Assembly: GCA_025782575.1 (NCBI GenBank)
Contig: JALGYY010000010.1
Span: forward strand, 1-64,000
Direction of reading: 5' to 3'
Origin: a bacterium
GTDB lineage: Bacteria > Orphanbacterota > Orphanbacteria > Orphanbacterales > Orphanbacteraceae
DNA length: 64,000 nt
Both the position numbers and the translations under genes were made by a program. Positions 1 to 64,000 of the stretch are shown in pieces. The notes under the pieces are model-generated. The model searched no databases. It was given only the letters and a program-made list of their open reading frames with translations, and was not told the origin of the DNA. The stretch's first letter is position 1. Each line of letters starts with the position of its first letter.

Positions 1-66
1 TGGATTTTTGGACAGCCTCACATGGGTGTGATTCCGGGAATCCTCCTTCTGGAAAAGGTCGCCATT

Positions 67-555
67 CTATTCTCGGTTCGGGGTGTTGTCAGCCGGCTCG
101 ATCAAGCCGATCGGTCGCACGGATTCTCGCACAGTCGGCGCAGTCTGATGGGAAGCGACGATCTTTTCAATCTCGACAAATGTCTTTCCGGAGACCGAAC
201 GAAGGATCTCTTCCGGATTCCCCTCAGCAAGGAGGCGGCCGATCTTGGCGAGGCCACACACGGTGATCTTGCGATCCACCAGGAGCATTCTTGCCGCTGG
301 GAATTTTTTCATACATCTGGCGGCGGCGATGAACCGCCCCGTTTTGGATGGGGAGTAGCGCCATCGGCAAGTGCAGAAGGCAAACAGGGATGAGTAGCCT
401 TCCTTCAAATAGAGAGATCGTTTGTCGATTTCATTCAGGCATTCGAGAATGGAAATCAGCAATGCATGTTCGTTTCGAACCGCCCGATCTCCTTCTTGAA
501 TCACGGCATTGTTGGAAAGCTGCTCGATCGATCGCTTCGTCTTCGTCGTCATCAT
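67..555 (-). CDS. HNH-endonuclease-family N-terminal domain protein, short
   Basis: This 162-aa protein resembles the N-terminal helical region found before the HNH nuclease domain in large bacterial HNH families: a 'CLNEIDKR..YLKEGYSSLF' helix, then a 'YSPSKTGRFIAAAR' stretch and a 'GNPEEILRSVSGKT' segment. I chose the ATG at 555 because a GAGGAG motif sits 6 bases upstream; an in-frame upstream extension to 648 has no such site. No HNH motif is present before the stop at 67, so the protein is about half the usual family length. It may be a regulatory remnant or a gene broken near the window edge. Family assignment is by remembered sequence pattern only. Confidence 0.55.
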   Translation of the reverse strand: MMTTKTKRSIEQLSNNAVIQEGDRAVRNEHALLISILECLNEIDKRSLYLKEGYSSLFAFCTCRWRYSPSKTGRFIAAARCMKKFPAARMLLVDRKITVCGLAKIGRLLAEGNPEEILRSVSGKTFVEIEKIVASHQTAPTVRESVRPIGLIEPADNTPNRE

Positions 556-1013
556 CTTCTTCTCCTCTTGGCAATCCACCCTGATCGCTCCGTGCCCCAA
601 AGACATTCTAACACCCCCATTTTCGGCTTCGTGGGAGGCGCTGCACAAGGAGCTATCTGGGATTTTGCAAATCCAACTAGGAAATCGATTCCAAACGATT
701 CACGATAGCGAGAGCTCTTCGAGTGGGGAGCCAGAGGGTCACTCGCGACAGTGCAGACTGGCTGGTCCCAGAATGTGTCAAGCAATATTTATTGAAATCG
801 ATAGAAAATCTAAACTAATCGGGGGACAAGAGGCGGAATTATGATCGGAACTGACGGGATAACACATACGTCTCCGGACAGCGCCGGAAGAAAGCCCGGC
901 CGAGGTTCGCCAAGATCGATTCGTACTGCGATTCTCCGTGACTCAGGATGTGATGCTGATAATTCAGATAGCAAGGAAGGCGAAGAGCAAGCGGGCATTG
1001 AGCGCGGCGTGCT

Positions 1014-1137
1014 AGCTGTCACTCCCGGGACCCCGACCGGTTGTTGAGAGGAGACACTTGGCCGGATATTCAGCGAGCTGTCACTCCCGGGACGCTGACC
1101 GGCCGATGAGTGGAAGCACCTGGTCGGTCTTCCGGGA
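1014..1137. repeat. 62-bp imperfect tandem duplication
   Basis: Two units, 1014-1075 and 1076-1137, both begin AGCTGTCACTCCCGGGAC. The first 27 bases differ at two positions; the rest diverges, and I find no third unit. The function is unknown. It lies about 80 bases upstream of the candidate promoter of the pyrimidine operon. Confidence 0.6.
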
Positions 1138-1215
1138 GCGGCTGCATACCCGGTCGGGCACACCGGATACTGCGTCAAGACTGCCAAAAGTGGAGATCCT
1201 CCCGGAGCCTGGCCC

Positions 1216-1245
1216 TTGACACTTGTCGCGCTGCTCATGTAAATT
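1216..1245 (+). promoter_or_regulatory. Candidate sigma-70 promoter of the pyrimidine operon
   Basis: A perfect -35 TTGACA at 1216-1221 is followed after 18 bases by TAAATT at 1240-1245, about 70 bases ahead of the first gene of the operon. The -10 match is only 4 of 6. Confidence 0.45.
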
Positions 1246-1291
1246 CAATGAATCCATTGCACTAACCGGAACCATGCTGTCGTTCCGATCC

Positions 1292-1308
1292 CCTCCGTTG
1301 AAAGGAGG
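1292..1308 (+). promoter_or_regulatory. Hairpin masking the Shine-Dalgarno of the first operon gene
   Basis: CCTCC (1292-1296) can pair with the ribosome site GGAGG (1304-1308) across a 7-base loop. The GTG start is at 1314. A 5-bp stem is weak, so translational control is only a possibility. Confidence 0.3.
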
Positions 1309-1313
1309 CGTCC

Positions 1314-2192
1314 GTGGCGCGTATCATAAAAAGTGGTCTCATACAGACATCGAATCCTATTTCGACTGACAGCTCCATCGAGAAAATCAAAGAAGCCTAC
1401 ATGGAGAAAGTGCTTCCGTTCATCGAGAGCGCAGGCAAGCAAGGTGTGCAGGTTCTTTGTCTCCAGGAGCTCTTCAACGGCCCTTACTTCTGTGCGAGCC
1501 AGGACACCCGCTGGTATGACATGACCGAGCAGGTTCCCGACGGACCGACCACAAAACTGTTTCAGGAAATCGCGAAGAAACACAACATGGTAATCGTGCT
1601 CCCGATCTATGAAGAGGAGCGTACAGGGACGTACTACAACACTGCGGCCGTGATCGACGCCGATGGCAAGTACCTCGGCAAGTACAGGAAGACACACATC
1701 CCCCATTGCCACCCCGGGTTCTGGGAAAAGTTCTTCTTCAAGCCGGGCAATCTCGGCTATCCGGTGTTTCAGACGGCGATAGGAACAGTTGGCGTATACA
1801 TCTGCTACGATCGCCACTTTCCTGAGGGGGCGCGGGCACTCGGCCTCGCGGGAGCCGAAATCGTGTTCAATCCGTCGGCTACTGTCGCCGGTCTATCGGA
1901 ATATCTGTGGGAGCTGGAGCAACCGGCACATGCCGTTGCCAACTGCTATTTCATCGGCGCCATCAACCGGGTCGGCACGGAAGCCCCCTGGTCGATCGGC
2001 GAGTTCTACGGAAAAAGCTACTTCTGCAACCCCCGGGGCCAGATCATCAAGCAGGCATCACGAGACCAGGATGAGCTGCTTGTCGAGGATCTGGACTTCG
2101 ACGAGATCGAAGAGGTTCGACGGGTCTGGCAGTTCTATCGTGACCGCCGGCCTGAGATGTACGATTCATTGACCGACCAGGCAAAATCCTGA
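1314..2192 (+). CDS. Beta-ureidopropionase (carbon-nitrogen hydrolase)
   Basis: This cytoplasmic nitrilase-superfamily amidase probably hydrolyses N-carbamoyl-beta-alanine to beta-alanine, CO2 and ammonia, the last step of reductive uracil breakdown. The catalytic triad is visible: Glu52 in 'CLQELFN', Lys126 in 'GKYRKTHIP' and Cys164 in 'YICYDRHFPE'. The length of 292 aa fits the family. The start is GTG, chosen because AAAGGAGG lies just upstream. It heads a five-gene operon with aminotransferase, permease and preTA, which favours the pyrimidine substrate over N-carbamoylputrescine, the main alternative for this family. Confidence 0.88.
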   Translation: MARIIKSGLIQTSNPISTDSSIEKIKEAYMEKVLPFIESAGKQGVQVLCLQELFNGPYFCASQDTRWYDMTEQVPDGPTTKLFQEIAKKHNMVIVLPIYEEERTGTYYNTAAVIDADGKYLGKYRKTHIPHCHPGFWEKFFFKPGNLGYPVFQTAIGTVGVYICYDRHFPEGARALGLAGAEIVFNPSATVAGLSEYLWELEQPAHAVANCYFIGAINRVGTEAPWSIGEFYGKSYFCNPRGQIIKQASRDQDELLVEDLDFDEIEEVRRVWQFYRDRRPEMYDSLTDQAKS

Positions 2193-2216
2193 GCGAAAAG
2201 AGAAAAGAGCGACCTC

Positions 2217-3503
2217 ATGAACCGTGAAGAACTTATCAAGAAGCAAAAGGAATACCTCTGGCCTTCGGTAGCGACCTACTACAAGGAACCGCTCGTCCTC
2301 GAACGGGGAGAGGGAACCACACTCTACGATAAGGACGGCACCGAATATCTGGATTTCTTCGGCGGCATTCTCACCGTCAGCACCGGCCACTGCAATCCCG
2401 ATATCGTCGAGCAGACGAATGCGCAGAATGCCAAACTGCAGCACAGCTCCACGCTCTATATTACGGAGCCGCAGGTCAAGCTCGCCGAAAAGATCGCATC
2501 GATCGCGCCAGGCCGCTTGAAGAAGAGTTTCTTCACGAACTCAGGCACAGAGGCGAATGAAACTGCCATCATGATCGCGAAGATTCACACCGACCGTCAG
2601 GAGGTCGTTGCGCTTCGCCATGGCTACAGCGGCCGCTCGGCGCTCGCCATGACCCTTACCGCTCACGCAAGCTGGCGCGCCACGGGCACCCAGATTCTCG
2701 GCATCAAGCATGCCGCGAACGCTTACTGCTATCGATGCCCGTTCGGCCTCACCTATCCAAGCTGCAAAGTGCAGTGCGCCCAGGACGTGGATGAAGTGAT
2801 CAAGACGACCACTTCGGGCAAGATCGCCGCGTTTCTCGCCGAGCCGGTGCAGGGCGTCGGCGGGTTTATCATTCCGCCGCCCGAGTACTTCGGAATCGTC
2901 TTCGACATCGTGAAGAAATATGACGGTCTCTATATATCAGACGAAGTGCAGACCGGTTTCGCCCGAACAGGAAAACACTGGTTCGGAATTTCCCACTGGG
3001 GAGTCGAGCCGGACATCATGGTAATGGCGAAAGGAATCGCGAACGGCGCGCCTATGGGAGCTACGATCGCCACACCTGAAGTCGCCGACTCATTCACGGG
3101 GCTCACGATTTCCACATACGGTGGTAACCCGGTCTCCTCGACCGCTGCGAGCGCCACGATCGAGTTCATCGAAAAGGAAGGACTGCTCGATCAGGTAGCA
3201 GAGAATGGGGAATACTTCGGTGAGGGGCTGAAACGCCTTCAGAGCAAGTACGATGTCATCGGCGATGTCCGCGGGATCGGGCTCATGCAGGGGCTCGAGC
3301 TCGTGAATGACCGGGAAAGCAGGGAGCCGGCCACCGAAGCGACGGCGCAGCTCTTCGAAGAGACGAAGAAGAGAAAACTGCTGATCGGCAAGGGCGGGCT
3401 TTACGGGAATGTGATCCGGATCACGCCGGCGCTTACCGTCAGCAAGGCGGAAATCGATCGCGCACTCGAGCTGCTCGACGAATCGTTACAGGCGATGAAA
3501 TAG
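2217..3503 (+). CDS. Class III PLP aminotransferase, likely beta-alanine/3-aminoisobutyrate
   Basis: A 428-aa fold-type I aminotransferase related to AGXT2. The PLP lysine lies in 'VMAKGIANG', and the cofactor-binding segments 'FFTNSGTEANE' and 'YISDEVQTGFARTG' are intact. In this operon it most plausibly passes the amino group of beta-alanine or 3-aminoisobutyrate to pyruvate or glyoxylate, giving malonate or methylmalonate semialdehyde. It has an unusual cysteine-rich stretch 'AYCYRCPFG...CKVQC' around residues 165-190, which I recall from AGXT2-like bacterial members. It starts 25 bases after the ureidopropionase gene. The exact substrate is inferred from context only. Confidence 0.85.
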   Translation: MNREELIKKQKEYLWPSVATYYKEPLVLERGEGTTLYDKDGTEYLDFFGGILTVSTGHCNPDIVEQTNAQNAKLQHSSTLYITEPQVKLAEKIASIAPGRLKKSFFTNSGTEANETAIMIAKIHTDRQEVVALRHGYSGRSALAMTLTAHASWRATGTQILGIKHAANAYCYRCPFGLTYPSCKVQCAQDVDEVIKTTTSGKIAAFLAEPVQGVGGFIIPPPEYFGIVFDIVKKYDGLYISDEVQTGFARTGKHWFGISHWGVEPDIMVMAKGIANGAPMGATIATPEVADSFTGLTISTYGGNPVSSTAASATIEFIEKEGLLDQVAENGEYFGEGLKRLQSKYDVIGDVRGIGLMQGLELVNDRESREPATEATAQLFEETKKRKLLIGKGGLYGNVIRITPALTVSKAEIDRALELLDESLQAMK

Positions 3504-3528
3504 CGGTCAGACAACTGTCAGGAGTGCG

Positions 3529-4962
3529 ATGACGGAATCGATCACCAGCCGCATTATCTACAAACTCGGCGATAAGCCTCCGTTTCCGCGCGCCCTTCTA
3601 CTGGCCACCCAACATGTACTCACCATGTTCGGCGCTACTGTTTCGGTGCCGCTGCTGCTCGGCCCGCTCATGGGAATGAATGCTCCGCAGATCGCCACGC
3701 TTATCAGTTCAGTCATGCTCTGTTCCGGACTCGCCACATTCGTTCAGATTACGATCGGGAGCAGGCTACCCATTATTCAGGGAGTCTCTTTTTCGTTTCT
3801 TGGCCCTTTCTTCGCCATCATCGCCTCTTGCAACAAGGACGGCCCGCTCACCATGCAGTACATCGCAGGCGCCGTCATACTCGGCAGCCTGGTGGAGATG
3901 GCTATCGGTTGGTTCGGTCTGATCGGTAAAATCCGAAAAGTACTCTCCCCGGTCGTCATCGGACCCGTGATCATTTTGATCAGCCTTTCGCTCTTTGAAG
4001 TGGGTGCTCCCAAAGCGGGCACATACTGGCCGGTAGCGGGATTCGTCATCGTTCTCATTATTCTCTTTTCGCAGATTCTCTCCAGGCGATCCCTCCTGTT
4101 CCGTCTCTTCCCGATCATTCTGGCAATCGTCATCGGCTATCTCACGGCCCTCGGCGGATCTCTCTCAGGGCTCTTTCCCCCGGGACACCCGGCACACGTC
4201 TCACTCGCCACGGTCGGGCAGACCTCCTGGTTCAAGCCCATCGACACGATCTTCTTTCCCTGGGGGATGCCGAAATTCAGCCTCGCCTTCTTCTTCGCCG
4301 TTCTCGCGAGCTACCTCGCCTCCATGGTGGAGTCGATCGGCGATTATCACGCAGTCTCGTATCTTTCCGGCGCAGGTGATCCCAGTTCCAAACAGCTCTC
4401 CCGAGGAATCGGCGCAGAAGGGATCGGCTGTTTTATCACCGGATGTCTCGGCGGATTCGCCAGCACAAGCTATTCGGAAAATATCGGACTGATCGGCATC
4501 ACCCGTGTGGCGTCGCGATATGTCGTGCTCATCGGCGCGGGCGTTCTCGTGTTTCTGGGATTGTTCACCAAATTCGGCGCGCTCTGCGCGACCATTCCCG
4601 AACCTGTGGTGGGAGCTCTCTATTGCACGCTCTTCGGATTGATCGCCGGCATCGGAATTCAGCAGATATCCAAAGCCGATCTTTACTCGGACCGGAACCT
4701 GCTGATCATCGGATTCTCCCTGTTCATGGGGCTATCGGTACCGGCGTTCTTCAAAGGTGTTCCTGCCCTCGGATATGCTCCCGGATCAGAGTGGTTCTCG
4801 GCGAACTTCCCCAAATCCATTGCTGATATCATCAACGCCATCGGTACGACCGGTATGGCCGTGTCGGCTATACTCGGTCTCATACTGGATAACGTGATCC
4901 CCGGCACAGAGGAAGAGCGCGGCCTCGTTCGCGATAATCAGGGCGAACAGACACCCGTTTGA
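3529..4962 (+). CDS. NCS2-family nucleobase permease (uracil/xanthine type)
   Basis: A 477-aa polytopic inner-membrane protein of the nucleobase:cation symporter-2 family. It opens with the typical 'LLATQHVLTMFGATVSVPLLLG' region, followed by 'PIIQGVSFSFLGPF' and 'SMVESIGDYHAVS', which carries the conserved substrate-site glutamate. The motif 'GSTSYSENIG' found in many relatives reads 'FASTSYSENIGLIG' here. About 12-14 hydrophobic segments are visible. AGGAG precedes the ATG. Its place between the aminotransferase and preT points to uptake of uracil or thymine for catabolism. Xanthine or urate transport cannot be excluded from sequence. Confidence 0.88.
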   Translation: MTESITSRIIYKLGDKPPFPRALLLATQHVLTMFGATVSVPLLLGPLMGMNAPQIATLISSVMLCSGLATFVQITIGSRLPIIQGVSFSFLGPFFAIIASCNKDGPLTMQYIAGAVILGSLVEMAIGWFGLIGKIRKVLSPVVIGPVIILISLSLFEVGAPKAGTYWPVAGFVIVLIILFSQILSRRSLLFRLFPIILAIVIGYLTALGGSLSGLFPPGHPAHVSLATVGQTSWFKPIDTIFFPWGMPKFSLAFFFAVLASYLASMVESIGDYHAVSYLSGAGDPSSKQLSRGIGAEGIGCFITGCLGGFASTSYSENIGLIGITRVASRYVVLIGAGVLVFLGLFTKFGALCATIPEPVVGALYCTLFGLIAGIGIQQISKADLYSDRNLLIIGFSLFMGLSVPAFFKGVPALGYAPGSEWFSANFPKSIADIINAIGTTGMAVSAILGLILDNVIPGTEEERGLVRDNQGEQTPV

Positions 4963-4989
4963 TCGGGCCATGGAATGGAAAGGACCTGC

Positions 4990-6372
4990 ATGAGAAAGAG
5001 AAAGCTCGCTCCCAAGTTAACGCCCGGAGAGGCGAAGGAGCGCTGGGCGGACGCGCACCCCCCGTTTTCGCATGATGAGTATGTGCATGAAGCGAACCGG
5101 TGTCTTTACTGCTACGAAGCGCCGTGCATCGTCGCCTGCCCGACCCAAATCGACATCCCGTCTTTTATCAAAAAGATCGCGTTTGACGATCTTAAGGGAT
5201 CGGCGAGGACGATTCTGGAAGCGAACCCGCTCGGTGGGTCGTGTGCGCGCGTCTGTCCTACTGAAGTGCTCTGCGAGGGAGCCTGTGTGTACAACCGCTG
5301 GGATCGCCCGCCGATTCTGATCGGACGTCTCCAGCAGGTCGCCATGGATCACGTGTTTGAAGAGAAGTACGAGCCCCTTCCGCCCGAACCCAAACGTCCC
5401 GAGAAGATCGCGGTAGTCGGAGCGGGACCTGCCGGGCTTTCCTGCGCCGCCGTGCTGGCCCGCAAAGGTTACGGCGTCACGATCTACGACGCCCAGGAGA
5501 AAGCAGGGGGCTTGAACACCTATGGAGTCGCGATGTACAAGGCGACGCCGAAGTACTCGCTCCGGGAGGTCGCGTCGATCCGAAAACTGGGTGTTCGCTT
5601 TCGCCAGGGCGTTCGGATCGGTAACAGGATCAAAGTCTCCGATCTTCTCTCCGGGAACGCCGCCGTCTTTATGGGGCCCGGCCTGGGGAAAGAGACCAGG
5701 CTCGGAATTCCGGGGGAAAATCTGCGGGGCGTCATGCCTGCTCTCGATTTCCTCGAGGAGATTCATGTCAAACCGGTCGACACAGTACGGGCGGGTAACA
5801 CTGTGGTCATAGTCGGTTGCGGTAATACGGCGATCGATGCGGCGCGAGCGGCGAAGCGGCTCGGCGCGACAAATGTCATCGTCTTATACAGGCGCACCGA
5901 AAATGAGATGCCCGCCTATCAGAAAGAGCACGACGAAGCCGTAGCAGAAGGCTGCGAATTCCGCTGGCTCACAAATCCTGTGAAGATCATGGGGCGGGGA
6001 ACGGTGACGGGAATCCGATGCGTCACGATGAAACTCGGGGCGAAAGATGCGTCGGGGCGCAGGCGACCGGTGCCTGTTAAAGGCTCCGAGCACACGATCG
6101 AATGTGACCAGGTGGTCTATTCCATCGGTCAGGGGGTGGACACGACATTCATGGCAGCGATCGAGGGGCTCAAGACCGATCGAAAGGGGCTGGTGAGGGT
6201 GAATGCAGAATCCATGGAGACATCGGTCCCCCGGCTCTTCGCCGGAGGGGATTGTATTAACGGCGGCAAGGAAGTGGTGAACGCCGCGCAAGATGGCAAA
6301 GTCGCCGCGAACGCAATCAACGAAATGATCAAGAATGCGAAGGGAGTGCCCCATGACCGATCTCACAGCTGA
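4990..6372 (+). CDS. preT: NAD-dependent dihydropyrimidine dehydrogenase, subunit PreT
   Basis: Electron-input subunit of the bacterial dihydropyrimidine dehydrogenase, which reduces uracil and thymine with NADH. Two N-terminal cysteine clusters, 'CLYCYEAPCIVACP' and 'CARVCPTEVLCEGAC', form the Fe-S part. A two-dinucleotide flavoprotein follows, with 'VVGAGPAGLSCA' for FAD and 'VIVGCGNTAIDAA' for NAD(P)H, and a C-terminal 'FAGGDCINGGKEVV' flavin motif. I prefer the ATG at 4990 over 4975 because AAAGGA lies 5 bases before it. The gene overlaps preA by about 20 bases. It resembles the N-terminal half of mammalian DPYD; a GltD-like protein is the alternative but preA next door argues against it. 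Confidence 0.9.
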   Translation: MRKRKLAPKLTPGEAKERWADAHPPFSHDEYVHEANRCLYCYEAPCIVACPTQIDIPSFIKKIAFDDLKGSARTILEANPLGGSCARVCPTEVLCEGACVYNRWDRPPILIGRLQQVAMDHVFEEKYEPLPPEPKRPEKIAVVGAGPAGLSCAAVLARKGYGVTIYDAQEKAGGLNTYGVAMYKATPKYSLREVASIRKLGVRFRQGVRIGNRIKVSDLLSGNAAVFMGPGLGKETRLGIPGENLRGVMPALDFLEEIHVKPVDTVRAGNTVVIVGCGNTAIDAARAAKRLGATNVIVLYRRTENEMPAYQKEHDEAVAEGCEFRWLTNPVKIMGRGTVTGIRCVTMKLGAKDASGRRRPVPVKGSEHTIECDQVVYSIGQGVDTTFMAAIEGLKTDRKGLVRVNAESMETSVPRLFAGGDCINGGKEVVNAAQDGKVAANAINEMIKNAKGVPHDRSHS

Positions 6373-7603
6373 TCTCGCCGGCATTCGTTCGCCTAACCCG
6401 TTCTGGCTCGCATCCGGACCGCCCACCAACACCGAATACCAGGTGGCGCGCGCGTTCGACGCCGGCTGGGGAGGTGCTGTCTGGAAAACGGTGGGCGAGC
6501 CGATCGTCAATGTCTCCTCCCGGTACTCGTCGGTCGACCTTGGCGGCAGACGGATGATGGGCCTGAACAACATCGAACTGATCACCGACCGCACGATCGA
6601 AGACAACCTGCGGGAGATCGAATCGATCAAGCGGACCTATCCCGACCACGCCGTTATCGTTTCGCTCATGGTGGAATCCAAGCGAGAAGTGTGGCATGAA
6701 ATCGTCAAGCGCTCCGAAGACACCGGAGCCGATGGCCTGGAGCTGAATTTCGGCTGCCCACACGGCATGTCGGAACGGGGAATGGGCTCAGCCGTAGGCC
6801 AGGTTCCTGAATACGCCGAGATGATTACCGGATGGGTCAAAGAAGTCGCCCGGACGCCTGTAATTGCGAAACTCACGCCGAACGTAACCGATGTCAGGCC
6901 GATCGCACAGGCCGCGTTCCGGGGAGGCGCGGACGCCGTCTCCCTCATCAACACCATCAACTCGATCACCGGCGTCAATCTCGATACGCTTGTCCCGAGC
7001 CCCACAGTGGCCGGCCTCACCTCACACGGGGGTTACTGCGGGCCGGCGGTCAAGCCGATCGCTCTCAACATGGTTTCGTCGATTGCGGCGGATCCCGAAG
7101 CGCCTATTCCGATCTCAGGGATAGGGGGAATCGAAAAATGGCAGGACGCCGCGGAGTTCATTCTGCTCGGTTCTTCGAACGTGCAGGTCTGCACAGCGGT
7201 TATGCATTATGGATTTCGAATTATCGAAGAGTTGACCGGCGGGCTCGCTACTTGGATGGAATCGAAGGGCTTCGAAACGATCGAGGACTTTCGCGGTAAG
7301 ACGGTCGAGACCGTGACCAATTGGAACGATCTGGATCTCAGTTATAAAGTCGTCGCCGAGATCGACAGGAAGACTTGCATCAACTGCAAGCTCTGCTACA
7401 TCGCCTGCGAAGACGGCGCTCACCAGTCGATCGAGCTCGTGAAGAGCAAAGGGGAATTTTGGCCCAAAGTGATGGACGACCTCTGCGTAGGTTGTAATCT
7501 CTGCCATCTCGTCTGCCCGGTGGACGGTTGTATCCAGATGGTCGAAGTAGACGCCGGCAAGGGTGATACATGGAAGAAACGAATGGCGAAACTCGAGGGA
7601 TAA
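6353..7603 (+). CDS. preA: NAD-dependent dihydropyrimidine dehydrogenase, subunit PreA
   Basis: Catalytic subunit that reduces the pyrimidine ring on FMN. The dihydroorotate-dehydrogenase-like barrel spans roughly residues 1-310, with the catalytic cysteine loop 'SHGGYCGPAVKP'. A C-terminal double ferredoxin domain holds 'CINCKLCYIACEDG' and 'CVGCNLCHLVCPVDGC'. The start is set at the ATG at 6353, which follows AAGGGAG; an in-frame ATG at 6335 lacks a site. It overlaps the end of preT, a sign of coupled translation of the two subunits. The stop codon overlaps the start of the next gene in a TAATG. Confidence 0.92.
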   Translation: MTDLTADLAGIRSPNPFWLASGPPTNTEYQVARAFDAGWGGAVWKTVGEPIVNVSSRYSSVDLGGRRMMGLNNIELITDRTIEDNLREIESIKRTYPDHAVIVSLMVESKREVWHEIVKRSEDTGADGLELNFGCPHGMSERGMGSAVGQVPEYAEMITGWVKEVARTPVIAKLTPNVTDVRPIAQAAFRGGADAVSLINTINSITGVNLDTLVPSPTVAGLTSHGGYCGPAVKPIALNMVSSIAADPEAPIPISGIGGIEKWQDAAEFILLGSSNVQVCTAVMHYGFRIIEELTGGLATWMESKGFETIEDFRGKTVETVTNWNDLDLSYKVVAEIDRKTCINCKLCYIACEDGAHQSIELVKSKGEFWPKVMDDLCVGCNLCHLVCPVDGCIQMVEVDAGKGDTWKKRMAKLEG

Positions 7604-9021
7604 TGGCGGGGCGACATACAATAGCACCCCTCATACTCTTACTCTCCCTCTTGCTTACTCTCGGGTGCCGGTCGGTTCAGGCGACAGATGACTGGAGATC
7701 ATGGGCATCCACCCCGCCCATGGGCTGGAACAGCTACGACGCCTATCATGGCGCTATCACGGAGAATCAGTTCAAAGCATGCGTGGATATACTGGCAGAC
7801 AAGTATCTTGCTTCAGGTTATGAATACGCAGTAGTCGACTTCTGCTGGTTCAATCCCGGTCCCGAGAATTGGGATCCCGATAACTGGACGTCGTTTCCCG
7901 TCGATCAGAAATGGAACGAGGATGGGAGCTATTCTCCCACGATGGCCATGGATGAATACGGCCGTTTCCTGCCTGCACCCAACCGATTTCCATCAGCGGC
8001 TGACGGCAGAGGTTTCAAACCGATTGCCGACTACGTGCATTCCAAAGGGATGAAATTCGGGATTCACATTATCCGCGGCATTCCCCGTCAGGCCGTCGCT
8101 GAAAAGATGCCTATCAAAGGGACAGAACAGACCGCCGATCAGGTGATTCATTACAAGGAAAGCGCTTGGACGAATAACACCCACATCGTGGACATTTCCA
8201 AGCCGGGCGCCCAGGAGTACTATGACTCGATTTTTGGGCTCTACGCCGAGTGGGGAGTCGATTTTGTAAAAGCGGACAACACGATGAAGTCCTTTTATCG
8301 TGCAGGTGAAATTGAAATGATGCACCGGGCTATCTTGAAATGCGGCCGCCCCATCGTGCTCAGTCAGTCATGGGGAGAAGCACCACTTTCGTTCGCCGAT
8401 CATCTCGACAGCACATCGAACATGTGGCGCATTTCCGGCGATTTCTGGGATCGCTGGGACCAGGTCGATCATATGTTTGATCTTTGCTCCCGGTGGGTCC
8501 CCTATATCGGTAATGGTACCTGGCCGGACGCTGATATGCTGCCTGTCGGAAATTTACGAGTCGGCGGATTCCCCGGCCTGGATGATGAGCACCTGACAAA
8601 ACTTTCCGACGTAGAGATCAAAACTATGATGACACTCTGGTGTATTGCACGGTCACCGCTCATGTGGGGCGGCGACCCCGTAACCACACCGGCGGAGTAC
8701 GAAAAGTATCTACGCAATAGCGAAGTGATCGCCGTCAATCAGCAGAGCGAGAATAACCGCGAAATATTCAACCGGCGACAAAAGAGAGTATGGATAGCGG
8801 ACGTCCCTGACTCGAAAGATAAATATATCGCTTTGTTCAATCTTCACGACGACGAACGGCGAGATGTCACTTTTCAGTATTTCTGGTCAAAACTGACCGG
8901 CGCTTACCATGTCCGCGATCTCTGGCGGCGAGAGGACATTGGTACTTTTGAAACAAAATTCACGCAAACGCTCGAAAGCCATGCAAGTGGGTTGTATCGG
9001 CTTTCGCCGGCGACAGATTAA
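7603..9021 (+). CDS. Exported GH27-type alpha-galactosidase-like lipoprotein
   Basis: A 472-aa glycoside hydrolase of the clan D/GH27 type. 'TPPMGWNSYDAYHG' opens the barrel. The likely nucleophile is Asp225 in 'DFVKADN' and the acid/base Asp280 in 'RISGDFWDRWD' (numbered from the ATG at 7603). A C-terminal beta domain begins near 'VWIADVPDSKDKY'. The first 22 residues form a hydrophobic signal ending in 'LTLGC', a plausible lipobox, so it is probably membrane-anchored outside the cytoplasm. The start overlaps the preA stop (TAATG) with GAGGG just before it. No link with pyrimidine catabolism is obvious, and substrate specificity is unknown. Confidence 0.8.
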   Translation: MAGRHTIAPLILLLSLLLTLGCRSVQATDDWRSWASTPPMGWNSYDAYHGAITENQFKACVDILADKYLASGYEYAVVDFCWFNPGPENWDPDNWTSFPVDQKWNEDGSYSPTMAMDEYGRFLPAPNRFPSAADGRGFKPIADYVHSKGMKFGIHIIRGIPRQAVAEKMPIKGTEQTADQVIHYKESAWTNNTHIVDISKPGAQEYYDSIFGLYAEWGVDFVKADNTMKSFYRAGEIEMMHRAILKCGRPIVLSQSWGEAPLSFADHLDSTSNMWRISGDFWDRWDQVDHMFDLCSRWVPYIGNGTWPDADMLPVGNLRVGGFPGLDDEHLTKLSDVEIKTMMTLWCIARSPLMWGGDPVTTPAEYEKYLRNSEVIAVNQQSENNREIFNRRQKRVWIADVPDSKDKYIALFNLHDDERRDVTFQYFWSKLTGAYHVRDLWRREDIGTFETKFTQTLESHASGLYRLSPATD

Positions 9022-10054
9022 GTTGGGGACGTTATTCGCTGAGTGGGCGCGGGCCGGCCTGCTCGCCGGTTCGATCCTGGCGCTCGCATTGTCCTGCAGC
9101 GGACTTCGTGAAGCGGCGAGAGCCGAAGAGCGGTTTTCCTTCGCCGTGATCAGCGACTCCCATACGGCAGGAACGCTGAAGACCGGCACCAAGGTATACG
9201 CGCGCATCATCGAGCATCTGAACGAGCGGAAGCCCGACCTCCTCGTTCATTGCGGCGATTGGATCGTCGGCCCCACCTATGATCGCGGCGGTAGAGTTTC
9301 GACTGCCGATACGTTTCTGACATACACTGCCCTCCTGGACTCATCGATCGCGTTTTATCCGGTACTCGGGAATCACGAGGGGGACTACGAAGACTACGAC
9401 TACGCCATGGGACTCTTCGATGTCTTCAGCGACGAGAACGGTTGGTACTCGTTCGACCACAAGAACGCGCACTTTTTCATCGTCGAGAACAACTCCGATG
9501 CATCGGACTCTACGCTACGGGGCTACCGTTTCTGCAAACCGAACGGAAAGCTGAACACCCCCGACTCTCCCCAGCGCACATGGCTCGACCAGGATCTCGG
9601 CTCCCGGCTCGAGTCGACCGAATGGACGTTCGGCTTCGGCCATCGTTCGTACTATGGCGCCGAAGACTACGCCGGCCGAAAGAATGTCTTCGAGGGGCGG
9701 ACCGGTGAGGGCGCCGTCTGCCGGGTCATGGAAAACGCCGGAGTGGACATCTTTTTCAATGGCGACCAGCATTGTTATACGAGAACCACTCCGATTCGTG
9801 ACGGCCAGGTCTGGGCTGAGACAGATAGCTCGACTGTCTATCTCACCTGCGGCGGTGCGGGGGGACGGATCAATCGGGGTGTGAAGAAGGGACTCGAATT
9901 CCCCGTCCTGAAGGATCTGCCCGAGAACACCTATGTCGCCGGCACCAAGACAAAGCATTTCTTCGTCTACTGCACGGTGGCAGGAAACCGCTTTCACGCC
10001 GACGTGATTGACACATCAGGCGCGTTGATCGATTCCTTTTCGATCAGGAAGTGA
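8981..10054 (+). CDS. Exported metallophosphoesterase
   Basis: A calcineurin-like phosphoesterase with its metal-binding motifs in order: 'AVISDSHTAG', 'LVHCGDWIVG', 'VLGNHEGDYED', 'GFGHRSYYG' and 'FFNGDQHCYTR'. An N-terminal hydrophobic stretch 'GLLAGSILALALSCSG' suggests export, possibly as a lipoprotein at the cysteine. The start is uncertain. I use the ATG at 8981, which overlaps the end of the GH27 gene by about 40 bases; a TTG near 9023 is the alternative. It is probably co-transcribed with the gene before it. The substrate (phosphomonoester, nucleotide or phosphodiester) cannot be told from sequence. Confidence 0.78.
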   Translation: MQVGCIGFRRRQIKLGTLFAEWARAGLLAGSILALALSCSGLREAARAEERFSFAVISDSHTAGTLKTGTKVYARIIEHLNERKPDLLVHCGDWIVGPTYDRGGRVSTADTFLTYTALLDSSIAFYPVLGNHEGDYEDYDYAMGLFDVFSDENGWYSFDHKNAHFFIVENNSDASDSTLRGYRFCKPNGKLNTPDSPQRTWLDQDLGSRLESTEWTFGFGHRSYYGAEDYAGRKNVFEGRTGEGAVCRVMENAGVDIFFNGDQHCYTRTTPIRDGQVWAETDSSTVYLTCGGAGGRINRGVKKGLEFPVLKDLPENTYVAGTKTKHFFVYCTVAGNRFHADVIDTSGALIDSFSIRK

Positions 10055-10089
10055 CAGTACGGCTCTTCCGAAACTCCAGAGGATCAGCA

Positions 10090-11154
10090 GTGAACTCGGA
10101 TCAAAACCAGCCAACGCCCGCCAGACTTTTTCTTTTCTCGTTGATTACGATCACCCTTCTTATCGGGGCGCTGGAGTTCTCGGCAGGTGCAGCCCGAAAA
10201 CTGCTGCGTTTCGCTCCGCACGATTCAGGGGGGGGGCTCTATATTCGCCATGAAACGAGACAATGGGCGATGAAACCCAACTACAGTGGGGTCATGAATC
10301 GGATAACTTCAGTAACAACGAATGAGCTGGGGTTTCGAAGTCCACCCTTGAAGGAGTACCTGGATGCTCCGCGACGACTGCTTGTTCTGGGGGATTCCGT
10401 CGCATTCGGATGGGGAGTTTCGGCGGAAGAGTCCTGGCCCCATATTCTCCAAGGTTTACTGAACAGAAGCTCGGATGACTCGAATCGAGTAGGGGTAATG
10501 AACACGGGGACAGTCGGCTACGGCACCTGCCACGAAGCTTCTGTCCTGAGAGAGCAGGGGAGCCGGCTTCGCCCCGATTTGATTGTCCTTCAATTCTTCC
10601 CGAACGATCTTTTTGAGAACTACTCCTATCAAACACGCAGCAAACTCAACAGATTCCTGGAAAGATCCAATCTTTACGAACTTGGCAGGGACATCTGGCG
10701 GCGACTTCGAGGATCCGAAACCTATAGCCGAAGAGATCGCCTTGCAGAAGAGGATCCGCGCAAACTCTCGCGTCGAATTGCCAGGAAGGACTTCGGTACG
10801 AACAAAGAGGAAGCCGTTTTCAGCGACAGGCATCCCGAGATACTCTCTGCGGGGTGGAGAAAGACTGCGAGAGCGCTTTCGACAATTGATAGCCTGACAA
10901 CAGCCTTGCATGCTGATCTGTACGTGGTGGCCTTCCCTTCCCCGAAACAAGTGGAGGGGGTCACGGAGTCCACAGTATTCCAGGACTCCCTTGAGACAAT
11001 ATGCAAAAGATTCCAGACCCCGTTTCTTGATCTTCTGGATATCCTAGCGGAGACGGAAGAAAACTATTTTGGAACTCATCCATCGGCCGTAGGCCACAAG
11101 AAGGCTGCTGAGACAATTGCCGGTTTATGGGGTGTGGATCTTCTGGTTGAATGA
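10090..11154 (+). CDS. Membrane-anchored SGNH/GDSL-type hydrolase
   Basis: One N-terminal membrane segment near residues 12-35 is followed by a soluble SGNH-hydrolase-like domain. The block I nucleophile is in 'LVLGDSVAFGWG', an 'FFPNDLF' segment supplies the block III Asn, and the C-terminal 'THPSAVGHKK' carries the His. Such proteins deacetylate or esterify cell-surface glycans or lipids. The start is GTG at 10090, with AGAGGA six bases upstream; a GTG at 10051 overlapping the previous stop (GTGA) is possible but its SD is too close. It points away from the convergent GT39-like gene at 11198. Function beyond the fold is unknown. Confidence 0.68.
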   Translation: MNSDQNQPTPARLFLFSLITITLLIGALEFSAGAARKLLRFAPHDSGGGLYIRHETRQWAMKPNYSGVMNRITSVTTNELGFRSPPLKEYLDAPRRLLVLGDSVAFGWGVSAEESWPHILQGLLNRSSDDSNRVGVMNTGTVGYGTCHEASVLREQGSRLRPDLIVLQFFPNDLFENYSYQTRSKLNRFLERSNLYELGRDIWRRLRGSETYSRRDRLAEEDPRKLSRRIARKDFGTNKEEAVFSDRHPEILSAGWRKTARALSTIDSLTTALHADLYVVAFPSPKQVEGVTESTVFQDSLETICKRFQTPFLDLLDILAETEENYFGTHPSAVGHKKAAETIAGLWGVDLLVE

Positions 11155-11197
11155 CATGGTCCTAGATAGGGATCCATGGAGCCATACGAGTGCCGTG

Positions 11198-12805
11198 TCA
11201 TTGATCGCGTTCGCGCCCCCTCATATTTACCACATAAAGCAACGGCACACCTAGCCTGTCTACGGTGAACAAGACAGGGCTGTTGGCAAATCTCTTGTGC
11301 CTGTTGGCACGGGTCGTCGCCAAGTAGTAGTCTGCCTTGTCCGGATTCTTAGTTCTGTGAAAGTTCGGCGGGAAAAAATAGGTGGAGGAAAGCGCGTTGG
11401 AAGCCGTGATCAATTCATAATCTATCTTCGCGAAATTCTCACCATTCTCAGCTCTAAGATACTCCTCCAGCTTGTTGACTCCCTCCTTGTATGAACCTCC
11501 CCAGTAGTCAGTTTCATATCTACCATATGCCCCCTGCAACCCTCCGACGAAAGCATTGTAATAGATATACTGATAGGGATGGAGGGCAACTAACAAGGAG
11601 ATGTGATACAGACCATAAACGCCTACGATAATGGTAACGCCGATCAGCAGGTTGCGCGAGCGAGCGATACAACTTTGCAGATGGACCATACAAACCGCGG
11701 CCAACACCACGATTGAAGGTACCACGAACAGAAAATGACGTACTCCATCATATAATTGGGAGCCCTTGAGAATGACGTAAACGATCGGAAAGATGATGGA
11801 CAAAAATACAACGCCATAGGGAGCTACTGTTTTTGGCGAGAACTTGTGTCGACTTTTCCAGATAAGTACAAATCCGCTTACGGCCCCCAGAAGCAAAACG
11901 ATCAAGATTAGCTCCGGCAGTTTGATTGCCAGCATATGGGGAATGTACTCCGCCGGAGGACCAGAGTCCTTGAACACTTCCCCATCAAAGAGAAGACTAC
12001 TTCCCCACCTGTAATCTGAAAATACCCTCAGCGCCAGAAAGGGATTAATGAAGGGGTTTTTCCACGTCCACGGCCAGAACAGTATCATCACGCCGTAGGC
12101 AATCACAAATATCGTCGACAGTGATTTTCCAAGCTGAACGAATTCTGAGACAAGACCACTGTAGTTCTTGCACCGCAAATATGCCCGCCCCTTTGAAAGA
12201 ATGTAAACGACTACAACGATGACGAAATAGACCACCAGAAGGGCGCCGCCGATTCGTACGGCCAGTGTAGAACCGAGAACGATGCCCATCGGTACGGTGA
12301 TTCGGGCTGGGATGCGGGGTAGAAACGAGATGGCAGTCAAAATGAAGTATAAAGTCCAGACGTAACCAGTTGCGAATGGGATGTCCTTCGAATTATTGAA
12401 CATGTGGCCATACCAGCTTGGCGTTAACGCCAAGAACAGCGCGGCCCAAAGCGCAGCGTATTTTGAGTGCACCCGACAGGCAACGGCCCAGCAGCCTACA
12501 ATTCCAAGCAAGCCAATCAAAGCGTTGAATAGATGTCGCGTTTCGAAAACTGCGCTGGGCACGGCCAAAGACAGTAGGTTGGCGATACTCTGAAAGGCCA
12601 TTCCATAGACCCCGTGCCGCCTCTGAACCTCGATCATATTTCCTTGGAGGATGCTTCTGTAGAACTCCAAGGCACTGTTTCCCTTTTGGTACTGGAAGTT
12701 TTCATCCCAGGTGATGCCGTAGTCCCGAAATGTAAAAGCGGCAACGATCGCCAAAAGGAAAAAAAGCAGCGCGGCCAGGTAAGTCGCCCTTTTCTCGCTC
12801 AACAT
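11198..12805 (-). CDS. GT39/ArnT-like polytopic glycosyltransferase
   Basis: A polytopic membrane protein of about 535 aa with roughly 10-11 hydrophobic segments. After the first segment comes 'DYGITWDENFQY', the acidic luminal motif typical of GT-C enzymes of the PMT/ArnT kind, and later 'VRIGGALLVVYFV' and 'LFWPWTWKNP'. Enzymes of this kind move sugars from polyprenyl-phosphate donors onto lipids or proteins on the outer face of the membrane. I prefer the ATG at 12805; a TTG at 12874 is an alternative. Base composition is visibly poorer in G+C than the flanks (26/60 at 11701-11760). Substrate unknown. Confidence 0.65.
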   Translation of the reverse strand: MLSEKRATYLAALLFFLLAIVAAFTFRDYGITWDENFQYQKGNSALEFYRSILQGNMIEVQRRHGVYGMAFQSIANLLSLAVPSAVFETRHLFNALIGLLGIVGCWAVACRVHSKYAALWAALFLALTPSWYGHMFNNSKDIPFATGYVWTLYFILTAISFLPRIPARITVPMGIVLGSTLAVRIGGALLVVYFVIVVVVYILSKGRAYLRCKNYSGLVSEFVQLGKSLSTIFVIAYGVMILFWPWTWKNPFINPFLALRVFSDYRWGSSLLFDGEVFKDSGPPAEYIPHMLAIKLPELILIVLLLGAVSGFVLIWKSRHKFSPKTVAPYGVVFLSIIFPIVYVILKGSQLYDGVRHFLFVVPSIVVLAAVCMVHLQSCIARSRNLLIGVTIIVGVYGLYHISLLVALHPYQYIYYNAFVGGLQGAYGRYETDYWGGSYKEGVNKLEEYLRAENGENFAKIDYELITASNALSSTYFFPPNFHRTKNPDKADYYLATTRANRHKRFANSPVLFTVDRLGVPLLYVVNMRGRERDQ

Positions 12806-12909
12806 CGCGTCTTCTCGCCTTCGGTTGATCGTGGGAAGCTTTTGAGCGGAACCGTCTGCCGATGATTCATACAAGAACCCTCAATGAGCAATTCGTAAGT
12901 TCATCTGCA

Positions 12910-12938
12910 ATATTATTCGCCCGGCACCCTTTTGTCGA
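12910..12938 (-). promoter_or_regulatory. Candidate promoter of the GT39-like gene
   Basis: On the minus strand TCGACA (12938-12933) and TAATAT (12915-12910) are separated by 17 bases, about 105 bases before the ATG at 12805. The -35 matches 5 of 6 and the -10 matches 4 of 6. Confidence 0.3.
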
Positions 12939-12996
12939 GCGGATCACCCTATCTTGCCCAGCCCGCGACGGAACAGCGGAGCAATTGCGACGAGAC

Positions 12997-14766
12997 TCAT
13001 TCACTCCGGCCACTCGTGGTTTTACTTGTTCTGATTTGGAGGTCCCGTCCAGCAAATGCTTGGAGAACCCAATCCTCTCGATTGGACTGAAACGGCATCC
13101 AAAGGCTTTCTGAAAGCCGGACAGCATACGGAGCGATTTGAAGTGCTATTTCTCTGCTCGGGACCGCCCTTAGAATGTGAATATTCACGTTCCTTGATTT
13201 CAGGTATCCCTTTGGGGGATTGCGGTCGTGGGCCATTTGCCGATCTTCATTCGATCGATCAACCGGATTCCTGGCGACCACTCGATCGGTAAGGCCGTGT
13301 TTATCGACGAACTCAATATCGATCAGATAGTAAGGCGCTATGCCGGCGGCCTCCACTCCGGAAACAGCGTCTTCCGGAATGAGACCACTTCCCGCAATCA
13401 CTTCGTATGGGGAGTATGCCCTGATCCTCTCTTCGGCGAAGAGTTGGTGCTGTCGATGATGAACGGCGATTCGCCGTGACACGATGTAGTCCATCATCGA
13501 ATTAAAGGCACGTGCACTCTGGCCGAGTCCCAGGATCCTAGGTGCCATTGGAAATTCTGCCGGATCAAGAACAAACCTAAGGCGGGGTTGGCCGGCACCG
13601 GAAGATCGTTCGTGCGTTACAGCGTAATTGGCGATCTGCAACGCTGTGCCGTAGACAAGCGATATGAACAGAAGGAGAGTGCCGACGATCGCTTCCGTCA
13701 ATCGTCCATAACGGATGGCGGGGCTCCGGCCAGCCACGATTTCAGCGATAGAAACAATCCCATCCGCGCATAGAATGTAAAGGAGTGGCCAGTAAAAATC
13801 GAGCGGCCGAAATTCGAAGTGATCTCCCCCTATTCGAATCAGATAGGCTGCATGTGCACCCATAAGCACGAACGGGAAGATTGCGCGCGAGTCCTTATTC
13901 AAGTACCAGCGTCGAGTGGCGGCGAATACAGCAATCGGTCCGGTGATGTACAACCCGCTGTCAAGGATGGCCGCCATCATATATCGGAATCCGGCCTCCG
14001 GCCATGGTCGCACATGCTTGGCATAATAGGTGTTCGGGAGTAGGTCACCGTAGTAGAACCACCGAAATATGAAATGGCCGGCAACTACGACGCCGAATAC
14101 ACATCCAACGGCGACCATGTCAGCCGCACGTTCCCGGAGGCTCTTGTTCCGATTCGCGAAAACCCATGCGCACGACAATACGCCGAGCATCAAGCCTTCC
14201 GGCCGTGTTAACTCCGCAGCGGCCAGAGCGCAGGAAGCGAGTACCAGCCAGCGGCGCTTCCTTCCTTGCCAGACCGCCAGTACGGCGAGACAGACCATGA
14301 AAGTAAACTGCCGTGTTTCGAGTCCGCCGGTACTCCAGACAGCGACATTCCGATTGCACCCCCAGAGCAGAAGCGCCACCAGCCCAGCCCAACCAACACG
14401 GTGCCGGCGGCCAAGTGAACGTGTAAGAGCCAGGATGAGAATCGCGGTTGCTGCTGTATAGAACAGGGAGAGAAGATTCGCCGATCGATGAGCAGGTACT
14501 CCAAGAGCTTTCCATATACCTGCCAGTTCTATCACCCAGAGGAAATTCGTATAGCCTTCCACGCGCTCGCTGTCGTTGAATACAAGCCCGTTCCCCTCCA
14601 CTAGATTTCGGGCATATCGGAAACTGATAAAAGCGTCGTCACAAAGAAAATGGTAGAGGTTGATGTGCCAGGAAAAGGCGCAAACAAGTAAGGCGCCCAG
14701 GATGATCATTCCGCCGATGCGCCTCAAATCCCGCTTCGACTCCGGAGAGTGAGAACGTACCGTCAC
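12997..14766 (-). CDS. GT-C arabinofuranosyltransferase-like membrane protein
   Basis: A 589-aa polytopic protein. The N-terminal loop 'FLCDDAFISFRYARNLVEG' and 'FNDSERVEGYTNFLW' match a family I recognise from actinobacterial arabinofuranosyltransferases of the AftB type and from many uncharacterised GT39-like proteins. About 10 membrane segments are followed by a soluble C-terminal region from near residue 420 containing 'EVIAGSGLIPEDAV' and a 'GYLKSRNVNIHILR' patch. The start is GTG at 14766, with GGAGG ten bases upstream. It lies tandem with the GT39-like genes on either side, so a shared role in surface glycan assembly is likely. Sugar and acceptor unknown. Confidence 0.6.
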   Translation of the reverse strand: MTVRSHSPESKRDLRRIGGMIILGALLVCAFSWHINLYHFLCDDAFISFRYARNLVEGNGLVFNDSERVEGYTNFLWVIELAGIWKALGVPAHRSANLLSLFYTAATAILILALTRSLGRRHRVGWAGLVALLLWGCNRNVAVWSTGGLETRQFTFMVCLAVLAVWQGRKRRWLVLASCALAAAELTRPEGLMLGVLSCAWVFANRNKSLRERAADMVAVGCVFGVVVAGHFIFRWFYYGDLLPNTYYAKHVRPWPEAGFRYMMAAILDSGLYITGPIAVFAATRRWYLNKDSRAIFPFVLMGAHAAYLIRIGGDHFEFRPLDFYWPLLYILCADGIVSIAEIVAGRSPAIRYGRLTEAIVGTLLLFISLVYGTALQIANYAVTHERSSGAGQPRLRFVLDPAEFPMAPRILGLGQSARAFNSMMDYIVSRRIAVHHRQHQLFAEERIRAYSPYEVIAGSGLIPEDAVSGVEAAGIAPYYLIDIEFVDKHGLTDRVVARNPVDRSNEDRQMAHDRNPPKGYLKSRNVNIHILRAVPSREIALQIAPYAVRLSESLWMPFQSNREDWVLQAFAGRDLQIRTSKTTSGRSE

Positions 14767-14825
14767 TCCGATCGATCCTCCATCGGACCCGGCGCCATGT
14801 ACTCCAACTCCTTCCGGATACTAAA

Positions 14826-16658
14826 TCAGTCCTGCTTCCTACACACAGGATAAGCCCACAATTCGGCGATTGATATTGTCTGACCTGATCTGGGCACAGT
14901 GGGGACCATACGGATACCATCAATTCTAAGGTCACCCAGTTCGACCACGAGTAGATCGCCATGTCGATGAACATTGCTCTTTGGCAGTCGCGCCTCCACG
15001 TCGCCCCTACTGATGAACACATCCCAACGCACAGGGATTCCGCCCGAACCGAGTATCAGCCAAAGCGAACGATATTCCAATCCAGGTACAAGGTCGAACT
15101 GAATAGATTCGGGGGCACCCTCCCAGGCCGTCCTGCAATCCCGATCGTAGATCGTCACGGGGAGTTCTTCTTCGGCGACCCTCGCCCCGCTCACCATGGG
15201 TGTAAGAGGCGGGCAGACGTATACATAGTTGTAGGCGTCCCTGGAAGGGATCTTAATTGGGGGGGATTTCTGGATGAATCGGCTTATGTCCAACTGATCG
15301 GCCTTTTCTCCCTCCGTTTCGAGGAATATCTGATCCCCGTCAGCGAATCTCTCGTCATCGAGATTCTTCGTCAATCGAAACTCGGCTGCGAGATAAGGCC
15401 GGAGTAACTTCTTGCGAAAAGAGACCGCTATTTCACTATCGTCAGGGAAGGTACGCTCGATAAACTTCGCTATCCTCATCCAATTCTCCAGGGGTAGAAA
15501 CTGGTACGTCGCCGTCTGCTCCCGGCTGTGATTCACAAAGTGCACTGGAAGTGCCACAACTATCACCAGCAAGAGGAAAAACGAACCAGAGGCGCGGATA
15601 ATCCGACTGAAATGTCCGAGAAGACAAATCGCTAGTGGGATGAGCAGGAAACTGGTCGTCCTGATAGGTGGCGTTTTCAGCGCCAGGCAGGCTGCGAGAA
15701 AGAGAACTACGGAAGCACCCAGAATCCCAAGTGATGAGCGGACAAATTGCGGACTCTTCCTTACGAAGAATGGTGCGCACGCAAGGACAACTGGGAGGAG
15801 AAACACGAACCACTCCCCCGGCTCGATGCCCAGGGTCTGCCGGTTCAATAAGTATCTCCTTAGGGATCCGGTCACCGATTCGGTGGTGGCGAACGAAAAC
15901 GAAAAGTGATGCCCGTAGTTATTGAGGAAATAGACCAGATCAGGCATGATCGGCAAATAGAGAATCAGAGCACCGGCCGCCGCGGCAGCTCCGGCTAGAA
16001 CTATTTCCCACCTCATAAAACGGATCAAAAGCAGACCGAAGAGAATTCCACCAAACAACAGATAACTCGGGACCGACCATGCGCCGAGGGCAGTCACGCC
16101 GGCGAGTGCAAATATCTTGTTACGAGATGGCTTCTCGCAATACTTGACGACTAATATTGATGAGATCGCGACTGCCAGCGCGAGAATCGAGTAGCCTCTC
16201 GCCTGGAGCATTAGATCAAGAAGGCTAAAATTCACGAATGTAAATTGAACGAACACAGCACCTTCAATATAGAGTCTCCGCCGGACAAACTCAGCGGCCA
16301 CAAGGATGATAGCGGCAAAGTAGAAGATGAACGACCAGATCCTTGCCCGAAAGGGATCGTACCGCCCTGGGCCGTCTGGCGTGAGCGCGTTTACTAAATT
16401 AAAAAGGATATGATTGTTGGGTTGTCTATAGCTTGAGATGGTAGCAATCGGGCCCCGTGAACTGAAATCTAGAACTGAGTTCAGCTCGTCGACCCAAAGC
16501 GATGTCGTGCTCATGCTTCTGGTGAACTGAGCCGTATACGGCAGAATCGATAGAACGATCAAGATCGAGGCGATCAACTGCACTACCGTAAGGACACGAA
16601 TTTTTCGGTCGGTAAGCCGGTCCCATCGCCGAATATGGTTCATCATCGGAATTAGCAT
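14826..16658 (-). CDS. GT39-like polytopic membrane protein
   Basis: A 610-aa protein with an N-terminal membrane segment, an acidic loop 'SLWVDELNSVLDF' and 'YRQPNNHILFNLVNAL', the GT-C signature layout, and about ten further hydrophobic segments to near residue 370. The C-terminal 230 residues are soluble and look like a beta-rich extracytoplasmic domain ('PVTIYDRDCRTAWEGAPES'...'GIPVRWDVFISRGDVE'), unlike the other three cluster members. The start is the ATG at 16658, with alternatives at 16646 and 16643; none has a clear ribosome site. Likely transcribed toward the other minus-strand glycosyltransferases. No specific substrate can be assigned. Confidence 0.6.
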   Translation of the reverse strand: MLIPMMNHIRRWDRLTDRKIRVLTVVQLIASILIVLSILPYTAQFTRSMSTTSLWVDELNSVLDFSSRGPIATISSYRQPNNHILFNLVNALTPDGPGRYDPFRARIWSFIFYFAAIILVAAEFVRRRLYIEGAVFVQFTFVNFSLLDLMLQARGYSILALAVAISSILVVKYCEKPSRNKIFALAGVTALGAWSVPSYLLFGGILFGLLLIRFMRWEIVLAGAAAAAGALILYLPIMPDLVYFLNNYGHHFSFSFATTESVTGSLRRYLLNRQTLGIEPGEWFVFLLPVVLACAPFFVRKSPQFVRSSLGILGASVVLFLAACLALKTPPIRTTSFLLIPLAICLLGHFSRIIRASGSFFLLLVIVVALPVHFVNHSREQTATYQFLPLENWMRIAKFIERTFPDDSEIAVSFRKKLLRPYLAAEFRLTKNLDDERFADGDQIFLETEGEKADQLDISRFIQKSPPIKIPSRDAYNYVYVCPPLTPMVSGARVAEEELPVTIYDRDCRTAWEGAPESIQFDLVPGLEYRSLWLILGSGGIPVRWDVFISRGDVEARLPKSNVHRHGDLLVVELGDLRIDGIRMVPTVPRSGQTISIAELWAYPVCRKQD

Positions 16659-16826
16659 AGCTTTATTGGGTGCTACATTTGGCTAGGGCGTCGAACTGTA
16701 CTTTCCCCAATAGACTCTCAAGCATCATTACCCTAAATCCAATCTCTACACAAACAGTGCTCTGCATTCAAGGCCATGATAACATAAGTATCGTTGATAT
16801 TTTGGGTTCTTCGGGGGTGAAAGGCT

Positions 16827-18068
16827 ATGAGAATCAATAGCATTCCAGGTAGGGGATCGATCATTCGATTCGCGCTCTTGGTTCTTATCCTCGCGACCGG
16901 TTTCGGGAATCGGTACCTGTTCGTAACGCACCATTCCGGCTTCGCGCTGGTGACCGACCAAAAAATGCACTACGGCCACGCCCAACATCTCGCTGAAAAG
17001 GGAGAGTTCCGAGATGGCAGGCTAGTACGTGCACCACTGTACACGCTATTTCTGGCGGGCCTCATGAAGCTGGGGATTGAGGATGTAGACGAGATTCGCC
17101 GCGTACAAATCTATTTGTCCGGACTTCTGCTCCTCTTCTCATTCTTTTTCATAAGAGAACTGGCCGGTCCCAATTGGAGTCTGGTTGGGCTTGCAATCCT
17201 TTCCTTCTATCCCTCCAGTATAACGGGTCCATGGATGCTCCTATCCGAAAACCTCTTCACGCTGTTTCAAGTTCTTGCGCTTATCCTGACGCTTCGCGCC
17301 TGGAAATCAAAGAGCAAGGCCATGTTTCTGCTGGCGGGGATCGCGTGGGGACTGGCCGCCCTCACACGGTCGCCTGTACTTGGATTCGCCATGATTCTAG
17401 CCATTGTCAATGCGCTGTTCGTAATGCCACGTGGAAAGCGACTGGCTACGACAGCCCTTCTTCTCGTCGGCCTTGGCGTGACCATAGCACCGTGGACGAT
17501 ACGAAACGCGATCCGTCACGACACATTCGTCCTCATCGAGAATACGGGGCCGTTCAATCTTTGGCTTGCTACATCCAAGATGAGAATAGCGGAGTTTGCC
17601 AAAGAGAAGTGGCAGCCGATCCCGAGCGTCCGGGAACGTAACCGGACAGCTGTTCGGGAGAGTCTTCGTGCAATCTGGAAGGAACCCGGCTTCTATATCA
17701 AGAGAGTACCGGACAAGTGGCGGCAGTTCTGGACAGATAGTGACCGCCTTCTTGTTGCTAACAAATACGCTCCGCCCGGGAGCTTGACCGCGAATTTCAT
17801 GAAGGTAATCCAGTGGCTGCGTGTTCCGATAAACAGACTTGTCGTGGGATTCGCACTTCTCGGTATCTGTCTATCGTACACGAGTCGGTCTGCGATGGTG
17901 GCAGCCGGTCTCGTAGTCTACATGAGCGCCATCCACAGCATCGTTGTCTCCTTGTCGAGACATCGGGATCCGCTCATTCCGATAACGGTGGCCCTGACGG
18001 TATACGCGTTTTCGAAACTAGTAGAGCTTGCACGCAGAAGAATGAGCGGCTCCCCGTCCCATACATGA
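16827..18068 (+). CDS. GT39-family glycosyltransferase-like membrane protein
   Basis: A 413-aa polytopic protein, shorter than the family average. It shows an early membrane segment, a luminal 'VTDQKMHYGHAQHLAEKG' loop followed by 'RAPLYTLFLAGL', and 'GIAWGLAALTRSPVLGF', all typical of dolichyl/undecaprenyl-phosphate sugar transferases. About nine hydrophobic segments are visible. It is divergent from the 610-aa gene across a 168-bp AT-rich gap and convergent with the next minus-strand gene. No operon partner lies on its strand. The function is inferred from fold-level similarity only. Confidence 0.62.
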   Translation: MRINSIPGRGSIIRFALLVLILATGFGNRYLFVTHHSGFALVTDQKMHYGHAQHLAEKGEFRDGRLVRAPLYTLFLAGLMKLGIEDVDEIRRVQIYLSGLLLLFSFFFIRELAGPNWSLVGLAILSFYPSSITGPWMLLSENLFTLFQVLALILTLRAWKSKSKAMFLLAGIAWGLAALTRSPVLGFAMILAIVNALFVMPRGKRLATTALLLVGLGVTIAPWTIRNAIRHDTFVLIENTGPFNLWLATSKMRIAEFAKEKWQPIPSVRERNRTAVRESLRAIWKEPGFYIKRVPDKWRQFWTDSDRLLVANKYAPPGSLTANFMKVIQWLRVPINRLVVGFALLGICLSYTSRSAMVAAGLVVYMSAIHSIVVSLSRHRDPLIPITVALTVYAFSKLVELARRRMSGSPSHT

Positions 18069-18131
18069 GAAGAGCGAAATCGGACACGCCGTCATCTTTA
18101 ACCAACCCACTTGCTGGCGGAGCCGCCCCCC

Positions 18132-19973
18132 TCATGGCATAAGCACGATCGGGTTTGAGAGAAGAATCGGGACTTTCTTGCCCTCTTCGCTTTCGTCGGG
18201 CGCGTGAACTTCCAGTCTGACAAAGCACGGTCCCGGTAGTTGGATGGTCGTACCGGAGAGCGGCCCATCCGCATCGCTTTGAATCACATATTCAACTTCA
18301 TTTGACTTTCCCCCGATTCGACCGATCACCAATCGAATCGTGGAATCAGGAGGCCTGGGACTGAGATTGATCTCAAGATCCAATTCACTCTCTGAGTAGG
18401 CCACGCGATCACCCATGCGATAGGGGCCGAGTGTGAAGTTGAACTCCCCCTGCCAGTCTTTGCCGAGCCCGAAGTAGGCGCGGCCCGCTCGCAGTCCTTC
18501 AATTAGCGCCTCGGCGCTCAGTTCGCCTGCCCAAACCCAGGTCTGGAAGTAGTTTCTGTTCTTTTCCGTGTACCACTCTGATCCGTGGGAATCAGTTGTT
18601 CCATTACCATAGAGATAGAGCCCGGAAGAAGTGAGCCGATCCCAAAGGTAAAGATGCTCCCCCAGACCGACGTATCCGCGACTGACATAGCCGACCTCCA
18701 GATAGTCGGCGCCGTATCCGCCATCCCGAGCGATCGAACCAGCCAGTGCTTCCGCGCGATGTCTACCGCCCGAAGCCCCGTTCTCAGGTAAGCCTTTCAT
18801 CGTCGCTCCGAACGGATGATTCAATGAGACAAGGCCGCCGAGCTCGTGTACTCCCGCTACCCAATCCCCGATGGGCTTATCCAGATCATCCAATTGAAAT
18901 CTTGCGGGACTCATGGATGAGTCGGGATAAAACGCGTTCAAGTGCCATCCCGGCAGAGTGTACTCGCCACCGATCTCCTGAATCACACTGTACTCTTCCT
19001 CATAGCGATCGGCGATCGCCTGGGCGCTCCGATAGGAATGAGGTAGAGCGCCGTTCTCACTGAGTATTCGAACAGCTCCGATTCCGATTCTCGATCGCGC
19101 ACCATTCCTCGCTTCCACGCCCCATTCGATCTCGCTAATTGTGCCGTCGTCTCCGTCGGGAAGAAGTATGGAATCACGGAGGAGATCGAGTCGGACGGTA
19201 GATAGCCCCGGCCGGACCGGCAATCGGACTTCAACAGCACCGGAACTCTCGACGACAGCTGACCGCTCCTGCTCCGGGCCAACCAATCGGTAGACTATCT
19301 CATACTGCACAGGCCGATCCGTGTGGTGCCATGCAAGCAGTACGCGGACATATGTACGGGCATCACCACTCGTTTCATCAAGGTCAATATCCAGCTCAAT
19401 CACCGGCACGCCTGAAAGGGGCCGGGCGAAGCTGCTGGTCCGCACTTTTTTCCTAGTGCCTTGTGGTCGGTAGGAGAGCCGCCCCCAATGGTCGGACGAT
19501 TCTTCCGACTGGAACTCACTGTACAACCAGGCATCTTGGAACCAGGCACGTCCGTGCCCACCGATCACTTCAGCAGTTAAGCGACTCGTCCCCTTGTCCC
19601 TCCGCCCCGGCGGGAGTCCCTGCAGAGACAAGCCATCCTCACTAATCTCCCCTAAGCTCGGATCGATCGTGAGCGTATCGATCATGGTGAAAATGGTCGT
19701 ATGCTCGCTCCACCAGAGGACGTCTGTAGCGTATTCCCTGGCAAACCATGTATGCCATTGCATGGACGCGGGCTTCCGAGAGCCATTGTGATTCGAGTGA
19801 GCGTGGAGGTGCATCTGGACTGAGTAGGCTTGCTCTTTGCGAACGCCGTCCTTCTCCCCGGCTGCGATTTCGGCGGTCGATGACACTTGCGGCGCGAAGC
19901 CAAGCCCCGCAACAACAGAAGCCAGCAAGACCAAAGCAGGAAAGTTTGGATGTCGTTCCATGTCATCCATCAT
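18132..19973 (-). CDS. Exported PHP/CehA-like metallohydrolase
   Basis: A 613-aa protein with an N-terminal signal-like stretch ('FPALVLLASVVAGLGFA'). The early 'MHLHAHSNHNGS' and later 'VSLNHPFGA' and 'GTTDSHGSEW' motifs fit the metal ligands of the PHP superfamily, and 'DVLWWSEHT' resembles the CehA/McbA family. A long insert between residues 105 and 330 looks like a beta domain. The start codon overlaps the stop of the upstream NUDIX-MBL gene (ATGA), so the two are probably co-translated. Expected reaction is hydrolysis of a phosphate or carbamate ester outside the cytoplasm; substrate unknown. Confidence 0.68.
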   Translation of the reverse strand: MMDDMERHPNFPALVLLASVVAGLGFAPQVSSTAEIAAGEKDGVRKEQAYSVQMHLHAHSNHNGSRKPASMQWHTWFAREYATDVLWWSEHTTIFTMIDTLTIDPSLGEISEDGLSLQGLPPGRRDKGTSRLTAEVIGGHGRAWFQDAWLYSEFQSEESSDHWGRLSYRPQGTRKKVRTSSFARPLSGVPVIELDIDLDETSGDARTYVRVLLAWHHTDRPVQYEIVYRLVGPEQERSAVVESSGAVEVRLPVRPGLSTVRLDLLRDSILLPDGDDGTISEIEWGVEARNGARSRIGIGAVRILSENGALPHSYRSAQAIADRYEEEYSVIQEIGGEYTLPGWHLNAFYPDSSMSPARFQLDDLDKPIGDWVAGVHELGGLVSLNHPFGATMKGLPENGASGGRHRAEALAGSIARDGGYGADYLEVGYVSRGYVGLGEHLYLWDRLTSSGLYLYGNGTTDSHGSEWYTEKNRNYFQTWVWAGELSAEALIEGLRAGRAYFGLGKDWQGEFNFTLGPYRMGDRVAYSESELDLEINLSPRPPDSTIRLVIGRIGGKSNEVEYVIQSDADGPLSGTTIQLPGPCFVRLEVHAPDESEEGKKVPILLSNPIVLMP

Positions 19974-21466
19974 ACAATATCACCGCCAGCCGCCCGCCAA
20001 ACATCCCCCTCCCCCCGCTGCACCTTCCCCTTCTTCTCCAGACGGATCAGGTGGGCGAGGACCGATCGCTCCGCCAGCGGATAGGTTTTCTGAGGGATAT
20101 CCTGGTACACCGTCGATACGATCGCGGCCGTGGTGAGTCGGCGCACCCCGATATCGGCATCTTCGAGCAGACTCAGGATCGCCTTCTCCCTCATCAAGCG
20201 GTGCGCGATATAGGCCTCGATCTTTCTCCCGGGATCGCCGACCACCGTGCCATGTCCGCCGATTAGCACGCGAGCGTGAAGACCTTTCAGCCTCGCAAGT
20301 GTCGCGAGATACTGGTCCATATCACCTCGAGGGGGATTGATCATGACAGTTCCATGACCGAGTACATTGTCGCCCGCAAGCAGAGTTCCCGTTTCGCTCT
20401 CATAGAACGACAGATGGCCGGGGGCATGGCCCGGCGTGTGAAGTGCCCTCAGAGACCTCGGCCGGGGTCCGTCATAGTGAAGAATCTCTTCATCATGAAT
20501 CGGCCGGTCCACATGGACTTCCCCCCGCAGAAGTAATGCCGTGGCAGGATGGGCGGCGATCGGAATCGAGAGCGCATTCTGCAGCGCCTTCGCTCCCCCC
20601 ACGTGATCGGGATGATGGTGGGTGAGCACGATCTCTTTCGGCCGGCGTCCCTCGCCCCCAAGCTCATCGAGCAGATCGAGCAGTGCCTGCTGTTCCCCCT
20701 CATCTTTCGAGCCGGGATCGATGACCGCCATCTCTCCTTCCCCGAACAGAATCGTGTTGGTGTGTGTGTGCGGGGGGAGTGTGCTCGTTTCAATCGGAAA
20801 CACGATCATGCCCTGGCGAATTTCGATCCGCCTGGAAGGTGTCCGGCGTGATCCCGGAACGCGCGTCGCCGCCGCCCGGCACTCTTCGAGCGTTCCGGTA
20901 CCCTCTGCGGCGCGGAGCATGTTCAAGGTCGGCGGGACCAGGAGGATGTCGTGCTCCCGCCATCTCCGAATCGCCTCTCCCGGTGCGATCCATTCGGCCC
21001 CGACGATTTCAGGTGAGATCGGCCCGGGCTGGTACTCCCGGTTCACATCGGCCAGAAAAAAGAAGGTGTCGAAGCGACGCTCTGAAAAAGCAGGAGTGAG
21101 CCACACTCCGGCGTCAACCAGACGTTCCGTAGCGAGGCGTTTCCCTAGCTCACGAAGCCCTTTTCTGAAATCAATCTCCCCCGCTTCAACATCAGCATAG
21201 AGCCGGGCCGCTTCTCCCGGTGTCGACTCCGGCTCGGTGAGCAGAATCCCGGTCTCCTCGAAAAGCTCCCTCAGGGCGCCCGCTCGAGTACCTCCGTCGG
21301 CCGGTCCTTTGGCAGGCAGAGCATCGTCCCCCGGGTCGACTACGCCCCCGGGAAATCCGTGAAATCCGCCGAGGAAGGGCTGAGCCGGTGCCCGCTCGAT
21401 CATCAGGAGACGATTCTCAGACCTGAGAACCACTGTGGAGGCCTTTCTAGGCTGTTTCTGCGCCAT
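19970..21466 (-). CDS. NUDIX hydrolase fused to LACTB2-like metallo-beta-lactamase
   Basis: A 498-aa two-domain protein. Residues 1-210 form a NUDIX domain with 'GGFHGFPGGVVDPGDD' and 'RELFEETGILL'; the long spacer between the two halves recalls the NUDT7/NUDT19 CoA pyrophosphatases. From about residue 225 comes a metallo-beta-lactamase domain with 'LTHHHPDHVGG', 'HTPGHAPGHLSF', 'LLAGDNVLGHG' and 'LIGGHGTVV', then a C-terminal winged helix as in LACTB2. I use the ATG at 21466; the longer frame begins with TTG at 21496. It overlaps the PHP-like gene by four bases. A role in nucleotide/CoA or RNA clean-up is only a guess. Confidence 0.82.
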   Translation of the reverse strand: MAQKQPRKASTVVLRSENRLLMIERAPAQPFLGGFHGFPGGVVDPGDDALPAKGPADGGTRAGALRELFEETGILLTEPESTPGEAARLYADVEAGEIDFRKGLRELGKRLATERLVDAGVWLTPAFSERRFDTFFFLADVNREYQPGPISPEIVGAEWIAPGEAIRRWREHDILLVPPTLNMLRAAEGTGTLEECRAAATRVPGSRRTPSRRIEIRQGMIVFPIETSTLPPHTHTNTILFGEGEMAVIDPGSKDEGEQQALLDLLDELGGEGRRPKEIVLTHHHPDHVGGAKALQNALSIPIAAHPATALLLRGEVHVDRPIHDEEILHYDGPRPRSLRALHTPGHAPGHLSFYESETGTLLAGDNVLGHGTVMINPPRGDMDQYLATLARLKGLHARVLIGGHGTVVGDPGRKIEAYIAHRLMREKAILSLLEDADIGVRRLTTAAIVSTVYQDIPQKTYPLAERSVLAHLIRLEKKGKVQRGEGDVWRAAGGDIV

Positions 21467-21590
21467 TTTACCTGCCTGTCGGGCGAATTGCCCCAATACC
21501 CCGATTGCAATATCCTATTTACAATCTGAGTGGAATATTTGCAATCGCCAACAAAAATTGCCAATCTTCGCCCAATGGGGGCGCCAAGAG

Positions 21591-21619
21591 TTGACACGCC
21601 TAACCTGTTTACTGACAAT
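21591..21619 (+). promoter_or_regulatory. Candidate sigma-70 promoter upstream of the ncRNA/ispH
   Basis: TTGACA (21591-21596) and GACAAT (21614-21619) are separated by exactly 17 bases. A transcript from here would run through the sigma-54 promoter and end at the terminator at 21923-21952, unless read-through into ispH occurs. Confidence 0.4.
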
Positions 21620-21655
21620 GCATTAAACATCAAACCGGGAATCGGGTTCCCACCC

Positions 21656-21671
21656 GCCAACCACTGTTGGC
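21656..21671. promoter_or_regulatory. Dyad GCCAAC-N4-GTTGGC, possible activator site
   Basis: Perfect 6-bp arms around a 4-base centre, about 130 bases upstream of the sigma-54 -24 element. That is the usual distance for an enhancer-binding protein site. Half-site copies of GCCAA lie further upstream. It could instead control the NUDIX-MBL gene or simply be part of a folded RNA. Confidence 0.35.
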
Positions 21672-21792
21672 ACTCCTGGGCTGAACCGACGGTACTACCT
21701 GCGGGGGCGCGCATCACCACTCTCTCCCCTAACAACACTCAAATCAAGACGTTCTGATGGCTATCCGTCACTATCCTGAACGCTTCCCCAGC

Positions 21793-21809
21793 TTGGCACG
21801 ACGGTTGCT
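21793..21809 (+). promoter_or_regulatory. Sigma-54 (-24/-12) promoter
   Basis: The site TTGGCACGACGGTTGCT matches the sigma-54 consensus YTGGCACG-N4-TTGCW at every defined position, with exactly ten bases between the GG (21795-21796) and the GC (21807-21808). Transcription should start near 21820. It sits in a non-coding gap in the right direction for the small RNA and terminator that follow. Confidence 0.75.
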
Positions 21810-21819
21810 CTACACAAGG

Positions 21820-21952
21820 CCCGAGGCCGAACGGGAGACCGGCCTTCTGGATTGCCTCGGCACTCAGTCGTCGCCTGCCTCAATGGGGGAGCGTGAGGGG
21901 GCGGCGACCCGCCGAGGATTTTGGAGGAACCTTTGGGTTCCTCCATTTTTTT
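21820..21952 (+). ncRNA. Candidate sigma-54-driven structured small RNA
   Basis: A roughly 133-nt transcript is predicted between the -24/-12 promoter and a strong terminator. Its core is one long interrupted hairpin: 21855-21861 pairs with 21911-21917 (7 bp), 21867-21875 with 21900-21908 (9 bp, one G-U) and 21878-21882 with 21894-21898 (5 bp), closing on an 11-base G-rich loop. A short 5' stem (CCCG/CGGG) and the terminator stem complete it. It does not resemble tmRNA, RNase P RNA or SRP RNA as far as I can see. It could be an independent sRNA or a 5' attenuator of ispH, which starts 75 bases downstream. Prediction by eye only. Confidence 0.55.
21923..21952 (+). terminator. Rho-independent terminator
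   Basis: GGAGGAACC (21923-21931), a 4-base loop and GGTTCCTCC (21936-21944) form a perfect 9-bp stem followed by A and seven Ts. It ends the predicted small RNA and lies 75 bases before the ispH start. Confidence 0.85.
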
Positions 21953-22026
21953 GTTTACCACCCCCCCATCTGTCGATTCGCATTATACTCCTTAGACCAC
22001 ACGAGGGACGAGGGGGGAAACGGAAC

Positions 22027-23247
22027 TTGTCAGGCCAGATCAATCGCGCACCATCCAAGGGCATCCGGAAGGACATCGGTGCTCTCCTGGATACCGATTT
22101 CAGCTCGAGCCTCATCTCTTTTCTTCGAGCCACGGGATATGAGTACCGTAACGGGAACACTCATATCAAGCTGGCCGCCGAGTTCGGGTTTTGCTACGGC
22201 GTGGACCGCGCCGTCGAGTATGCATTCGCTGCGCGGCACCGCTACCCGGACAGGTCCATCTGGCTGACCGGCGAGATCATCCATAACCCCAGAGTGAACA
22301 GCAGGCTTCGCGAAATGGGCATCCAGTTCCTTCCCGAGACCGGCACTCGGGAAGAGCGATTCCGCTCTCTCTCGAAAGGGGACGTGATTCTCATCCCCGC
22401 GTTCGGGGCCGATGCCGGAGAGATGACCTATTTTCTGAATCAGGGCTACGAGATTATCGACACCACATGCGGTTCCGTCCTGAATGTATGGAAACGGGTC
22501 CGCCACTATGCGAAAGAGAACTTCACTTCTATCGTGCACGGCAAGTTCGATCACGAAGAAACGCGCGCTACCTGCTCGCAGGTGACCGCCGCCAATCCGG
22601 AGAGTCACTTTCTGGTCGTTCTCGACATGGATCAAGCACTCGAACTCGCCCAATTCATCGAGTCGGATGATTTCAGCCGTTTTGGCGAGATCTTTCCTCA
22701 GGGCGCGATGAGCGATGGTCTCGATCCGGTTCGCCATCTCACCCGGGTGGGCCTCGCCAATCAGACCACCATGCTCGAATCGGAGAGCCGGGCGATTCAG
22801 GATGTGATCCGCCGGGCAATGGAAAAGCGGTTCGGCATGGATAACATCGCCGAGCACATCATGGCGTTCGACACGATCTGCAGCGCCACCGAGGACCGCC
22901 AGCGGGCGGTCAAGGCACTCCTCACCGAAGGGGTGGACATGATGATCGTGATCGGCGGATATAACAGCTCCAATACGGGCCACCTGCTGGAGATTGCAGA
23001 CCAAGCCGTGCCCGCCTATCACATCGAGTCGACCGATTGTCTGCTTGATGCAAAACGGATTCTCGCCAAGCCCCTCGGCGAGGAACCGATTGAGATGGTC
23101 GACTGGCTCCCCGAAGACAAGATAACGATTGGGGTTACCGGCGGTGCTTCTACGCCCGACTCCGTAGTGGGCCGGGTGATTGCCAGGCTCTTCGAGCTTC
23201 GCGGCGCCGACCTACCCACCCAAAAAGAAATCGACGCCGCGACTTAG
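22027..23247 (+). CDS. ispH: 4-hydroxy-3-methylbut-2-enyl diphosphate reductase
   Basis: Last enzyme of the MEP isoprenoid pathway, an Fe-S reductase that makes IPP and DMAPP from HMBPP. The three cluster cysteines are visible: Cys56 in 'FGFCYGVDRAVE', Cys148 in 'IDTTCGSVLNVWKRV' and Cys285 in 'FDTICSATEDRQ'. At about 406 aa it is the long form seen in cyanobacteria, plants and some candidate phyla, not the 315-aa E. coli type. I place the start at TTG 22027, behind an AGGGGGG stretch; the frame stays open to 21757 but that part encodes the terminator hairpin and has no ribosome site. The pathway partner ispG lies at 44.7 kb. Confidence 0.9.
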   Translation: MSGQINRAPSKGIRKDIGALLDTDFSSSLISFLRATGYEYRNGNTHIKLAAEFGFCYGVDRAVEYAFAARHRYPDRSIWLTGEIIHNPRVNSRLREMGIQFLPETGTREERFRSLSKGDVILIPAFGADAGEMTYFLNQGYEIIDTTCGSVLNVWKRVRHYAKENFTSIVHGKFDHEETRATCSQVTAANPESHFLVVLDMDQALELAQFIESDDFSRFGEIFPQGAMSDGLDPVRHLTRVGLANQTTMLESESRAIQDVIRRAMEKRFGMDNIAEHIMAFDTICSATEDRQRAVKALLTEGVDMMIVIGGYNSSNTGHLLEIADQAVPAYHIESTDCLLDAKRILAKPLGEEPIEMVDWLPEDKITIGVTGGASTPDSVVGRVIARLFELRGADLPTQKEIDAAT

Positions 23248-23393
23248 GCCAACGGTGCTCGCGCCAGGCTCCCCAGGCTGTTACCCAAATACCGCAGTGA
23301 ATGGTTGAGCGACAAATCGCTCTCGAATTGAGAGTCAGGTTTACATAATCTGGCACGAGGGCAATAAAGCCACATCTCTAACCCGCATTTCCC

Positions 23394-23613
23394 CTCAGCG
23401 CAGCCCCTTGGGGGGGATCATCCAGGAGAATTAACGAGACGAGGCCGGCGGACCCGAAGAAGCGGAGCATTGAAAATGGGCAGGGTTAATCAGGCCCTGC
23501 CCATTTTGGTGCGAAGATTATTTGGGCCGGCCGAGCGAGTGAGGCGAGGGGCGACGGTCAGGAGCCCCGGAGCCGGCTCCTGGTGATCTCCCCCCAAGGG
23601 GGCTGCGCGGCAG
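23394..23613. repeat. Nested palindromic repeat, copy 1
   Basis: Three concentric inverted repeats occupy this intergenic space. The outer arms 23394-23428 and 23577-23613 are imperfect reverse complements of about 35 bases. A shell follows: 23428-23455 on the left and 23524-23570 on the right, both nearly identical to copy 2 at 33.8 kb. The core hairpin pairs 23473-23485 with 23495-23507 (13 bp, 9-base loop) and ends in TTTT, so it can work as a terminator for either convergent neighbour, ispH or the tricorn-like gene. The rest of the 23248-23651 gap holds no gene. Confidence 0.75.
23473..23507. terminator. Bidirectional terminator hairpin in repeat core
   Basis: AAAATGGGCAGGG and its exact reverse complement flank a 9-base loop. 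The stem carries A-runs on the left and T-runs on the right, the layout of a terminator acting in both directions between convergent genes. Confidence 0.65.
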
Positions 23614-23651
23614 CGGGATTCCCCGGGGCTGCGCGGCAACGGCGCCACTCT

Positions 23652-26600
23652 CTACTCAGGCAGCCTCTTCATCAGCTCTTCCACCGCTTTCTCGAGCTGC
23701 GGATCGCGCCCCTCCATCCAATCGAGGTAATCGTTCTCTACGTGGAAGTCCGGTTTCCGGCCGTCGTTCTCCAGGTTGCCACCGTTTACATCGTAAGCAC
23801 CCCACGACGGTTTCCGGAACGACGACCCATCGAGAAGACGCAGGTTGCTCGTTCCGATTACCGCCCCCGCAGTGGGAATCCCGATAATCGGTCCGATATC
23901 CAGCTCCCGAAATCCTTCTGCAAAAATCTCGGCGTTGGAGTAGGAATGATTGTTAATCAACAGAGAGGTCGGTTTTTCGTATCCGTAGGATCGCATCTTC
24001 GTTTCCGATGTCATCGGTTTGCCGCGGAAATTGCGAAGCAGGAAGGGCTCACGATCGATGATGCCCAACAGATGGACGGCAATGCTCCCCCCCCCGTTGT
24101 ATCGCACGTCGAGGACCGCTCCCTCTTTCCTGTCCGCCATCGTGACCAGCTCTCTCTTGAACTGCTCCAGATTCCCGCGTCCCATCGCTCGTATGTGCAG
24201 ATACGCCAGCCGGCCGCCGCTCAACTCATCCACCATCTTACGGCGTTCGCTCACCCAGCTCTCATAGCGAAGGCTGACGATCTCCGGCCGTGTGACCGGC
24301 TTGATCCGTACCACGCGCGAATTCTTGCCTGCCGTCGTCCGGGCGACCTCCACTTCGACACGCTTCCCTACTTTGCGATTCAGGAGTTCGTTCAGATTGA
24401 CGGCCCGGCCCAGTCGAACGCCGTCAACCGATATCAGGTACTCTCCCGCATCGATCCGCGATTCATCGAGATCGGCCGGACTCCCCGTCAACACGGACTC
24501 GACCAGGAACGCTCCCTCACTTTCGAGAAGGGCGCCGTCGAACTGCACCCCGAGCCGGCCGGTGAAATTGCCGACTCCCGCGCCAGGCAAGCTGTAGTTC
24601 AAATGTGAAGCGTTCAGCTCACCGATCATCATCCGCATGAGGGTCTGGTAATCCAGGGCGGCGCGGATATGGGGCAGAATGGCCGCGTACTTCTTACGCA
24701 CACTCTCCCAGGAGACGCCATGGAACCCGGGATCATAAAACTGGTCGTTCAAGAGCGACCAGGCCTCCGCGAACATCTGGTTTCTATCCGCTGCCAGATC
24801 AATGGTCATTTCCGCTTCAAACTCGAGAGACTCTTTTTCCCCTCCCGATACGTTGACAGACTTGATGCTGCCGCTCTCGAGATACCAGACGCGGTCACCC
24901 ACGATCTGAAGGCGGCTCTTCTGTTTTTCCGATGTCGTGAGCTGAGTGAGTTCCCGTTCTTCCGCATCCTCATCGGCGGGATACGACCAGAGATCGTGTT
25001 TACCGCTCCCGAGTACATCGGCGACAAAGATGATCTGCTCGCTGTCTTCCGAAAACACCGGCGAGAACTCCTGGCTGGCCAGCTGGGGAAACGCCCGCGC
25101 TCTCCGGTCGATGCGATCGAAGTCGATCACCACCGGCTCCGTTATTTCTTCTTTCTTTCCGTCTTTCCCGTCGTCGTCATCCTCTTCGCTTTCATCCTCG
25201 ACGTAGAGGGAGTCGATGCCGTCTTCATCGAACTCGGGCTTTCGATCGCGAAGGAGAACCCGATAGGTGTCTGCGTTGTCATGGAATGAGGATGTGAAGT
25301 AGATGTACTCACCGTCAGGCGACCAGACCGGTCGATCGTTGTATCGCGAAATGTAAGAGACCGTTTCGTCAGTGCCGTCCTCGATGTTTCGTACTCGAAT
25401 GTCCGAGTGAAAGTCGCCGGCATAGGCCGCATAGGCGATCCACCTGGAGTCGGGCGACCAGGAGAAGTGACGACCGTCCCCTTCGAGCCGGAAATCCAGA
25501 AAATCCGCCTCGATCACGACGATCTCCTGCTTCCCTTCAGCGTCGACCACGATGATGTGATCGTCGCCACTGTAGTAGGCGACCATTTCCCCGTCCGGCG
25601 AAGGGAGGGCGTGCGATTCATTCCGGTCCGTGGCAATAAATACTTCTTCGTCACCTGTACGGGTATCGCAAACATAGATGTCGAGAGAGCCGCTTCGATC
25701 GGATGTGTAGAAGACGCGCCGCGAATCAGGAAGCCACTGCACATCTCTCTCCCGCCAGGGGGAACGACTCACCCGGCGTGCATGACCACCATCTTCGGCA
25801 CCTGTAACGAACAGCTCACCGTGCACAACGAACGCCACTTTTTTCTTGTCAGGGGAGACGCGGTACTCGGAAGCGTCCCCCTTGAATGTCTTGTGCTCGA
25901 CGGTGCTGATCTTGCTCTCAGTCGAACAGTTGATAAGGACTCGCTCCGGCTCTCCGCCGACGAGCGGCATCGTCCAGATACCGAAATCACAGCTGAAAGT
26001 GAGCATCTCGCTCTGCTCAGAGAGGGAGAGCCAGTTTACGTCTTCATCGAAGTGAGTGAGTTGAACGACATTCTCCCCGTTCGACGACATTCTGAAAATG
26101 TTGTATGCGCCCGACCGACCCGACACGAAGTAGATCTGATCGGCAGCCGGCGAAAAATGGGGCCAGAGATCATGGACTTCGTTTCTGGTCAGGCGGGTCG
26201 GTCGGAGACCGTTCGTGGTGAATTCAGCGATGTAGATTTCCGAGGCGTCCGACGAGTGAAAGTTTCGGCGTTGCCAGCCGGTAGTGCACCTGTTGTCGTT
26301 GTAGAGGAGCAGGCGGCCGTCGTACGAAAGATCGGCGAATGCCTCCCGCTCGAGAAAAAAGCCTGATACCTGAACCGGCATTCCGCCGGCAACCGGAACG
26401 AGCCAGAGATCTTCCGATCCCCCCCGGCGGCTCTCGAAGAGAATCTGCATACCGTCGGCAGTCCAGTCGCGAGGCATATCGGTGTTCGAATGGAATGTTA
26501 ACTGCCGTGCCCGGCCTCCCCCGACCGGGACAACCCAGACATCGAAATTCCCTTCCCGATCCGATGCGAACGCCAGTCGGGCCCCGTCCGGCGACCAGAC

Positions 26601-26816
26601 CGGATTCGTATCGTAGCCGACATGATCGGTGATCCGACGAGCCTCACCCCCAGAAACAGAAACCACCCAGAGGTCGCCGGCATAGGAAAAGGCGATACGA
26701 TCGCCAGTGGGCGAAATCTCGGGGGTCTGCCCGAACAGGATCCCATCGGCGGCACAGGCAAAGGTAACCGCGCCGGCGAAAGCAAGGGCGGCAATAGCGG
26801 CCAGGCAGTTCTTCAT
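23652..26816 (-). CDS. Exported tricorn-like protease (beta-propeller, PDZ, S41)
   Basis: A 1054-aa homologue of tricorn protease. A signal peptide ('CLAAIAALAFAGAVTFACA') follows the ATG at 26816, which has GAGG upstream; longer frames start in a region without a site. Residues 25-650 carry TolB/WD-like repeats ('ISPTGDRIAFSYAGDLWVV', 'SPDGARLAFASDREG'). An acidic linker of about 20 residues lies near residue 575, then the tricorn core, a PDZ domain around 'VLTGSPADLDESRIDAGEY' and a C-terminal S41 domain with 'NGGGSIAV' and the probable nucleophile Ser in 'SYSNAEIF'. It probably degrades peptides in the periplasm or at the surface, upstream of the M28 and M1 aminopeptidases nearby. Confidence 0.88.
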   Translation of the reverse strand: MKNCLAAIAALAFAGAVTFACAADGILFGQTPEISPTGDRIAFSYAGDLWVVSVSGGEARRITDHVGYDTNPVWSPDGARLAFASDREGNFDVWVVPVGGGRARQLTFHSNTDMPRDWTADGMQILFESRRGGSEDLWLVPVAGGMPVQVSGFFLEREAFADLSYDGRLLLYNDNRCTTGWQRRNFHSSDASEIYIAEFTTNGLRPTRLTRNEVHDLWPHFSPAADQIYFVSGRSGAYNIFRMSSNGENVVQLTHFDEDVNWLSLSEQSEMLTFSCDFGIWTMPLVGGEPERVLINCSTESKISTVEHKTFKGDASEYRVSPDKKKVAFVVHGELFVTGAEDGGHARRVSRSPWRERDVQWLPDSRRVFYTSDRSGSLDIYVCDTRTGDEEVFIATDRNESHALPSPDGEMVAYYSGDDHIIVVDAEGKQEIVVIEADFLDFRLEGDGRHFSWSPDSRWIAYAAYAGDFHSDIRVRNIEDGTDETVSYISRYNDRPVWSPDGEYIYFTSSFHDNADTYRVLLRDRKPEFDEDGIDSLYVEDESEEDDDDGKDGKKEEITEPVVIDFDRIDRRARAFPQLASQEFSPVFSEDSEQIIFVADVLGSGKHDLWSYPADEDAEERELTQLTTSEKQKSRLQIVGDRVWYLESGSIKSVNVSGGEKESLEFEAEMTIDLAADRNQMFAEAWSLLNDQFYDPGFHGVSWESVRKKYAAILPHIRAALDYQTLMRMMIGELNASHLNYSLPGAGVGNFTGRLGVQFDGALLESEGAFLVESVLTGSPADLDESRIDAGEYLISVDGVRLGRAVNLNELLNRKVGKRVEVEVARTTAGKNSRVVRIKPVTRPEIVSLRYESWVSERRKMVDELSGGRLAYLHIRAMGRGNLEQFKRELVTMADRKEGAVLDVRYNGGGSIAVHLLGIIDREPFLLRNFRGKPMTSETKMRSYGYEKPTSLLINNHSYSNAEIFAEGFRELDIGPIIGIPTAGAVIGTSNLRLLDGSSFRKPSWGAYDVNGGNLENDGRKPDFHVENDYLDWMEGRDPQLEKAVEELMKRLPE

Positions 26817-26979
26817 ATCCAATATCCTCATTCCTTTATGGGCTTGGAGCGAATCCGGTACTCCACCATAAGAGTGGCAAACACCTCCCCAATATAGTGG
26901 AAGGGTTTCAGCCGGGCAATCGGGGATGCTCCCCGGTCCCATCTGCCTGACGCCGGAGGAGCACGCACAGACTGTGAAC

Positions 26980-27009
26980 TTGAACGATATCGTACACTTA
27001 TGCTATTAT
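26980..27009 (+). promoter_or_regulatory. Candidate promoter of the M36-like protease gene
   Basis: TTGAAC (26980-26985) and TATTAT (27004-27009) are 18 bases apart, each close to consensus (4 of 6 and 5 of 6). The start codon is 100 bases downstream. Confidence 0.45.
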
Positions 27010-27109
27010 GATCACTGTTCGAATTGTGTTTCAGCCGATTGAAGCACGATTCGAATCTAATCCTCGGTGCCGGTACTTCTCCACAATTTGAAAGGGGGCT
27101 CCCTCCACT

Positions 27110-30100
27110 ATGCGCGGAAGGCTATCTCGTTGTGTGCCGTTGGCACTGCTCCTCCCAACTCTCTTCCTTCCAGGAAACGCATTCTCTAAAACCCAACCGG
27201 CCCATCAGGCCGCCCGGCAGATGGGGAAGGCGGAAACGCCACGCATCGACATGCCCATGCGGATGGACAGCGAGTTCCGATTCCGAATGGATGAGGGTGG
27301 TACGTTCGCCCGCCGCCTCTATCGCCGAGATTTCAATCTGGTGAGCCCCACACGGGCCGGCGAGAGCCCTGAGTCCGTGGCGCGCGATTTTCTGACAACG
27401 AACGCTGCACGGCTCGGCCTCGGCGAAGGCCGGGGCAAGACACCGATCGCTCAGTTCGAAGCGATTCGCACAGTCGGAAGCGGCTACAGTCAGCACGTTA
27501 CTTTCCAGCAGATGGTAGGCGATGTCCCTGTCTTCCGCGGCGAAGTGGTTGTCAACCTGACAAACGACAACGTCGTCTACTCTGTCTACAACGAACACCA
27601 GGGTGAGATCACAATCGATGTGACCCCCTCCGTCACCACTCTTACAGCCCGTGACATCGCAATATCAGAAATCAGCCCGAGCAGAATGATGGGCGAGGTC
27701 AAAAGCAATCTCTATGTCATGGATGTCGACGGTGCATCGACCCTGGTTCATCGTGTCACCGTTCCGGCCGATCAGCCGCTCGGCGACTGGGTGGTCGTGG
27801 TCGACGCCAGGACAGGCGCGATTCTTTCAGTGCACGATCAGGCCGTCTACGACACGGGAACCGGCCAGCTCTTCGATCCGGATCCCAAAACCAAACTGAA
27901 CGACGACACGCTCACAGACCAGAACGATGCGGACATCGCGATTCCGGTTGGCGGCTACGATACTTACCCTCTACCGCTTCTCGATCCTCCGGTGGGTGGC
28001 CTCTACTCCCTCGCCGGTCCGTGGGCCATCATGATCGACAATGAGACGCCGACCATCGCTCCCCCCACCGAAGCGGACGCGAACAACTTCGTCTACACAC
28101 GAAGCCCGGACGAGTTCGAGAATGTGCTCTGCTATTGGCACATCACCAACATGCAGACTTACTTTCAGGATACGCTCGGTCTCAGCAATGTAAACCAGCG
28201 GCAGCAGGGTCTGGATGCCCACGGTCTTTCGGGCGCTGACAACTCGCACTATGTTCTCTCCACCGGCAATATCGCCTACGGCGACGGCGGCGTGGACGAT
28301 GCGGAAGACGCGGACGTGGTCATTCACGAGTACGGCCATGCGATCCAACATGATCAGGTTCCGAGCTGGGGCGGTGGCGACGCCGACAGGATGGGGGAAG
28401 GCTTCGGCGACTATCTCGCCGTCAGCTATAGCCTCTACAAGAACCCCACCTTTCAGACCGATTTCGTGTTCAACTGGGACGGCCACAACGAATTCTGGGC
28501 CGGCCGTCTTTCGATCGACTCCACTCTCCACTATCCGGAAAGTAACAGCGGCGTCCATACACCGGGCGGCACGCTCTGGTGTTCGTCCATTATTAACGGA
28601 CTGCTCGTAATCGGGCGGAACGCCATGGACGGGAATGTCCTGCAAAGTCACTTCGCTCTCGGAGCGAGCGCCACCATGCCGGATGCTGCAAACGAAGTGG
28701 TAAACGCCGACATTCTGCTGAACGGCGGAGCGAACGTGCAGGCCTTGGTTACGATATTTGATTTCTGGGGCATGCTCGATGCATCGACTTTCCTGCCGAC
28801 CATCACCCATACGCCACTCACAGACACCGAGGATGAAGTCGGGCCGTACACGATCGTGGCGACAATCACCGCGGCGCAACCGCTCGATTTTTCAGCGACT
28901 GAGGTGATCTACGGCACCACCGGCTCGTTCACCGACACGCTCGTGATGGCTGCTACGGCCAATCCGAACGAATTCTCGGCGGACATTCCGGGACCGCTCT
29001 CCGACGTGGATGTGCAGTACTATATTACTGCTACCGATTCGGGCGGGGGAACGGCCACCGATCCCGCCGGTGCACCGGGAAGTTTTCATCAGTTCCATGT
29101 AGGCGGCGACATCATTCCGCCGGTGATTGTTCACACGGCACTGAACGATCAGCCGTGGATCCGCTGGCCCTCGACGCTGACGGCTACGATCACCGACAAC
29201 CTTGGCGTGAACGATGACTCAGTCTACGTGGAATGGTCACACAACTCTGTTCCGCAGGCAGATTTCCCGCTCCTCCGGGTCGGTGTGAGCGACGTTTTCA
29301 CCGGCGACTTCCCGTCGGATACGACGATGGCGATCATCGGCGACCTGATGGAATACCGGATTCTCGCGCGGGATAATTCCACAAACGAGAATCAGACGAT
29401 CGAACCGGCTGCCGGAACGCATGCGTTCAAGCTGGTCGACGTGCTCGGCGTTCTGCTCGTATTGGACGATGACGAGGTGCCGAAAGAGAACGCCAATGTA
29501 AAGCGCATCAAGGGGGACGACGGCTACTACGAAATCATGTCGCCTGCCCGGGATCTCTCGAAGGCGGGGAAGACCGCTTCGGAGATGGCCACGATTCTTA
29601 CCGATCTCGGTTACGACGTGACCGTAGAGGGGGCCGGCGTCAGCGATCCGCTCACGTGGCCTGTCTACGACTTCATCGTGTCGTCCAGCGGTAAGAACAC
29701 CGCGCCTGTTGCCATTGCCCAGTACCGGACTGATCTGGAAAACTACGTTGCCGGCGGCGGCAAGCTCATCGTCGAGGGGGGCGAGGTCGGTTTCGATGCG
29801 ATCAGCACGCCCGGTTATCCGACGTTTGCAGCCAACGTGCTTCACGGCAATGCGTGGACCGGGGATAATGTCGGCAATCTGAACACGGTGGCCGGCCAGG
29901 TAACGCACCCGATCGTCACCACGCCGAACGCGATTCCTTCGCCCCTCACCATGAATTACGTAGGATTCGGCGATGAGGATGCCGTTTCTGTAGCCGACGC
30001 CGCCACGTATGTGGTGATGGAAACGGCCACTGATCCAGGTGACGGAGGGGTGATTGTCTTCGACGACAACCCCGCCCCCCAGAGCGCGCAGATCGTGTTC

Positions 30101-31129
30101 TATGCATTCGATTTCTCTATCGTTGCCGATTCCGCCACGCGGTCACAGCTTCTCGAGAACACGGCGACATTCCTGCTCGCCGCCGAGAGTCCGCCGACCG
30201 GATCGATTACCGGGAATGTGAACCTTACCGACTCGGGTGATAACTCGGGGGTCGTCGTAACAGCCGGCAGCGAATCGGACATGACAGACGGGGCAGGGAA
30301 CTACCTGATCAACAATCTCTACGCGGCGACATACAACGTGACTGCGACCAAGTCGAACTACAGCGTAGGATTGGTGAGCGGCGTGGTGGTTACCGATAAT
30401 ACGAACACGCCCAATATCGATTTCGCGCTCAGCCCGATCGCGATCGACACGGTATGCATCACTCCCGGCCTTGTGATCAACGACAACGATTCCCTTTGGA
30501 CTACCATCGCGCTCGGCCCTTACACGGTGAGCGAGATCGACCTTTTTGTCGATATCACTCACACTTTCATCGGCGACCTCCGTGTCCGCCTCACCTCGCC
30601 CACTGGCACTTCGGTGGTGGTACACAACAGGACGGGTAGCACTGCCGATGATATTCTGACTACATACGACGCTGTCACCGCGCCTGACGGGCCCGGAACG
30701 ATGGACGATTTCATCGGCGAGTTTGCCGTCGACAAGTGGTTTCTATCAATCACTGACAATGCAACCTTCGACACGGGGACGTTGAACGAGGCTTGTCTTT
30801 ACCTGACAAGGGCCGTGGCTCCGACCGGTGTGGATGGCGCCCTGATTCCGGGTACTTTCGCGCTCAGGCCGAACACGCCGAACCCGTTCAACCCGACTAC
30901 CAGAATCCGCTTCGATCTTCCGCGGCGGGCTCCCGTAACGCTCAACATCTATTCGTCGAGCGGCAGGCTGGTACGCCGGCTCCTGAACGAGAAGATGGAC
31001 GCGGGCGCACAGCAGGTCATCTGGGACGGGCAGAACGACGCCGGCCAGACGGTCAGTTCGGGCGTCTACTTCATTCGGATCGAGGCGGAGGAGTTCGCCA
31101 GGACACGGAAGATGACTCTTATTCGATAG
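27110..31129 (+). CDS. Secreted M36/fungalysin-like metalloprotease, multidomain
   Basis: A 1339-aa exported protein. After the signal peptide comes an FTP-type propeptide (about residues 85-240, 'FLTTNAARLGLG'). The zinc motif H406-E-Y-G-H410 and Glu430 in 'MGEGFGDY' keep the 24-residue spacing of thermolysin-type enzymes. Then follow two Ig-like beta domains (from 'THTPLTDTEDEVGPY' and 'VHTALNDQPWIRW'), a glutamine-amidotransferase-like/Rossmann region near residue 780-990, a carboxypeptidase-regulatory-like domain, a proprotein-convertase P-like domain ('IDLFVDITHTFIGDL') and a FlgD-like tail 'NPFNPTTRIRFDLP'. The tail suggests export and sorting as in FCB bacteria. It probably acts outside the cell. 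Confidence 0.85.
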   Translation: MRGRLSRCVPLALLLPTLFLPGNAFSKTQPAHQAARQMGKAETPRIDMPMRMDSEFRFRMDEGGTFARRLYRRDFNLVSPTRAGESPESVARDFLTTNAARLGLGEGRGKTPIAQFEAIRTVGSGYSQHVTFQQMVGDVPVFRGEVVVNLTNDNVVYSVYNEHQGEITIDVTPSVTTLTARDIAISEISPSRMMGEVKSNLYVMDVDGASTLVHRVTVPADQPLGDWVVVVDARTGAILSVHDQAVYDTGTGQLFDPDPKTKLNDDTLTDQNDADIAIPVGGYDTYPLPLLDPPVGGLYSLAGPWAIMIDNETPTIAPPTEADANNFVYTRSPDEFENVLCYWHITNMQTYFQDTLGLSNVNQRQQGLDAHGLSGADNSHYVLSTGNIAYGDGGVDDAEDADVVIHEYGHAIQHDQVPSWGGGDADRMGEGFGDYLAVSYSLYKNPTFQTDFVFNWDGHNEFWAGRLSIDSTLHYPESNSGVHTPGGTLWCSSIINGLLVIGRNAMDGNVLQSHFALGASATMPDAANEVVNADILLNGGANVQALVTIFDFWGMLDASTFLPTITHTPLTDTEDEVGPYTIVATITAAQPLDFSATEVIYGTTGSFTDTLVMAATANPNEFSADIPGPLSDVDVQYYITATDSGGGTATDPAGAPGSFHQFHVGGDIIPPVIVHTALNDQPWIRWPSTLTATITDNLGVNDDSVYVEWSHNSVPQADFPLLRVGVSDVFTGDFPSDTTMAIIGDLMEYRILARDNSTNENQTIEPAAGTHAFKLVDVLGVLLVLDDDEVPKENANVKRIKGDDGYYEIMSPARDLSKAGKTASEMATILTDLGYDVTVEGAGVSDPLTWPVYDFIVSSSGKNTAPVAIAQYRTDLENYVAGGGKLIVEGGEVGFDAISTPGYPTFAANVLHGNAWTGDNVGNLNTVAGQVTHPIVTTPNAIPSPLTMNYVGFGDEDAVSVADAATYVVMETATDPGDGGVIVFDDNPAPQSAQIVFYAFDFSIVADSATRSQLLENTATFLLAAESPPTGSITGNVNLTDSGDNSGVVVTAGSESDMTDGAGNYLINNLYAATYNVTATKSNYSVGLVSGVVVTDNTNTPNIDFALSPIAIDTVCITPGLVINDNDSLWTTIALGPYTVSEIDLFVDITHTFIGDLRVRLTSPTGTSVVVHNRTGSTADDILTTYDAVTAPDGPGTMDDFIGEFAVDKWFLSITDNATFDTGTLNEACLYLTRAVAPTGVDGALIPGTFALRPNTPNPFNPTTRIRFDLPRRAPVTLNIYSSSGRLVRRLLNEKMDAGAQQVIWDGQNDAGQTVSSGVYFIRIEAEEFARTRKMTLIR

Positions 31130-31213
31130 AAGGCTCATGACAGCGCGGTGGGGGTCAGGCGGCCCCCGCCGCAACTTTTCCAAACCTACCCGGCCCGAGG
31201 AGTTTCAGTACTG

Positions 31214-33718
31214 ATGAGACGGTTTCTACTTCCGACAGCAGCTCCCCTGCTAATGCTATTGCTCTTCGCTTCCCGGGGAATCGCCGCCACGCCCGCAGAG
31301 GTCTGGGTCGGCACCGCTCCGGTCGGAAGCACGATTCAGGATGCATGGGACGCAGGTGCCGAGGTTCTCGACCGGGCTCCGGGACTGTTTATCGTTCGGG
31401 ATCAGGCATCGGCGAACGCTCTCGAAACGGCCGGTTTCCCGGTAGAAGGACCGATCGGACTGGCACCTGGTCGCACCGTTTATCTCGTCAATTCGAAAGC
31501 CGATATCACGATCGACAGGATCGATCGGAACGAACTCACTGAGAGCGGAATCGACATCCTCTGGGAAGGAGCGACCGCGCTTCTACTCGAATCAGACGAC
31601 TTTCTCCCGGTACTCGGAACGCTCAATCTGTTTCCCAGAAAAGTCCTCCGCGAACGTCTCGTTCAGCGGCCGCGAGTGATCGATCGGATCGTCGCCAAGA
31701 CCCAGGCGACGACTTTTCAACCGATCATTCAGGAGATGGTGGACCAGGTCGATTCGGCGACGTTCATGCAATGGATCGGAAACCTGGCCGGTGATAACGG
31801 CCCCATCATGGTGAGCGGCAATCCCGTTCAGATCAACACACGGTACACCCCCACAGCCCAGTGCGACACATCCGAGCGCTATATTTATGAGCAGTTTCTA
31901 GCGATGGGTTTTACTGACGTGGAACTCGATCCGTTCACGTTTTCCAGCACAACGGGTCGGAATATCATCGCTACTCTGCCTGGCACGGTGACACCGGAGA
32001 AAATTATTATCGTCGGCGGCCATATGGATGCGACATCACCCCAGGCGAGCAGCAACGCCCCCGGCGCTAACGATAACGGCAGCGGCACAGCGGGCGTACT
32101 CACCGTCGCCGAAATACTGAAGGACTACACGTTCAAGTCGACGATCAAGTTTATCGCATTCAGCGGAGAAGAGCAGGGGCTTGTCGGCTCGGCGCACTAT
32201 GCTTCGCAGGCGGCTTCCGCCGGAGACCAGATCGAAGCGATGGTAAACCTCGACATGATCGCCTACTGGAATAACAACTACGAAGTAATTATCGAGGGGA
32301 CAATCGCTTTCAGCTGGCTCATGGATATCTATGATGACGCCTGCTCGGAATACACAAGCCTGCTAACCGATCCGAGCACCAGCAGTTCCGGCTCGGACCA
32401 CGTCCCCTTCCAGAACGAAGGCTTCCCCGCGTTTCTCGCAATCGAAAAGGAATGGAACTCCTACCCCTGCTATCACCAGACGTGTGACACCACCGATAAT
32501 AACGACGGCGACTTCGGCGTGGAGATTACCCGTGCGGCACTCGCGACAGTCGCCCATCTCGCAGAACCTCTGGGGCTCACCATTGCCCATACCCCCCTCA
32601 TAAGCACCACTGACCAGGTGGGGCCTTATGATGTAGTCGCCACGATAGCGTCGGTAGACCCCCTCATCACCGATTCTCTTCTGGTGCATTACTCGACAGG
32701 CGGGCCTTTTTCGACGCTCATAATGACACCCACCGCCAATCCGGACGAGTTCACCGCTCCTATTCCGGGACAGCCGGCCAACACCACGATCTCCTATTAT
32801 ATTGCGGCGGCCGACAGCGCCGCGCGGCATGCAACTCATCCGCTTGACGCCCCGGCGAGCTTGAATGAATTCCTGATCGGTTCGCTCCAGGTTATTTTCT
32901 TCGAGGATTTTGAAAGCGGGGCGCCAGGTTGGGCTCACGGCGGGACCGGTGACGAGTGGGAACTCGGATCGCCGTTGGCTCTTGCTGACGACCCATCCTC
33001 CGCCTTCTCCGGCTCCAATGTCTATGGACTCGATCTTACCGGGCTCGGTTCAGACCCCGGTAAGTACGAAAATTTTTCCGATACGTGGCTCGTCTCTCTT
33101 CCGATGGACCTCACAGATTTTTCGTCCGTTTCTCTCTCTTTCAAGCGATGGCTCGCCGTGGAACGGTCGAACGGTGGAGCCTGGGACTATGCCAGGGTTT
33201 ATGTGAACGATACCCAGCTATGGGAGAGCCCGGCAGGCGCGAACCTGGTCGATAATCAGTGGGTGAATCAGGTATTCGACATTTCGGCCGTGGCCGACGG
33301 CAATCCGTATGTCCAGATCAGCTTTACACTCAAATCGGACGTCTCATTCACGTTCGGCGGCTGGAATCTGGATGACATTACGATCATAGGCATCGGCCCC
33401 GGCGTACCCACCGATGTTTCGGACCAAGGGATCGTACCGGCCACTCTCGCACTCCACGGCAACCAACCCAACCCTTTTAACCCGACTACCAGAATTCGCT
33501 ATGAGCTTCCCTCCCGTTCGGCTGTCTCGCTCGCGGTTTTCGACATCAGCGGGCGTCTTGTACGAACACTGGTCAGCGAGGTTTTGAACGCCGGGTCGCA
33601 CGAAGTCCTCTGGGATGGCCGGAACAACACCGACCAGCCGGCATCGTCCGGTATTTACTTCTACCGGCTGGACCACGAAACTGACTCCCGTACCAGACGA
33701 ATGGTGCTGATCAGGTAG
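31214..33718 (+). CDS. Secreted M28-family aminopeptidase with FlgD-like tail
   Basis: An 834-aa exported metallopeptidase. I take the ATG at 31214 because GAGGAG precedes it and a signal peptide ('LLPTAAPLLMLLLFASRG') follows; the frame is open upstream. The two-zinc M28 core is intact: 'VGGHMDATSP', 'GANDNGSGTAGV', 'FSGEEQGLVGS', 'NLDMIAYW' and 'SGSDHVPF'. After it come an Ig-like domain homologous to one in the preceding protease ('HTPLISTTDQVGPY'), a jelly-roll-like region and the tail 'NPFNPTTRIRYELP'. It likely trims N-terminal residues from peptides outside the cell. It follows the M36-like gene on the same strand by 84 bases. Confidence 0.88.
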   Translation: MRRFLLPTAAPLLMLLLFASRGIAATPAEVWVGTAPVGSTIQDAWDAGAEVLDRAPGLFIVRDQASANALETAGFPVEGPIGLAPGRTVYLVNSKADITIDRIDRNELTESGIDILWEGATALLLESDDFLPVLGTLNLFPRKVLRERLVQRPRVIDRIVAKTQATTFQPIIQEMVDQVDSATFMQWIGNLAGDNGPIMVSGNPVQINTRYTPTAQCDTSERYIYEQFLAMGFTDVELDPFTFSSTTGRNIIATLPGTVTPEKIIIVGGHMDATSPQASSNAPGANDNGSGTAGVLTVAEILKDYTFKSTIKFIAFSGEEQGLVGSAHYASQAASAGDQIEAMVNLDMIAYWNNNYEVIIEGTIAFSWLMDIYDDACSEYTSLLTDPSTSSSGSDHVPFQNEGFPAFLAIEKEWNSYPCYHQTCDTTDNNDGDFGVEITRAALATVAHLAEPLGLTIAHTPLISTTDQVGPYDVVATIASVDPLITDSLLVHYSTGGPFSTLIMTPTANPDEFTAPIPGQPANTTISYYIAAADSAARHATHPLDAPASLNEFLIGSLQVIFFEDFESGAPGWAHGGTGDEWELGSPLALADDPSSAFSGSNVYGLDLTGLGSDPGKYENFSDTWLVSLPMDLTDFSSVSLSFKRWLAVERSNGGAWDYARVYVNDTQLWESPAGANLVDNQWVNQVFDISAVADGNPYVQISFTLKSDVSFTFGGWNLDDITIIGIGPGVPTDVSDQGIVPATLALHGNQPNPFNPTTRIRYELPSRSAVSLAVFDISGRLVRTLVSEVLNAGSHEVLWDGRNNTDQPASSGIYFYRLDHETDSRTRRMVLIR

Positions 33719-33766
33719 ATCAAGCCTCACCGTCTGCCACCAGGACGTCCGGTCCCTCTCACGGGG

Positions 33767-33943
33767 GAATTAACGAGACGAGGCCGGCGAACCCATAGAG
33801 CACTGGGATTCTGGGGACACAATACTTAATTCCGCCAGAACGGAACGATGGAATTAAGTATTGTGTCCCCAGAATCCCCAGAATCCCAGTACTCTATGGG
33901 CCGGCCGAGCGAGTGGGCGAGGGGCGCCGGCGAGGAGCCCCGG
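33767..33943. repeat. Nested palindromic repeat, copy 2
   Basis: The shell flanks match copy 1: 33767-33794 differs from 23428-23455 at one position, and 33898-33943 is close to 23524-23570. The core differs completely. Its left arm 33792-33833 pairs with 33850-33900 over a 16-base loop; the central 29 bases are perfectly complementary, and the right arm carries an extra copy of a 9-base CAGAATCCC unit. The core words GGGACACAATACTTAATTCC are ones I associate with REP-type elements in other genomes, a memory I cannot check here. No outer arm like that of copy 1 is present. It fills the 335-bp gap after the M28 gene. Confidence 0.78.
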
Positions 33944-33972
33944 TGACAGTCAGAAACGAGCTCCTCTCCCCT

Positions 33973-34000
33973 TTGGTTCGTCGCCTCTTTCTGATACAAT
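33973..34000 (+). promoter_or_regulatory. Extended -10 promoter of the PEGA-domain gene
   Basis: TTGGTT (33973-33978), 16 bases, then TACAAT (33995-34000) preceded by a correctly placed TG (33992-33993). The chosen start codon lies 54 bases downstream. Confidence 0.5.
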
Positions 34001-34053
34001 TCCGGCCGATCCTGAGCCGATTCCCCTTAGTCGAGGTGGCGATCTTCAGTCCC

Positions 34054-34770
34054 ATGCGATCCTGGTTCTCTCCGATTATTCTCATGCTGCTCGCCGGCGT
34101 TCTGCCTGCCGGCGTGTGCGCCGATTCAGAAACGATTACTGTCGATCTTCGCGGCATCGGGGGAGCCGATGTCTGGCTCGACGGGTCCTGGACAGGCCGC
34201 CTGCCCCTGGAGCCGTTCAAGCTCTCCAGGGGAGAACACGAATTCCGCGTGGAGAAGCGGGGCTACATGGGCCGGACCGACCGTGTCTGGCTTCACCCCC
34301 TCCGGGGTCAATTACTCATCTACGACCTTACTCCCAAGACCAGAAGCGGCGCCGTCTACCGGAGCTTCGTCATTCCCGGATGGGGCGCTCTCTACAGCGA
34401 CCACAAGTGGTCCGCTCTTTTCTACATCGCAGTCGAGACCGGCCTGCTGGGATACGCCTATTCACTCGACCAGGACTTTCAGGATCAGCTCGACGCCTAT
34501 CACGCCGCTGTCGATCATTACACCCGGTCAACCGGGAACGCGGAAATTGAAGCTGCGCGAACCGCAATGAACGAGGCATATGATGAGCTCAGCCCGATTG
34601 AATCGGACCGGGACGACATGCTTCTTACCGCGCTCGCCGTCTATGGCGTTTCGGTTCTCGACGCATTTCTACGCTTCCCCTACGGTGACCTCGGAGAAGG
34701 CCGTCTCGCGTCACTCACCCCTTACCATACTGCTGAATCGAGCGGCCTGGCCCTCAGGATGAGGTTTTAA
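34054..34770 (+). CDS. PEGA/DUF5683-like envelope protein
   Basis: A 238-aa exported protein: signal peptide ('IILMLLAGVLPAGVCA'), a PEGA-like domain ('VDLRGIGGADVWLDGSW' to 'LHPLRGQLLIYDL'), then a DUF5683-like membrane-associated region ('RSFVIPGWGALYSDHKW', 'ALFYIAVETGLLGYAYS'). PEGA domains are thought to bind surface glycan or anchor proteins at the envelope. The ATG at 34054 is preferred because the signal peptide follows directly, although GAGGTGG is rather far upstream. The frame is open to 33913 inside the repeat element. The next gene starts two bases after the stop. Confidence 0.65.
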   Translation: MRSWFSPIILMLLAGVLPAGVCADSETITVDLRGIGGADVWLDGSWTGRLPLEPFKLSRGEHEFRVEKRGYMGRTDRVWLHPLRGQLLIYDLTPKTRSGAVYRSFVIPGWGALYSDHKWSALFYIAVETGLLGYAYSLDQDFQDQLDAYHAAVDHYTRSTGNAEIEAARTAMNEAYDELSPIESDRDDMLLTALAVYGVSVLDAFLRFPYGDLGEGRLASLTPYHTAESSGLALRMRF

Positions 34771-34771
34771 C

Positions 34772-36325
34772 ATGAGTCGAATCAGTCGGCGTTCGAATCA
34801 ACTGTTGAAACGGTTTCCCTGGTTTTACGTCGCCATCCTGATCAGCGTCGCCGGTTGCGACTCGAAGCCCGAACAGTCTCTCTCCACCAATCCCCTCGAT
34901 CCGGAGAATCCGTCAACCGGTGGCGATCCGTTCGGCCTCGAGGTCCGACGTTCCGGAACAACGGTCAATGTCGATTGGGAGGATGTCTCCTTTCCCGGTC
35001 TGATCGGCTACACGGTCTACAGGAAAAGCGACCGGGACTCATCATTCATGTTTCAGATCACGCTCTTAGACGGAGAAACCAGGTGGACCGATGAGGATCC
35101 TCCCTTCTGGACCGAGACAATCTATCGGGTAACCGCGCTGGTCGGCGACTCGATAGAAACGGATCCGACAGGGCGGGGCGCTGACACACTGACTCTGAAA
35201 CCGTTCTTCCAGATCGGAACAGGTGCGTCCAGCCTCGAGGCGCGAAACGTCTCCCTATTTCTGCGTGGGGAAGATGCGGACTCGATCAAAATCTCCCCCG
35301 ACTCTCTCTTCGCGGGCGCGGAGTGGGAGCCATTCGTCGACACCAGGGAGTGGGTCTTATCGGACGGCGGAGGAACCAAATCTCTTTATGCACTATTCAT
35401 GCGGGACGAAGGCGAGATATCGGACACGCTCACCGAATCCGGCACGCCGCTCGATCCGGTAGGAATGATCGAGATCGCGGGTGGGGATTCGATCGTGGCG
35501 CGCGCGTGGCTTACTGTCGATTTGACCGGCTCGGCAACGGCCAGCGTCATCTTGAGCGAGGATACGACGTTCGGTGACGAAGGGGACACTGTTCTCACGT
35601 TTGACCCGACCTCTGACCTGACGCACACCCTTTTCTGGCAATTCGACAGCAATACGCTCGACTACCAGAGTCTCTACGCACAGTTCATCAACGACTTCGG
35701 CGTCGACACTTTTTTTGTCGACACTATCCGGCCGGACTCACTCATCGATGTCTCGATCTCATTTCCTGACACTCTGTTTGACGATTGTACGATCCCGCTT
35801 ACGGTAAACGGTGTCGCCACAACGATGAGCCTTACTGAAGCAGGGTCTGATGAAACGGGACTAAGGGAACCTTACAGGCAGAACACTTTCTGGACGATCA
35901 ACGACAAGACCCCGGGGCGGCACGTCCTTGAAGTCCGATTGGGGAACGATTTCCTTACCACAGGGCCGGTCGTGCTGCGGGATTCCGTCTGGGTCGAATT
36001 CACCCGGGAACTCCAGATCATCATCACCGACCCCGAACCGGAAAGCACTGTCCCTCTCGTTCGGACGGGCGATACTCTCGACATCCTGGGCTCGATCATT
36101 TCGTCTTCATGCATGCCATTTCCAGAAAGAGTGGATGTCGAAGTGGTCGGCATCGCTTCGGGAACGGTTGCGGGCGGCAGCGGCTGGCTCTTCCAGGTTC
36201 CCTTCGATACGGTCGAAACAAGTATGGTTCTGACGATCATCGCAACGACGACCGACATGGCGGACTCCACCGCAACCGATACCATTGAGGTAACGGTCTC
36301 GCCGGTCGATCCAGAGGCCGGGTAA
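34772..36325 (+). CDS. Lipoprotein with fibronectin-type and beta domains
   Basis: A 517-aa probable outer-surface lipoprotein. The signal peptide ends 'ILISVAGC', with Ser-Asp-like spacing before a low-complexity 'NPLDPENPSTGG' linker. Residues 50-140 look like an FN3 domain ('LIGYTVYRKSDRDSS'). The rest is beta-rich, full of Asp/Thr and 'DTIRPDSLIDVSIS'-style repeats, with no catalytic motif. It is coupled to the PEGA gene (two-base spacing), so the two products probably act together at the envelope. A hairpin at 36334-36365 may end the transcript. The function is unknown. Confidence 0.6.
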   Translation: MSRISRRSNQLLKRFPWFYVAILISVAGCDSKPEQSLSTNPLDPENPSTGGDPFGLEVRRSGTTVNVDWEDVSFPGLIGYTVYRKSDRDSSFMFQITLLDGETRWTDEDPPFWTETIYRVTALVGDSIETDPTGRGADTLTLKPFFQIGTGASSLEARNVSLFLRGEDADSIKISPDSLFAGAEWEPFVDTREWVLSDGGGTKSLYALFMRDEGEISDTLTESGTPLDPVGMIEIAGGDSIVARAWLTVDLTGSATASVILSEDTTFGDEGDTVLTFDPTSDLTHTLFWQFDSNTLDYQSLYAQFINDFGVDTFFVDTIRPDSLIDVSISFPDTLFDDCTIPLTVNGVATTMSLTEAGSDETGLREPYRQNTFWTINDKTPGRHVLEVRLGNDFLTTGPVVLRDSVWVEFTRELQIIITDPEPESTVPLVRTGDTLDILGSIISSSCMPFPERVDVEVVGIASGTVAGGSGWLFQVPFDTVETSMVLTIIATTTDMADSTATDTIEVTVSPVDPEAG

Positions 36326-36333
36326 ATAAAAGT

Positions 36334-36365
36334 ACCGGGCGCGAAGATGGCTCTCCACGCCCGGT
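36334..36365 (+). terminator. Weak terminator-like hairpin
   Basis: ACCGGGCG (36334-36341) pairs with CGCCCGGT (36358-36365) around a 16-base loop. There is no T-run after the stem, so intrinsic termination is doubtful. Confidence 0.3.
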
Positions 36366-36516
36366 GTTCCCGTACCGCCTTGGAGGGCAGATCACAAAGC
36401 GGCCGGGCCATCGATTGATCAATCTGTTCAGGGAGATCCGTTGAGTGGCATGGGGTCGAGCCGCTCCCGGGCAGACTTCCGTTAGGTGGAGAACACCCTA
36501 GAGATCGTCACAACAG

Positions 36517-36545
36517 GTGTCAAATAAAAAAGAAAGTTGTATAAT
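36517..36545 (+). promoter_or_regulatory. Candidate promoter of the M1 aminopeptidase gene
   Basis: A perfect TATAAT (36540-36545) sits 17 bases after GTGTCA (36517-36522, 4 of 6). The start codon at 36594 leaves a leader of about 40 bases. Confidence 0.55.
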
Positions 36546-36593
36546 GAGCGATATAGTCCTTCTTATCAAAACCTCCCCGATCGGAAAATAAGC

Positions 36594-39188
36594 ATGAGCT
36601 GTTTCCTACGTACATTATTAGCCGCTTCCGCATTTTTTCTGCTTTCCGGCCCGGCCTGGGCGGACGAGGACCCTGGTGACCTTTTCAGACAGTCTGAGTG
36701 GAGAAGCCATACTCTTCGAATACAGCAGGATAGCCGGGCGGCCGAAAAGATTCCTTTTCACCAGCCCGTCTACGATGTCACCTTCTACGATATCGACGTA
36801 CGACTCGATCCGTCAGACGAAACGCTCGTCGGCTCCGTAATGATCGAGGCGGTGTCTCTCGTGGATACGCTCGCCAGAATGAATCTCGACCTCGTCCCCA
36901 GTCTTACTGTCGACTCGATCACGGGGAACAGCTCTTCTTTCACCCATCCCGAAAGTCTCATCACCATTGAACTCGATCGGACGTACATGGCGGGCGAGTC
37001 ATTTGCCGTGCGCGTACATTATCATGGCGAACCGAAACCGGCGTTCGGCCTCGGCCTCCACTGGCAGACTCATCAGGGAGAACCGATCGTCTTCTCGTTC
37101 GTGGAACCCTTCTTCTCCAATAACTGGTGGCCCTGCAAAGATGTTCCATGGGACAAGGCGGATTCCGCCGCCGTTTCGATTACGGTTCCGGAGGGCATGA
37201 TCGGTGTGTCAAACGGCGTGCTGCTCGACACGGATTCGACCTCCATTCCGGGATGGCGCACCTATCACTGGAAAACCAGACATCCGATCCCACCGTATCT
37301 CATCTCCGTGGCTGCTTCGAACTACGTTGTTCTCGAAGATACCTACACGAATATGGCCGGCGTTGACGTGCCGATCTTCAACTACGTCTTCCCGGAAGCG
37401 GCTGAGGTATCGGAGAGCACTTTTTCCCGGCTGCCCGACATGATGGCCCATCAGGAGTCGGCGTTCGGGGCATTCCCCTTTAGCGATGAAAAATACGGCC
37501 ACGCTGTGGTTCGCGGAGCGGGAGCAATGGAGCACAACACGGCCACGAGCTGGGGAAACCTGCTGGTAGCCGACAATCATGGTTTCGACGACATTGTCGC
37601 TCACGAGCTGGCCCATCAATGGTGGGGGGATGAAGTGACGTGTGCCGACTGGCACGATCTCTGGCTGAACGAAGGGTTTGCCACCTATACCGAGGGGCTC
37701 TGGCGGGAGCATCGAAATGGGCCGGACGCACTTTCCCGGTTCATGGCTCGTCTCGAAAGAGACGCCTCAACGATCGGGCTCTCGGCCTATGTCCACCGTA
37801 TCCCGGATGGCGACACCCTGTTTTCGAGTGCCTACTTTGACGCGGTGTACGACGGCGGAGCGTGGGCAATGCACATGCTTCGCCGCGCCGTAGGGGATGA
37901 CGGGTTCTTCAACTGCCTGGCCCGGCACCGGGCTGACGGCCTGGCCCGCGGCGGCATCGCGAGTACCGAACAATTCCGGGCGTCCTGCGAGGCTGCGACG
38001 GGAATCGACCTCGAGCAATTCTTCGCACAGTGGGTTTATGGTGTCGGCGCCCCTCACTTCATCGTGCACCCCTTCATTCATGAATCAGGCGAATCGCTCT
38101 GGGTTCGCTTCGAGCAATCGTCTCAGGCAGGATCACTCTTTGTCGCCCCCATCGACATCACCTTCCTCTTCGCGGACGGGGGCGATACCACAATCACCGT
38201 AACGACAAGCGGGGCGGTGACTGACACGTTCCTGATCGTCCCCGGAGGATCGGCGCGGGACATCCAGTTCGACAAGGACGAGTGGCTGCTCGACAGCGGC
38301 TTCGATTCGCCACTCGACGATAAACTGATGATCGATGAAACGATGGGCGCGGAACTGTCGTGGGATATCGATGACGACATTCTGACCGGGGTCAATCTCT
38401 ATCGCGGGCCGACACCGGATGGCCCGTGGGAGAAGCTGAACGACGATGTGCTTTCCCTTACCGACGATTGGAACGATGAGAGCAACTACATCAACCGGTT
38501 CTACCGGCTGGGCGGCATCTCTTCCGCGCGACCCGGATACGAAACCACGCTATCTACGGAAATCGCAGCTATCCTTGGAAACGAGAGCGTACTTCAGATT
38601 TCATCGGGAGCGTCGGCGGTGTCGCTCGCCTGGGCGATCGACGAAAGCTACGTTACGGGCGTCAATCTCTATCGCGCCCCGAGCATGGCTGGACCGTGGG
38701 AGAAGCTGAACGACACGCCCCTCCCATTGAACCACACCAGGGAGGACGGCATCGGAAGCCGGGAGCGTTTCTACTATATCGAAGCCGTTTCCAGTTCCGA
38801 TCCGGAATACAAATCCCAGCCATCCAACGTGGTCACGGGCCGGCCCGTCTCATTCGCCATCCTGAACCCGGACGAGTACCATCTCGGTACGCCGAATCCC
38901 TACATCGCCGGTTCAGGCGAGCCGTTTGTCATCCAGTTCAACGTCCCCGACAAGGGGATCAGCGGCAAGAGTACCGTGAGCCCATCGCATATCACGATCG
39001 GAATCTATGATATCGCCGGGAGGCTCGTTCGAGAGGTTCTCAGCGACTACGTTGACGCCGGCTTCTCCCGGACCATCGAATGGGACGGTGAGAACGACGC
39101 GGGCAATGAGGTCTCGGCAGGAATTTACTTTATTCACCTCGAGTCAGGCGGTACGGAACTGTCGAGAAAAGTCGTCGTCATCAGATAG
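36594..39188 (+). CDS. Secreted M1-family aminopeptidase with FlgD-like tail
   Basis: An 864-aa exported gluzincin. The ATG at 36594 is followed by a signal peptide ('LLAASAFFLLSGPAWA'). The exopeptidase motif reads 'GAGAMEHN', and the zinc site H337-E-L-A-H341 with Glu360 in 'WLNEGFATY' has the M1 spacing. Two FN3-like modules follow ('TGVNLYRGPTPDGPWEKL' and 'TGVNLYRAPSMAGPWEKL'), repeated at DNA level with a 270-base offset. A FlgD-like tail closes the protein ('GIYDIAGRLVREVLSDY'...'GIYFIHLESGG'). It likely finishes extracellular peptide digestion begun by the tricorn-, M36- and M28-type enzymes encoded just upstream. Confidence 0.88.
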   Translation: MSCFLRTLLAASAFFLLSGPAWADEDPGDLFRQSEWRSHTLRIQQDSRAAEKIPFHQPVYDVTFYDIDVRLDPSDETLVGSVMIEAVSLVDTLARMNLDLVPSLTVDSITGNSSSFTHPESLITIELDRTYMAGESFAVRVHYHGEPKPAFGLGLHWQTHQGEPIVFSFVEPFFSNNWWPCKDVPWDKADSAAVSITVPEGMIGVSNGVLLDTDSTSIPGWRTYHWKTRHPIPPYLISVAASNYVVLEDTYTNMAGVDVPIFNYVFPEAAEVSESTFSRLPDMMAHQESAFGAFPFSDEKYGHAVVRGAGAMEHNTATSWGNLLVADNHGFDDIVAHELAHQWWGDEVTCADWHDLWLNEGFATYTEGLWREHRNGPDALSRFMARLERDASTIGLSAYVHRIPDGDTLFSSAYFDAVYDGGAWAMHMLRRAVGDDGFFNCLARHRADGLARGGIASTEQFRASCEAATGIDLEQFFAQWVYGVGAPHFIVHPFIHESGESLWVRFEQSSQAGSLFVAPIDITFLFADGGDTTITVTTSGAVTDTFLIVPGGSARDIQFDKDEWLLDSGFDSPLDDKLMIDETMGAELSWDIDDDILTGVNLYRGPTPDGPWEKLNDDVLSLTDDWNDESNYINRFYRLGGISSARPGYETTLSTEIAAILGNESVLQISSGASAVSLAWAIDESYVTGVNLYRAPSMAGPWEKLNDTPLPLNHTREDGIGSRERFYYIEAVSSSDPEYKSQPSNVVTGRPVSFAILNPDEYHLGTPNPYIAGSGEPFVIQFNVPDKGISGKSTVSPSHITIGIYDIAGRLVREVLSDYVDAGFSRTIEWDGENDAGNEVSAGIYFIHLESGGTELSRKVVVIR

Positions 39189-39203
39189 ACGGCTGCGAAA
39201 CAC

Positions 39204-41807
39204 TCACGTCGAAATCGTAAGTGCCCCCTCTTTCGCATCCACTTTGACAGTCCCTCCTTCGCCGACATCTCCGGCAATGAGAGCCCGGCCGATCTTCGTC
39301 TCCAGCTCGTGCTGGATGTAACGTTTGAGCGGCCGTGCACCGTAAACGGGGTCGAATCCCTCGCGCGCGATGAGAGACCTGGCCCCGTCGCTGATCTGGA
39401 GTTCTACTTTCTGTCCGGCGAGCCTCTTCCGAAGTTCATCGGTCATGAGCGTAACGATCTGCTCGATCTCTCCGAGTGTGAGCGGCGTGAAGAGCACAAT
39501 ATCGTCCACGCGATTCAGGAACTCCGGCCGGAAGTGCCGCCTCATATCAGCCATCACCGCATCCCGTGTCTCGTCCGGCAGACTCCCCGTTTCAGTCACC
39601 CCTTCGAGCATGTACGTCGATCCGATATTGGAAGTCATGATGATCACCGTGTTCTTGAAATCCACTGTGCGCCCCTGCGAATCGGTCAGACGCCCGTCAT
39701 CCAGAATCTGGAGCAATACGTTGAACACATCATGGTGCGCCTTTTCGATCTCATCGAAGAGAATGACCGTATACGGTTTTCGTCGCACAGATTCCGTGAG
39801 CTGCCCCCCTTCTTCATATCCGACATACCCGGGAGGAGCGCCGATCAAACGTGAAACCGTATGCTTCTCCATGTACTCACTCATATCGATCCGAACGATG
39901 TTCTCTTCGCTGTCGAAAAGGGCTTCGGCGAGCGTCTTAGCCAGCTCGGTCTTCCCCACACCTGTCGGACCAAGAAAGAGAAATGAACCGATCGGTCGGC
40001 CCGGGTCTTTGATTCCCGACCGAGCCCGAATGACGGCATCCGCCACGAGTTGCACCGCCTCCTCCTGACCGATCACCCGTTCGTGAAGTATCTCGTCCAG
40101 GCGGAGCAACTTCTCTCGCTCTCCTTCCACGAGACGGGTTACCGGGACGCCGGTCCAATTGGAGACGATCTCCGCAATGTGCTCGTCCGTAACCTCTTCG
40201 CTCAGCATGCGGGGAGCGGTCCGGCCACTTCCGGTTTCTTCGCGAATGGCGTTCAATTTCCGCTCGATTTCGGGGAGCCTTCCGTGCCGGAGCTCAGCCG
40301 CACGGTCGAGATCGTACTTCCTTTCGGCCTCCTCGATTTCCCCCCGGAGATTCTCAGCCTCTTCGCGGAGCGTTCTCTCTTTCCCGATCTCCTTCTTCTC
40401 CCTCTCCCACTGAACTCGCATGGCATCACGCGAATCTCTCAGATCCGCAACCTCTTTCTGGAGCACATCGAGCCGTTCTTTGCTTGCGCGGTCCGTCTCC
40501 TTCTTGAGCGCCGCTTCTTCGATTTCCAGACGCATGACCTTACGGGTCACCTCGTCCAGTTCGGCCGGCAGGGAGTCGATTTCCGTCCGAATCATGGCGC
40601 ACGCTTCGTCGACCAGATCGATCGCCTTGTCCGGCAGGAACCGATCGCTGATATACCTATTGGAAAGAACCGCCGCCGAAACAAGAGCGACGTCCTGAAT
40701 CCGCACACCGTGAAAAACCTCGAACCGTTCCTTGAGACCTCGAAGAATTGAAATCGAATCTTCCACGCTCGGAGGGTCGATCAGGACGGGCTGAAACCGC
40801 CGCTCGAGAGCCGCATCCTTTTCAATGTGCTTTCTGTGCTCATCGAGTGTAGTCGCTCCGATGCAATGCAGCTCACCCCGGGCAAGCATCGGCTTCAGCA
40901 GATTGCCGGCATCCGGCGATCCTTCCGTCTTTCCGGCTCCGACAATATTGTGCACCTCATCGATAAACAGAAGTATCCGTCCCTCGCTCTTCTTGATCTC
41001 CCCGAGAACCGCCTTCAATCTTTCCTCGAACTCGCCGCGGAACTTCGCACCGGCCATGAGTGAGCCCAGATCGAGGGAGAAGATGGCCCGATCCTTCATC
41101 CACTCGGGTACATCACCGCGCACGATTCGCTGGGCGAGGCCCTCGACAATCGCGGTCTTGCCGACTCCGGGTTCTCCGATCAGCACCGGATTGTTCTTGG
41201 TCTTCCGCGAGAGAATGCGGATGACCCGACGAATTTCCGAATCACGGCCGATCACAGGGTCGAGCTTGCCTGTCCGTGCCTGCGCCACAAGGTCGATACC
41301 ATATTTCTCGAGAGCTCGATACGATCCTTCCGGTGTGGCGCTCGTGACACGCTGCCCGCCCCGCACATCATTCAACGCCTGAAGAAACGACTCCTTCGTG
41401 ACGCCGCGCCCGGCCAGAATACGGCCGGCAGCGGTTCTCTTTCCCTCAGCGAGAAAGGCGAGACCGATGTGCTCGACGGAGACGTATTCATCCTTGAGTC
41501 GATCCGCCTCCTGCTTGGCCTGGACCAGCAGCGACTGAAAGCGGCTGCTGACATACATTTTGCCCGATTCGACGCCTGGACCCGATACCCGCGGCATTCG
41601 ACCCAGTTCAGCGTCGATATCAGCGGTGAGACCACGGGCGTCCGCACCCGCCTGCTGAACGAGTCCGGAGAACAGGCCATCCTCCTGGTGAAGAAGCGCT
41701 GCCAGCAGGTGCTCACCATCGACCTCGGAATGGCCGTTTTCTACCATCAAATCATGCGCCGCCTGCACGGCCTCCTGCGATTTTTGAGTCAATCTATTCA
41801 TATCCAT
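39204..41807 (-). CDS. clpB: ATP-dependent disaggregase ClpB
   Basis: An 867-aa Hsp100 chaperone that, with DnaK, pulls proteins out of aggregates. The Clp N domain covers residues 1-145. NBD1 has Walker A 'GEPGVGKT' and Walker B '[10 protein letters not shown]'. The coiled-coil M domain spans about 410-530, which sets ClpB apart from ClpA and ClpC. NBD2 has 'GPTGVGKT' and '[11 protein letters not shown]'. Length and order match the family. GAGG lies ten bases before the ATG; Met3 is an alternative. No CIRCE element was found upstream, so heat control is not evident. It is convergent with the M1 gene, only 15 bases away. Confidence 0.96.
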
Positions 41808-41915
41808 ACTATTTTAACCTCGACTGATTGGATCTAATTAACGTTGTTACTCGAACAGAAGATAAGGTGTGTGAAGGGTGTGCGCAAGCGCGTCCGGCCC
41901 GGCCGTCCCTATCTC

Positions 41916-43265
41916 TCAGCGGGCCGTCAACCATTCGAGCGCCCCGTCGAGGTCGCTGAACTCCCCCTCGATCTGTGCATCGAACGCTACCTTGAGGATT
42001 TCGCCCAGTTCCGGGCCCGGCGTGTGACCCCGATCGAGCAGGTGCCTGCCCATGAGAATCGGCCCCGGAGCCTGGCGCTCGACATCGAGCAGTCGTGCCT
42101 GTTCGAGCAGCCAATCCCCCGCCTTGAAGACACAGGCGAGAGCATCCGGCGTCGTCCGGCCGTAGTGATCAGCCCGCGCCAAACGGACAAGTCTTTCGAT
42201 CGGAACTCTTGTGGCGAGCCTGCGAATTGCCGCCGGTCCGGCCCCTCCTTTATGAAGCATGTGCGGGCGGAGATGATAAATCACGAGGGCGATCACGTTC
42301 TCGATAAATCGCTTCTCGGAAGTCATGCGCGTCAAAAACGAACGGGCAGGTACCTCTCCTAATGCTTCATGATTCATTGAACGGATCCGGCCCCTCTCGA
42401 ATTTCGTGGTTCCCGGCTTTCCGAAGTCATGAGCGAGAGCGGCAAACATCAGCAACCTGTCCTCTTCAGGATCGCCTGTCTTCAGCTCCGCAGCCGCATC
42501 CACCACCAGCAGCGTATGGAACCAGACGTCCCCCTCCGGATGCCACTCATATTCCTGCGGGCAATCGATCAGCGCCTCCAGTTCAGGAAAGAAACGGGTC
42601 GCTTTCAGGATCCGCATGGTCTGCAGGCCGACCGACGGGTGGGCCGGCGCTTCCAACATCCGGCGAAACTCATCGAAAATACGTTCCGGCGGGAGTTCAC
42701 TCAGATCGAGTTCACGGCAAAGTACGGCCGTCTCCTGATCAACATGAAACAGAAGTTGGGCGGCAAAACGGCACACCCGAAGAACCCGAAGGGGGTCTTC
42801 GCCGAAATGCTTGGGGTCAACGGCTCGGAGAATCCGCAGGTCCAGATCTTCCCGCCCCCCATGGGGATCAAGGATTTCGTGAGTCAGCAGATCTTCCGCC
42901 ATTGCATTGATTGTCAGATCTCGCCGGCGGGAAGCGACCTCATAGGATAGATGTGGGTCGGAATCGATCCTGAAGCCTTTGTGGCCCGCTCCCGTCTTGA
43001 ATTCCCGCCTTGGTATCGAAACGTCGAGCCCCCGGACCTTGAGAACGCCGAATGACTGTCCCACGAGATCCACTTTGCCGAACTGGGAGAGCAGTCTGAT
43101 CAGATTGTCCGGCTCGATGCCGAAGACCTCGAGATCAACGTCCTTTCGGGGTCGATCGAGCATTCTGTCGCGGACATACCCCCCCACGGCAAGCGCCCGA
43201 CCTCCGGCATCCCGGACAGCGCGGCATACTTCCATGGCAAAATCGAGATTTTGCGTATCGTCCAC
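41916..43265 (-). CDS. cca: tRNA nucleotidyltransferase / poly(A) polymerase family with HD domain
   Basis: A 449-aa class II nucleotidyltransferase. The head domain shows 'AVGGYVRDRML' and the metal-binding 'DVDLEVFG', then 'RRRDLTINAMAEDL' and 'EDPLRVLRVCRFAA'. A C-terminal HD phosphohydrolase domain contains 'ALAHDFGKPG'. It probably adds or repairs the CCA end of tRNA; a poly(A) polymerase or half-enzyme (A-adding only) is possible. The start is GTG at 43265 with GGAGG six bases before it; the open frame runs to 43523 but overlaps the divergent gene. A perfect TATAAT (43289-43284, minus strand) lies just upstream. Confidence 0.85.
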   Translation of the reverse strand: MDDTQNLDFAMEVCRAVRDAGGRALAVGGYVRDRMLDRPRKDVDLEVFGIEPDNLIRLLSQFGKVDLVGQSFGVLKVRGLDVSIPRREFKTGAGHKGFRIDSDPHLSYEVASRRRDLTINAMAEDLLTHEILDPHGGREDLDLRILRAVDPKHFGEDPLRVLRVCRFAAQLLFHVDQETAVLCRELDLSELPPERIFDEFRRMLEAPAHPSVGLQTMRILKATRFFPELEALIDCPQEYEWHPEGDVWFHTLLVVDAAAELKTGDPEEDRLLMFAALAHDFGKPGTTKFERGRIRSMNHEALGEVPARSFLTRMTSEKRFIENVIALVIYHLRPHMLHKGGAGPAAIRRLATRVPIERLVRLARADHYGRTTPDALACVFKAGDWLLEQARLLDVERQAPGPILMGRHLLDRGHTPGPELGEILKVAFDAQIEGEFSDLDGALEWLTAR

Positions 43266-43350
43266 GGTTTCCCTCCGGTTATCATTATAGTCGATCCGAA
43301 TCGCTAAGTGACGGGGTTCGAAAAATCCGCCTGTGAGAGGAGATGAGAGA

Positions 43351-44715
43351 GTGGCCGGCTTTTTACAGAAAATGTTCGGGGGAGGGCCGGAAAAGCTCAT
43401 CGATAAGAGCGAGCGGATGGCCGCGGATGAAAGCTGGCCCGAGGCGATCCATGTTCTGGAGAAGGCACTCAGCCAGGCGCCCGAGACCGATATGTCTCTT
43501 CGCTCTGATATCGAGCGCCGCATCAGAGATTACTCGAAGAGCTACAGGCTCCATCTGATGGAAGCGGTAGAAAGTCTCCTGGCTGACGGTGACCGAGAGA
43601 AGGCCGCCCAGCTTTCGTCCATCGCGCTTTCTTTCACGTCGGATGAGAGGGAACGGGATCGAATCCGTGAGGTAGTTGCCGAGCCTGACACGACGGAGGA
43701 GGAGACGAGCGATTCGGTCGCCCCGACAACAGACGAAGCTCCGTCCGTACCGGAGCCGAATGACGATAGAAGCGATATTCAGATCAAGGGTCTGGCCGAT
43801 TCCTATTCAGAAGCGCTGGAGCCCGACGAAAAGGGGGCGATCTTCGCACGGCCCGCCATGTTCCTCCGAGGCTTCGTGCTCTGGAACGAGGGACGTTACG
43901 AAGAGGCCCGTCGCGCGTTCATGCATTTCCTGGCGGACTCCCCTCACGATCCGTTCGGCCTTCTCTATCTCGGACTCTCCCTCCATCCCCTCGGTCGCGG
44001 AGAGCAGGCGATCGACGCCTTGGAGAAATCGGTTCGTCATGAGCCTTCGCTTGCCGTGGCCGTTATGGCGCTTGCGCAGATCAAGAGAGGCTCCGGCATG
44101 GCGAGCGAAGCGGCTGACCACCTCGAAAAACTTTATGACGTCGTCAAAGATGATCCCGATCGATTCAGCGACAGGCGGCGTGATGAAGTGGTCTTCTCGA
44201 CCATCGCCTCGCTCATCGCAGCCGGCCGCGCGGAGCGGGCTGAGTCGGTCTACGAGTTTGCAATCGAAAAGGGCTTCTTCGGAGAACATCTTCCATTCGA
44301 GGCCCGGTTTGCGGCGGCAGGAGGCAACATCGATCTGGCCACCAGGAAGTGGGAACTTTTTCTGAAGGCGCCGATCATCTCAGGCTCGATCATGGGCCAG
44401 GGGGCATCAACAAGAATCCCGGGACCGGGAGATTACGAGCAGGCGGGGGATTTCTTTTCCGAACAGCATGATCACAATCGAGCGGCCAACTACTACCAGA
44501 AGGCGGCGCTCGCGATCACCCAGCGCGCCCATGGTTCGGGTGAAGCGATTCCCCTTCAGCTTCTCCTTCGATATCGAAAGAAACTCGCATTTTCGTTTAT
44601 CGGCATGGAGAATTGGAATGAGGCGGAAGCGATCGCGAAAGAGATGGAGAGGATCGAGCCGCCACCACCGGAAGCACAGGACATAAGAGCGCAACTGCCT
44701 GGCGCTCTCCCCTAG
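43351..44715 (+). CDS. TPR-like repeat protein
   Basis: A 454-aa soluble protein without signal peptide. Helical repeats resembling tetratricopeptides are visible: 'SWPEAIHVLEKALSQAP', 'NEGRYEEARRAFMHFLADSP', 'GRGEQAIDALEKSV', 'HNRAANYYQKAALAI' and 'NWNEAEAIAKEMERIEP'. An acidic low-complexity stretch occupies residues 108-145. The start is GTG at 43351 with GAGGAG eight bases upstream. No catalytic motif is evident, so it is probably a scaffold or adaptor. It is divergent from cca across an 85-bp gap and convergent with ispG. Confidence 0.65.
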   Translation: MAGFLQKMFGGGPEKLIDKSERMAADESWPEAIHVLEKALSQAPETDMSLRSDIERRIRDYSKSYRLHLMEAVESLLADGDREKAAQLSSIALSFTSDERERDRIREVVAEPDTTEEETSDSVAPTTDEAPSVPEPNDDRSDIQIKGLADSYSEALEPDEKGAIFARPAMFLRGFVLWNEGRYEEARRAFMHFLADSPHDPFGLLYLGLSLHPLGRGEQAIDALEKSVRHEPSLAVAVMALAQIKRGSGMASEAADHLEKLYDVVKDDPDRFSDRRRDEVVFSTIASLIAAGRAERAESVYEFAIEKGFFGEHLPFEARFAAAGGNIDLATRKWELFLKAPIISGSIMGQGASTRIPGPGDYEQAGDFFSEQHDHNRAANYYQKAALAITQRAHGSGEAIPLQLLLRYRKKLAFSFIGMENWNEAEAIAKEMERIEPPPPEAQDIRAQLPGALP

Positions 44716-44747
44716 CGGGGTGCTCCCCACCGGACCGGGTGCCGCGG

Positions 44748-46646
44748 CTACTCAGGTTCCGCCCAGCGACCATGATCGGCGATCAGCTTGATCAGGCGGT
44801 CAACAGCCTCTTCTTCGGGAATGTTCTTCACCACTTTTTCCGCACCTACATAAAGATCGATCTTCTCCGGGCCGCTTCCGACATACCCGAAATCGGCGTC
44901 CGCCATCTCACCCGGCCCGTTTACGATGCAACCCATGATCGCGATCTTGACTCCCTTGAGATGGGAAGTTCGTTCGCTGATTTTCAGTGTGACCTTTTCC
45001 AGGTCGAACAGAGTGCGGCCACACGAGGGGCATGAAATGTATTCCACCCGTGTCACTCTTCTCCTGGTCGCCTGAAGAAGATCCCATGCCCGGGACAGTG
45101 CCGTTTCATCCTGTTGAGTTAGACGGGCCACCCCTTCCGATCGTTCGACGGTCCCGACCAGAATCGCCGAACCGATTCCGCCGAGCAGAGGGCCTGACAC
45201 GTCAATTGTCGCCTCCAGCAGGCTCCCCTCAAAAGGTGCAACGATGATCAGAGGCCAGGTAAGATCTCGCTCGGCAAGTGCGGCCTCCGCCGCAGGAACG
45301 ACTTCCGCAGTCGACCGGCCTGTCACGCAGATGACGACTCCCTGCCCGCTTCCCTCGCCCATCTGATCCCGGAGGGAGTCGATGAGCTGTCCCGTATCTT
45401 CATTCCGATCCACATCCAGATGGACAAGCGGTGTCACATCGGATCGGGCCAGCCGCCGAATCAGATCGTTCGCCTGGGAGCTGTCACTCTCTGATTCCGA
45501 TCTCCCTCGGGGGAACGGAATAAAAATCCCATCAGGTTTGCATTCCAGGGCAGCTTCCATCTGGGCGATATCCCCGGCAAGAGCGATGACCCCCTGATTC
45601 TCCTCGATCCAGGATGGTCGAGCTTCGCCCGGCTTCAGAAGAACCAGGTCGGGCGGCTCCGTCAGATTCCCCGACATCGGTATCGCCGGGCCGATTACCG
45701 CTACCGGCTCGAGCCCGCCAACCCGGACCGGCCCGATCGGGACAGGCGAGACGATTCGGGGAGGCGCGAGGGGCAACTCCCCCGCGGTTGATCTGGCTTC
45801 CTGTAGACGCCCGGCGCAAGCCAGAATCTCCCTGGCAGCCGGGATTTCCTTGACCGGATCTTCAGTAAGGGAAACGCGTATGGTGTCCCCGATTCCATCA
45901 AGGAGAAGCGTGCCGATACCGGACGCCGAGCGAATACGCCCCTCTTCCCCCATTCCCGCCTCAGTCACCCCCACATGAAGCGGCGTGCGCCAACCGGCGC
46001 GATCGACCTTCTTCGCAAACAGTCGATTGGCAGCTACCGTCACCGCCGGAATCGAAGATTTAAGTGAGACAATCACGTCGTGAAATCCGAGCCGTTCGCA
46101 GACCGCCAGATACTCGATTGCGGATTCCACCATGCCGAGGGGGGTATCACCATATTGAGAGGTCATCCGCTCGGAGAGTGAGCCATGATTGACTCCGATT
46201 CGAAGAGCGGTTCCATGTTCGGCCAGCTTCCTAACAAATGGAGCAAACTGTTCCGCCACGCGGGCCGCCCCCGCTTCGAACGAACCGCCTGAACTCGACC
46301 GCCCCGGGCGGTCGTAGAGATTGCCTGGATTGATCCGCACCTTCTCCACGATTTCGGCCACCAGGCTGGCCGCACTGGGCGTATAGTGAATGTCGGCTAC
46401 CAACGGTACGGAGACTCCACGTGCCCGCACCATCCGGTGGATCTCTCCCATGGATTCCGCAGCTTTCTTTGATGGCACGGTAAGGCGCACGATCGCCGCC
46501 CCCGCTTCGGACAGCCGGATCACCTCATCGGTCGATGCAGCTATGTCGTTCGTGTCCGACACCGTCATGGACTGAATGACGATCGGGTTGGCACCTCCCA
46601 CCAGGACGTCCCCGACACGCACTTCTCTGGTCTCCCGTCTGTACAT
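44748..46646 (-). CDS. ispG: 4-hydroxy-3-methylbut-2-enyl diphosphate synthase, long form
   Basis: Penultimate MEP-pathway enzyme, converting MEcPP to HMBPP. The N-terminal TIM barrel starts 'YRRETREVRVGDVLVGG'. The C-terminal Fe-S domain holds 'CPSCGRTLFDLE' and 'GCIVNGPGEMADADFG'. Between them lies an extra domain of roughly 250 residues, as in plant, chlamydial and Bacteroidetes IspG; the length of 632 aa fits that class. I take the ATG at 46646 because the homologous N-terminus begins there; a TTG at 46682 also keeps the frame. Neither has a good ribosome site. The promoter gap is shared with the MarR-GNAT gene. Confidence 0.93.
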   Translation of the reverse strand: MYRRETREVRVGDVLVGGANPIVIQSMTVSDTNDIAASTDEVIRLSEAGAAIVRLTVPSKKAAESMGEIHRMVRARGVSVPLVADIHYTPSAASLVAEIVEKVRINPGNLYDRPGRSSSGGSFEAGAARVAEQFAPFVRKLAEHGTALRIGVNHGSLSERMTSQYGDTPLGMVESAIEYLAVCERLGFHDVIVSLKSSIPAVTVAANRLFAKKVDRAGWRTPLHVGVTEAGMGEEGRIRSASGIGTLLLDGIGDTIRVSLTEDPVKEIPAAREILACAGRLQEARSTAGELPLAPPRIVSPVPIGPVRVGGLEPVAVIGPAIPMSGNLTEPPDLVLLKPGEARPSWIEENQGVIALAGDIAQMEAALECKPDGIFIPFPRGRSESESDSSQANDLIRRLARSDVTPLVHLDVDRNEDTGQLIDSLRDQMGEGSGQGVVICVTGRSTAEVVPAAEAALAERDLTWPLIIVAPFEGSLLEATIDVSGPLLGGIGSAILVGTVERSEGVARLTQQDETALSRAWDLLQATRRRVTRVEYISCPSCGRTLFDLEKVTLKISERTSHLKGVKIAIMGCIVNGPGEMADADFGYVGSGPEKIDLYVGAEKVVKNIPEEEAVDRLIKLIADHGRWAEPE

Positions 46647-46707
46647 GGTCAGTATTGTGGGACAGGCTGCTCTTTCGTGCAAGCAACGGAACTTTTTCTA
46701 AGCATTT

Positions 46708-46723
46708 ACGTAAGTACTTACGT
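46708..46723. promoter_or_regulatory. Perfect 16-bp palindrome, probable MarR operator
   Basis: ACGTAAGTACTTACGT is its own reverse complement. It lies 26 bases before the MarR-GNAT start and about 60 bases upstream of ispG. The size and symmetry fit a winged-helix dimer site; autoregulation, perhaps with ispG, is the simplest reading. Confidence 0.6.
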
Positions 46724-46749
46724 CATTATTCCGAGAAGGAGATACCAAA

Positions 46750-47742
46750 GTGGATTGGATCGAAGAACTGGGCGAATTGGCCCTGGCGAGCCGATTGCGG
46801 CGTCTGAGCGAGCGGCTCGCCCGCGATGCTTCCCGAATCTACGCCGATCAGTCGCTCGATTTCGAGGCCCGGTGGTTTCCCATACTCTCTCTTCTTGGCG
46901 GCAGGCCGGCTGATTCGATCACGTCGATTGCAGAAGCCCTTCGCCTGACTCATCCGGCTGTCAATCAACTCGCAGGTGAGATGGAGACCAGGGGTCTCAT
47001 CCGCTCGGTGAAAGACAAGCAGGACGATCGAAAGCGGCTTCTCGAGCTTACGCCCGACGGAGAAAAGGTTCGTGAAGCTCTTCAACCGATCTGGGAGGAC
47101 ATACGCGCGGCGACGCGAGAGATGATCTCCCGTTCAGGGTCCGACCTCCTGACATCTCTCCGAGAGACCGAGAATGCCCTCGACAGAAAGAACATGTACG
47201 AGAGGGTGAGGGGGAGGATCAACGCCAGACTCTTCCGATCGATCGAGATCATTGACTATGCGAAATCCCTTCGCCATCGATTCAGGGAACTGAATGAACA
47301 ATGGCTCGAGAATGGATTCCAGATCGAAGAAGCCGATCGCAGAATTCTGGAGGATCCGGAGACCGAGATCCTTGCCGGAGACGGGGTGATCCTGTTCGCC
47401 CGGCTGAATGACCGGATCATCGGGACGTGCGCCCTCAGGCGGATCGACTCAACATCGTTCGAGCTTTGCAAGATGGCGGTCGACCCGATGGAGCGTGGGA
47501 AGCAGGTGGGCCGAAGGCTCGCGATGTCCGCGATCAGCCGCGCCATCTACCTACGTGCAGGGAGACTCCTGTTGATGACTTCGCCTGATCTCATTGCCGC
47601 CAACGGACTCTACCGGAGCCTCGGTTTCACGTACGTACCTGACGACGAAGCGCCACCTGTTCCGTATGAACGATCTTCCTACTGGCTCGCACTTGATCTG
47701 AATGAAGGGGCCACACGAAAGCTGGTGGAAAAGAGCGTCTGA
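46750..47742 (+). CDS. MarR-type regulator fused to GNAT acetyltransferase
   Basis: A 330-aa fusion. Residues 1-150 are a MarR-like winged helix ('SITSIAEALRLTHPAVNQ' as recognition region, 'DDRKRLLELTPDGE' as wing). Residues 180-320 are a GNAT domain, with the acetyl-CoA loop at 'VDPMERGKQVGRRL' and 'GLYRSLGFTY'. The start is GTG with AAGGAG nine bases upstream. Fusions of this type are known in many bacteria and act either as ligand-responsive repressors or with acetylation of small molecules. The palindrome just upstream is the obvious operator. Neither the ligand nor the acetyl acceptor can be told. Confidence 0.82.
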   Translation: MDWIEELGELALASRLRRLSERLARDASRIYADQSLDFEARWFPILSLLGGRPADSITSIAEALRLTHPAVNQLAGEMETRGLIRSVKDKQDDRKRLLELTPDGEKVREALQPIWEDIRAATREMISRSGSDLLTSLRETENALDRKNMYERVRGRINARLFRSIEIIDYAKSLRHRFRELNEQWLENGFQIEEADRRILEDPETEILAGDGVILFARLNDRIIGTCALRRIDSTSFELCKMAVDPMERGKQVGRRLAMSAISRAIYLRAGRLLLMTSPDLIAANGLYRSLGFTYVPDDEAPPVPYERSSYWLALDLNEGATRKLVEKSV

Positions 47743-47780
47743 TACGACGCCCCACACTCCCTGAATGGAAAGGACCGGAA

Positions 47781-49139
47781 ATGCGCCTCATGACCGAAGG
47801 AATAAGAACGGCGAGGGGGATTCGCTCGGCTGGATGGGTCCTGCTCGCCCTTGGTGGATTATCACTCGCAACGGTATCACCCGGCTTGACGGCCGGTGTA
47901 ACACCGGCCGTCCGGACTGCTGTAATCGAATCGCTGGCCGAACAAATGAACGGGAACTACGTCTTCCCCGAGCTGGCCACCGACATGATGAACTCTGTCC
48001 GCGAAAAAGCGCGGGGGGGAGCATATGACGATCTGATCGATGGCCGGGATTTCGCGGAAAGACTCACTCATGATCTTCGCGAAGTGTCGAATGATCTCCA
48101 CCTGACCGTACAATTTCGCCCGGGGCATCAGGTGAGTGAAGAGAGCCACGATGACGAGGGATCGCCGCCTGAAAGCTGGATCGCCGGGCAACGCCGGTCA
48201 AACTGGGGCTTCGAGAAGGTCGAGCGGCTCAAAGGAAACGTGGGCTATCTGGATCTTCGCATGTTCGCCCCCACCGCAATGGCAGCTGAAACGGCGATCG
48301 GCGCCATGAACTTTCTGGCGAATTCGGACGCTCTGATCATCGATCTCCGACAGAACGGGGGCGGCGACCCTGATATGGTTCAACTCCTGACGAGTTATCT
48401 ATACGGTCCCCATGAATCGGTTCATCTGAATTCTCTTTACTTTCGCCCTGCCGATCTCACCCATCAGTTCTGGACGCTTCCGTTCGTGCCGGGGAAACGG
48501 ATGCCCGATGTTGATCTGTACGTCCTGACGAGCAGCTTCACCGGCTCCGCCGCCGAGGAATTCGCCTACAATATCAGGAACCTGGAACGGGGAACTCTTG
48601 TCGGCGAAACGACAGCCGGCGCAGCTCACCCGGGCGGAGAGTTTCGACTGACCGATGATTTCACAGCGTTCATCGCTACCGGTCGTGCCATCAACCCTGT
48701 GAGCGGAACGGATTGGGAAGGCGTGGGAGTTCTGCCCCACATCGCCGTATCGGCCGAGGATGCGTTGACCGAGGCCCACACGCTGGCCCTGAAAGGACTG
48801 CTCGATAAGGCCGAGGACCCGGACCGGAAGAGAGCGGTTGAGTGGGATCTCATGCTCCTCCAGGCCGAAACAGATCCCTTCTTTCTGGACCAGAGCGAGT
48901 TTGCGAGATTCGCAGGCAAGTACGGCATCCGCCAGGTTCGTATCAAGGATAATAATCTCGTCTACCAGAGGGAGAGCGGCCCTTCGCTTCCATTGCAGGC
49001 GCTCAGCCCGCTTACATTCAAATTCCGGGACATGGACGACTACAAGTTCGAATTCGATGAATCTCCGGACGGTTTGATTACCGCGTTTACGGCAACCATG
49101 CGCGCTGGAAGATCGTTCCGTGCTGAACGGGATGAGTAG
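47781..49139 (+). CDS. Exported S41-family peptidase (IRBP/CtpA-like)
   Basis: A 452-aa protein with an N-terminal signal-like segment ('AGWVLLALGGLSLATVSPG'). Residues 40-120 are an N-terminal helical part typical of IRBP-like S41 proteins ('LAEQMNGNYVFPELA'). The catalytic core follows: 'DALIIDLRQNGGGDPDMV', the nucleophile Ser in 'SSFTGSAAEEFAY' and 'GTLVGETTAGAAHPG'. No PDZ domain is obvious, unlike CtpA. A C-terminal beta domain of about 70 residues closes the protein. AAAGGA precedes the ATG. It is probably a periplasmic peptidase; the S41 fold also occurs in the tricorn-like gene at 23.7 kb. Confidence 0.8.
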   Translation: MRLMTEGIRTARGIRSAGWVLLALGGLSLATVSPGLTAGVTPAVRTAVIESLAEQMNGNYVFPELATDMMNSVREKARGGAYDDLIDGRDFAERLTHDLREVSNDLHLTVQFRPGHQVSEESHDDEGSPPESWIAGQRRSNWGFEKVERLKGNVGYLDLRMFAPTAMAAETAIGAMNFLANSDALIIDLRQNGGGDPDMVQLLTSYLYGPHESVHLNSLYFRPADLTHQFWTLPFVPGKRMPDVDLYVLTSSFTGSAAEEFAYNIRNLERGTLVGETTAGAAHPGGEFRLTDDFTAFIATGRAINPVSGTDWEGVGVLPHIAVSAEDALTEAHTLALKGLLDKAEDPDRKRAVEWDLMLLQAETDPFFLDQSEFARFAGKYGIRQVRIKDNNLVYQRESGPSLPLQALSPLTFKFRDMDDYKFEFDESPDGLITAFTATMRAGRSFRAERDE

Positions 49140-49252
49140 ATAGCTTACAACCGGGCGGGGTCTGCCGTGCCTTTCGGCAGAAATCGTGATATAAGCGATT
49201 CAGACATGGACGTATTCGGGTTGTCTGGCGGACTGCTGAACGGAGAATTGCA

Positions 49253-49627
49253 ATGACACTTGCAGGCAAACGGGATCCGGCTATTCGGGTGGCACTCCTC
49301 CCGAGGGACACGAACGGTTACGGAACGATTTTCGGCGGGATCATTCTCTCCTACATCGATCAGGCGGCGGCAGTGGCCGCCAGAAGAGTCACCCCGCATG
49401 ACATCGTAACGGTCACCATGAAAGAAGTGGTATTCAAAAAGCCTGTGTATGTAGCTGACCTTATCTCGTTCTACGCCGAAGTAACCGGCACCGGGACCAC
49501 GTCGATCACGACCCGTGTCTGCGTGGAAGCCGAACGAGCCCGATCGCCTCGCGAAACCGTCCCCGTAACAGAAGCCGAGGTCGTATTCGTCGCCGTCGAC
49601 AAGAACGGCCGTCCGGTACCTGTCTGA
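49253..49627 (+). CDS. Hotdog-fold acyl-CoA thioesterase
   Basis: A 124-aa single hotdog domain of the YciA/BFIT-like acyl-CoA thioesterase group. The start 'LPRDTNGYGTIFGGIILSY' with the following 'IDQAAAVAARR' corresponds to the conserved 'N..G..FGG.L....D' active-site region. 'TVTMKEVVFKKPVYVADL' is the typical dimer-forming strand. GGAG lies just before the ATG. It probably hydrolyses acyl-CoA esters in the cytoplasm; chain-length preference is unknown. It follows the S41 gene on the same strand after a 113-bp gap. Confidence 0.83.
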   Translation: MTLAGKRDPAIRVALLPRDTNGYGTIFGGIILSYIDQAAAVAARRVTPHDIVTVTMKEVVFKKPVYVADLISFYAEVTGTGTTSITTRVCVEAERARSPRETVPVTEAEVVFVAVDKNGRPVPV

Positions 49628-49635
49628 CCCCCGAC

Positions 49636-49666
49636 GGGGGGCGCCAGATGCGAATGGTCGCCCCCC
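49636..49666 (+). terminator. GC-rich hairpin after the thioesterase gene
   Basis: GGGGGGCG (49636-49643) pairs with CGCCCCCC (49659-49666) over a 15-base loop, nine bases after the stop codon. It lacks a T-run, so termination may need help. Confidence 0.4.
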
Positions 49667-49804
49667 CTGCCATGTGTGGAATTGACGCGGCCGTGTCCGG
49701 ATGACATCGGGACCGTAGCCGATCGCCGCCCGGCACACTTCATCTCCCTCGCCCTAACCTGCATTCATCTAATCAGTTACGACAAGCAGACGATTATCCG
49801 TCCG

Positions 49805-49820
49805 CTGGCACGACTGTTGC
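49805..49820 (+). promoter_or_regulatory. Sigma-54 (-24/-12) promoter of the DUF6600 gene
   Basis: CTGGCACGACTGTTGC keeps TGGCACG, the ten-base GG-GC spacing and TTGC of the sigma-54 consensus. It nearly repeats the element at 21793 (both TGGCACGAC.GTTGC). Start of transcription would be near 49832, giving a 35-base leader with GGAGG. Confidence 0.7.
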
Positions 49821-49866
49821 GCTAAGAAGCGGGCAGGTCAACGAATCGGAGGGAATGGAGGATCTG

Positions 49867-51024
49867 ATGACTTCTTCAAGGAAATGGAACTCGAACGGCT
49901 GGATTATTGCCGCGGCGATGATCGTACCAGTCGTCTGGCCCTTTGCATCCGCCCAGGCCGGGTTCGAATTCGTGATCGGGTCGGATGGGCTCTACCTGAC
50001 TGTGAGCCACCATGATGACCCGTACGATTACTACGACGCTCCGGTCGATCACTGCGGAGCGGTCACTTCTTACTCCAGTTTTGACGCCACACTCTCGGGT
50101 CACGGGAGCTGGCGCTGGGTCGATTCGATCGGGGAAGAGCTCTGGTTCCCCTACGTCGCGTACGACTGGAGACCTTACACGCAAGGACATTGGATTCGCA
50201 CCTCACATGGGATGACCTGGGTTGCCTACGAGCCCTGGGGCTGGTTACCACATCACTATGGCCGCTGGGTGTTCATCAACTCCTACGGTTGGGGGTGGAA
50301 GGCCGGATTCGAGTACGGGGCGGCCTGGGTGACCTGGGGCGTGGTCGACGGCTACGTCGGCTGGGCACCGCTGGCACCCGCTTCGTTCCACTACTCCACC
50401 AGGCGAAGCTACGCTTACAATGGACCGAGACCCCACTTCTGGCACGGCGCCCACGCGACCTATCACCGGTCGGGCATCGATTTCCGGTTCTGGAGCTTTA
50501 TCCCGAATCGATATTTCTACGATTCGCCGGTCTACGGGCACGTCGTCTCTACAGACAAGAGCGTACGGTTTTTTAATGCCGGACGGGTCATACCGATCGG
50601 GCAGACCATCTCGATCGACTATGTCCGGCGCGTCACGCCTCGGAATGTCCGCATGGTCCGCACGAATGAAGAGCGTTATCGCATCGGCCAGAGGGAGATG
50701 ACTCATTACCGCCCGATCGGCCAGGAGCAGAAGATCCGGAAAGCTGAAAAAGCGGTGCGCCGCGTAACGTCATACAAAGCGCCCGTAGTACGGACCGGGG
50801 GGAGCAGCACGCACTACCGGTCCGGAACGGCGACGGCGACGACGAAAGTGCGGCAGAAGATCGGCAGGAGCGGTTCGGATCGTCTATCAAGGCACGAACC
50901 GGTGAAACGGTCGCCCCGAATCGAAAAGAGATCGAAGACCACGGATAGAAGTTCGAAGAGCGCGGTCAAGTCAAAGCCCACGCGCTCGAGAGATCGGTCT
51001 CGCTCTGGTAAACGTTCAAGGTAG
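49867..51024 (+). CDS. DUF6600-like exported envelope protein with basic tail
   Basis: A 385-aa protein. A signal peptide ('IIAAAMIVPVVWPFASAQA') is followed by a tryptophan- and tyrosine-rich domain: 'GSWRWVDSIGEELWFPYV', 'WRPYTQGHWIRT' and 'YEPWGWLPHHYGRW', the pattern of the DUF6600 family. After about residue 290 comes a long tail rich in Arg, Lys and Ser, ending 'SRDRSRSGKRSR', likely disordered and able to bind acidic polymers. The ATG at 49867 follows GGAGG at the right distance; an ATG at 49855 is less good. It is transcribed from a sigma-54-type promoter. Role unknown. Confidence 0.72.
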   Translation: MTSSRKWNSNGWIIAAAMIVPVVWPFASAQAGFEFVIGSDGLYLTVSHHDDPYDYYDAPVDHCGAVTSYSSFDATLSGHGSWRWVDSIGEELWFPYVAYDWRPYTQGHWIRTSHGMTWVAYEPWGWLPHHYGRWVFINSYGWGWKAGFEYGAAWVTWGVVDGYVGWAPLAPASFHYSTRRSYAYNGPRPHFWHGAHATYHRSGIDFRFWSFIPNRYFYDSPVYGHVVSTDKSVRFFNAGRVIPIGQTISIDYVRRVTPRNVRMVRTNEERYRIGQREMTHYRPIGQEQKIRKAEKAVRRVTSYKAPVVRTGGSSTHYRSGTATATTKVRQKIGRSGSDRLSRHEPVKRSPRIEKRSKTTDRSSKSAVKSKPTRSRDRSRSGKRSR

Positions 51025-51051
51025 CGCGAACGAAGGACTATGTTCAGGGAC

Positions 51052-51094
51052 GAGACCGGAAGGGGTCCGCTTCATAAGGAGCGGGCCCCGTCTC
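51052..51094. terminator. Hairpin between convergent genes
   Basis: GAGAC and GTCTC close a stem that continues as GGGG.CCGC with GCGG.CCCC around a 10-base loop. It separates the DUF6600 gene from the convergent cysteine synthase gene and could end both transcripts; T-runs are short. Confidence 0.45.
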
Positions 51095-51121
51095 TTGTCC
51101 ATCCGGATTTCGACGGGCAGG

Positions 51122-52006
51122 TTATCGGAAAAGATCGGTGCTGAAGTAGCGCTCCCCACGGTCACACACCACCGTTACAATGTTACCCCGTTCCATTTTC
51201 CCCGCTACAAGCCGAGCGGCGTGAAGATTCGCTCCCGATGATATCCCCGCAATCAGTCCTTCGTTCACCGCCAGGGATCGTGCGGCTTCGATCGCGTCTT
51301 CGTCCCCCACCTCGATCGTCTCGTCGATGAGAGCCTTGTCATAAATCTTCGGCTGATACGCTTCGGATGAGTGCTTCAGCCCGTCGATCCGGCTACCCTG
51401 GCCTGCCGGTTCGATCGCGACAATTCTGGCGAGCACTCCCTTGTCACGCAGGCATCTCCCCACACCCATCAGCATCCCCCCCGTTCCGAATCCCGAGAGA
51501 AACACATCGACTTTGCCGCCCGATTGCTCGGCGATCTCCTTGCCGGTCCCATGATAATGGGCGAGCACATTATCTTCGTTTTCATTCTGATTGATGTAGA
51601 AATAGTTATCAGGCTCTTCTTCGGCAAGAGCCTTAGCCGCATAGATATGGCTATCCGGGTCATCCTTCGATGTGAGCACCAGGTCCGCGCCCCAGATCTT
51701 CAGCATCTTTCGGCGCTCGATCGTCTTTCGCTCCGACATGAAGAGCTTGAGTTTGTAGCCCTTTGCTGCCGCGACCATCCCGAGAGCGATGCCGGTGTTG
51801 CCGCTCGTCGCCTCCGTGATGATCATCCCCGGGCGGAGGTCCCCCCGTTCCTCGGCCTGCTCAATCATGTAGAGAGCGATTCGGTCCTTCAGAGAACCGG
51901 TGGGATTCATATGCTCCAGCTTGGCCCAGATGGATACATTCGGATTGGGGCTCGACCGCTCGAGCCGGATCAGCGGAGTTCCACCCACGAACTGCAGAAG
52001 ATTCAT
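51122..52006 (-). CDS. cysM: Cysteine synthase (O-acetylserine sulfhydrylase B type)
   Basis: A 294-aa PLP enzyme that makes cysteine from O-acetylserine and sulfide or thiosulfate. The Schiff-base lysine is in 'NPTGSLKDRIA', the substrate loop is 'TSGNTGIALG' and the phosphate-binding loop 'GFGTGGMLMG'. The short length and 'SLKDR' favour CysM over CysK, but a related sulfhydrylase cannot be excluded. GAGGTGA lies about nine bases before the ATG. It is the most downstream gene of the minus-strand run from 56.6 kb, 90 bases after the aldo/keto reductase gene. Confidence 0.87.
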   Translation of the reverse strand: MNLLQFVGGTPLIRLERSSPNPNVSIWAKLEHMNPTGSLKDRIALYMIEQAEERGDLRPGMIITEATSGNTGIALGMVAAAKGYKLKLFMSERKTIERRKMLKIWGADLVLTSKDDPDSHIYAAKALAEEEPDNYFYINQNENEDNVLAHYHGTGKEIAEQSGGKVDVFLSGFGTGGMLMGVGRCLRDKGVLARIVAIEPAGQGSRIDGLKHSSEAYQPKIYDKALIDETIEVGDEDAIEAARSLAVNEGLIAGISSGANLHAARLVAGKMERGNIVTVVCDRGERYFSTDLFR

Positions 52007-52095
52007 CTGCTATTCACCTCACGTCCAGGAAAAGTATGGGCGCATGATAGCACGACACACCGGAGAGAGCCCCCTCGTTCCACTTGCCAGCCCCA

Positions 52096-53202
52096 TCAGC
52101 CGAACAGTGCGAACAGCTCTTCCTCGGTGAGAGGATCGAAGTGCGACACTGTCATGTTCTCGGCGAGATGAAGCGGATCACTCATGCCGACGAGCACGGA
52201 ATGCACTCCCGGAATCGACCGTACAAACTGGATCGCCCGTTCCGCTTTCGAACCGAACTGCGCCAGGCCGTCCAGTAGAAACGGGGGAAAACTCTTGAAC
52301 AACTTGGCCTGAAGAAGAGGCGCGCTCGTTATGGTCAGAAGCTCATAGGCGCTCGCTGCGCCCAGGGCCGAAACCTTGGCATCTCCTGCGTTGTGATTGT
52401 TCAGGGTGAAAGCCTCCATCATGGCGGCGTTGAACGGAAACTGGACCGCCGCAAAATGGTGACCGTCTCCCGTCACCTCCCGGGCGATTTCAACCAGGAG
52501 ACCGATATCGATATAGGGACTCCCCCCAGGATCCACGCGAAAGCCGTCCCATGAAGAAACGCCGTAGCAACCGATCCGGCCTGCATCCACCTGGGCTTCG
52601 AGCGCGGCGAATGCGTCCCGCATGCGGCTCCGGAACACTTCGGGGAGCACTTCGGCGGCCTGCACTTCGGGATTATGGAGATAGTAGAGGTCAATGCAGT
52701 TCAGTTGCAGGTTCTCCAGACTTCGTCCTACCTGATCTTCCAGAAACGCCGGCGCCAACGCATGCGATCCGCACGCCAGATCCTTCTGCTCAAGCAGTCC
52801 CCGGTCAATATAGCGCTCCTGAATCCACCCCCGCACGTTCAGAGGAGGATTCCCTTCGAAAGGAACATATCCCCCTTTTGTGGCGACAAATATCTCTTCC
52901 CGTCTTGCTCCGTCGGACTCGAACAGCCCATGAAGAGCTCGACCGACTGCGCGCTCACTTCTCATGCATCGATAGTTGATCGCTGTATCGATATGATTGC
53001 ATCCTAGCTTGACCGCCTCGGTAATCGTCGTTTCATAAGCGTTGTCGGTCGTGTCATCGTGAGGGCCGAGGTAAGTGCCGATCCCGATCGAACCGAGTGA
53101 ATAACCACGCCATTTACTGAAATGTCTGATCGATGTCTTGCCGCCGAAATGCTCGCTGTACTCTTTTGTTCCAGCCGGAGTAGCCCTTGCAGGCTCGCTC
53201 AT
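52096..53202 (-). CDS. Aldo/keto reductase
   Basis: A 368-aa NAD(P)H-dependent oxidoreductase of the (beta/alpha)8 AKR fold. The catalytic tetrad is recognisable as Asp and Tyr in 'HIDTAINYRCMRSE', Lys in 'IFVATKGGYV' and His in 'DLYYLHNPEVQ'. It is somewhat longer than the typical 320 aa, with an insert near 'GSHALAPAFLEDQ'. The start overlaps the TrmJ-like stop by four bases (ATGA) and has GAGGAGG upstream, so expression is coupled. The substrate is unknown. Confidence 0.88.
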   Translation of the reverse strand: MSEPARATPAGTKEYSEHFGGKTSIRHFSKWRGYSLGSIGIGTYLGPHDDTTDNAYETTITEAVKLGCNHIDTAINYRCMRSERAVGRALHGLFESDGARREEIFVATKGGYVPFEGNPPLNVRGWIQERYIDRGLLEQKDLACGSHALAPAFLEDQVGRSLENLQLNCIDLYYLHNPEVQAAEVLPEVFRSRMRDAFAALEAQVDAGRIGCYGVSSWDGFRVDPGGSPYIDIGLLVEIAREVTGDGHHFAAVQFPFNAAMMEAFTLNNHNAGDAKVSALGAASAYELLTITSAPLLQAKLFKSFPPFLLDGLAQFGSKAERAIQFVRSIPGVHSVLVGMSDPLHLAENMTVSHFDPLTEEELFALFG

Positions 53203-54002
53203 TTCGATACCTCCTCGGGAGCCGGCCCGGCCGGATCCGTCTTGGGGCGCGGCTTCCAGCCGCTGATTCGTCTCGCAATCGTATGAAACGTGTTGACGTC
53301 ATCCCGTCTGAGTTGGGCACGTTGCAGTATTAAACGCAAGTGCTTCAGCAGATTCTTTCGCCTCTTGCCATCCAGCTCGTTCTTGATGAGCGCCTGATCG
53401 AAGTGCTCATACATCTCTTCGAGCGATTCATCATCCGCAAGGATCGGCCCCTCACTTTCGGCCGGCGGCTGCCGGAGGGCGAGAGCCGATTCGTAGGAAA
53501 GGACCATGACTGACTGGGCGAGATTGAGTGACGGGTGATCGACCGGGGACGGCGCGGTCACGATCCGATGGCACCGCACGATCTGCTCGTTCGTGAGCCC
53601 GGTCTTCTCGGGACCGAAGACGATCGCAATCCGGGCATCTTCTTTCATTCCCGCCAGCATTTCGGACCAGCCGCGAGGTGTGATGACTTTGGGTTGGCTG
53701 CGCCGGGTTCGCCTGGTCGTGGCGACCACGCAGGTGCAATCCTTGACCGCATCGTTCAGCGTGGGGTGGACTTCGGCGCGTTCGAGCACCTCTTCCGCGC
53801 CATGGGCCATGGCAACGGCATGAGCGGTCCACCAGGGCCGGACAGGATCGACGAGTACGAGACGTGAGAAGCCCATCGATTTAAGAGCGCGGGCGGCCGC
53901 ACCGATATTGCCGGACTCGGTGGTGCCGACAAGGACGAATCGGATCTCATCGCGAGGGGGAAGTCCGTCCCGTTCGTGCCAGAATCTAGCGGAGAGGGCC
54001 AT
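53199..54002 (-). CDS. SPOUT tRNA 2'-O-methyltransferase, TrmJ-like
   Basis: A 267-aa SpoU/TrmH-superfamily enzyme using S-adenosylmethionine through a trefoil knot. 'FVLVGTTESGNIGAAARAL' is motif 1. 'IAIVFGPEKTGLTNEQI' and 'PSLNLAQSVMVLSYE' are the knot motifs that define the TrmJ family, which methylates C/U32 in tRNA. The C-terminal helical region from about residue 180 is also TrmJ-like. It starts four bases after the GreA-like gene. Related LasT-type proteins have the same motifs, so the target site is inferred. Confidence 0.85.
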   Translation of the reverse strand: MALSARFWHERDGLPPRDEIRFVLVGTTESGNIGAAARALKSMGFSRLVLVDPVRPWWTAHAVAMAHGAEEVLERAEVHPTLNDAVKDCTCVVATTRRTRRSQPKVITPRGWSEMLAGMKEDARIAIVFGPEKTGLTNEQIVRCHRIVTAPSPVDHPSLNLAQSVMVLSYESALALRQPPAESEGPILADDESLEEMYEHFDQALIKNELDGKRRKNLLKHLRLILQRAQLRRDDVNTFHTIARRISGWKPRPKTDPAGPAPEEVSK

Positions 54003-54006
54003 CAGA

Positions 54007-56649
54007 TCAACTGTCTTCGGCTGGGAGCTTCTTTCGAATGGAGAGAATGGTGAACGTCCGATCCTGGAACGGGCCTGCCACCTCTCCTACTCGCTTACCG
54101 AGAAGAATCATTCCCAAAGGGGCGAGATAGGAAATCACATCGTCACCGAGATCGCGATCCCCCTCGCCTAAAATCCAGTACTTGTACTCTTCGCCCGTGT
54201 CGGAGCGGATCTCCACCTCCGTACCCGGCATGGCGATTTCGCCGTCAAAATCGAAATCTTCAATCGGCTTGGCCATCTGGATTCTGCCATAGAGCTTTTC
54301 GAGCCGCTCAGTTGAATCACGCTGTTTCTGGCGAGCAGCATCGTATTCCGCGTTCTCCTTGAGATCGCCATGCTCGCGGGCCTTTCGAATCATCTGGGGA
54401 ATCGTAGTCTTGAGATCCCAGTCGAGTTCTTCGACCTCCTTCTGGAGCCGGACGAGAGTCCCCCGCGAGATGAGCACACGGCCGCCGAACTCTTCAATTG
54501 CGCTTTTTTCGGCAGTCGGACGGAGTGAGGCACGATTCCCCTCGACTTCGCGAGCCACTCTCTCGAGGGGCGATCCCTGGAACGCCTCGAGCACCGGGAA
54601 AAGATACCGCTCTGAATGCTTCCAGTGTGACAGCCGGGTCCGGAGGTAATCACACTCCTCGTCGGTCGGCTCGTAAGATCGAATCGCCCGCTGGAAACCC
54701 TCGGATTCGACGATGGCGAGAGCTTCTTTCCTGTGAGGCTCTCTTTCCGGTTCCTCGAGAACGGGAAGAAGAGCATGGACGAGTTGCACTGCCAGCGCCG
54801 GCTGAGTGACCTGCAGCTCTTTCACCAGATGAAGAACGGCATTCCCCTTCTTGGGGCTCTTTGAAAGGATATCGTTAACGATCGCTTTCCTCGCACCATC
54901 TCCCATACCCTGAATTGCCTGCCATGCTTCGCGGCGCACCGTAACCACGCGCGATGTCAGAAGGAGATGAGCCATCCGCTCCTTCGCCTCATCTCGCGTG
55001 TACGAGAGAAGGGCCTTTTGCTGATCAGGGGAAAGCGGTCCGAGATCGGGAGCGTCCAGGAGTGCGAGGATCGCCTCCCCCATGGCTTCATCATTACCCC
55101 TGCCGATTTGATCCAGGAACTGAAGGCCCATCACCCGTTCGACCGCGACCGTATCAGCACGATTGCTATGGACATGAATCGCTGGCGCGTATCTGTCCGC
55201 GAGTTCCTTTTCGCCGTCGGGATGCTGTTCCAGATAGCTGATAAGGAGTCCGAGGCCTTTCCGAAAGTTGGCGTCTACAGAGAATTCGGGGAGGGCTGAA
55301 ACGGACTCACCCTCTTTACGAAGCCGGATGGTGTTCCGAAACGCCTGGGACAGATCGAACCTGGGGTCCGTCTCCGCCCCCCTTTTGGCATTCTTCCACC
55401 ACTCGGACCAGGAACTCGAAGCGAGCACCTCGAGCCGTACCAACAGTTTTCGGATCTCATCTCGAGACGCTTCTCCCCCCATGTGCTCGAGCACATGGTG
55501 GAGAAGTTCGACACGATTTTTCTTAGCCGCCGCCCGAACTTCGTCCGGCTTCTCGAACATCTTGACCCGCAAGTCAGTAGGCTCGAGGAAGAGAAGCGCC
55601 GTATTGGCCAGGTTCAAACTCATTTTGTGATCGGATTTCTCCGCGAAACGAATGAAGAGATACTCTCCGTCATTGTCTGTAATCTGTCCGACACCCCAGC
55701 TGTGATGATAAACGTGCCGGCCGGCGGGGAGTTCGAGCAACTTGTCCAGCTTCTCCAGCGCTTCATTGATCGGCACGGCGGTATCGGCGATTCCGGTCCG
55801 CTGGAAGAGCTTTTCGGCGTTGATGACATCCCCGTAAGCGCCCGGGCCGAATTCAGCCGCCAGCTTGCGGAGTTCACCGCTATCACCAAGGTCCTCGAGA
55901 TGCTTCCGAAGGACGGTCCACGCTTCTCCGTTCAACCCCTGATCCAGGATACCCTGCCTGCAGAAATCAAATGTCGTGATCGCGCGATCAAACTCTTTTT
56001 GTTTCATTAGTTGATCAATGGCGCCAAGGAGACAGCCGAGATCTTCTTTCGACGCCCCCTCACTCAGATAGAGGACGCCCTCTTCCAGACGATCGTAATT
56101 CTTCTTCTGGGCATATTCGAGAAGGGAGCGTGCGATCAGGCTCCGCCCTTCCTCCTCTTCCCCTGATTCCATCAGAGCCGAACCAAAAGCCCACTGCACA
56201 CGATGATCTTCTCCTTTTCGCTCGAACGCCGTCCGGAGCAGCTCGGGGGAAACATGATCGCCTCCCCCCTTTTCCCAGATTCGCGCCACAAGACGTGCAA
56301 AATCAGTGCTCTCGGTTTCGGCCAGGGCGCGCGTCACGATCGGAATGATCACGCCCCAGTCCTCTCTCTGTTCCAGTCGTTCACAAAGCACGACGTACAT
56401 GCGTGTGGCGATGGTTCGGTCACCTACCTGGCTTTGTACCCTGGCGGCGGTGTAGAGGAGAGCGTCCCCCCCCTCTTTCCCTTGAGTGTGGATGAGTGGA
56501 TTGATGAGTTTAATGAGGCCGTCCGATTTTCCGTCTTCAGCGGCTTCCGCTATGGCTTCATCGATTCGATCGGCAAGAGTGGCGTTGAGCGGGGCGGCGG
56601 CGCCGGAGGGATCCTCGCCCAGCATCAGTATGTCCTTGAGCTTCTCCAA
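54007..56649 (-). CDS. greA: GreA-type transcript cleavage factor with large N-terminal helical domain
   Basis: An 880-aa fusion. The last 160 residues are GreA/GreB: the coiled-coil finger carries 'GDLKENAEYDAARQK', whose acidic residues stimulate RNA cleavage by stalled RNA polymerase, then the FKBP-like C-terminal domain ('TEVEIRSDTGEEYKYWI'). The first 700 residues are helical-repeat-like, with a central 'HHSWGVGQITDNDGEYLFI' module. Chlamydial and spirochaetal GreA proteins have a comparable extension as far as I recall. The start is TTG at 56649 with GGAGG seven bases before it. It is co-transcribed with the TrmJ-like and aldo/keto reductase genes. Confidence 0.85.
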   Translation of the reverse strand: MEKLKDILMLGEDPSGAAAPLNATLADRIDEAIAEAAEDGKSDGLIKLINPLIHTQGKEGGDALLYTAARVQSQVGDRTIATRMYVVLCERLEQREDWGVIIPIVTRALAETESTDFARLVARIWEKGGGDHVSPELLRTAFERKGEDHRVQWAFGSALMESGEEEEGRSLIARSLLEYAQKKNYDRLEEGVLYLSEGASKEDLGCLLGAIDQLMKQKEFDRAITTFDFCRQGILDQGLNGEAWTVLRKHLEDLGDSGELRKLAAEFGPGAYGDVINAEKLFQRTGIADTAVPINEALEKLDKLLELPAGRHVYHHSWGVGQITDNDGEYLFIRFAEKSDHKMSLNLANTALLFLEPTDLRVKMFEKPDEVRAAAKKNRVELLHHVLEHMGGEASRDEIRKLLVRLEVLASSSWSEWWKNAKRGAETDPRFDLSQAFRNTIRLRKEGESVSALPEFSVDANFRKGLGLLISYLEQHPDGEKELADRYAPAIHVHSNRADTVAVERVMGLQFLDQIGRGNDEAMGEAILALLDAPDLGPLSPDQQKALLSYTRDEAKERMAHLLLTSRVVTVRREAWQAIQGMGDGARKAIVNDILSKSPKKGNAVLHLVKELQVTQPALAVQLVHALLPVLEEPEREPHRKEALAIVESEGFQRAIRSYEPTDEECDYLRTRLSHWKHSERYLFPVLEAFQGSPLERVAREVEGNRASLRPTAEKSAIEEFGGRVLISRGTLVRLQKEVEELDWDLKTTIPQMIRKAREHGDLKENAEYDAARQKQRDSTERLEKLYGRIQMAKPIEDFDFDGEIAMPGTEVEIRSDTGEEYKYWILGEGDRDLGDDVISYLAPLGMILLGKRVGEVAGPFQDRTFTILSIRKKLPAEDS

Positions 56650-56712
56650 TTACAATCCTCCGAAATTGTTCTGAGTCAGAAAGAGAATCGTACCAGAAGA
56701 GTGTCCCCCGGC

Positions 56713-57654
56713 TCAAGCGGTTGTAATTGATATTCCTCGATCCTTATACCATTGGCGGATTATGTCCCAGATCTCGGTCGCCGTCTCTGCAAACCGGAAA
56801 ATATCGACGTCTTCGGGCGAGATTACCCCCTCTCTGGCGAGGTATTCGGCGTTGAACGCCCCTTCCCAGAACTCCCGCCCCACCAGAATGATGGGAAACG
56901 GGTCGACGACCCTCGTCTGCACGAGAGTCAGGGATTCGAATAGCTCGTCAAAAGTACCGAATCCCCCCGGAAAGGCCACGAGCGCCCTGGCCCGCTTCAG
57001 GAAGTGCATTTTCCTAAGGGCGAAATAGCGGAACTGAAAACAGAGACCCGGCGTGATGAATGAGTTGGGGAATTGCTCCATCGGGAGTGTGATGTTCAGC
57101 CCGACTGACTTGGCTCCGACATCGTGTGCCCCCCGATTGCCCGCCTCCATGACCCCGGGACCGCCCCCGGTGACCACCACCATGTCGCACTTCCCTTTGA
57201 TCTGGCAGGTGCTGCTGACAAGGCTCGCAAGCTCCCGCGCCACGTCATAGTATTTTGATTTGGCGAGTACTCTTTCGGCAACGGCCGCCCGCAGCTTCGT
57301 TTTCGGGTCATCAGGCTGCTCTTTCAGCTCCTCCCGTGCCTCGCCGAGACGGCGTCGGGCAACCTCCGGCTCCACGATCCGCGTCCCGCCGAAGATGACG
57401 ATGGTTGATTCGATGCCGTGCTCCCTGAGCAGAATCTCCGGCTTTCTGTACTCGAGCAACAGGCGGGCGGCTCTCACCTCGTCCCTGGCAAGCAGAGCGA
57501 GATCCTGGTCTGCCCGGACATACGAAGGGTCATCCATGATCGCCCTGATCCGCGCCTCCGCCTCGGAATCGTCCGGCGGTATGGCCGGTTTGCAATCAGG
57601 CAACGGCTCAATCCGTTCCGGCCGGGCCGGGGCTGTTTTCTTTCGATTCGGCAT
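56713..57654 (-). CDS. LOG-family protein (phosphoribohydrolase-like)
   Basis: A 313-aa protein of the LOG/'lysine decarboxylase-like' family. The signatures 'VVVTGGGPGVMEAGNRG' and 'AFPGGFGTFDELFE' hold the nucleotide-binding and catalytic residues (PGGxGTxxE). Such enzymes cleave ribose 5-phosphate from nucleoside monophosphates, best known for cytokinin activation; YgdH/PpnN-like nucleosidase activity is the likelier bacterial role. A 90-residue N-terminal helical extension with 'SYVRADQDLALLARDE' is present. GAGGAG precedes the ATG. It is divergent from the YfhO-like gene. Confidence 0.83.
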   Translation of the reverse strand: MPNRKKTAPARPERIEPLPDCKPAIPPDDSEAEARIRAIMDDPSYVRADQDLALLARDEVRAARLLLEYRKPEILLREHGIESTIVIFGGTRIVEPEVARRRLGEAREELKEQPDDPKTKLRAAVAERVLAKSKYYDVARELASLVSSTCQIKGKCDMVVVTGGGPGVMEAGNRGAHDVGAKSVGLNITLPMEQFPNSFITPGLCFQFRYFALRKMHFLKRARALVAFPGGFGTFDELFESLTLVQTRVVDPFPIILVGREFWEGAFNAEYLAREGVISPEDVDIFRFAETATEIWDIIRQWYKDRGISITTA

Positions 57655-57739
57655 TTCAGCTCCTCGCTCGGTTTGATCTCCGATCTATGGGTCGCGGTTC
57701 AGGCTGACCCCGACTATGATATGATGCCTCGCGAATTCA

Positions 57740-60241
57740 ATGAAAGATATCAGAGGCAAAACGATCCGCGTCGCGCGCGCTCTCTTTCCAACCGCCGGGC
57801 TGGCGGTTCTTCTCGCCGTATGGTTCGCCCCGTTCTTCTTTCAGGGGAAGGTGGTCTGGCCGGCCAATACATGGAACCGGCAACCCTGGGATAAGTACGC
57901 CCCCGCCTATGCCGACTCCATTCCGAGCTTCAATCCCGACTTCGCGGTTTCCTACTACCCGCGCCGTGTCTTCATGAAAAGGGCCTTGGAGTCAGGCGAG
58001 TTTCCCCTCTGGAACCCGTACTCTTTCTGCGGAACTCCGTTCATCGCCGACATTCAGGCGGGGGTCCTTTACCCGGTGAACTGGTTTCTTCTTCCTCTTG
58101 ACCCTGCACGGCAGTTCGCCCCCTACCTCTATTTCCACATGCTTATCGGTGGCGTCGGAATGTTCTACCTGCTTCGAAGACACCGCATCAGTCCGGATAT
58201 CGCCTTCGCCGCGGCGGCGGTTTTTTCCTTCAACGAGTATTTCCTGAAGTATATCGGTCTCCCTACGTTCCTCGCGACAGCAGCGTGGATTCCATGGATG
58301 CTCCTCGTCACGGACAGGATGCTGATGAGGCCGACCTTGGGGGCGGCTGTTGCGGCGGCATTGGTCGGAACATTCTCGTTCCTTGCCGGCCAGCCGCAGA
58401 CTGTAATTCACGGGGCTTACGCCCTTCTCATCTATATTGCCGCAAGGATCGTGACGCTCCGCTCCGTGGGAGGCGACTCGATGGGCAGGCCGAAAGCAGT
58501 GGCCGGCGCCTTTCTCCTCGCCGCCACTCTCGCTCTCCTTCTTTGCGCCGCCCAGCTGCTGCCGACGGCGGAAATCGCATCCCAATCCGCCCGAACGTCC
58601 CGGTCGTACGAGGATGTTCTCTCCGGTTCGTTCCATCCTGTCGACATACTTCGCGCTTTCGTTCCGGATATCCTGGGGAACACATTTCAACATGATTGGT
58701 GGGGGGGACGTTTCAAGCTGGGGAATTCCTTTTTCGCCCGTATCAACCTGACCGGGCTCTTTGCGGGCACTGCCGTTCTGCTCACCGCTCTCTGGGGGAT
58801 GATTACGCCGGGGGTCCGCCGCCGCGCCCTCCCCTTCACGCTGGTGGGCGCATTTTTTGCGCTCGTCGCCTTCGGAACACCTCTCACCAGGTTCGCATGG
58901 AGGTTTCTCCCTGGATTCCGCTTTTCCCGGATTGATCGCGCAAGCGTTTTCATTCTGCTTGCTGTCATCGCTCTGGCAGCATTCGCGGCGGAGGCGCTCC
59001 GCAAGAGGGGCGGGAGAGGCCGGATCATAGTCGGCTGTGTGATGCTCCTCGGCCTCGCGGGGGGCCTGCTTTTCATTTTTCTAGCCGGGGACGCCCTCCC
59101 GCAGTACCTCCAGTTTTTCACGTCCTCAGACGCCCCTCTCAAGATCCGACCGGAGAGAACCGAGTTCGTTTTTCAGAGAACCCTGCTCGCCTCTCTCTTC
59201 GGGCTCGCGGCACCACTCGCGTTTTTTCTTTCCAAACTTCGTATTGCCGCACTCCTCCCACTCGCCCTCTCCTTTGTTCAGCTCTTCCAGTTCGGGCTTC
59301 CCTACCGGGCGGCAAGAGACCCGCAGGATGTATATGGAGAGACAACTGAAATTGTCGCCCTGCGAGAGCTCCTCGACGAAGGTGAGGAGGGGGGGGGACG
59401 AATGATCCGCTTCGGCAAGAATGTCGGCGTCAAATCCCGTTACTCCGGCGCGATTCCGACGTCGACAAATATCCCCTTCCGCATTCGCGACCTCCAGGGA
59501 TACAACGCGTTATGCACTGCCGCTCTTGGCAGGAGGCTCGAGGGGGCGTTTTTAGAAAAGGTCTTCTCTCAGGGGATATGGTCCGGGCGGCGGCTCGTCG
59601 CTCCGGAATGGAGCCGATCCCTTACCAACCCGATAATCGATGCTCTTTCCGTGCGCGCGGTGGTGAGCTCTACACCCATACAGGGTCAGGACCGTAGAGC
59701 TCTTATGGAGGATGGTTGGAAAGGGATCGCATTGGGTGGCCTTACAGTGTGGGAAAATACGGAAGCACTTCCGAGAGCGAGGCTCCTCCCCTTTGGCCGC
59801 GGTCTTTCCAAGAAAGAGCTTCGCAAGACAATTCAGAGGGGTTCATGGAACCCGCGGGTTGAAGCGTTCTGGCGAGGAGAGGGAACGGTCGGGGACTCGG
59901 CGATCGCCGCAGGAGAAGTCCGGGTAACGGACGAGTCGCTCGGTCAGGTGACGATCAACTGCCGCGCCCCGGCCGAGCAGATTCTAGTGTTCGCCGATTC
60001 AAAGGCGCCGGGATGGAAAGCGACTCTCGACGGCGAGCCGGTTCCGCTCATCGACGTGTACGATCTCGTCCGTGGTCTGATTGTTCCCGAGGGGGAACAT
60101 ACCGTACGGATGTGGTACTCCCCCGCCTCATTTCGATACGGCCTGGTCGGGACGATTACCGGCCTGATCGCCTGCACGGCACTTCTGGGCATAGACGCCG
60201 CCCGGCGCCGCCGGACAGCAGCCGGCACCGACAGCCCTTGA
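57740..60241 (+). CDS. YfhO-like polytopic membrane protein
   Basis: An 833-aa membrane protein related to YfhO, a GT-C-fold family that in Firmicutes helps glycosylate lipoteichoic acid. About a dozen membrane segments lie between residues 10 and 530. The N-terminal luminal loop contains 'DFAVSYYPRRVFMKRALESG' and 'PLWNPYSFCGTPFIADIQAG', a signature of this group. The C-terminal soluble part includes 'ILVFADSKAPGWKATLDG' and a last membrane segment. Length and order fit the family. The transferred sugar and its acceptor are unknown. It shares a short divergent gap with the LOG gene. Confidence 0.78.
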   Translation: MKDIRGKTIRVARALFPTAGLAVLLAVWFAPFFFQGKVVWPANTWNRQPWDKYAPAYADSIPSFNPDFAVSYYPRRVFMKRALESGEFPLWNPYSFCGTPFIADIQAGVLYPVNWFLLPLDPARQFAPYLYFHMLIGGVGMFYLLRRHRISPDIAFAAAAVFSFNEYFLKYIGLPTFLATAAWIPWMLLVTDRMLMRPTLGAAVAAALVGTFSFLAGQPQTVIHGAYALLIYIAARIVTLRSVGGDSMGRPKAVAGAFLLAATLALLLCAAQLLPTAEIASQSARTSRSYEDVLSGSFHPVDILRAFVPDILGNTFQHDWWGGRFKLGNSFFARINLTGLFAGTAVLLTALWGMITPGVRRRALPFTLVGAFFALVAFGTPLTRFAWRFLPGFRFSRIDRASVFILLAVIALAAFAAEALRKRGGRGRIIVGCVMLLGLAGGLLFIFLAGDALPQYLQFFTSSDAPLKIRPERTEFVFQRTLLASLFGLAAPLAFFLSKLRIAALLPLALSFVQLFQFGLPYRAARDPQDVYGETTEIVALRELLDEGEEGGGRMIRFGKNVGVKSRYSGAIPTSTNIPFRIRDLQGYNALCTAALGRRLEGAFLEKVFSQGIWSGRRLVAPEWSRSLTNPIIDALSVRAVVSSTPIQGQDRRALMEDGWKGIALGGLTVWENTEALPRARLLPFGRGLSKKELRKTIQRGSWNPRVEAFWRGEGTVGDSAIAAGEVRVTDESLGQVTINCRAPAEQILVFADSKAPGWKATLDGEPVPLIDVYDLVRGLIVPEGEHTVRMWYSPASFRYGLVGTITGLIACTALLGIDAARRRRTAAGTDSP

Positions 60242-60336
60242 AACGATCCTGATCCGGTGGGATCATGGGATGTTCATACTGAAACCCACACGTATCTGGG
60301 GCTGCATGGCGCCCCTGCTCAGGAGATCATTCAAAA

Positions 60337-62013
60337 ATGGCACTGGTCGAGTGTGTTCCCAATATCAGCGAAGGGCGCGATCGCGCCATCATCGACGCCG
60401 TCACTGCTGAAATCGATCGTACCGAGGGCTGCACGCTACTGGATGTCGATCCCGGCCAGGCGACTAACCGGACGGTAATCACCTTTGTCGGAACCCCCGA
60501 CGCGGCGGTGGAGGGGGCGTTCCGGCTGATCGCAAAGGCAGCGGAACTGATAGACATGAGCAGGCATTCGGGAGAGCACTCGAGAATGGGTGCCACGGAC
60601 GTCTGCCCGTTCGTCCCCGTCTCTGGAATTGCGATGGACGAGTGTGTCGAACTGGCGAAGAAGCTGGGCAAGCGTGTGGGGGAAGAACTGGGGATTCCGG
60701 TCTATCTGTACGAGTATGCCGCACAGAAAGATGACCGTCACAATCTGGCTACTGTGCGGGCGGGGGAGTATGAAGGGCTGGAGCGAAAGCTCCGCGATCC
60801 TGAGTGGGCGCCCGATTTCGGCGAGCCGAAATTCAACGCTCGCTCGGGGGCGACGGCGATCAGCGCCCGTAAATTCCTGATCGCTTACAACGTCAATCTG
60901 AATACCCAGGACAAACGTCTCGCGAATGACATTGCGCTGAACATCAGGGAAGCAGGCCGTAACAAACGGGGGGCGAACGGCAAGTTCGTGCGCGACGAGA
61001 ACGGAGTCCCCGTCAAACAGCCGGGCCTTTTCAAGCACGTAAAAGCGGTGGGCTGGTTCATAGAGGAGTACAAGCGGGCCCAGATATCGATCAACTTCAC
61101 CGACTGGGAAGCTTCCTCCCCACACGCCGTTTTCGATGAGATCCGGAAGCAGGCTGCCGAGAGGGGAATGCGTGTTACGGGAAGTGAGCTCGTGGGGCTC
61201 GTTCCCCGCGAAGCCGTCCTCGCAGCCGGCCGATACTATCTTGAAAAACAGGGCCGCTCACTGGGAGTACCCGAGGCGCTCATCGTGGAATCCGCCATCC
61301 AGTCACTCGGGTTGAACGACATTACCCATTTCGACCCGGCGGAGAAAATCATTGAATACAGAGTATCAGGCGGACCGGCTCGTCTCGCCGGCCTTACCAT
61401 TACCGAGTTCATCGACGAGGTTTCTACCGAATCGCCCGCTCCCGGCGGCGGCAGTGTGGCCGCTCTTTGCGGATCGATGGGGGCGGCGCTCGCCTCGATG
61501 GTAGCCAATCTCACTGTGGGCAAGAAGAAATACGAGGAACACTGGCAGCCGATGAGCGACATGGCTGAGAAGGCTCAAAGCCTCAAGGATTTCTTCGTCG
61601 ACATGATCGATCGTGACACGAAAGCCTTTACCGGCGTGCTGGCGGCGAGGCGACTCCCCGGAAAAACGAAAGAAGAGAGCAAAGCGCGGGATGCGGCGAT
61701 TCTGGTTGCCATGAAGGACGCGTGCCATGTACCGCTGGAAACGCTCGAGAAGTGTCTTGATACGATCGCTCTCTCTCAGATCGCCGCGGACCGAGGCAAC
61801 AAGGCTTCGATCTCCGACGCCGCCGTTGCGGCATCATGCGGAGAAGCGGCCGCGGAGAGCGCATGGTACAACGTCGTCATCAACTTGAACGATATCGTTG
61901 ATGACACCTACACGACTGAAATGCGGAATCACGCCGATGATGTGCTCGGCCAGGTCCGGACGAGCGCCGAAAAAGTACACGACACTGTTAAGCGGGAGCT
62001 CGGATGCGCCTGA
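60337..62013 (+). CDS. ftcD: Bifunctional formiminotransferase-cyclodeaminase
   Basis: A 558-aa fusion of glutamate formimidoyltransferase (about residues 1-300) and formiminotetrahydrofolate cyclodeaminase (about 350-558). The first half shows 'CVPNISEGRD', the catalytic-His region 'RHSGEHSRMGATD' and 'AYNVNLNT'. The second begins with 'PAPGGGSVAALCGSMGAAL'. It passes the formimino group of histidine breakdown to tetrahydrofolate and releases ammonia, giving methenyl-THF. The two parts are often separate genes in bacteria. No hutHUI genes are nearby, so it may serve histidine catabolism from another locus. AGGAG lies eleven bases before the ATG. Confidence 0.9.
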   Translation: MALVECVPNISEGRDRAIIDAVTAEIDRTEGCTLLDVDPGQATNRTVITFVGTPDAAVEGAFRLIAKAAELIDMSRHSGEHSRMGATDVCPFVPVSGIAMDECVELAKKLGKRVGEELGIPVYLYEYAAQKDDRHNLATVRAGEYEGLERKLRDPEWAPDFGEPKFNARSGATAISARKFLIAYNVNLNTQDKRLANDIALNIREAGRNKRGANGKFVRDENGVPVKQPGLFKHVKAVGWFIEEYKRAQISINFTDWEASSPHAVFDEIRKQAAERGMRVTGSELVGLVPREAVLAAGRYYLEKQGRSLGVPEALIVESAIQSLGLNDITHFDPAEKIIEYRVSGGPARLAGLTITEFIDEVSTESPAPGGGSVAALCGSMGAALASMVANLTVGKKKYEEHWQPMSDMAEKAQSLKDFFVDMIDRDTKAFTGVLAARRLPGKTKEESKARDAAILVAMKDACHVPLETLEKCLDTIALSQIAADRGNKASISDAAVAASCGEAAAESAWYNVVINLNDIVDDTYTTEMRNHADDVLGQVRTSAEKVHDTVKRELGCA

Positions 62014-62026
62014 GAGGCGAGACGTC

Positions 62027-63274
62027 ATGATCCGGGACGCTGATGGATCGGGAGAGCACAAAGTCAAAGTGCTTCACCTCATCACCCGTCTGATACTCGG
62101 TGGGGCGCAGGAAAATACGATCGCCTCGGTAGCCTATGTCGATCCTGAACGGTTCGAATCCCACCTCTGGATGGGCCCGCAGACAGGAAGTGAGGGCTCC
62201 CTTCTCGAAGAGGCCCGGCGGCTGGGCATCAAGCCACGCATTCTGCCCGACCTCGTACGCGAATTGAATCCGATCAGAGACCTGCGAATCGTTTTCGAAC
62301 TTTCCAGGCTTTTTCGACAAGAGCGGTTCGACATCATTCACACCCATAGTTCCAAGGCGGGGATTGTCGGGCGGATCGCCGCGAAGATGGCCCGCGTACC
62401 CTCGGTCGTTCACACCGTACATGGCTGGGGTTTTCACGAGCGAATGACCCCGTCACGGCGCCGCTTCTATGTAGTTCTGGAGAAGTGGATGGCCCGCTGG
62501 ACTGACCGGCTCGTATCGGTTTCGGAGAGGACGACGCGGATCGGACTGGAACATGGGATCGGAGAGCATTCTCACTACAGTCTCATCCGGAGCGGAATCC
62601 CGGTCGAGCAGTTCCGGCGGGATCCCCGAAAGAGAGCGGCCATTCGGCGATCGCTCGGTATCGCCGACAATGAGATCGTGATCGGTTCGGTCGGGCGCCT
62701 TTCACCTCAGAAGAATCCGACCGATTTCGTCAGAATCGCTTCCAGACTCGCCAACCGTTATCCCAAGGTCCGCTTCATCTATGTCGGTGGCGGCCCGCTC
62801 AGAGCAGAAATCGAGGACAGCATTTCAGCTGCCGGTCTGATGGATCGGATCACCCTTCTCGGACTTCGCCGAGACATCGCCGACATCCTTTCCGCATTCG
62901 ACATTTTTATTCTGACCTCTCTCTGGGAGGGTTTGCCTCGCGTTGTCCCGCAGGCCCTTGCTTCAGGCCTTCCGGTAATCGCCTATGATATCTCGGGTAT
63001 CAAGGAGATCATCCGTCCGGATATCAACGGTGAGCTTGTCAGGTCCGGTGACACAGGAGCCATGGAGGAGATTCTCGCAAACCTCGTCACCAATGACTCG
63101 CTTAGAAGTGAGCTTTCGGCTCGCGCGGAACGGGGCTTTGACAGTTCGTTTTCAGAGGACCGTATGATTCGAGATCTGGAATCGCTCTACTCTGAACTTG
63201 CCGGCATGGTGCGAGGGAACCGTGATCCCGTTCCGGCCGACTCGGAAACCGGATCGATCTCGATCTCTTCATGA
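62027..63274 (+). CDS. GT4-family glycosyltransferase
   Basis: A 415-aa GT-B enzyme. The N-terminal half has 'HLITRLILGGAQENT' and 'HTHSSKAGIVGRIAAKMA'; the donor half has 'SVGRLSPQKNPTDFVRIA' and 'SLWEGLPRVVPQALASG'. The second acidic residue of the usual E-x7-E is Gln here, a change I recall from other members. It likely builds a polysaccharide repeat unit or lipid-linked glycan. I take the ATG at 62027 with GAGAGG upstream; the open frame begins inside ftcD. Its stop overlaps the flippase start (ATGA), so the two are coupled. Confidence 0.85.
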   Translation: MIRDADGSGEHKVKVLHLITRLILGGAQENTIASVAYVDPERFESHLWMGPQTGSEGSLLEEARRLGIKPRILPDLVRELNPIRDLRIVFELSRLFRQERFDIIHTHSSKAGIVGRIAAKMARVPSVVHTVHGWGFHERMTPSRRRFYVVLEKWMARWTDRLVSVSERTTRIGLEHGIGEHSHYSLIRSGIPVEQFRRDPRKRAAIRRSLGIADNEIVIGSVGRLSPQKNPTDFVRIASRLANRYPKVRFIYVGGGPLRAEIEDSISAAGLMDRITLLGLRRDIADILSAFDIFILTSLWEGLPRVVPQALASGLPVIAYDISGIKEIIRPDINGELVRSGDTGAMEEILANLVTNDSLRSELSARAERGFDSSFSEDRMIRDLESLYSELAGMVRGNRDPVPADSETGSISISS

Positions 63275-64000
63275 AGAGCATCAAGCGAGCCGCGGGGGAT
63301 CTTTCGGCACTGGCTGCCGCCCGCGTGATTACGGCCCTGCTCGGGCTAGTCAACATCATCCTGGTTACCAAGCAGTTCAATCCTGAGGAGTTCGGCCGCT
63401 ACGCTCTGTTCCAGATGGTGCTGAGCGTGGGACTCACGATCGGCGTTTCCTGGTCCAGTTCGTCGCTCGTTCGCTTCGGGCGTGAAGAGTTCGAGAAGAC
63501 CGGCTTTATTCGAAGCGCATTCTGGAGCCGCGGCTATCCGCTCATGGGCGGTCTCCTCACGTTCCTGATCGGGGGATTCCTCTTCCGGCAGGAGATCCTA
63601 TCGTACGCCGGTATTGACGCCACGCTTTTTCCCCTTCTCGTAATCTCGTTCGTGTCGATGGCGATGATCGACCACTACCAGCGTGGCCTGCAGGCGGTAG
63701 GACGTCTCCGTCGACATGCGCTTACTTATGTTCTCCAGATGATTTCGCTCACCCTGCTCCTTCTTCTCATGTCAGCGGGGATACTGCCCGCCACGCTCCG
63801 GTTTCTGATCGGGTCGTTCACGGCATTCAACCTGGTCGGGCTCATCGTGGCCACGGCGTTCCTGCCTCATGGCCTGATCCTTCCCCCCAGACCTTCAAGG
63901 CAAATGGTTCAATCCGTTCTCCGCTACTCTTACCCGCAACTCATCGGCTTCAGCGGACTCTACATCGTGAACTGGATCGATCTCGTCGTCATCCGTCAGT
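63271..64000 (+). CDS. Polysaccharide flippase (Wzx/MATE-like), 3' end outside window
   Basis: An ATG at 63271 overlaps the glycosyltransferase stop. The frame is open for 243 codons to the window edge, so only the N-terminal part is seen. It has several membrane segments: one from 'LAAARVITALLGLVNIILVT', then 'FQMVLSVGLTIGVSW', 'LMGGLLTFLIGGFLF' and others. The pattern 'KQFNPEEFGRYALFQ' at the end of the first segment is typical of oligosaccharide flippases of the MOP superfamily. With the GT4 gene it suggests a polysaccharide locus continuing beyond the window. Confidence 0.75.
   Translation, partial: MKSIKRAAGDLSALAAARVITALLGLVNIILVTKQFNPEEFGRYALFQMVLSVGLTIGVSWSSSSLVRFGREEFEKTGFIRSAFWSRGYPLMGGLLTFLIGGFLFRQEILSYAGIDATLFPLLVISFVSMAMIDHYQRGLQAVGRLRRHALTYVLQMISLTLLLLLMSAGILPATLRFLIGSFTAFNLVGLIVATAFLPHGLILPPRPSRQMVQSVLRYSYPQLIGFSGLYIVNWIDLVVIRQ

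Follow-up and report, generated by a model that had tools for sequence, protein, structure and literature searches.

Promoter and predicted transcript

The gap upstream of ispH in the window (the whole 64-kb stretch of DNA analysed here) carries a −24/−12 element followed by a series of hairpins. The locus raises the question of whether this gap encodes an independent small RNA (sRNA) or a leader of ispH, and what would switch its transcription. The promoter and the predicted transcript are as follows.

21793..21810, + strand: sigma-54 promoter, −24 (TTGGCAC) and −12 (TTGCTC)
21820..21952, + strand: predicted sRNA transcript of ~133 nt, with +1 from the −12 spacing

An earlier sequence-only reading had described a −24/−12 element with every defined consensus base. 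TTGGCACGACGGTTGCTC (21793-21810) is indeed an exact match to TGGCACN5TTGCW, with the −24/−12 proper at 21794-21809, and is the only one in the window. The 4.88-Mb genome contains eight exact matches, compared with two for the reversed-pattern control, and encodes rpoN (Sigma54_DBD, E = 8e-62, Pfam). TGGCAC-N5-TTGC was identical in all seven genomes of the phylum that we compared, so that the promoter is conserved in relatives, as that reading had demanded. Transcription of the sRNA is very probably sigma-54-dependent. With C21808 as the −12 position, we infer a +1 at 21820.

The surroundings of the seven other exact −24/−12 sites in the genome showed neither dyad-like sequence within 350 bp upstream nor a second copy of the sRNA. 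Several of these sites precede flagellar, pilin-like or exported-protein genes. One (G000:C21:181694, locus L054) lies before a pilin-like gene with a leader of ~130 nt, beside a sigma-54 activator, and another (C13:27030, L051) lies ahead of flagellar rod-like genes; pilin-like and flagellar rod-like genes in this position are as expected for sigma-54. Within the window, a −24/−12 element with one mismatch (TGGCACGACTGTTGCG) occurs at 49806-49821, and its spacer is similar to that of the sRNA promoter.

Conservation in the phylum

The phylum sample consisted of seven genomes (G000 to G006) from one family and five genera. Four of them are named in their NCBI records as 'Candidatus Eisenbacteria' Dive96_bin2.117 and OFTM309 and 'Gemmatimonadetes' DeMMO4_6 and SS_bin_27. 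The sRNA was found once in each of the seven genomes, each time upstream of ispH. A covariance model scored these seven relatives at 124-145 bits and found nothing convincing in the 379 other genomes of the collection (386 in total), where the next matches reached 30 bits at most. The viral contigs gave no match to the sRNA. No Rfam covariance model, Qrr included, matched at its gathering score, and the weak matches had E values of 3.8-8.4; the earlier reading had likewise been unable to match the locus to tmRNA, RNase P RNA, SRP RNA or 6S RNA. No open-licence paper naming both Eisenbacteria and small RNA was found. The conserved sRNA is almost certainly real, and it is a previously undescribed family in a phylum without a cultured model.

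Weak matches to the model in two loci from other phyla (L028 and L029, 25-30 bits) proved to be coding sequence beside a terminator, and three further weak matches (L030-L032, 25-30 bits) were screened for motifs only. Pattern matches across the collection (Sedimenticola, Knoellia, Clostridiales and others) were rejected as chance matches, the structure being absent alongside.

Predicted structure of the RNA

The elements of the predicted transcript are listed below.

21825..21844, + strand: 5′ hairpin P1, GGCCG-AACGGGAGAC-CGGCC, whose loop 1 contains GGGAG; identical in 7/7 genomes, a single exact copy in each
21855-21861/21911-21917, + strand: stacked stem P2 (7 bp)
21867-21875/21900-21908, + strand: stacked stem P3 (9 bp)
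21878-21882/21894-21898, + strand: stacked stem P4 (5 bp)
21883..21893, + strand: loop 2, ATGGGGGAGCG, again with GGGAG; RTGGGGGAGCG fixed in 7/7 genomes except that R is A or G
21922..21952, + strand: intrinsic terminator, stem 21922-21945 followed by T7

P1 (GGCCGAACGGGAGACCGGCC, 20 nt), which starts ~5 nt past the predicted +1 and is absent from the earlier description, is the most conserved part of the RNA. The stacked hairpin of 7, 9 and 5 bp that the reading had drawn was recovered, and the predicted transcript folded with z = −4.24, none of 200 shuffles being equally stable. Its terminator with seven Ts was also confirmed, with 10 pairs by our scan compared with the 9 originally counted. 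Loop 1 (AACGGGAGAC) and loop 2 both present GGGAG. In G002 and G005, loop 2 is partly paired or occluded in the minimum-energy fold.

When the seven sequences were aligned with the given structure, 99.6% of the cells were paired (100% in P2, P3 and P4), and the paired cells fell to 38-56% in the slid-partner controls. Two-sided changes occurred at 9 of the 36 pairs, six of them in the terminator (of 10 pairs) and three in P3 and P4 taken together, which also had one-sided changes at six pairs. The covariation score was reached by none of 500 column shuffles. P1 is invariant and P2 showed one-sided changes only; the case for these two helices is thus made by identical sequence and not by covariation. 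The earlier reading had proposed to look for covariation in the three stacked stems, and it was seen in P3/P4 and not in P2.

Upstream dyads

Three UAS-like dyads related to GNCAAC-N4-GTTGNC, to which the earlier reading made no reference, precede the promoter.

21547..21562, + strand: dyad 1, GCCAACAAAAATTGCC, 9/10 consensus letters; placed alike with respect to dyads 2 and 3 in 7/7 genomes
21580..21595, + strand: dyad 2, GGCGCCAAGAGTTGAC, 8/10; right half GTTGAC/GTTGTC kept
21656..21671, + strand: dyad 3, GCCAACCACTGTTGGC, 10/10; 9-10/10 in 7/7 genomes

The dyads lie 127-260 bp upstream of the −24 element, which is the usual enhancer distance, and dyad 3 is located 127-151 bp before TGGCAC in all seven genomes. 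Dyads 1 and 2 are separated by 33 bp in six genomes and 31 bp in one, and dyads 2 and 3 by 76 bp, or 75 bp in two genomes. Three dyads with conserved spacing, which are putative enhancer sites, were present in 7/7 genomes in the range sought for such sites (80-200 or more bp upstream). Dyad 1 has only 7-9 of the 10 consensus letters among the genomes. Dyad 2 is a half-site in several of them, and its role is ambiguous because it overlaps the −35 of a sigma-70-like TTGACA-N17-GACAAT.

We compared the frequency of the dyads with controls. GNCAACN4GTTGNC occurs at three places in the 4.88-Mb genome, including dyad 3, and its reversed control also at three; the count alone is thus uninformative. 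Dyads with at least 9/10 letters were found in seven genomes compared with 0.07 expected from Markov shuffles, a figure that serves as a guide and not as a probability, the genomes being related. The paired pattern CAACN5TTG-N90-99-CAACN5TTG, searched in the seven whole genomes, occurred only at the sRNA promoters (G000, G001 and G006) and at one activator operon (G000 and G001), and the control for this pattern gave a single match, in G006. As judged from the sequences, the discriminating signal is the paired dyad pattern, rather than the counts of single dyads. The dyads may resemble the NtrX-like CAA-N-TTG, a likeness that the literature searched did not help to assess. Nitrogen or GlnB control, which the earlier reading had suggested as a test, found no support, as the dyads point to a TPR-type activator and form no obvious NtrC site.

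The TPR-AAA+-Fis activator operon

The operon that shares the dyad array encodes the following activator.

G000:C2:867999-871100: sigma-54 activator of 1034 aa with TPRs, AAA+ (GSFTGA) and a Fis-type HTH (HTH_8)

By its look, the stretch between the TPRs and the AAA+ domain is GAF-like, GAF being outside Pfam's displayed list. The activator orthologue occurs once in each of the seven genomes, with 61-69% identity (71% over the G005 fragment). The first product of the operon is a 107-aa protein that contains GGGDPDNPVP; judged by eye from its hydrophobic N-terminus only, it is apparently secreted. The GGGDPDNPVP coding pattern was present exactly once in each of the seven genomes; the 379 others gave a single match, in an unrelated coding sequence.

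We consider it probable that this activator controls the sRNA. The alternative is that the sRNA is sigma-54-driven via another of the ~27 enhancer-binding proteins and that the TPR operon is merely another target. At the operon, only G000 and G001 have clear dyads; those of G003 are partial, and in G002, G004, G005 and G006, where the sRNA keeps its dyads, they are degenerate or lacking. The operon promoter itself looks sigma-70-type (TTGACA-N17/18-TAAAAT type). Another regulator could therefore bind both places. Against this, the upstream regions of five large activators were checked in G000 and the dyad array was found at the TPR-AAA+-Fis operon only. In addition, the recognition helix SRWGLHKKL is invariant in the orthologues of this activator across genera. 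Control by another enhancer-binding protein is thus a rather unlikely alternative, though the strongest of those considered here.

On the 5′ side of the activator operon (L106/L107), one dyad overlaps the sigma-70-like −35 of a divergent nucleoside phosphorylase-like gene. This arrangement suggests that the protein which binds the dyads could repress the phosphorylase-like gene as well; it is also possible that this −35 is the cause of the TTGAC match there.

Proposed circuit and mode of action

The reading that we favour, and hold to be fairly probable as a whole, is that of an independent sigma-54 sRNA of ~133 nt with a dedicated, dyad-bound TPR activator as its switch and base pairing through its GGGAG loops as its mode of action. 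The sRNA would start at a sigma-54 promoter and stop at a terminator, both of its own. A dedicated enhancer-binding protein on the three upstream dyads would switch this transcription; the 1034-aa TPR-AAA+-Fis activator, with whose operon the array is associated, is the best candidate, and would bind the dyads. The signal input could, speculatively, be the small secreted GGGDPDNPVP protein or a peptide processed from it. The sRNA itself would act in trans, its two exposed GGGAG loops pairing with target RNAs.

That the sRNA acts through base pairing and not through protein binding is a view to which we incline. As a protein-titrating RNA, it would instead bind a regulator such as CsrA with its paired GGGAG loops. 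CsrA-family proteins are encoded, with two matches over the cut-off (G000:C13:35492 and C13:364602), and GGA is present in the two hairpin loops. However, neither loop has ANGGA, the usual core of CsrA sites: they are CGGGA and GGGGA, and there are two such sites only. Csr/Rsm RNAs carry several CsrA sites. Titration of a protein is thus unlikely here.

We tested the loops against the leaders of the activator operon and of ispH, and against the activator start together with the intercistronic region, and found no convincing target of the sRNA in these regions. The best pairing was that of loop 2 with GCUCCCCUA, which in G000 precedes the activator start: it was equalled by 0 of 100 shuffles, but 1.7% of random windows were as good. 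For loop 2 and the gap before the activator start in general, random windows were as good in 1.7% to 29% of cases. GUCUCCCC-type (CUCCC-type) tracts precede the activator start in G003, G004 and G006, and the corresponding gap of G001 has no GCUCCCCUA/CUCCC-type site. The loop 2/GCUCCCCUA pairing is therefore only a lead, because several regions were tried with two loops and G001 is without the site.

Relation to ispH

The gene downstream of the sRNA is the following.

22027..23247, + strand: ispH (LytB); Pfam LYTB (PF02401), E = 6e-68; adjoins the sRNA in 7/7 genomes

Its start is the TTG at 22027, 75 nt beyond the T-run, as the earlier reading had placed it. Away from ispH, the sRNA is flanked by a divergent gene; four genomes have a NUDIX/metallo-beta-lactamase fusion here, the other three another gene. 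Since ispH follows in all seven genomes while the other flank changes, the sRNA travels with ispH.

This constant position directly upstream is what would be expected of a 5′ leader or attenuator, in which sigma-54 transcription reaches ispH once the terminator is overcome. Such an element would need a pairing exclusive with the terminator, and loop 2 could pair with the terminator 3′ arm over 7-9 nt in five of the seven genomes; in G004 and G006 this pairing is 6 nt, close to that of the shuffles (means 6.1-7.0). The terminator arms vary between genera and loop 2 does not, the distance from the sRNA to ispH varies, and G002 and G005 hold several more terminator-like hairpins in between. An antiterminator conserved across the seven genomes and exclusive with the terminator was sought and not found. 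The sRNA is favoured over an ispH attenuator because the terminator arms change freely and a conserved antiterminator pairing is absent. We therefore regard attenuation as quite unlikely; ispH is probably a gene separate from the sRNA, and co-location without regulatory coupling is the more likely relation. Of the sRNA and the ispH attenuator that had been offered side by side at the outset, the former is thus preferred and the latter is poorly supported.

In G002 and G005, the gap between the terminator and ispH contains 3-4 tandem terminator-like repeats (GGGAGCC..GGCTCCCTTTT.TATTGGTA).

The spacing between the two conserved motifs varies modulo 3, and the invariant motif falls in three different frames relative to ispH, with stops in four of the seven genomes. 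The region is thus non-coding, as had been proposed, because the frame is lost between the two motifs and toward ispH. That the locus is no functional RNA, but either a product of chance (a promoter-like match beside a hairpin made stable by GC-rich sequence) or the coding of a longer ispH N-terminus, is very improbable and, as far as comparative sequence data can tell, already contradicted: the region is open in the ispH frame in G000, G002 and G003, but the frame is not preserved among relatives, the 20-nt and 11-nt motifs and the promoter are invariant in 7/7 genomes, and the stems covary. The overall interpretation from which we started was supported in part, in its sigma-54 promoter, backed by rpoN, its structure and its terminator, and not in its nitrogen/GlnB and attenuator parts.

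Comparison with known systems

In layout, the closest known kinds of RNA appear to be Pxr and Qrr. The Pxr sRNA of myxobacteria has ~108 nt and three predicted stem-loops, of which two are conserved and the 3′ one is variable; its predicted sigma-54 promoter has an enhancer-binding region ahead of it, and its partner is the sigma-54 response regulator nla19/pxrR (PMC5684412, PMC5568312). Pxr and Qrr are short, are driven by sigma-54, and have enhancer sites together with a dedicated activator; the present RNA shares this layout by prediction, a likeness that implies no relatedness to either. The pxr gene, however, adjoins the gene of its regulator, a two-component response regulator, whereas the gene of the candidate regulator here lies in another part of the genome, and its product has TPRs but lacks a receiver domain. 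The Qrr sRNAs of Vibrionaceae (LuxO/SypG) are sigma-54-dependent, have at least two UAS dyads upstream and an enhancer-binding activator, and belong to a cell-signalling circuit (PMC10162802). The likeness to our sigma-54-type sRNA with several UAS-like dyads upstream is one of layout only. The Qrr UAS is TTGCAWWWTGCAA, whereas the dyads here follow GNCAAC-N4-GTTGNC, and the present RNA, known from sequence alone, differs in lacking an Rfam match, in the type of activator and in the phylum.

The activator operon resembles RRNPP peptide quorum sensing of Firmicutes, whose receptors have 250-500 aa (PMC10075063), in that a gene for a small, apparently secreted protein lies beside a TPR-regulator gene. 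This likeness is limited to gene layout and TPRs: the receptor here has 1034 aa, outside that size range, with an AAA+ sigma-54 domain and a Fis-type HTH, and the phylum is not Firmicutes. A peptide circuit outside Firmicutes, in which the GGGDPDNPVP protein would be sensed by the TPR sigma-54 activator and a dedicated sRNA would be the result (RRNPP-like sensing with Qrr-like output), is a tentative and rather doubtful extension of our reading.

The finding adds an sRNA family with a conserved promoter, enhancer array and structure, and, with it, a named candidate for its regulator. Should the switch consist of the activator and the secreted small protein, TPR peptide sensing would be linked to sigma-54 sRNA control, a combination of which we found no description in the literature searched.

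The same genome (G000) contains at least four similar small-protein/TPR-activator pairs. Five large TPR-type sigma-54 activators of this genome (C2, L100:5997-9462; C13, L118; C39, L119; C2, L120 and L121) are each immediately preceded by a gene whose product has ~90-110 aa and a hydrophobic N-terminus. The four other than the TPR-AAA+-Fis activator have no dyads, and three of their small proteins have a DPD core, so that the core is found in four of the five (GGGDPDNPVP, GDTDPDDFPIV, EEDVDPDGFEQV and EESDPDVPEGI). These pairs possibly represent a family of peptide/receptor pairs.
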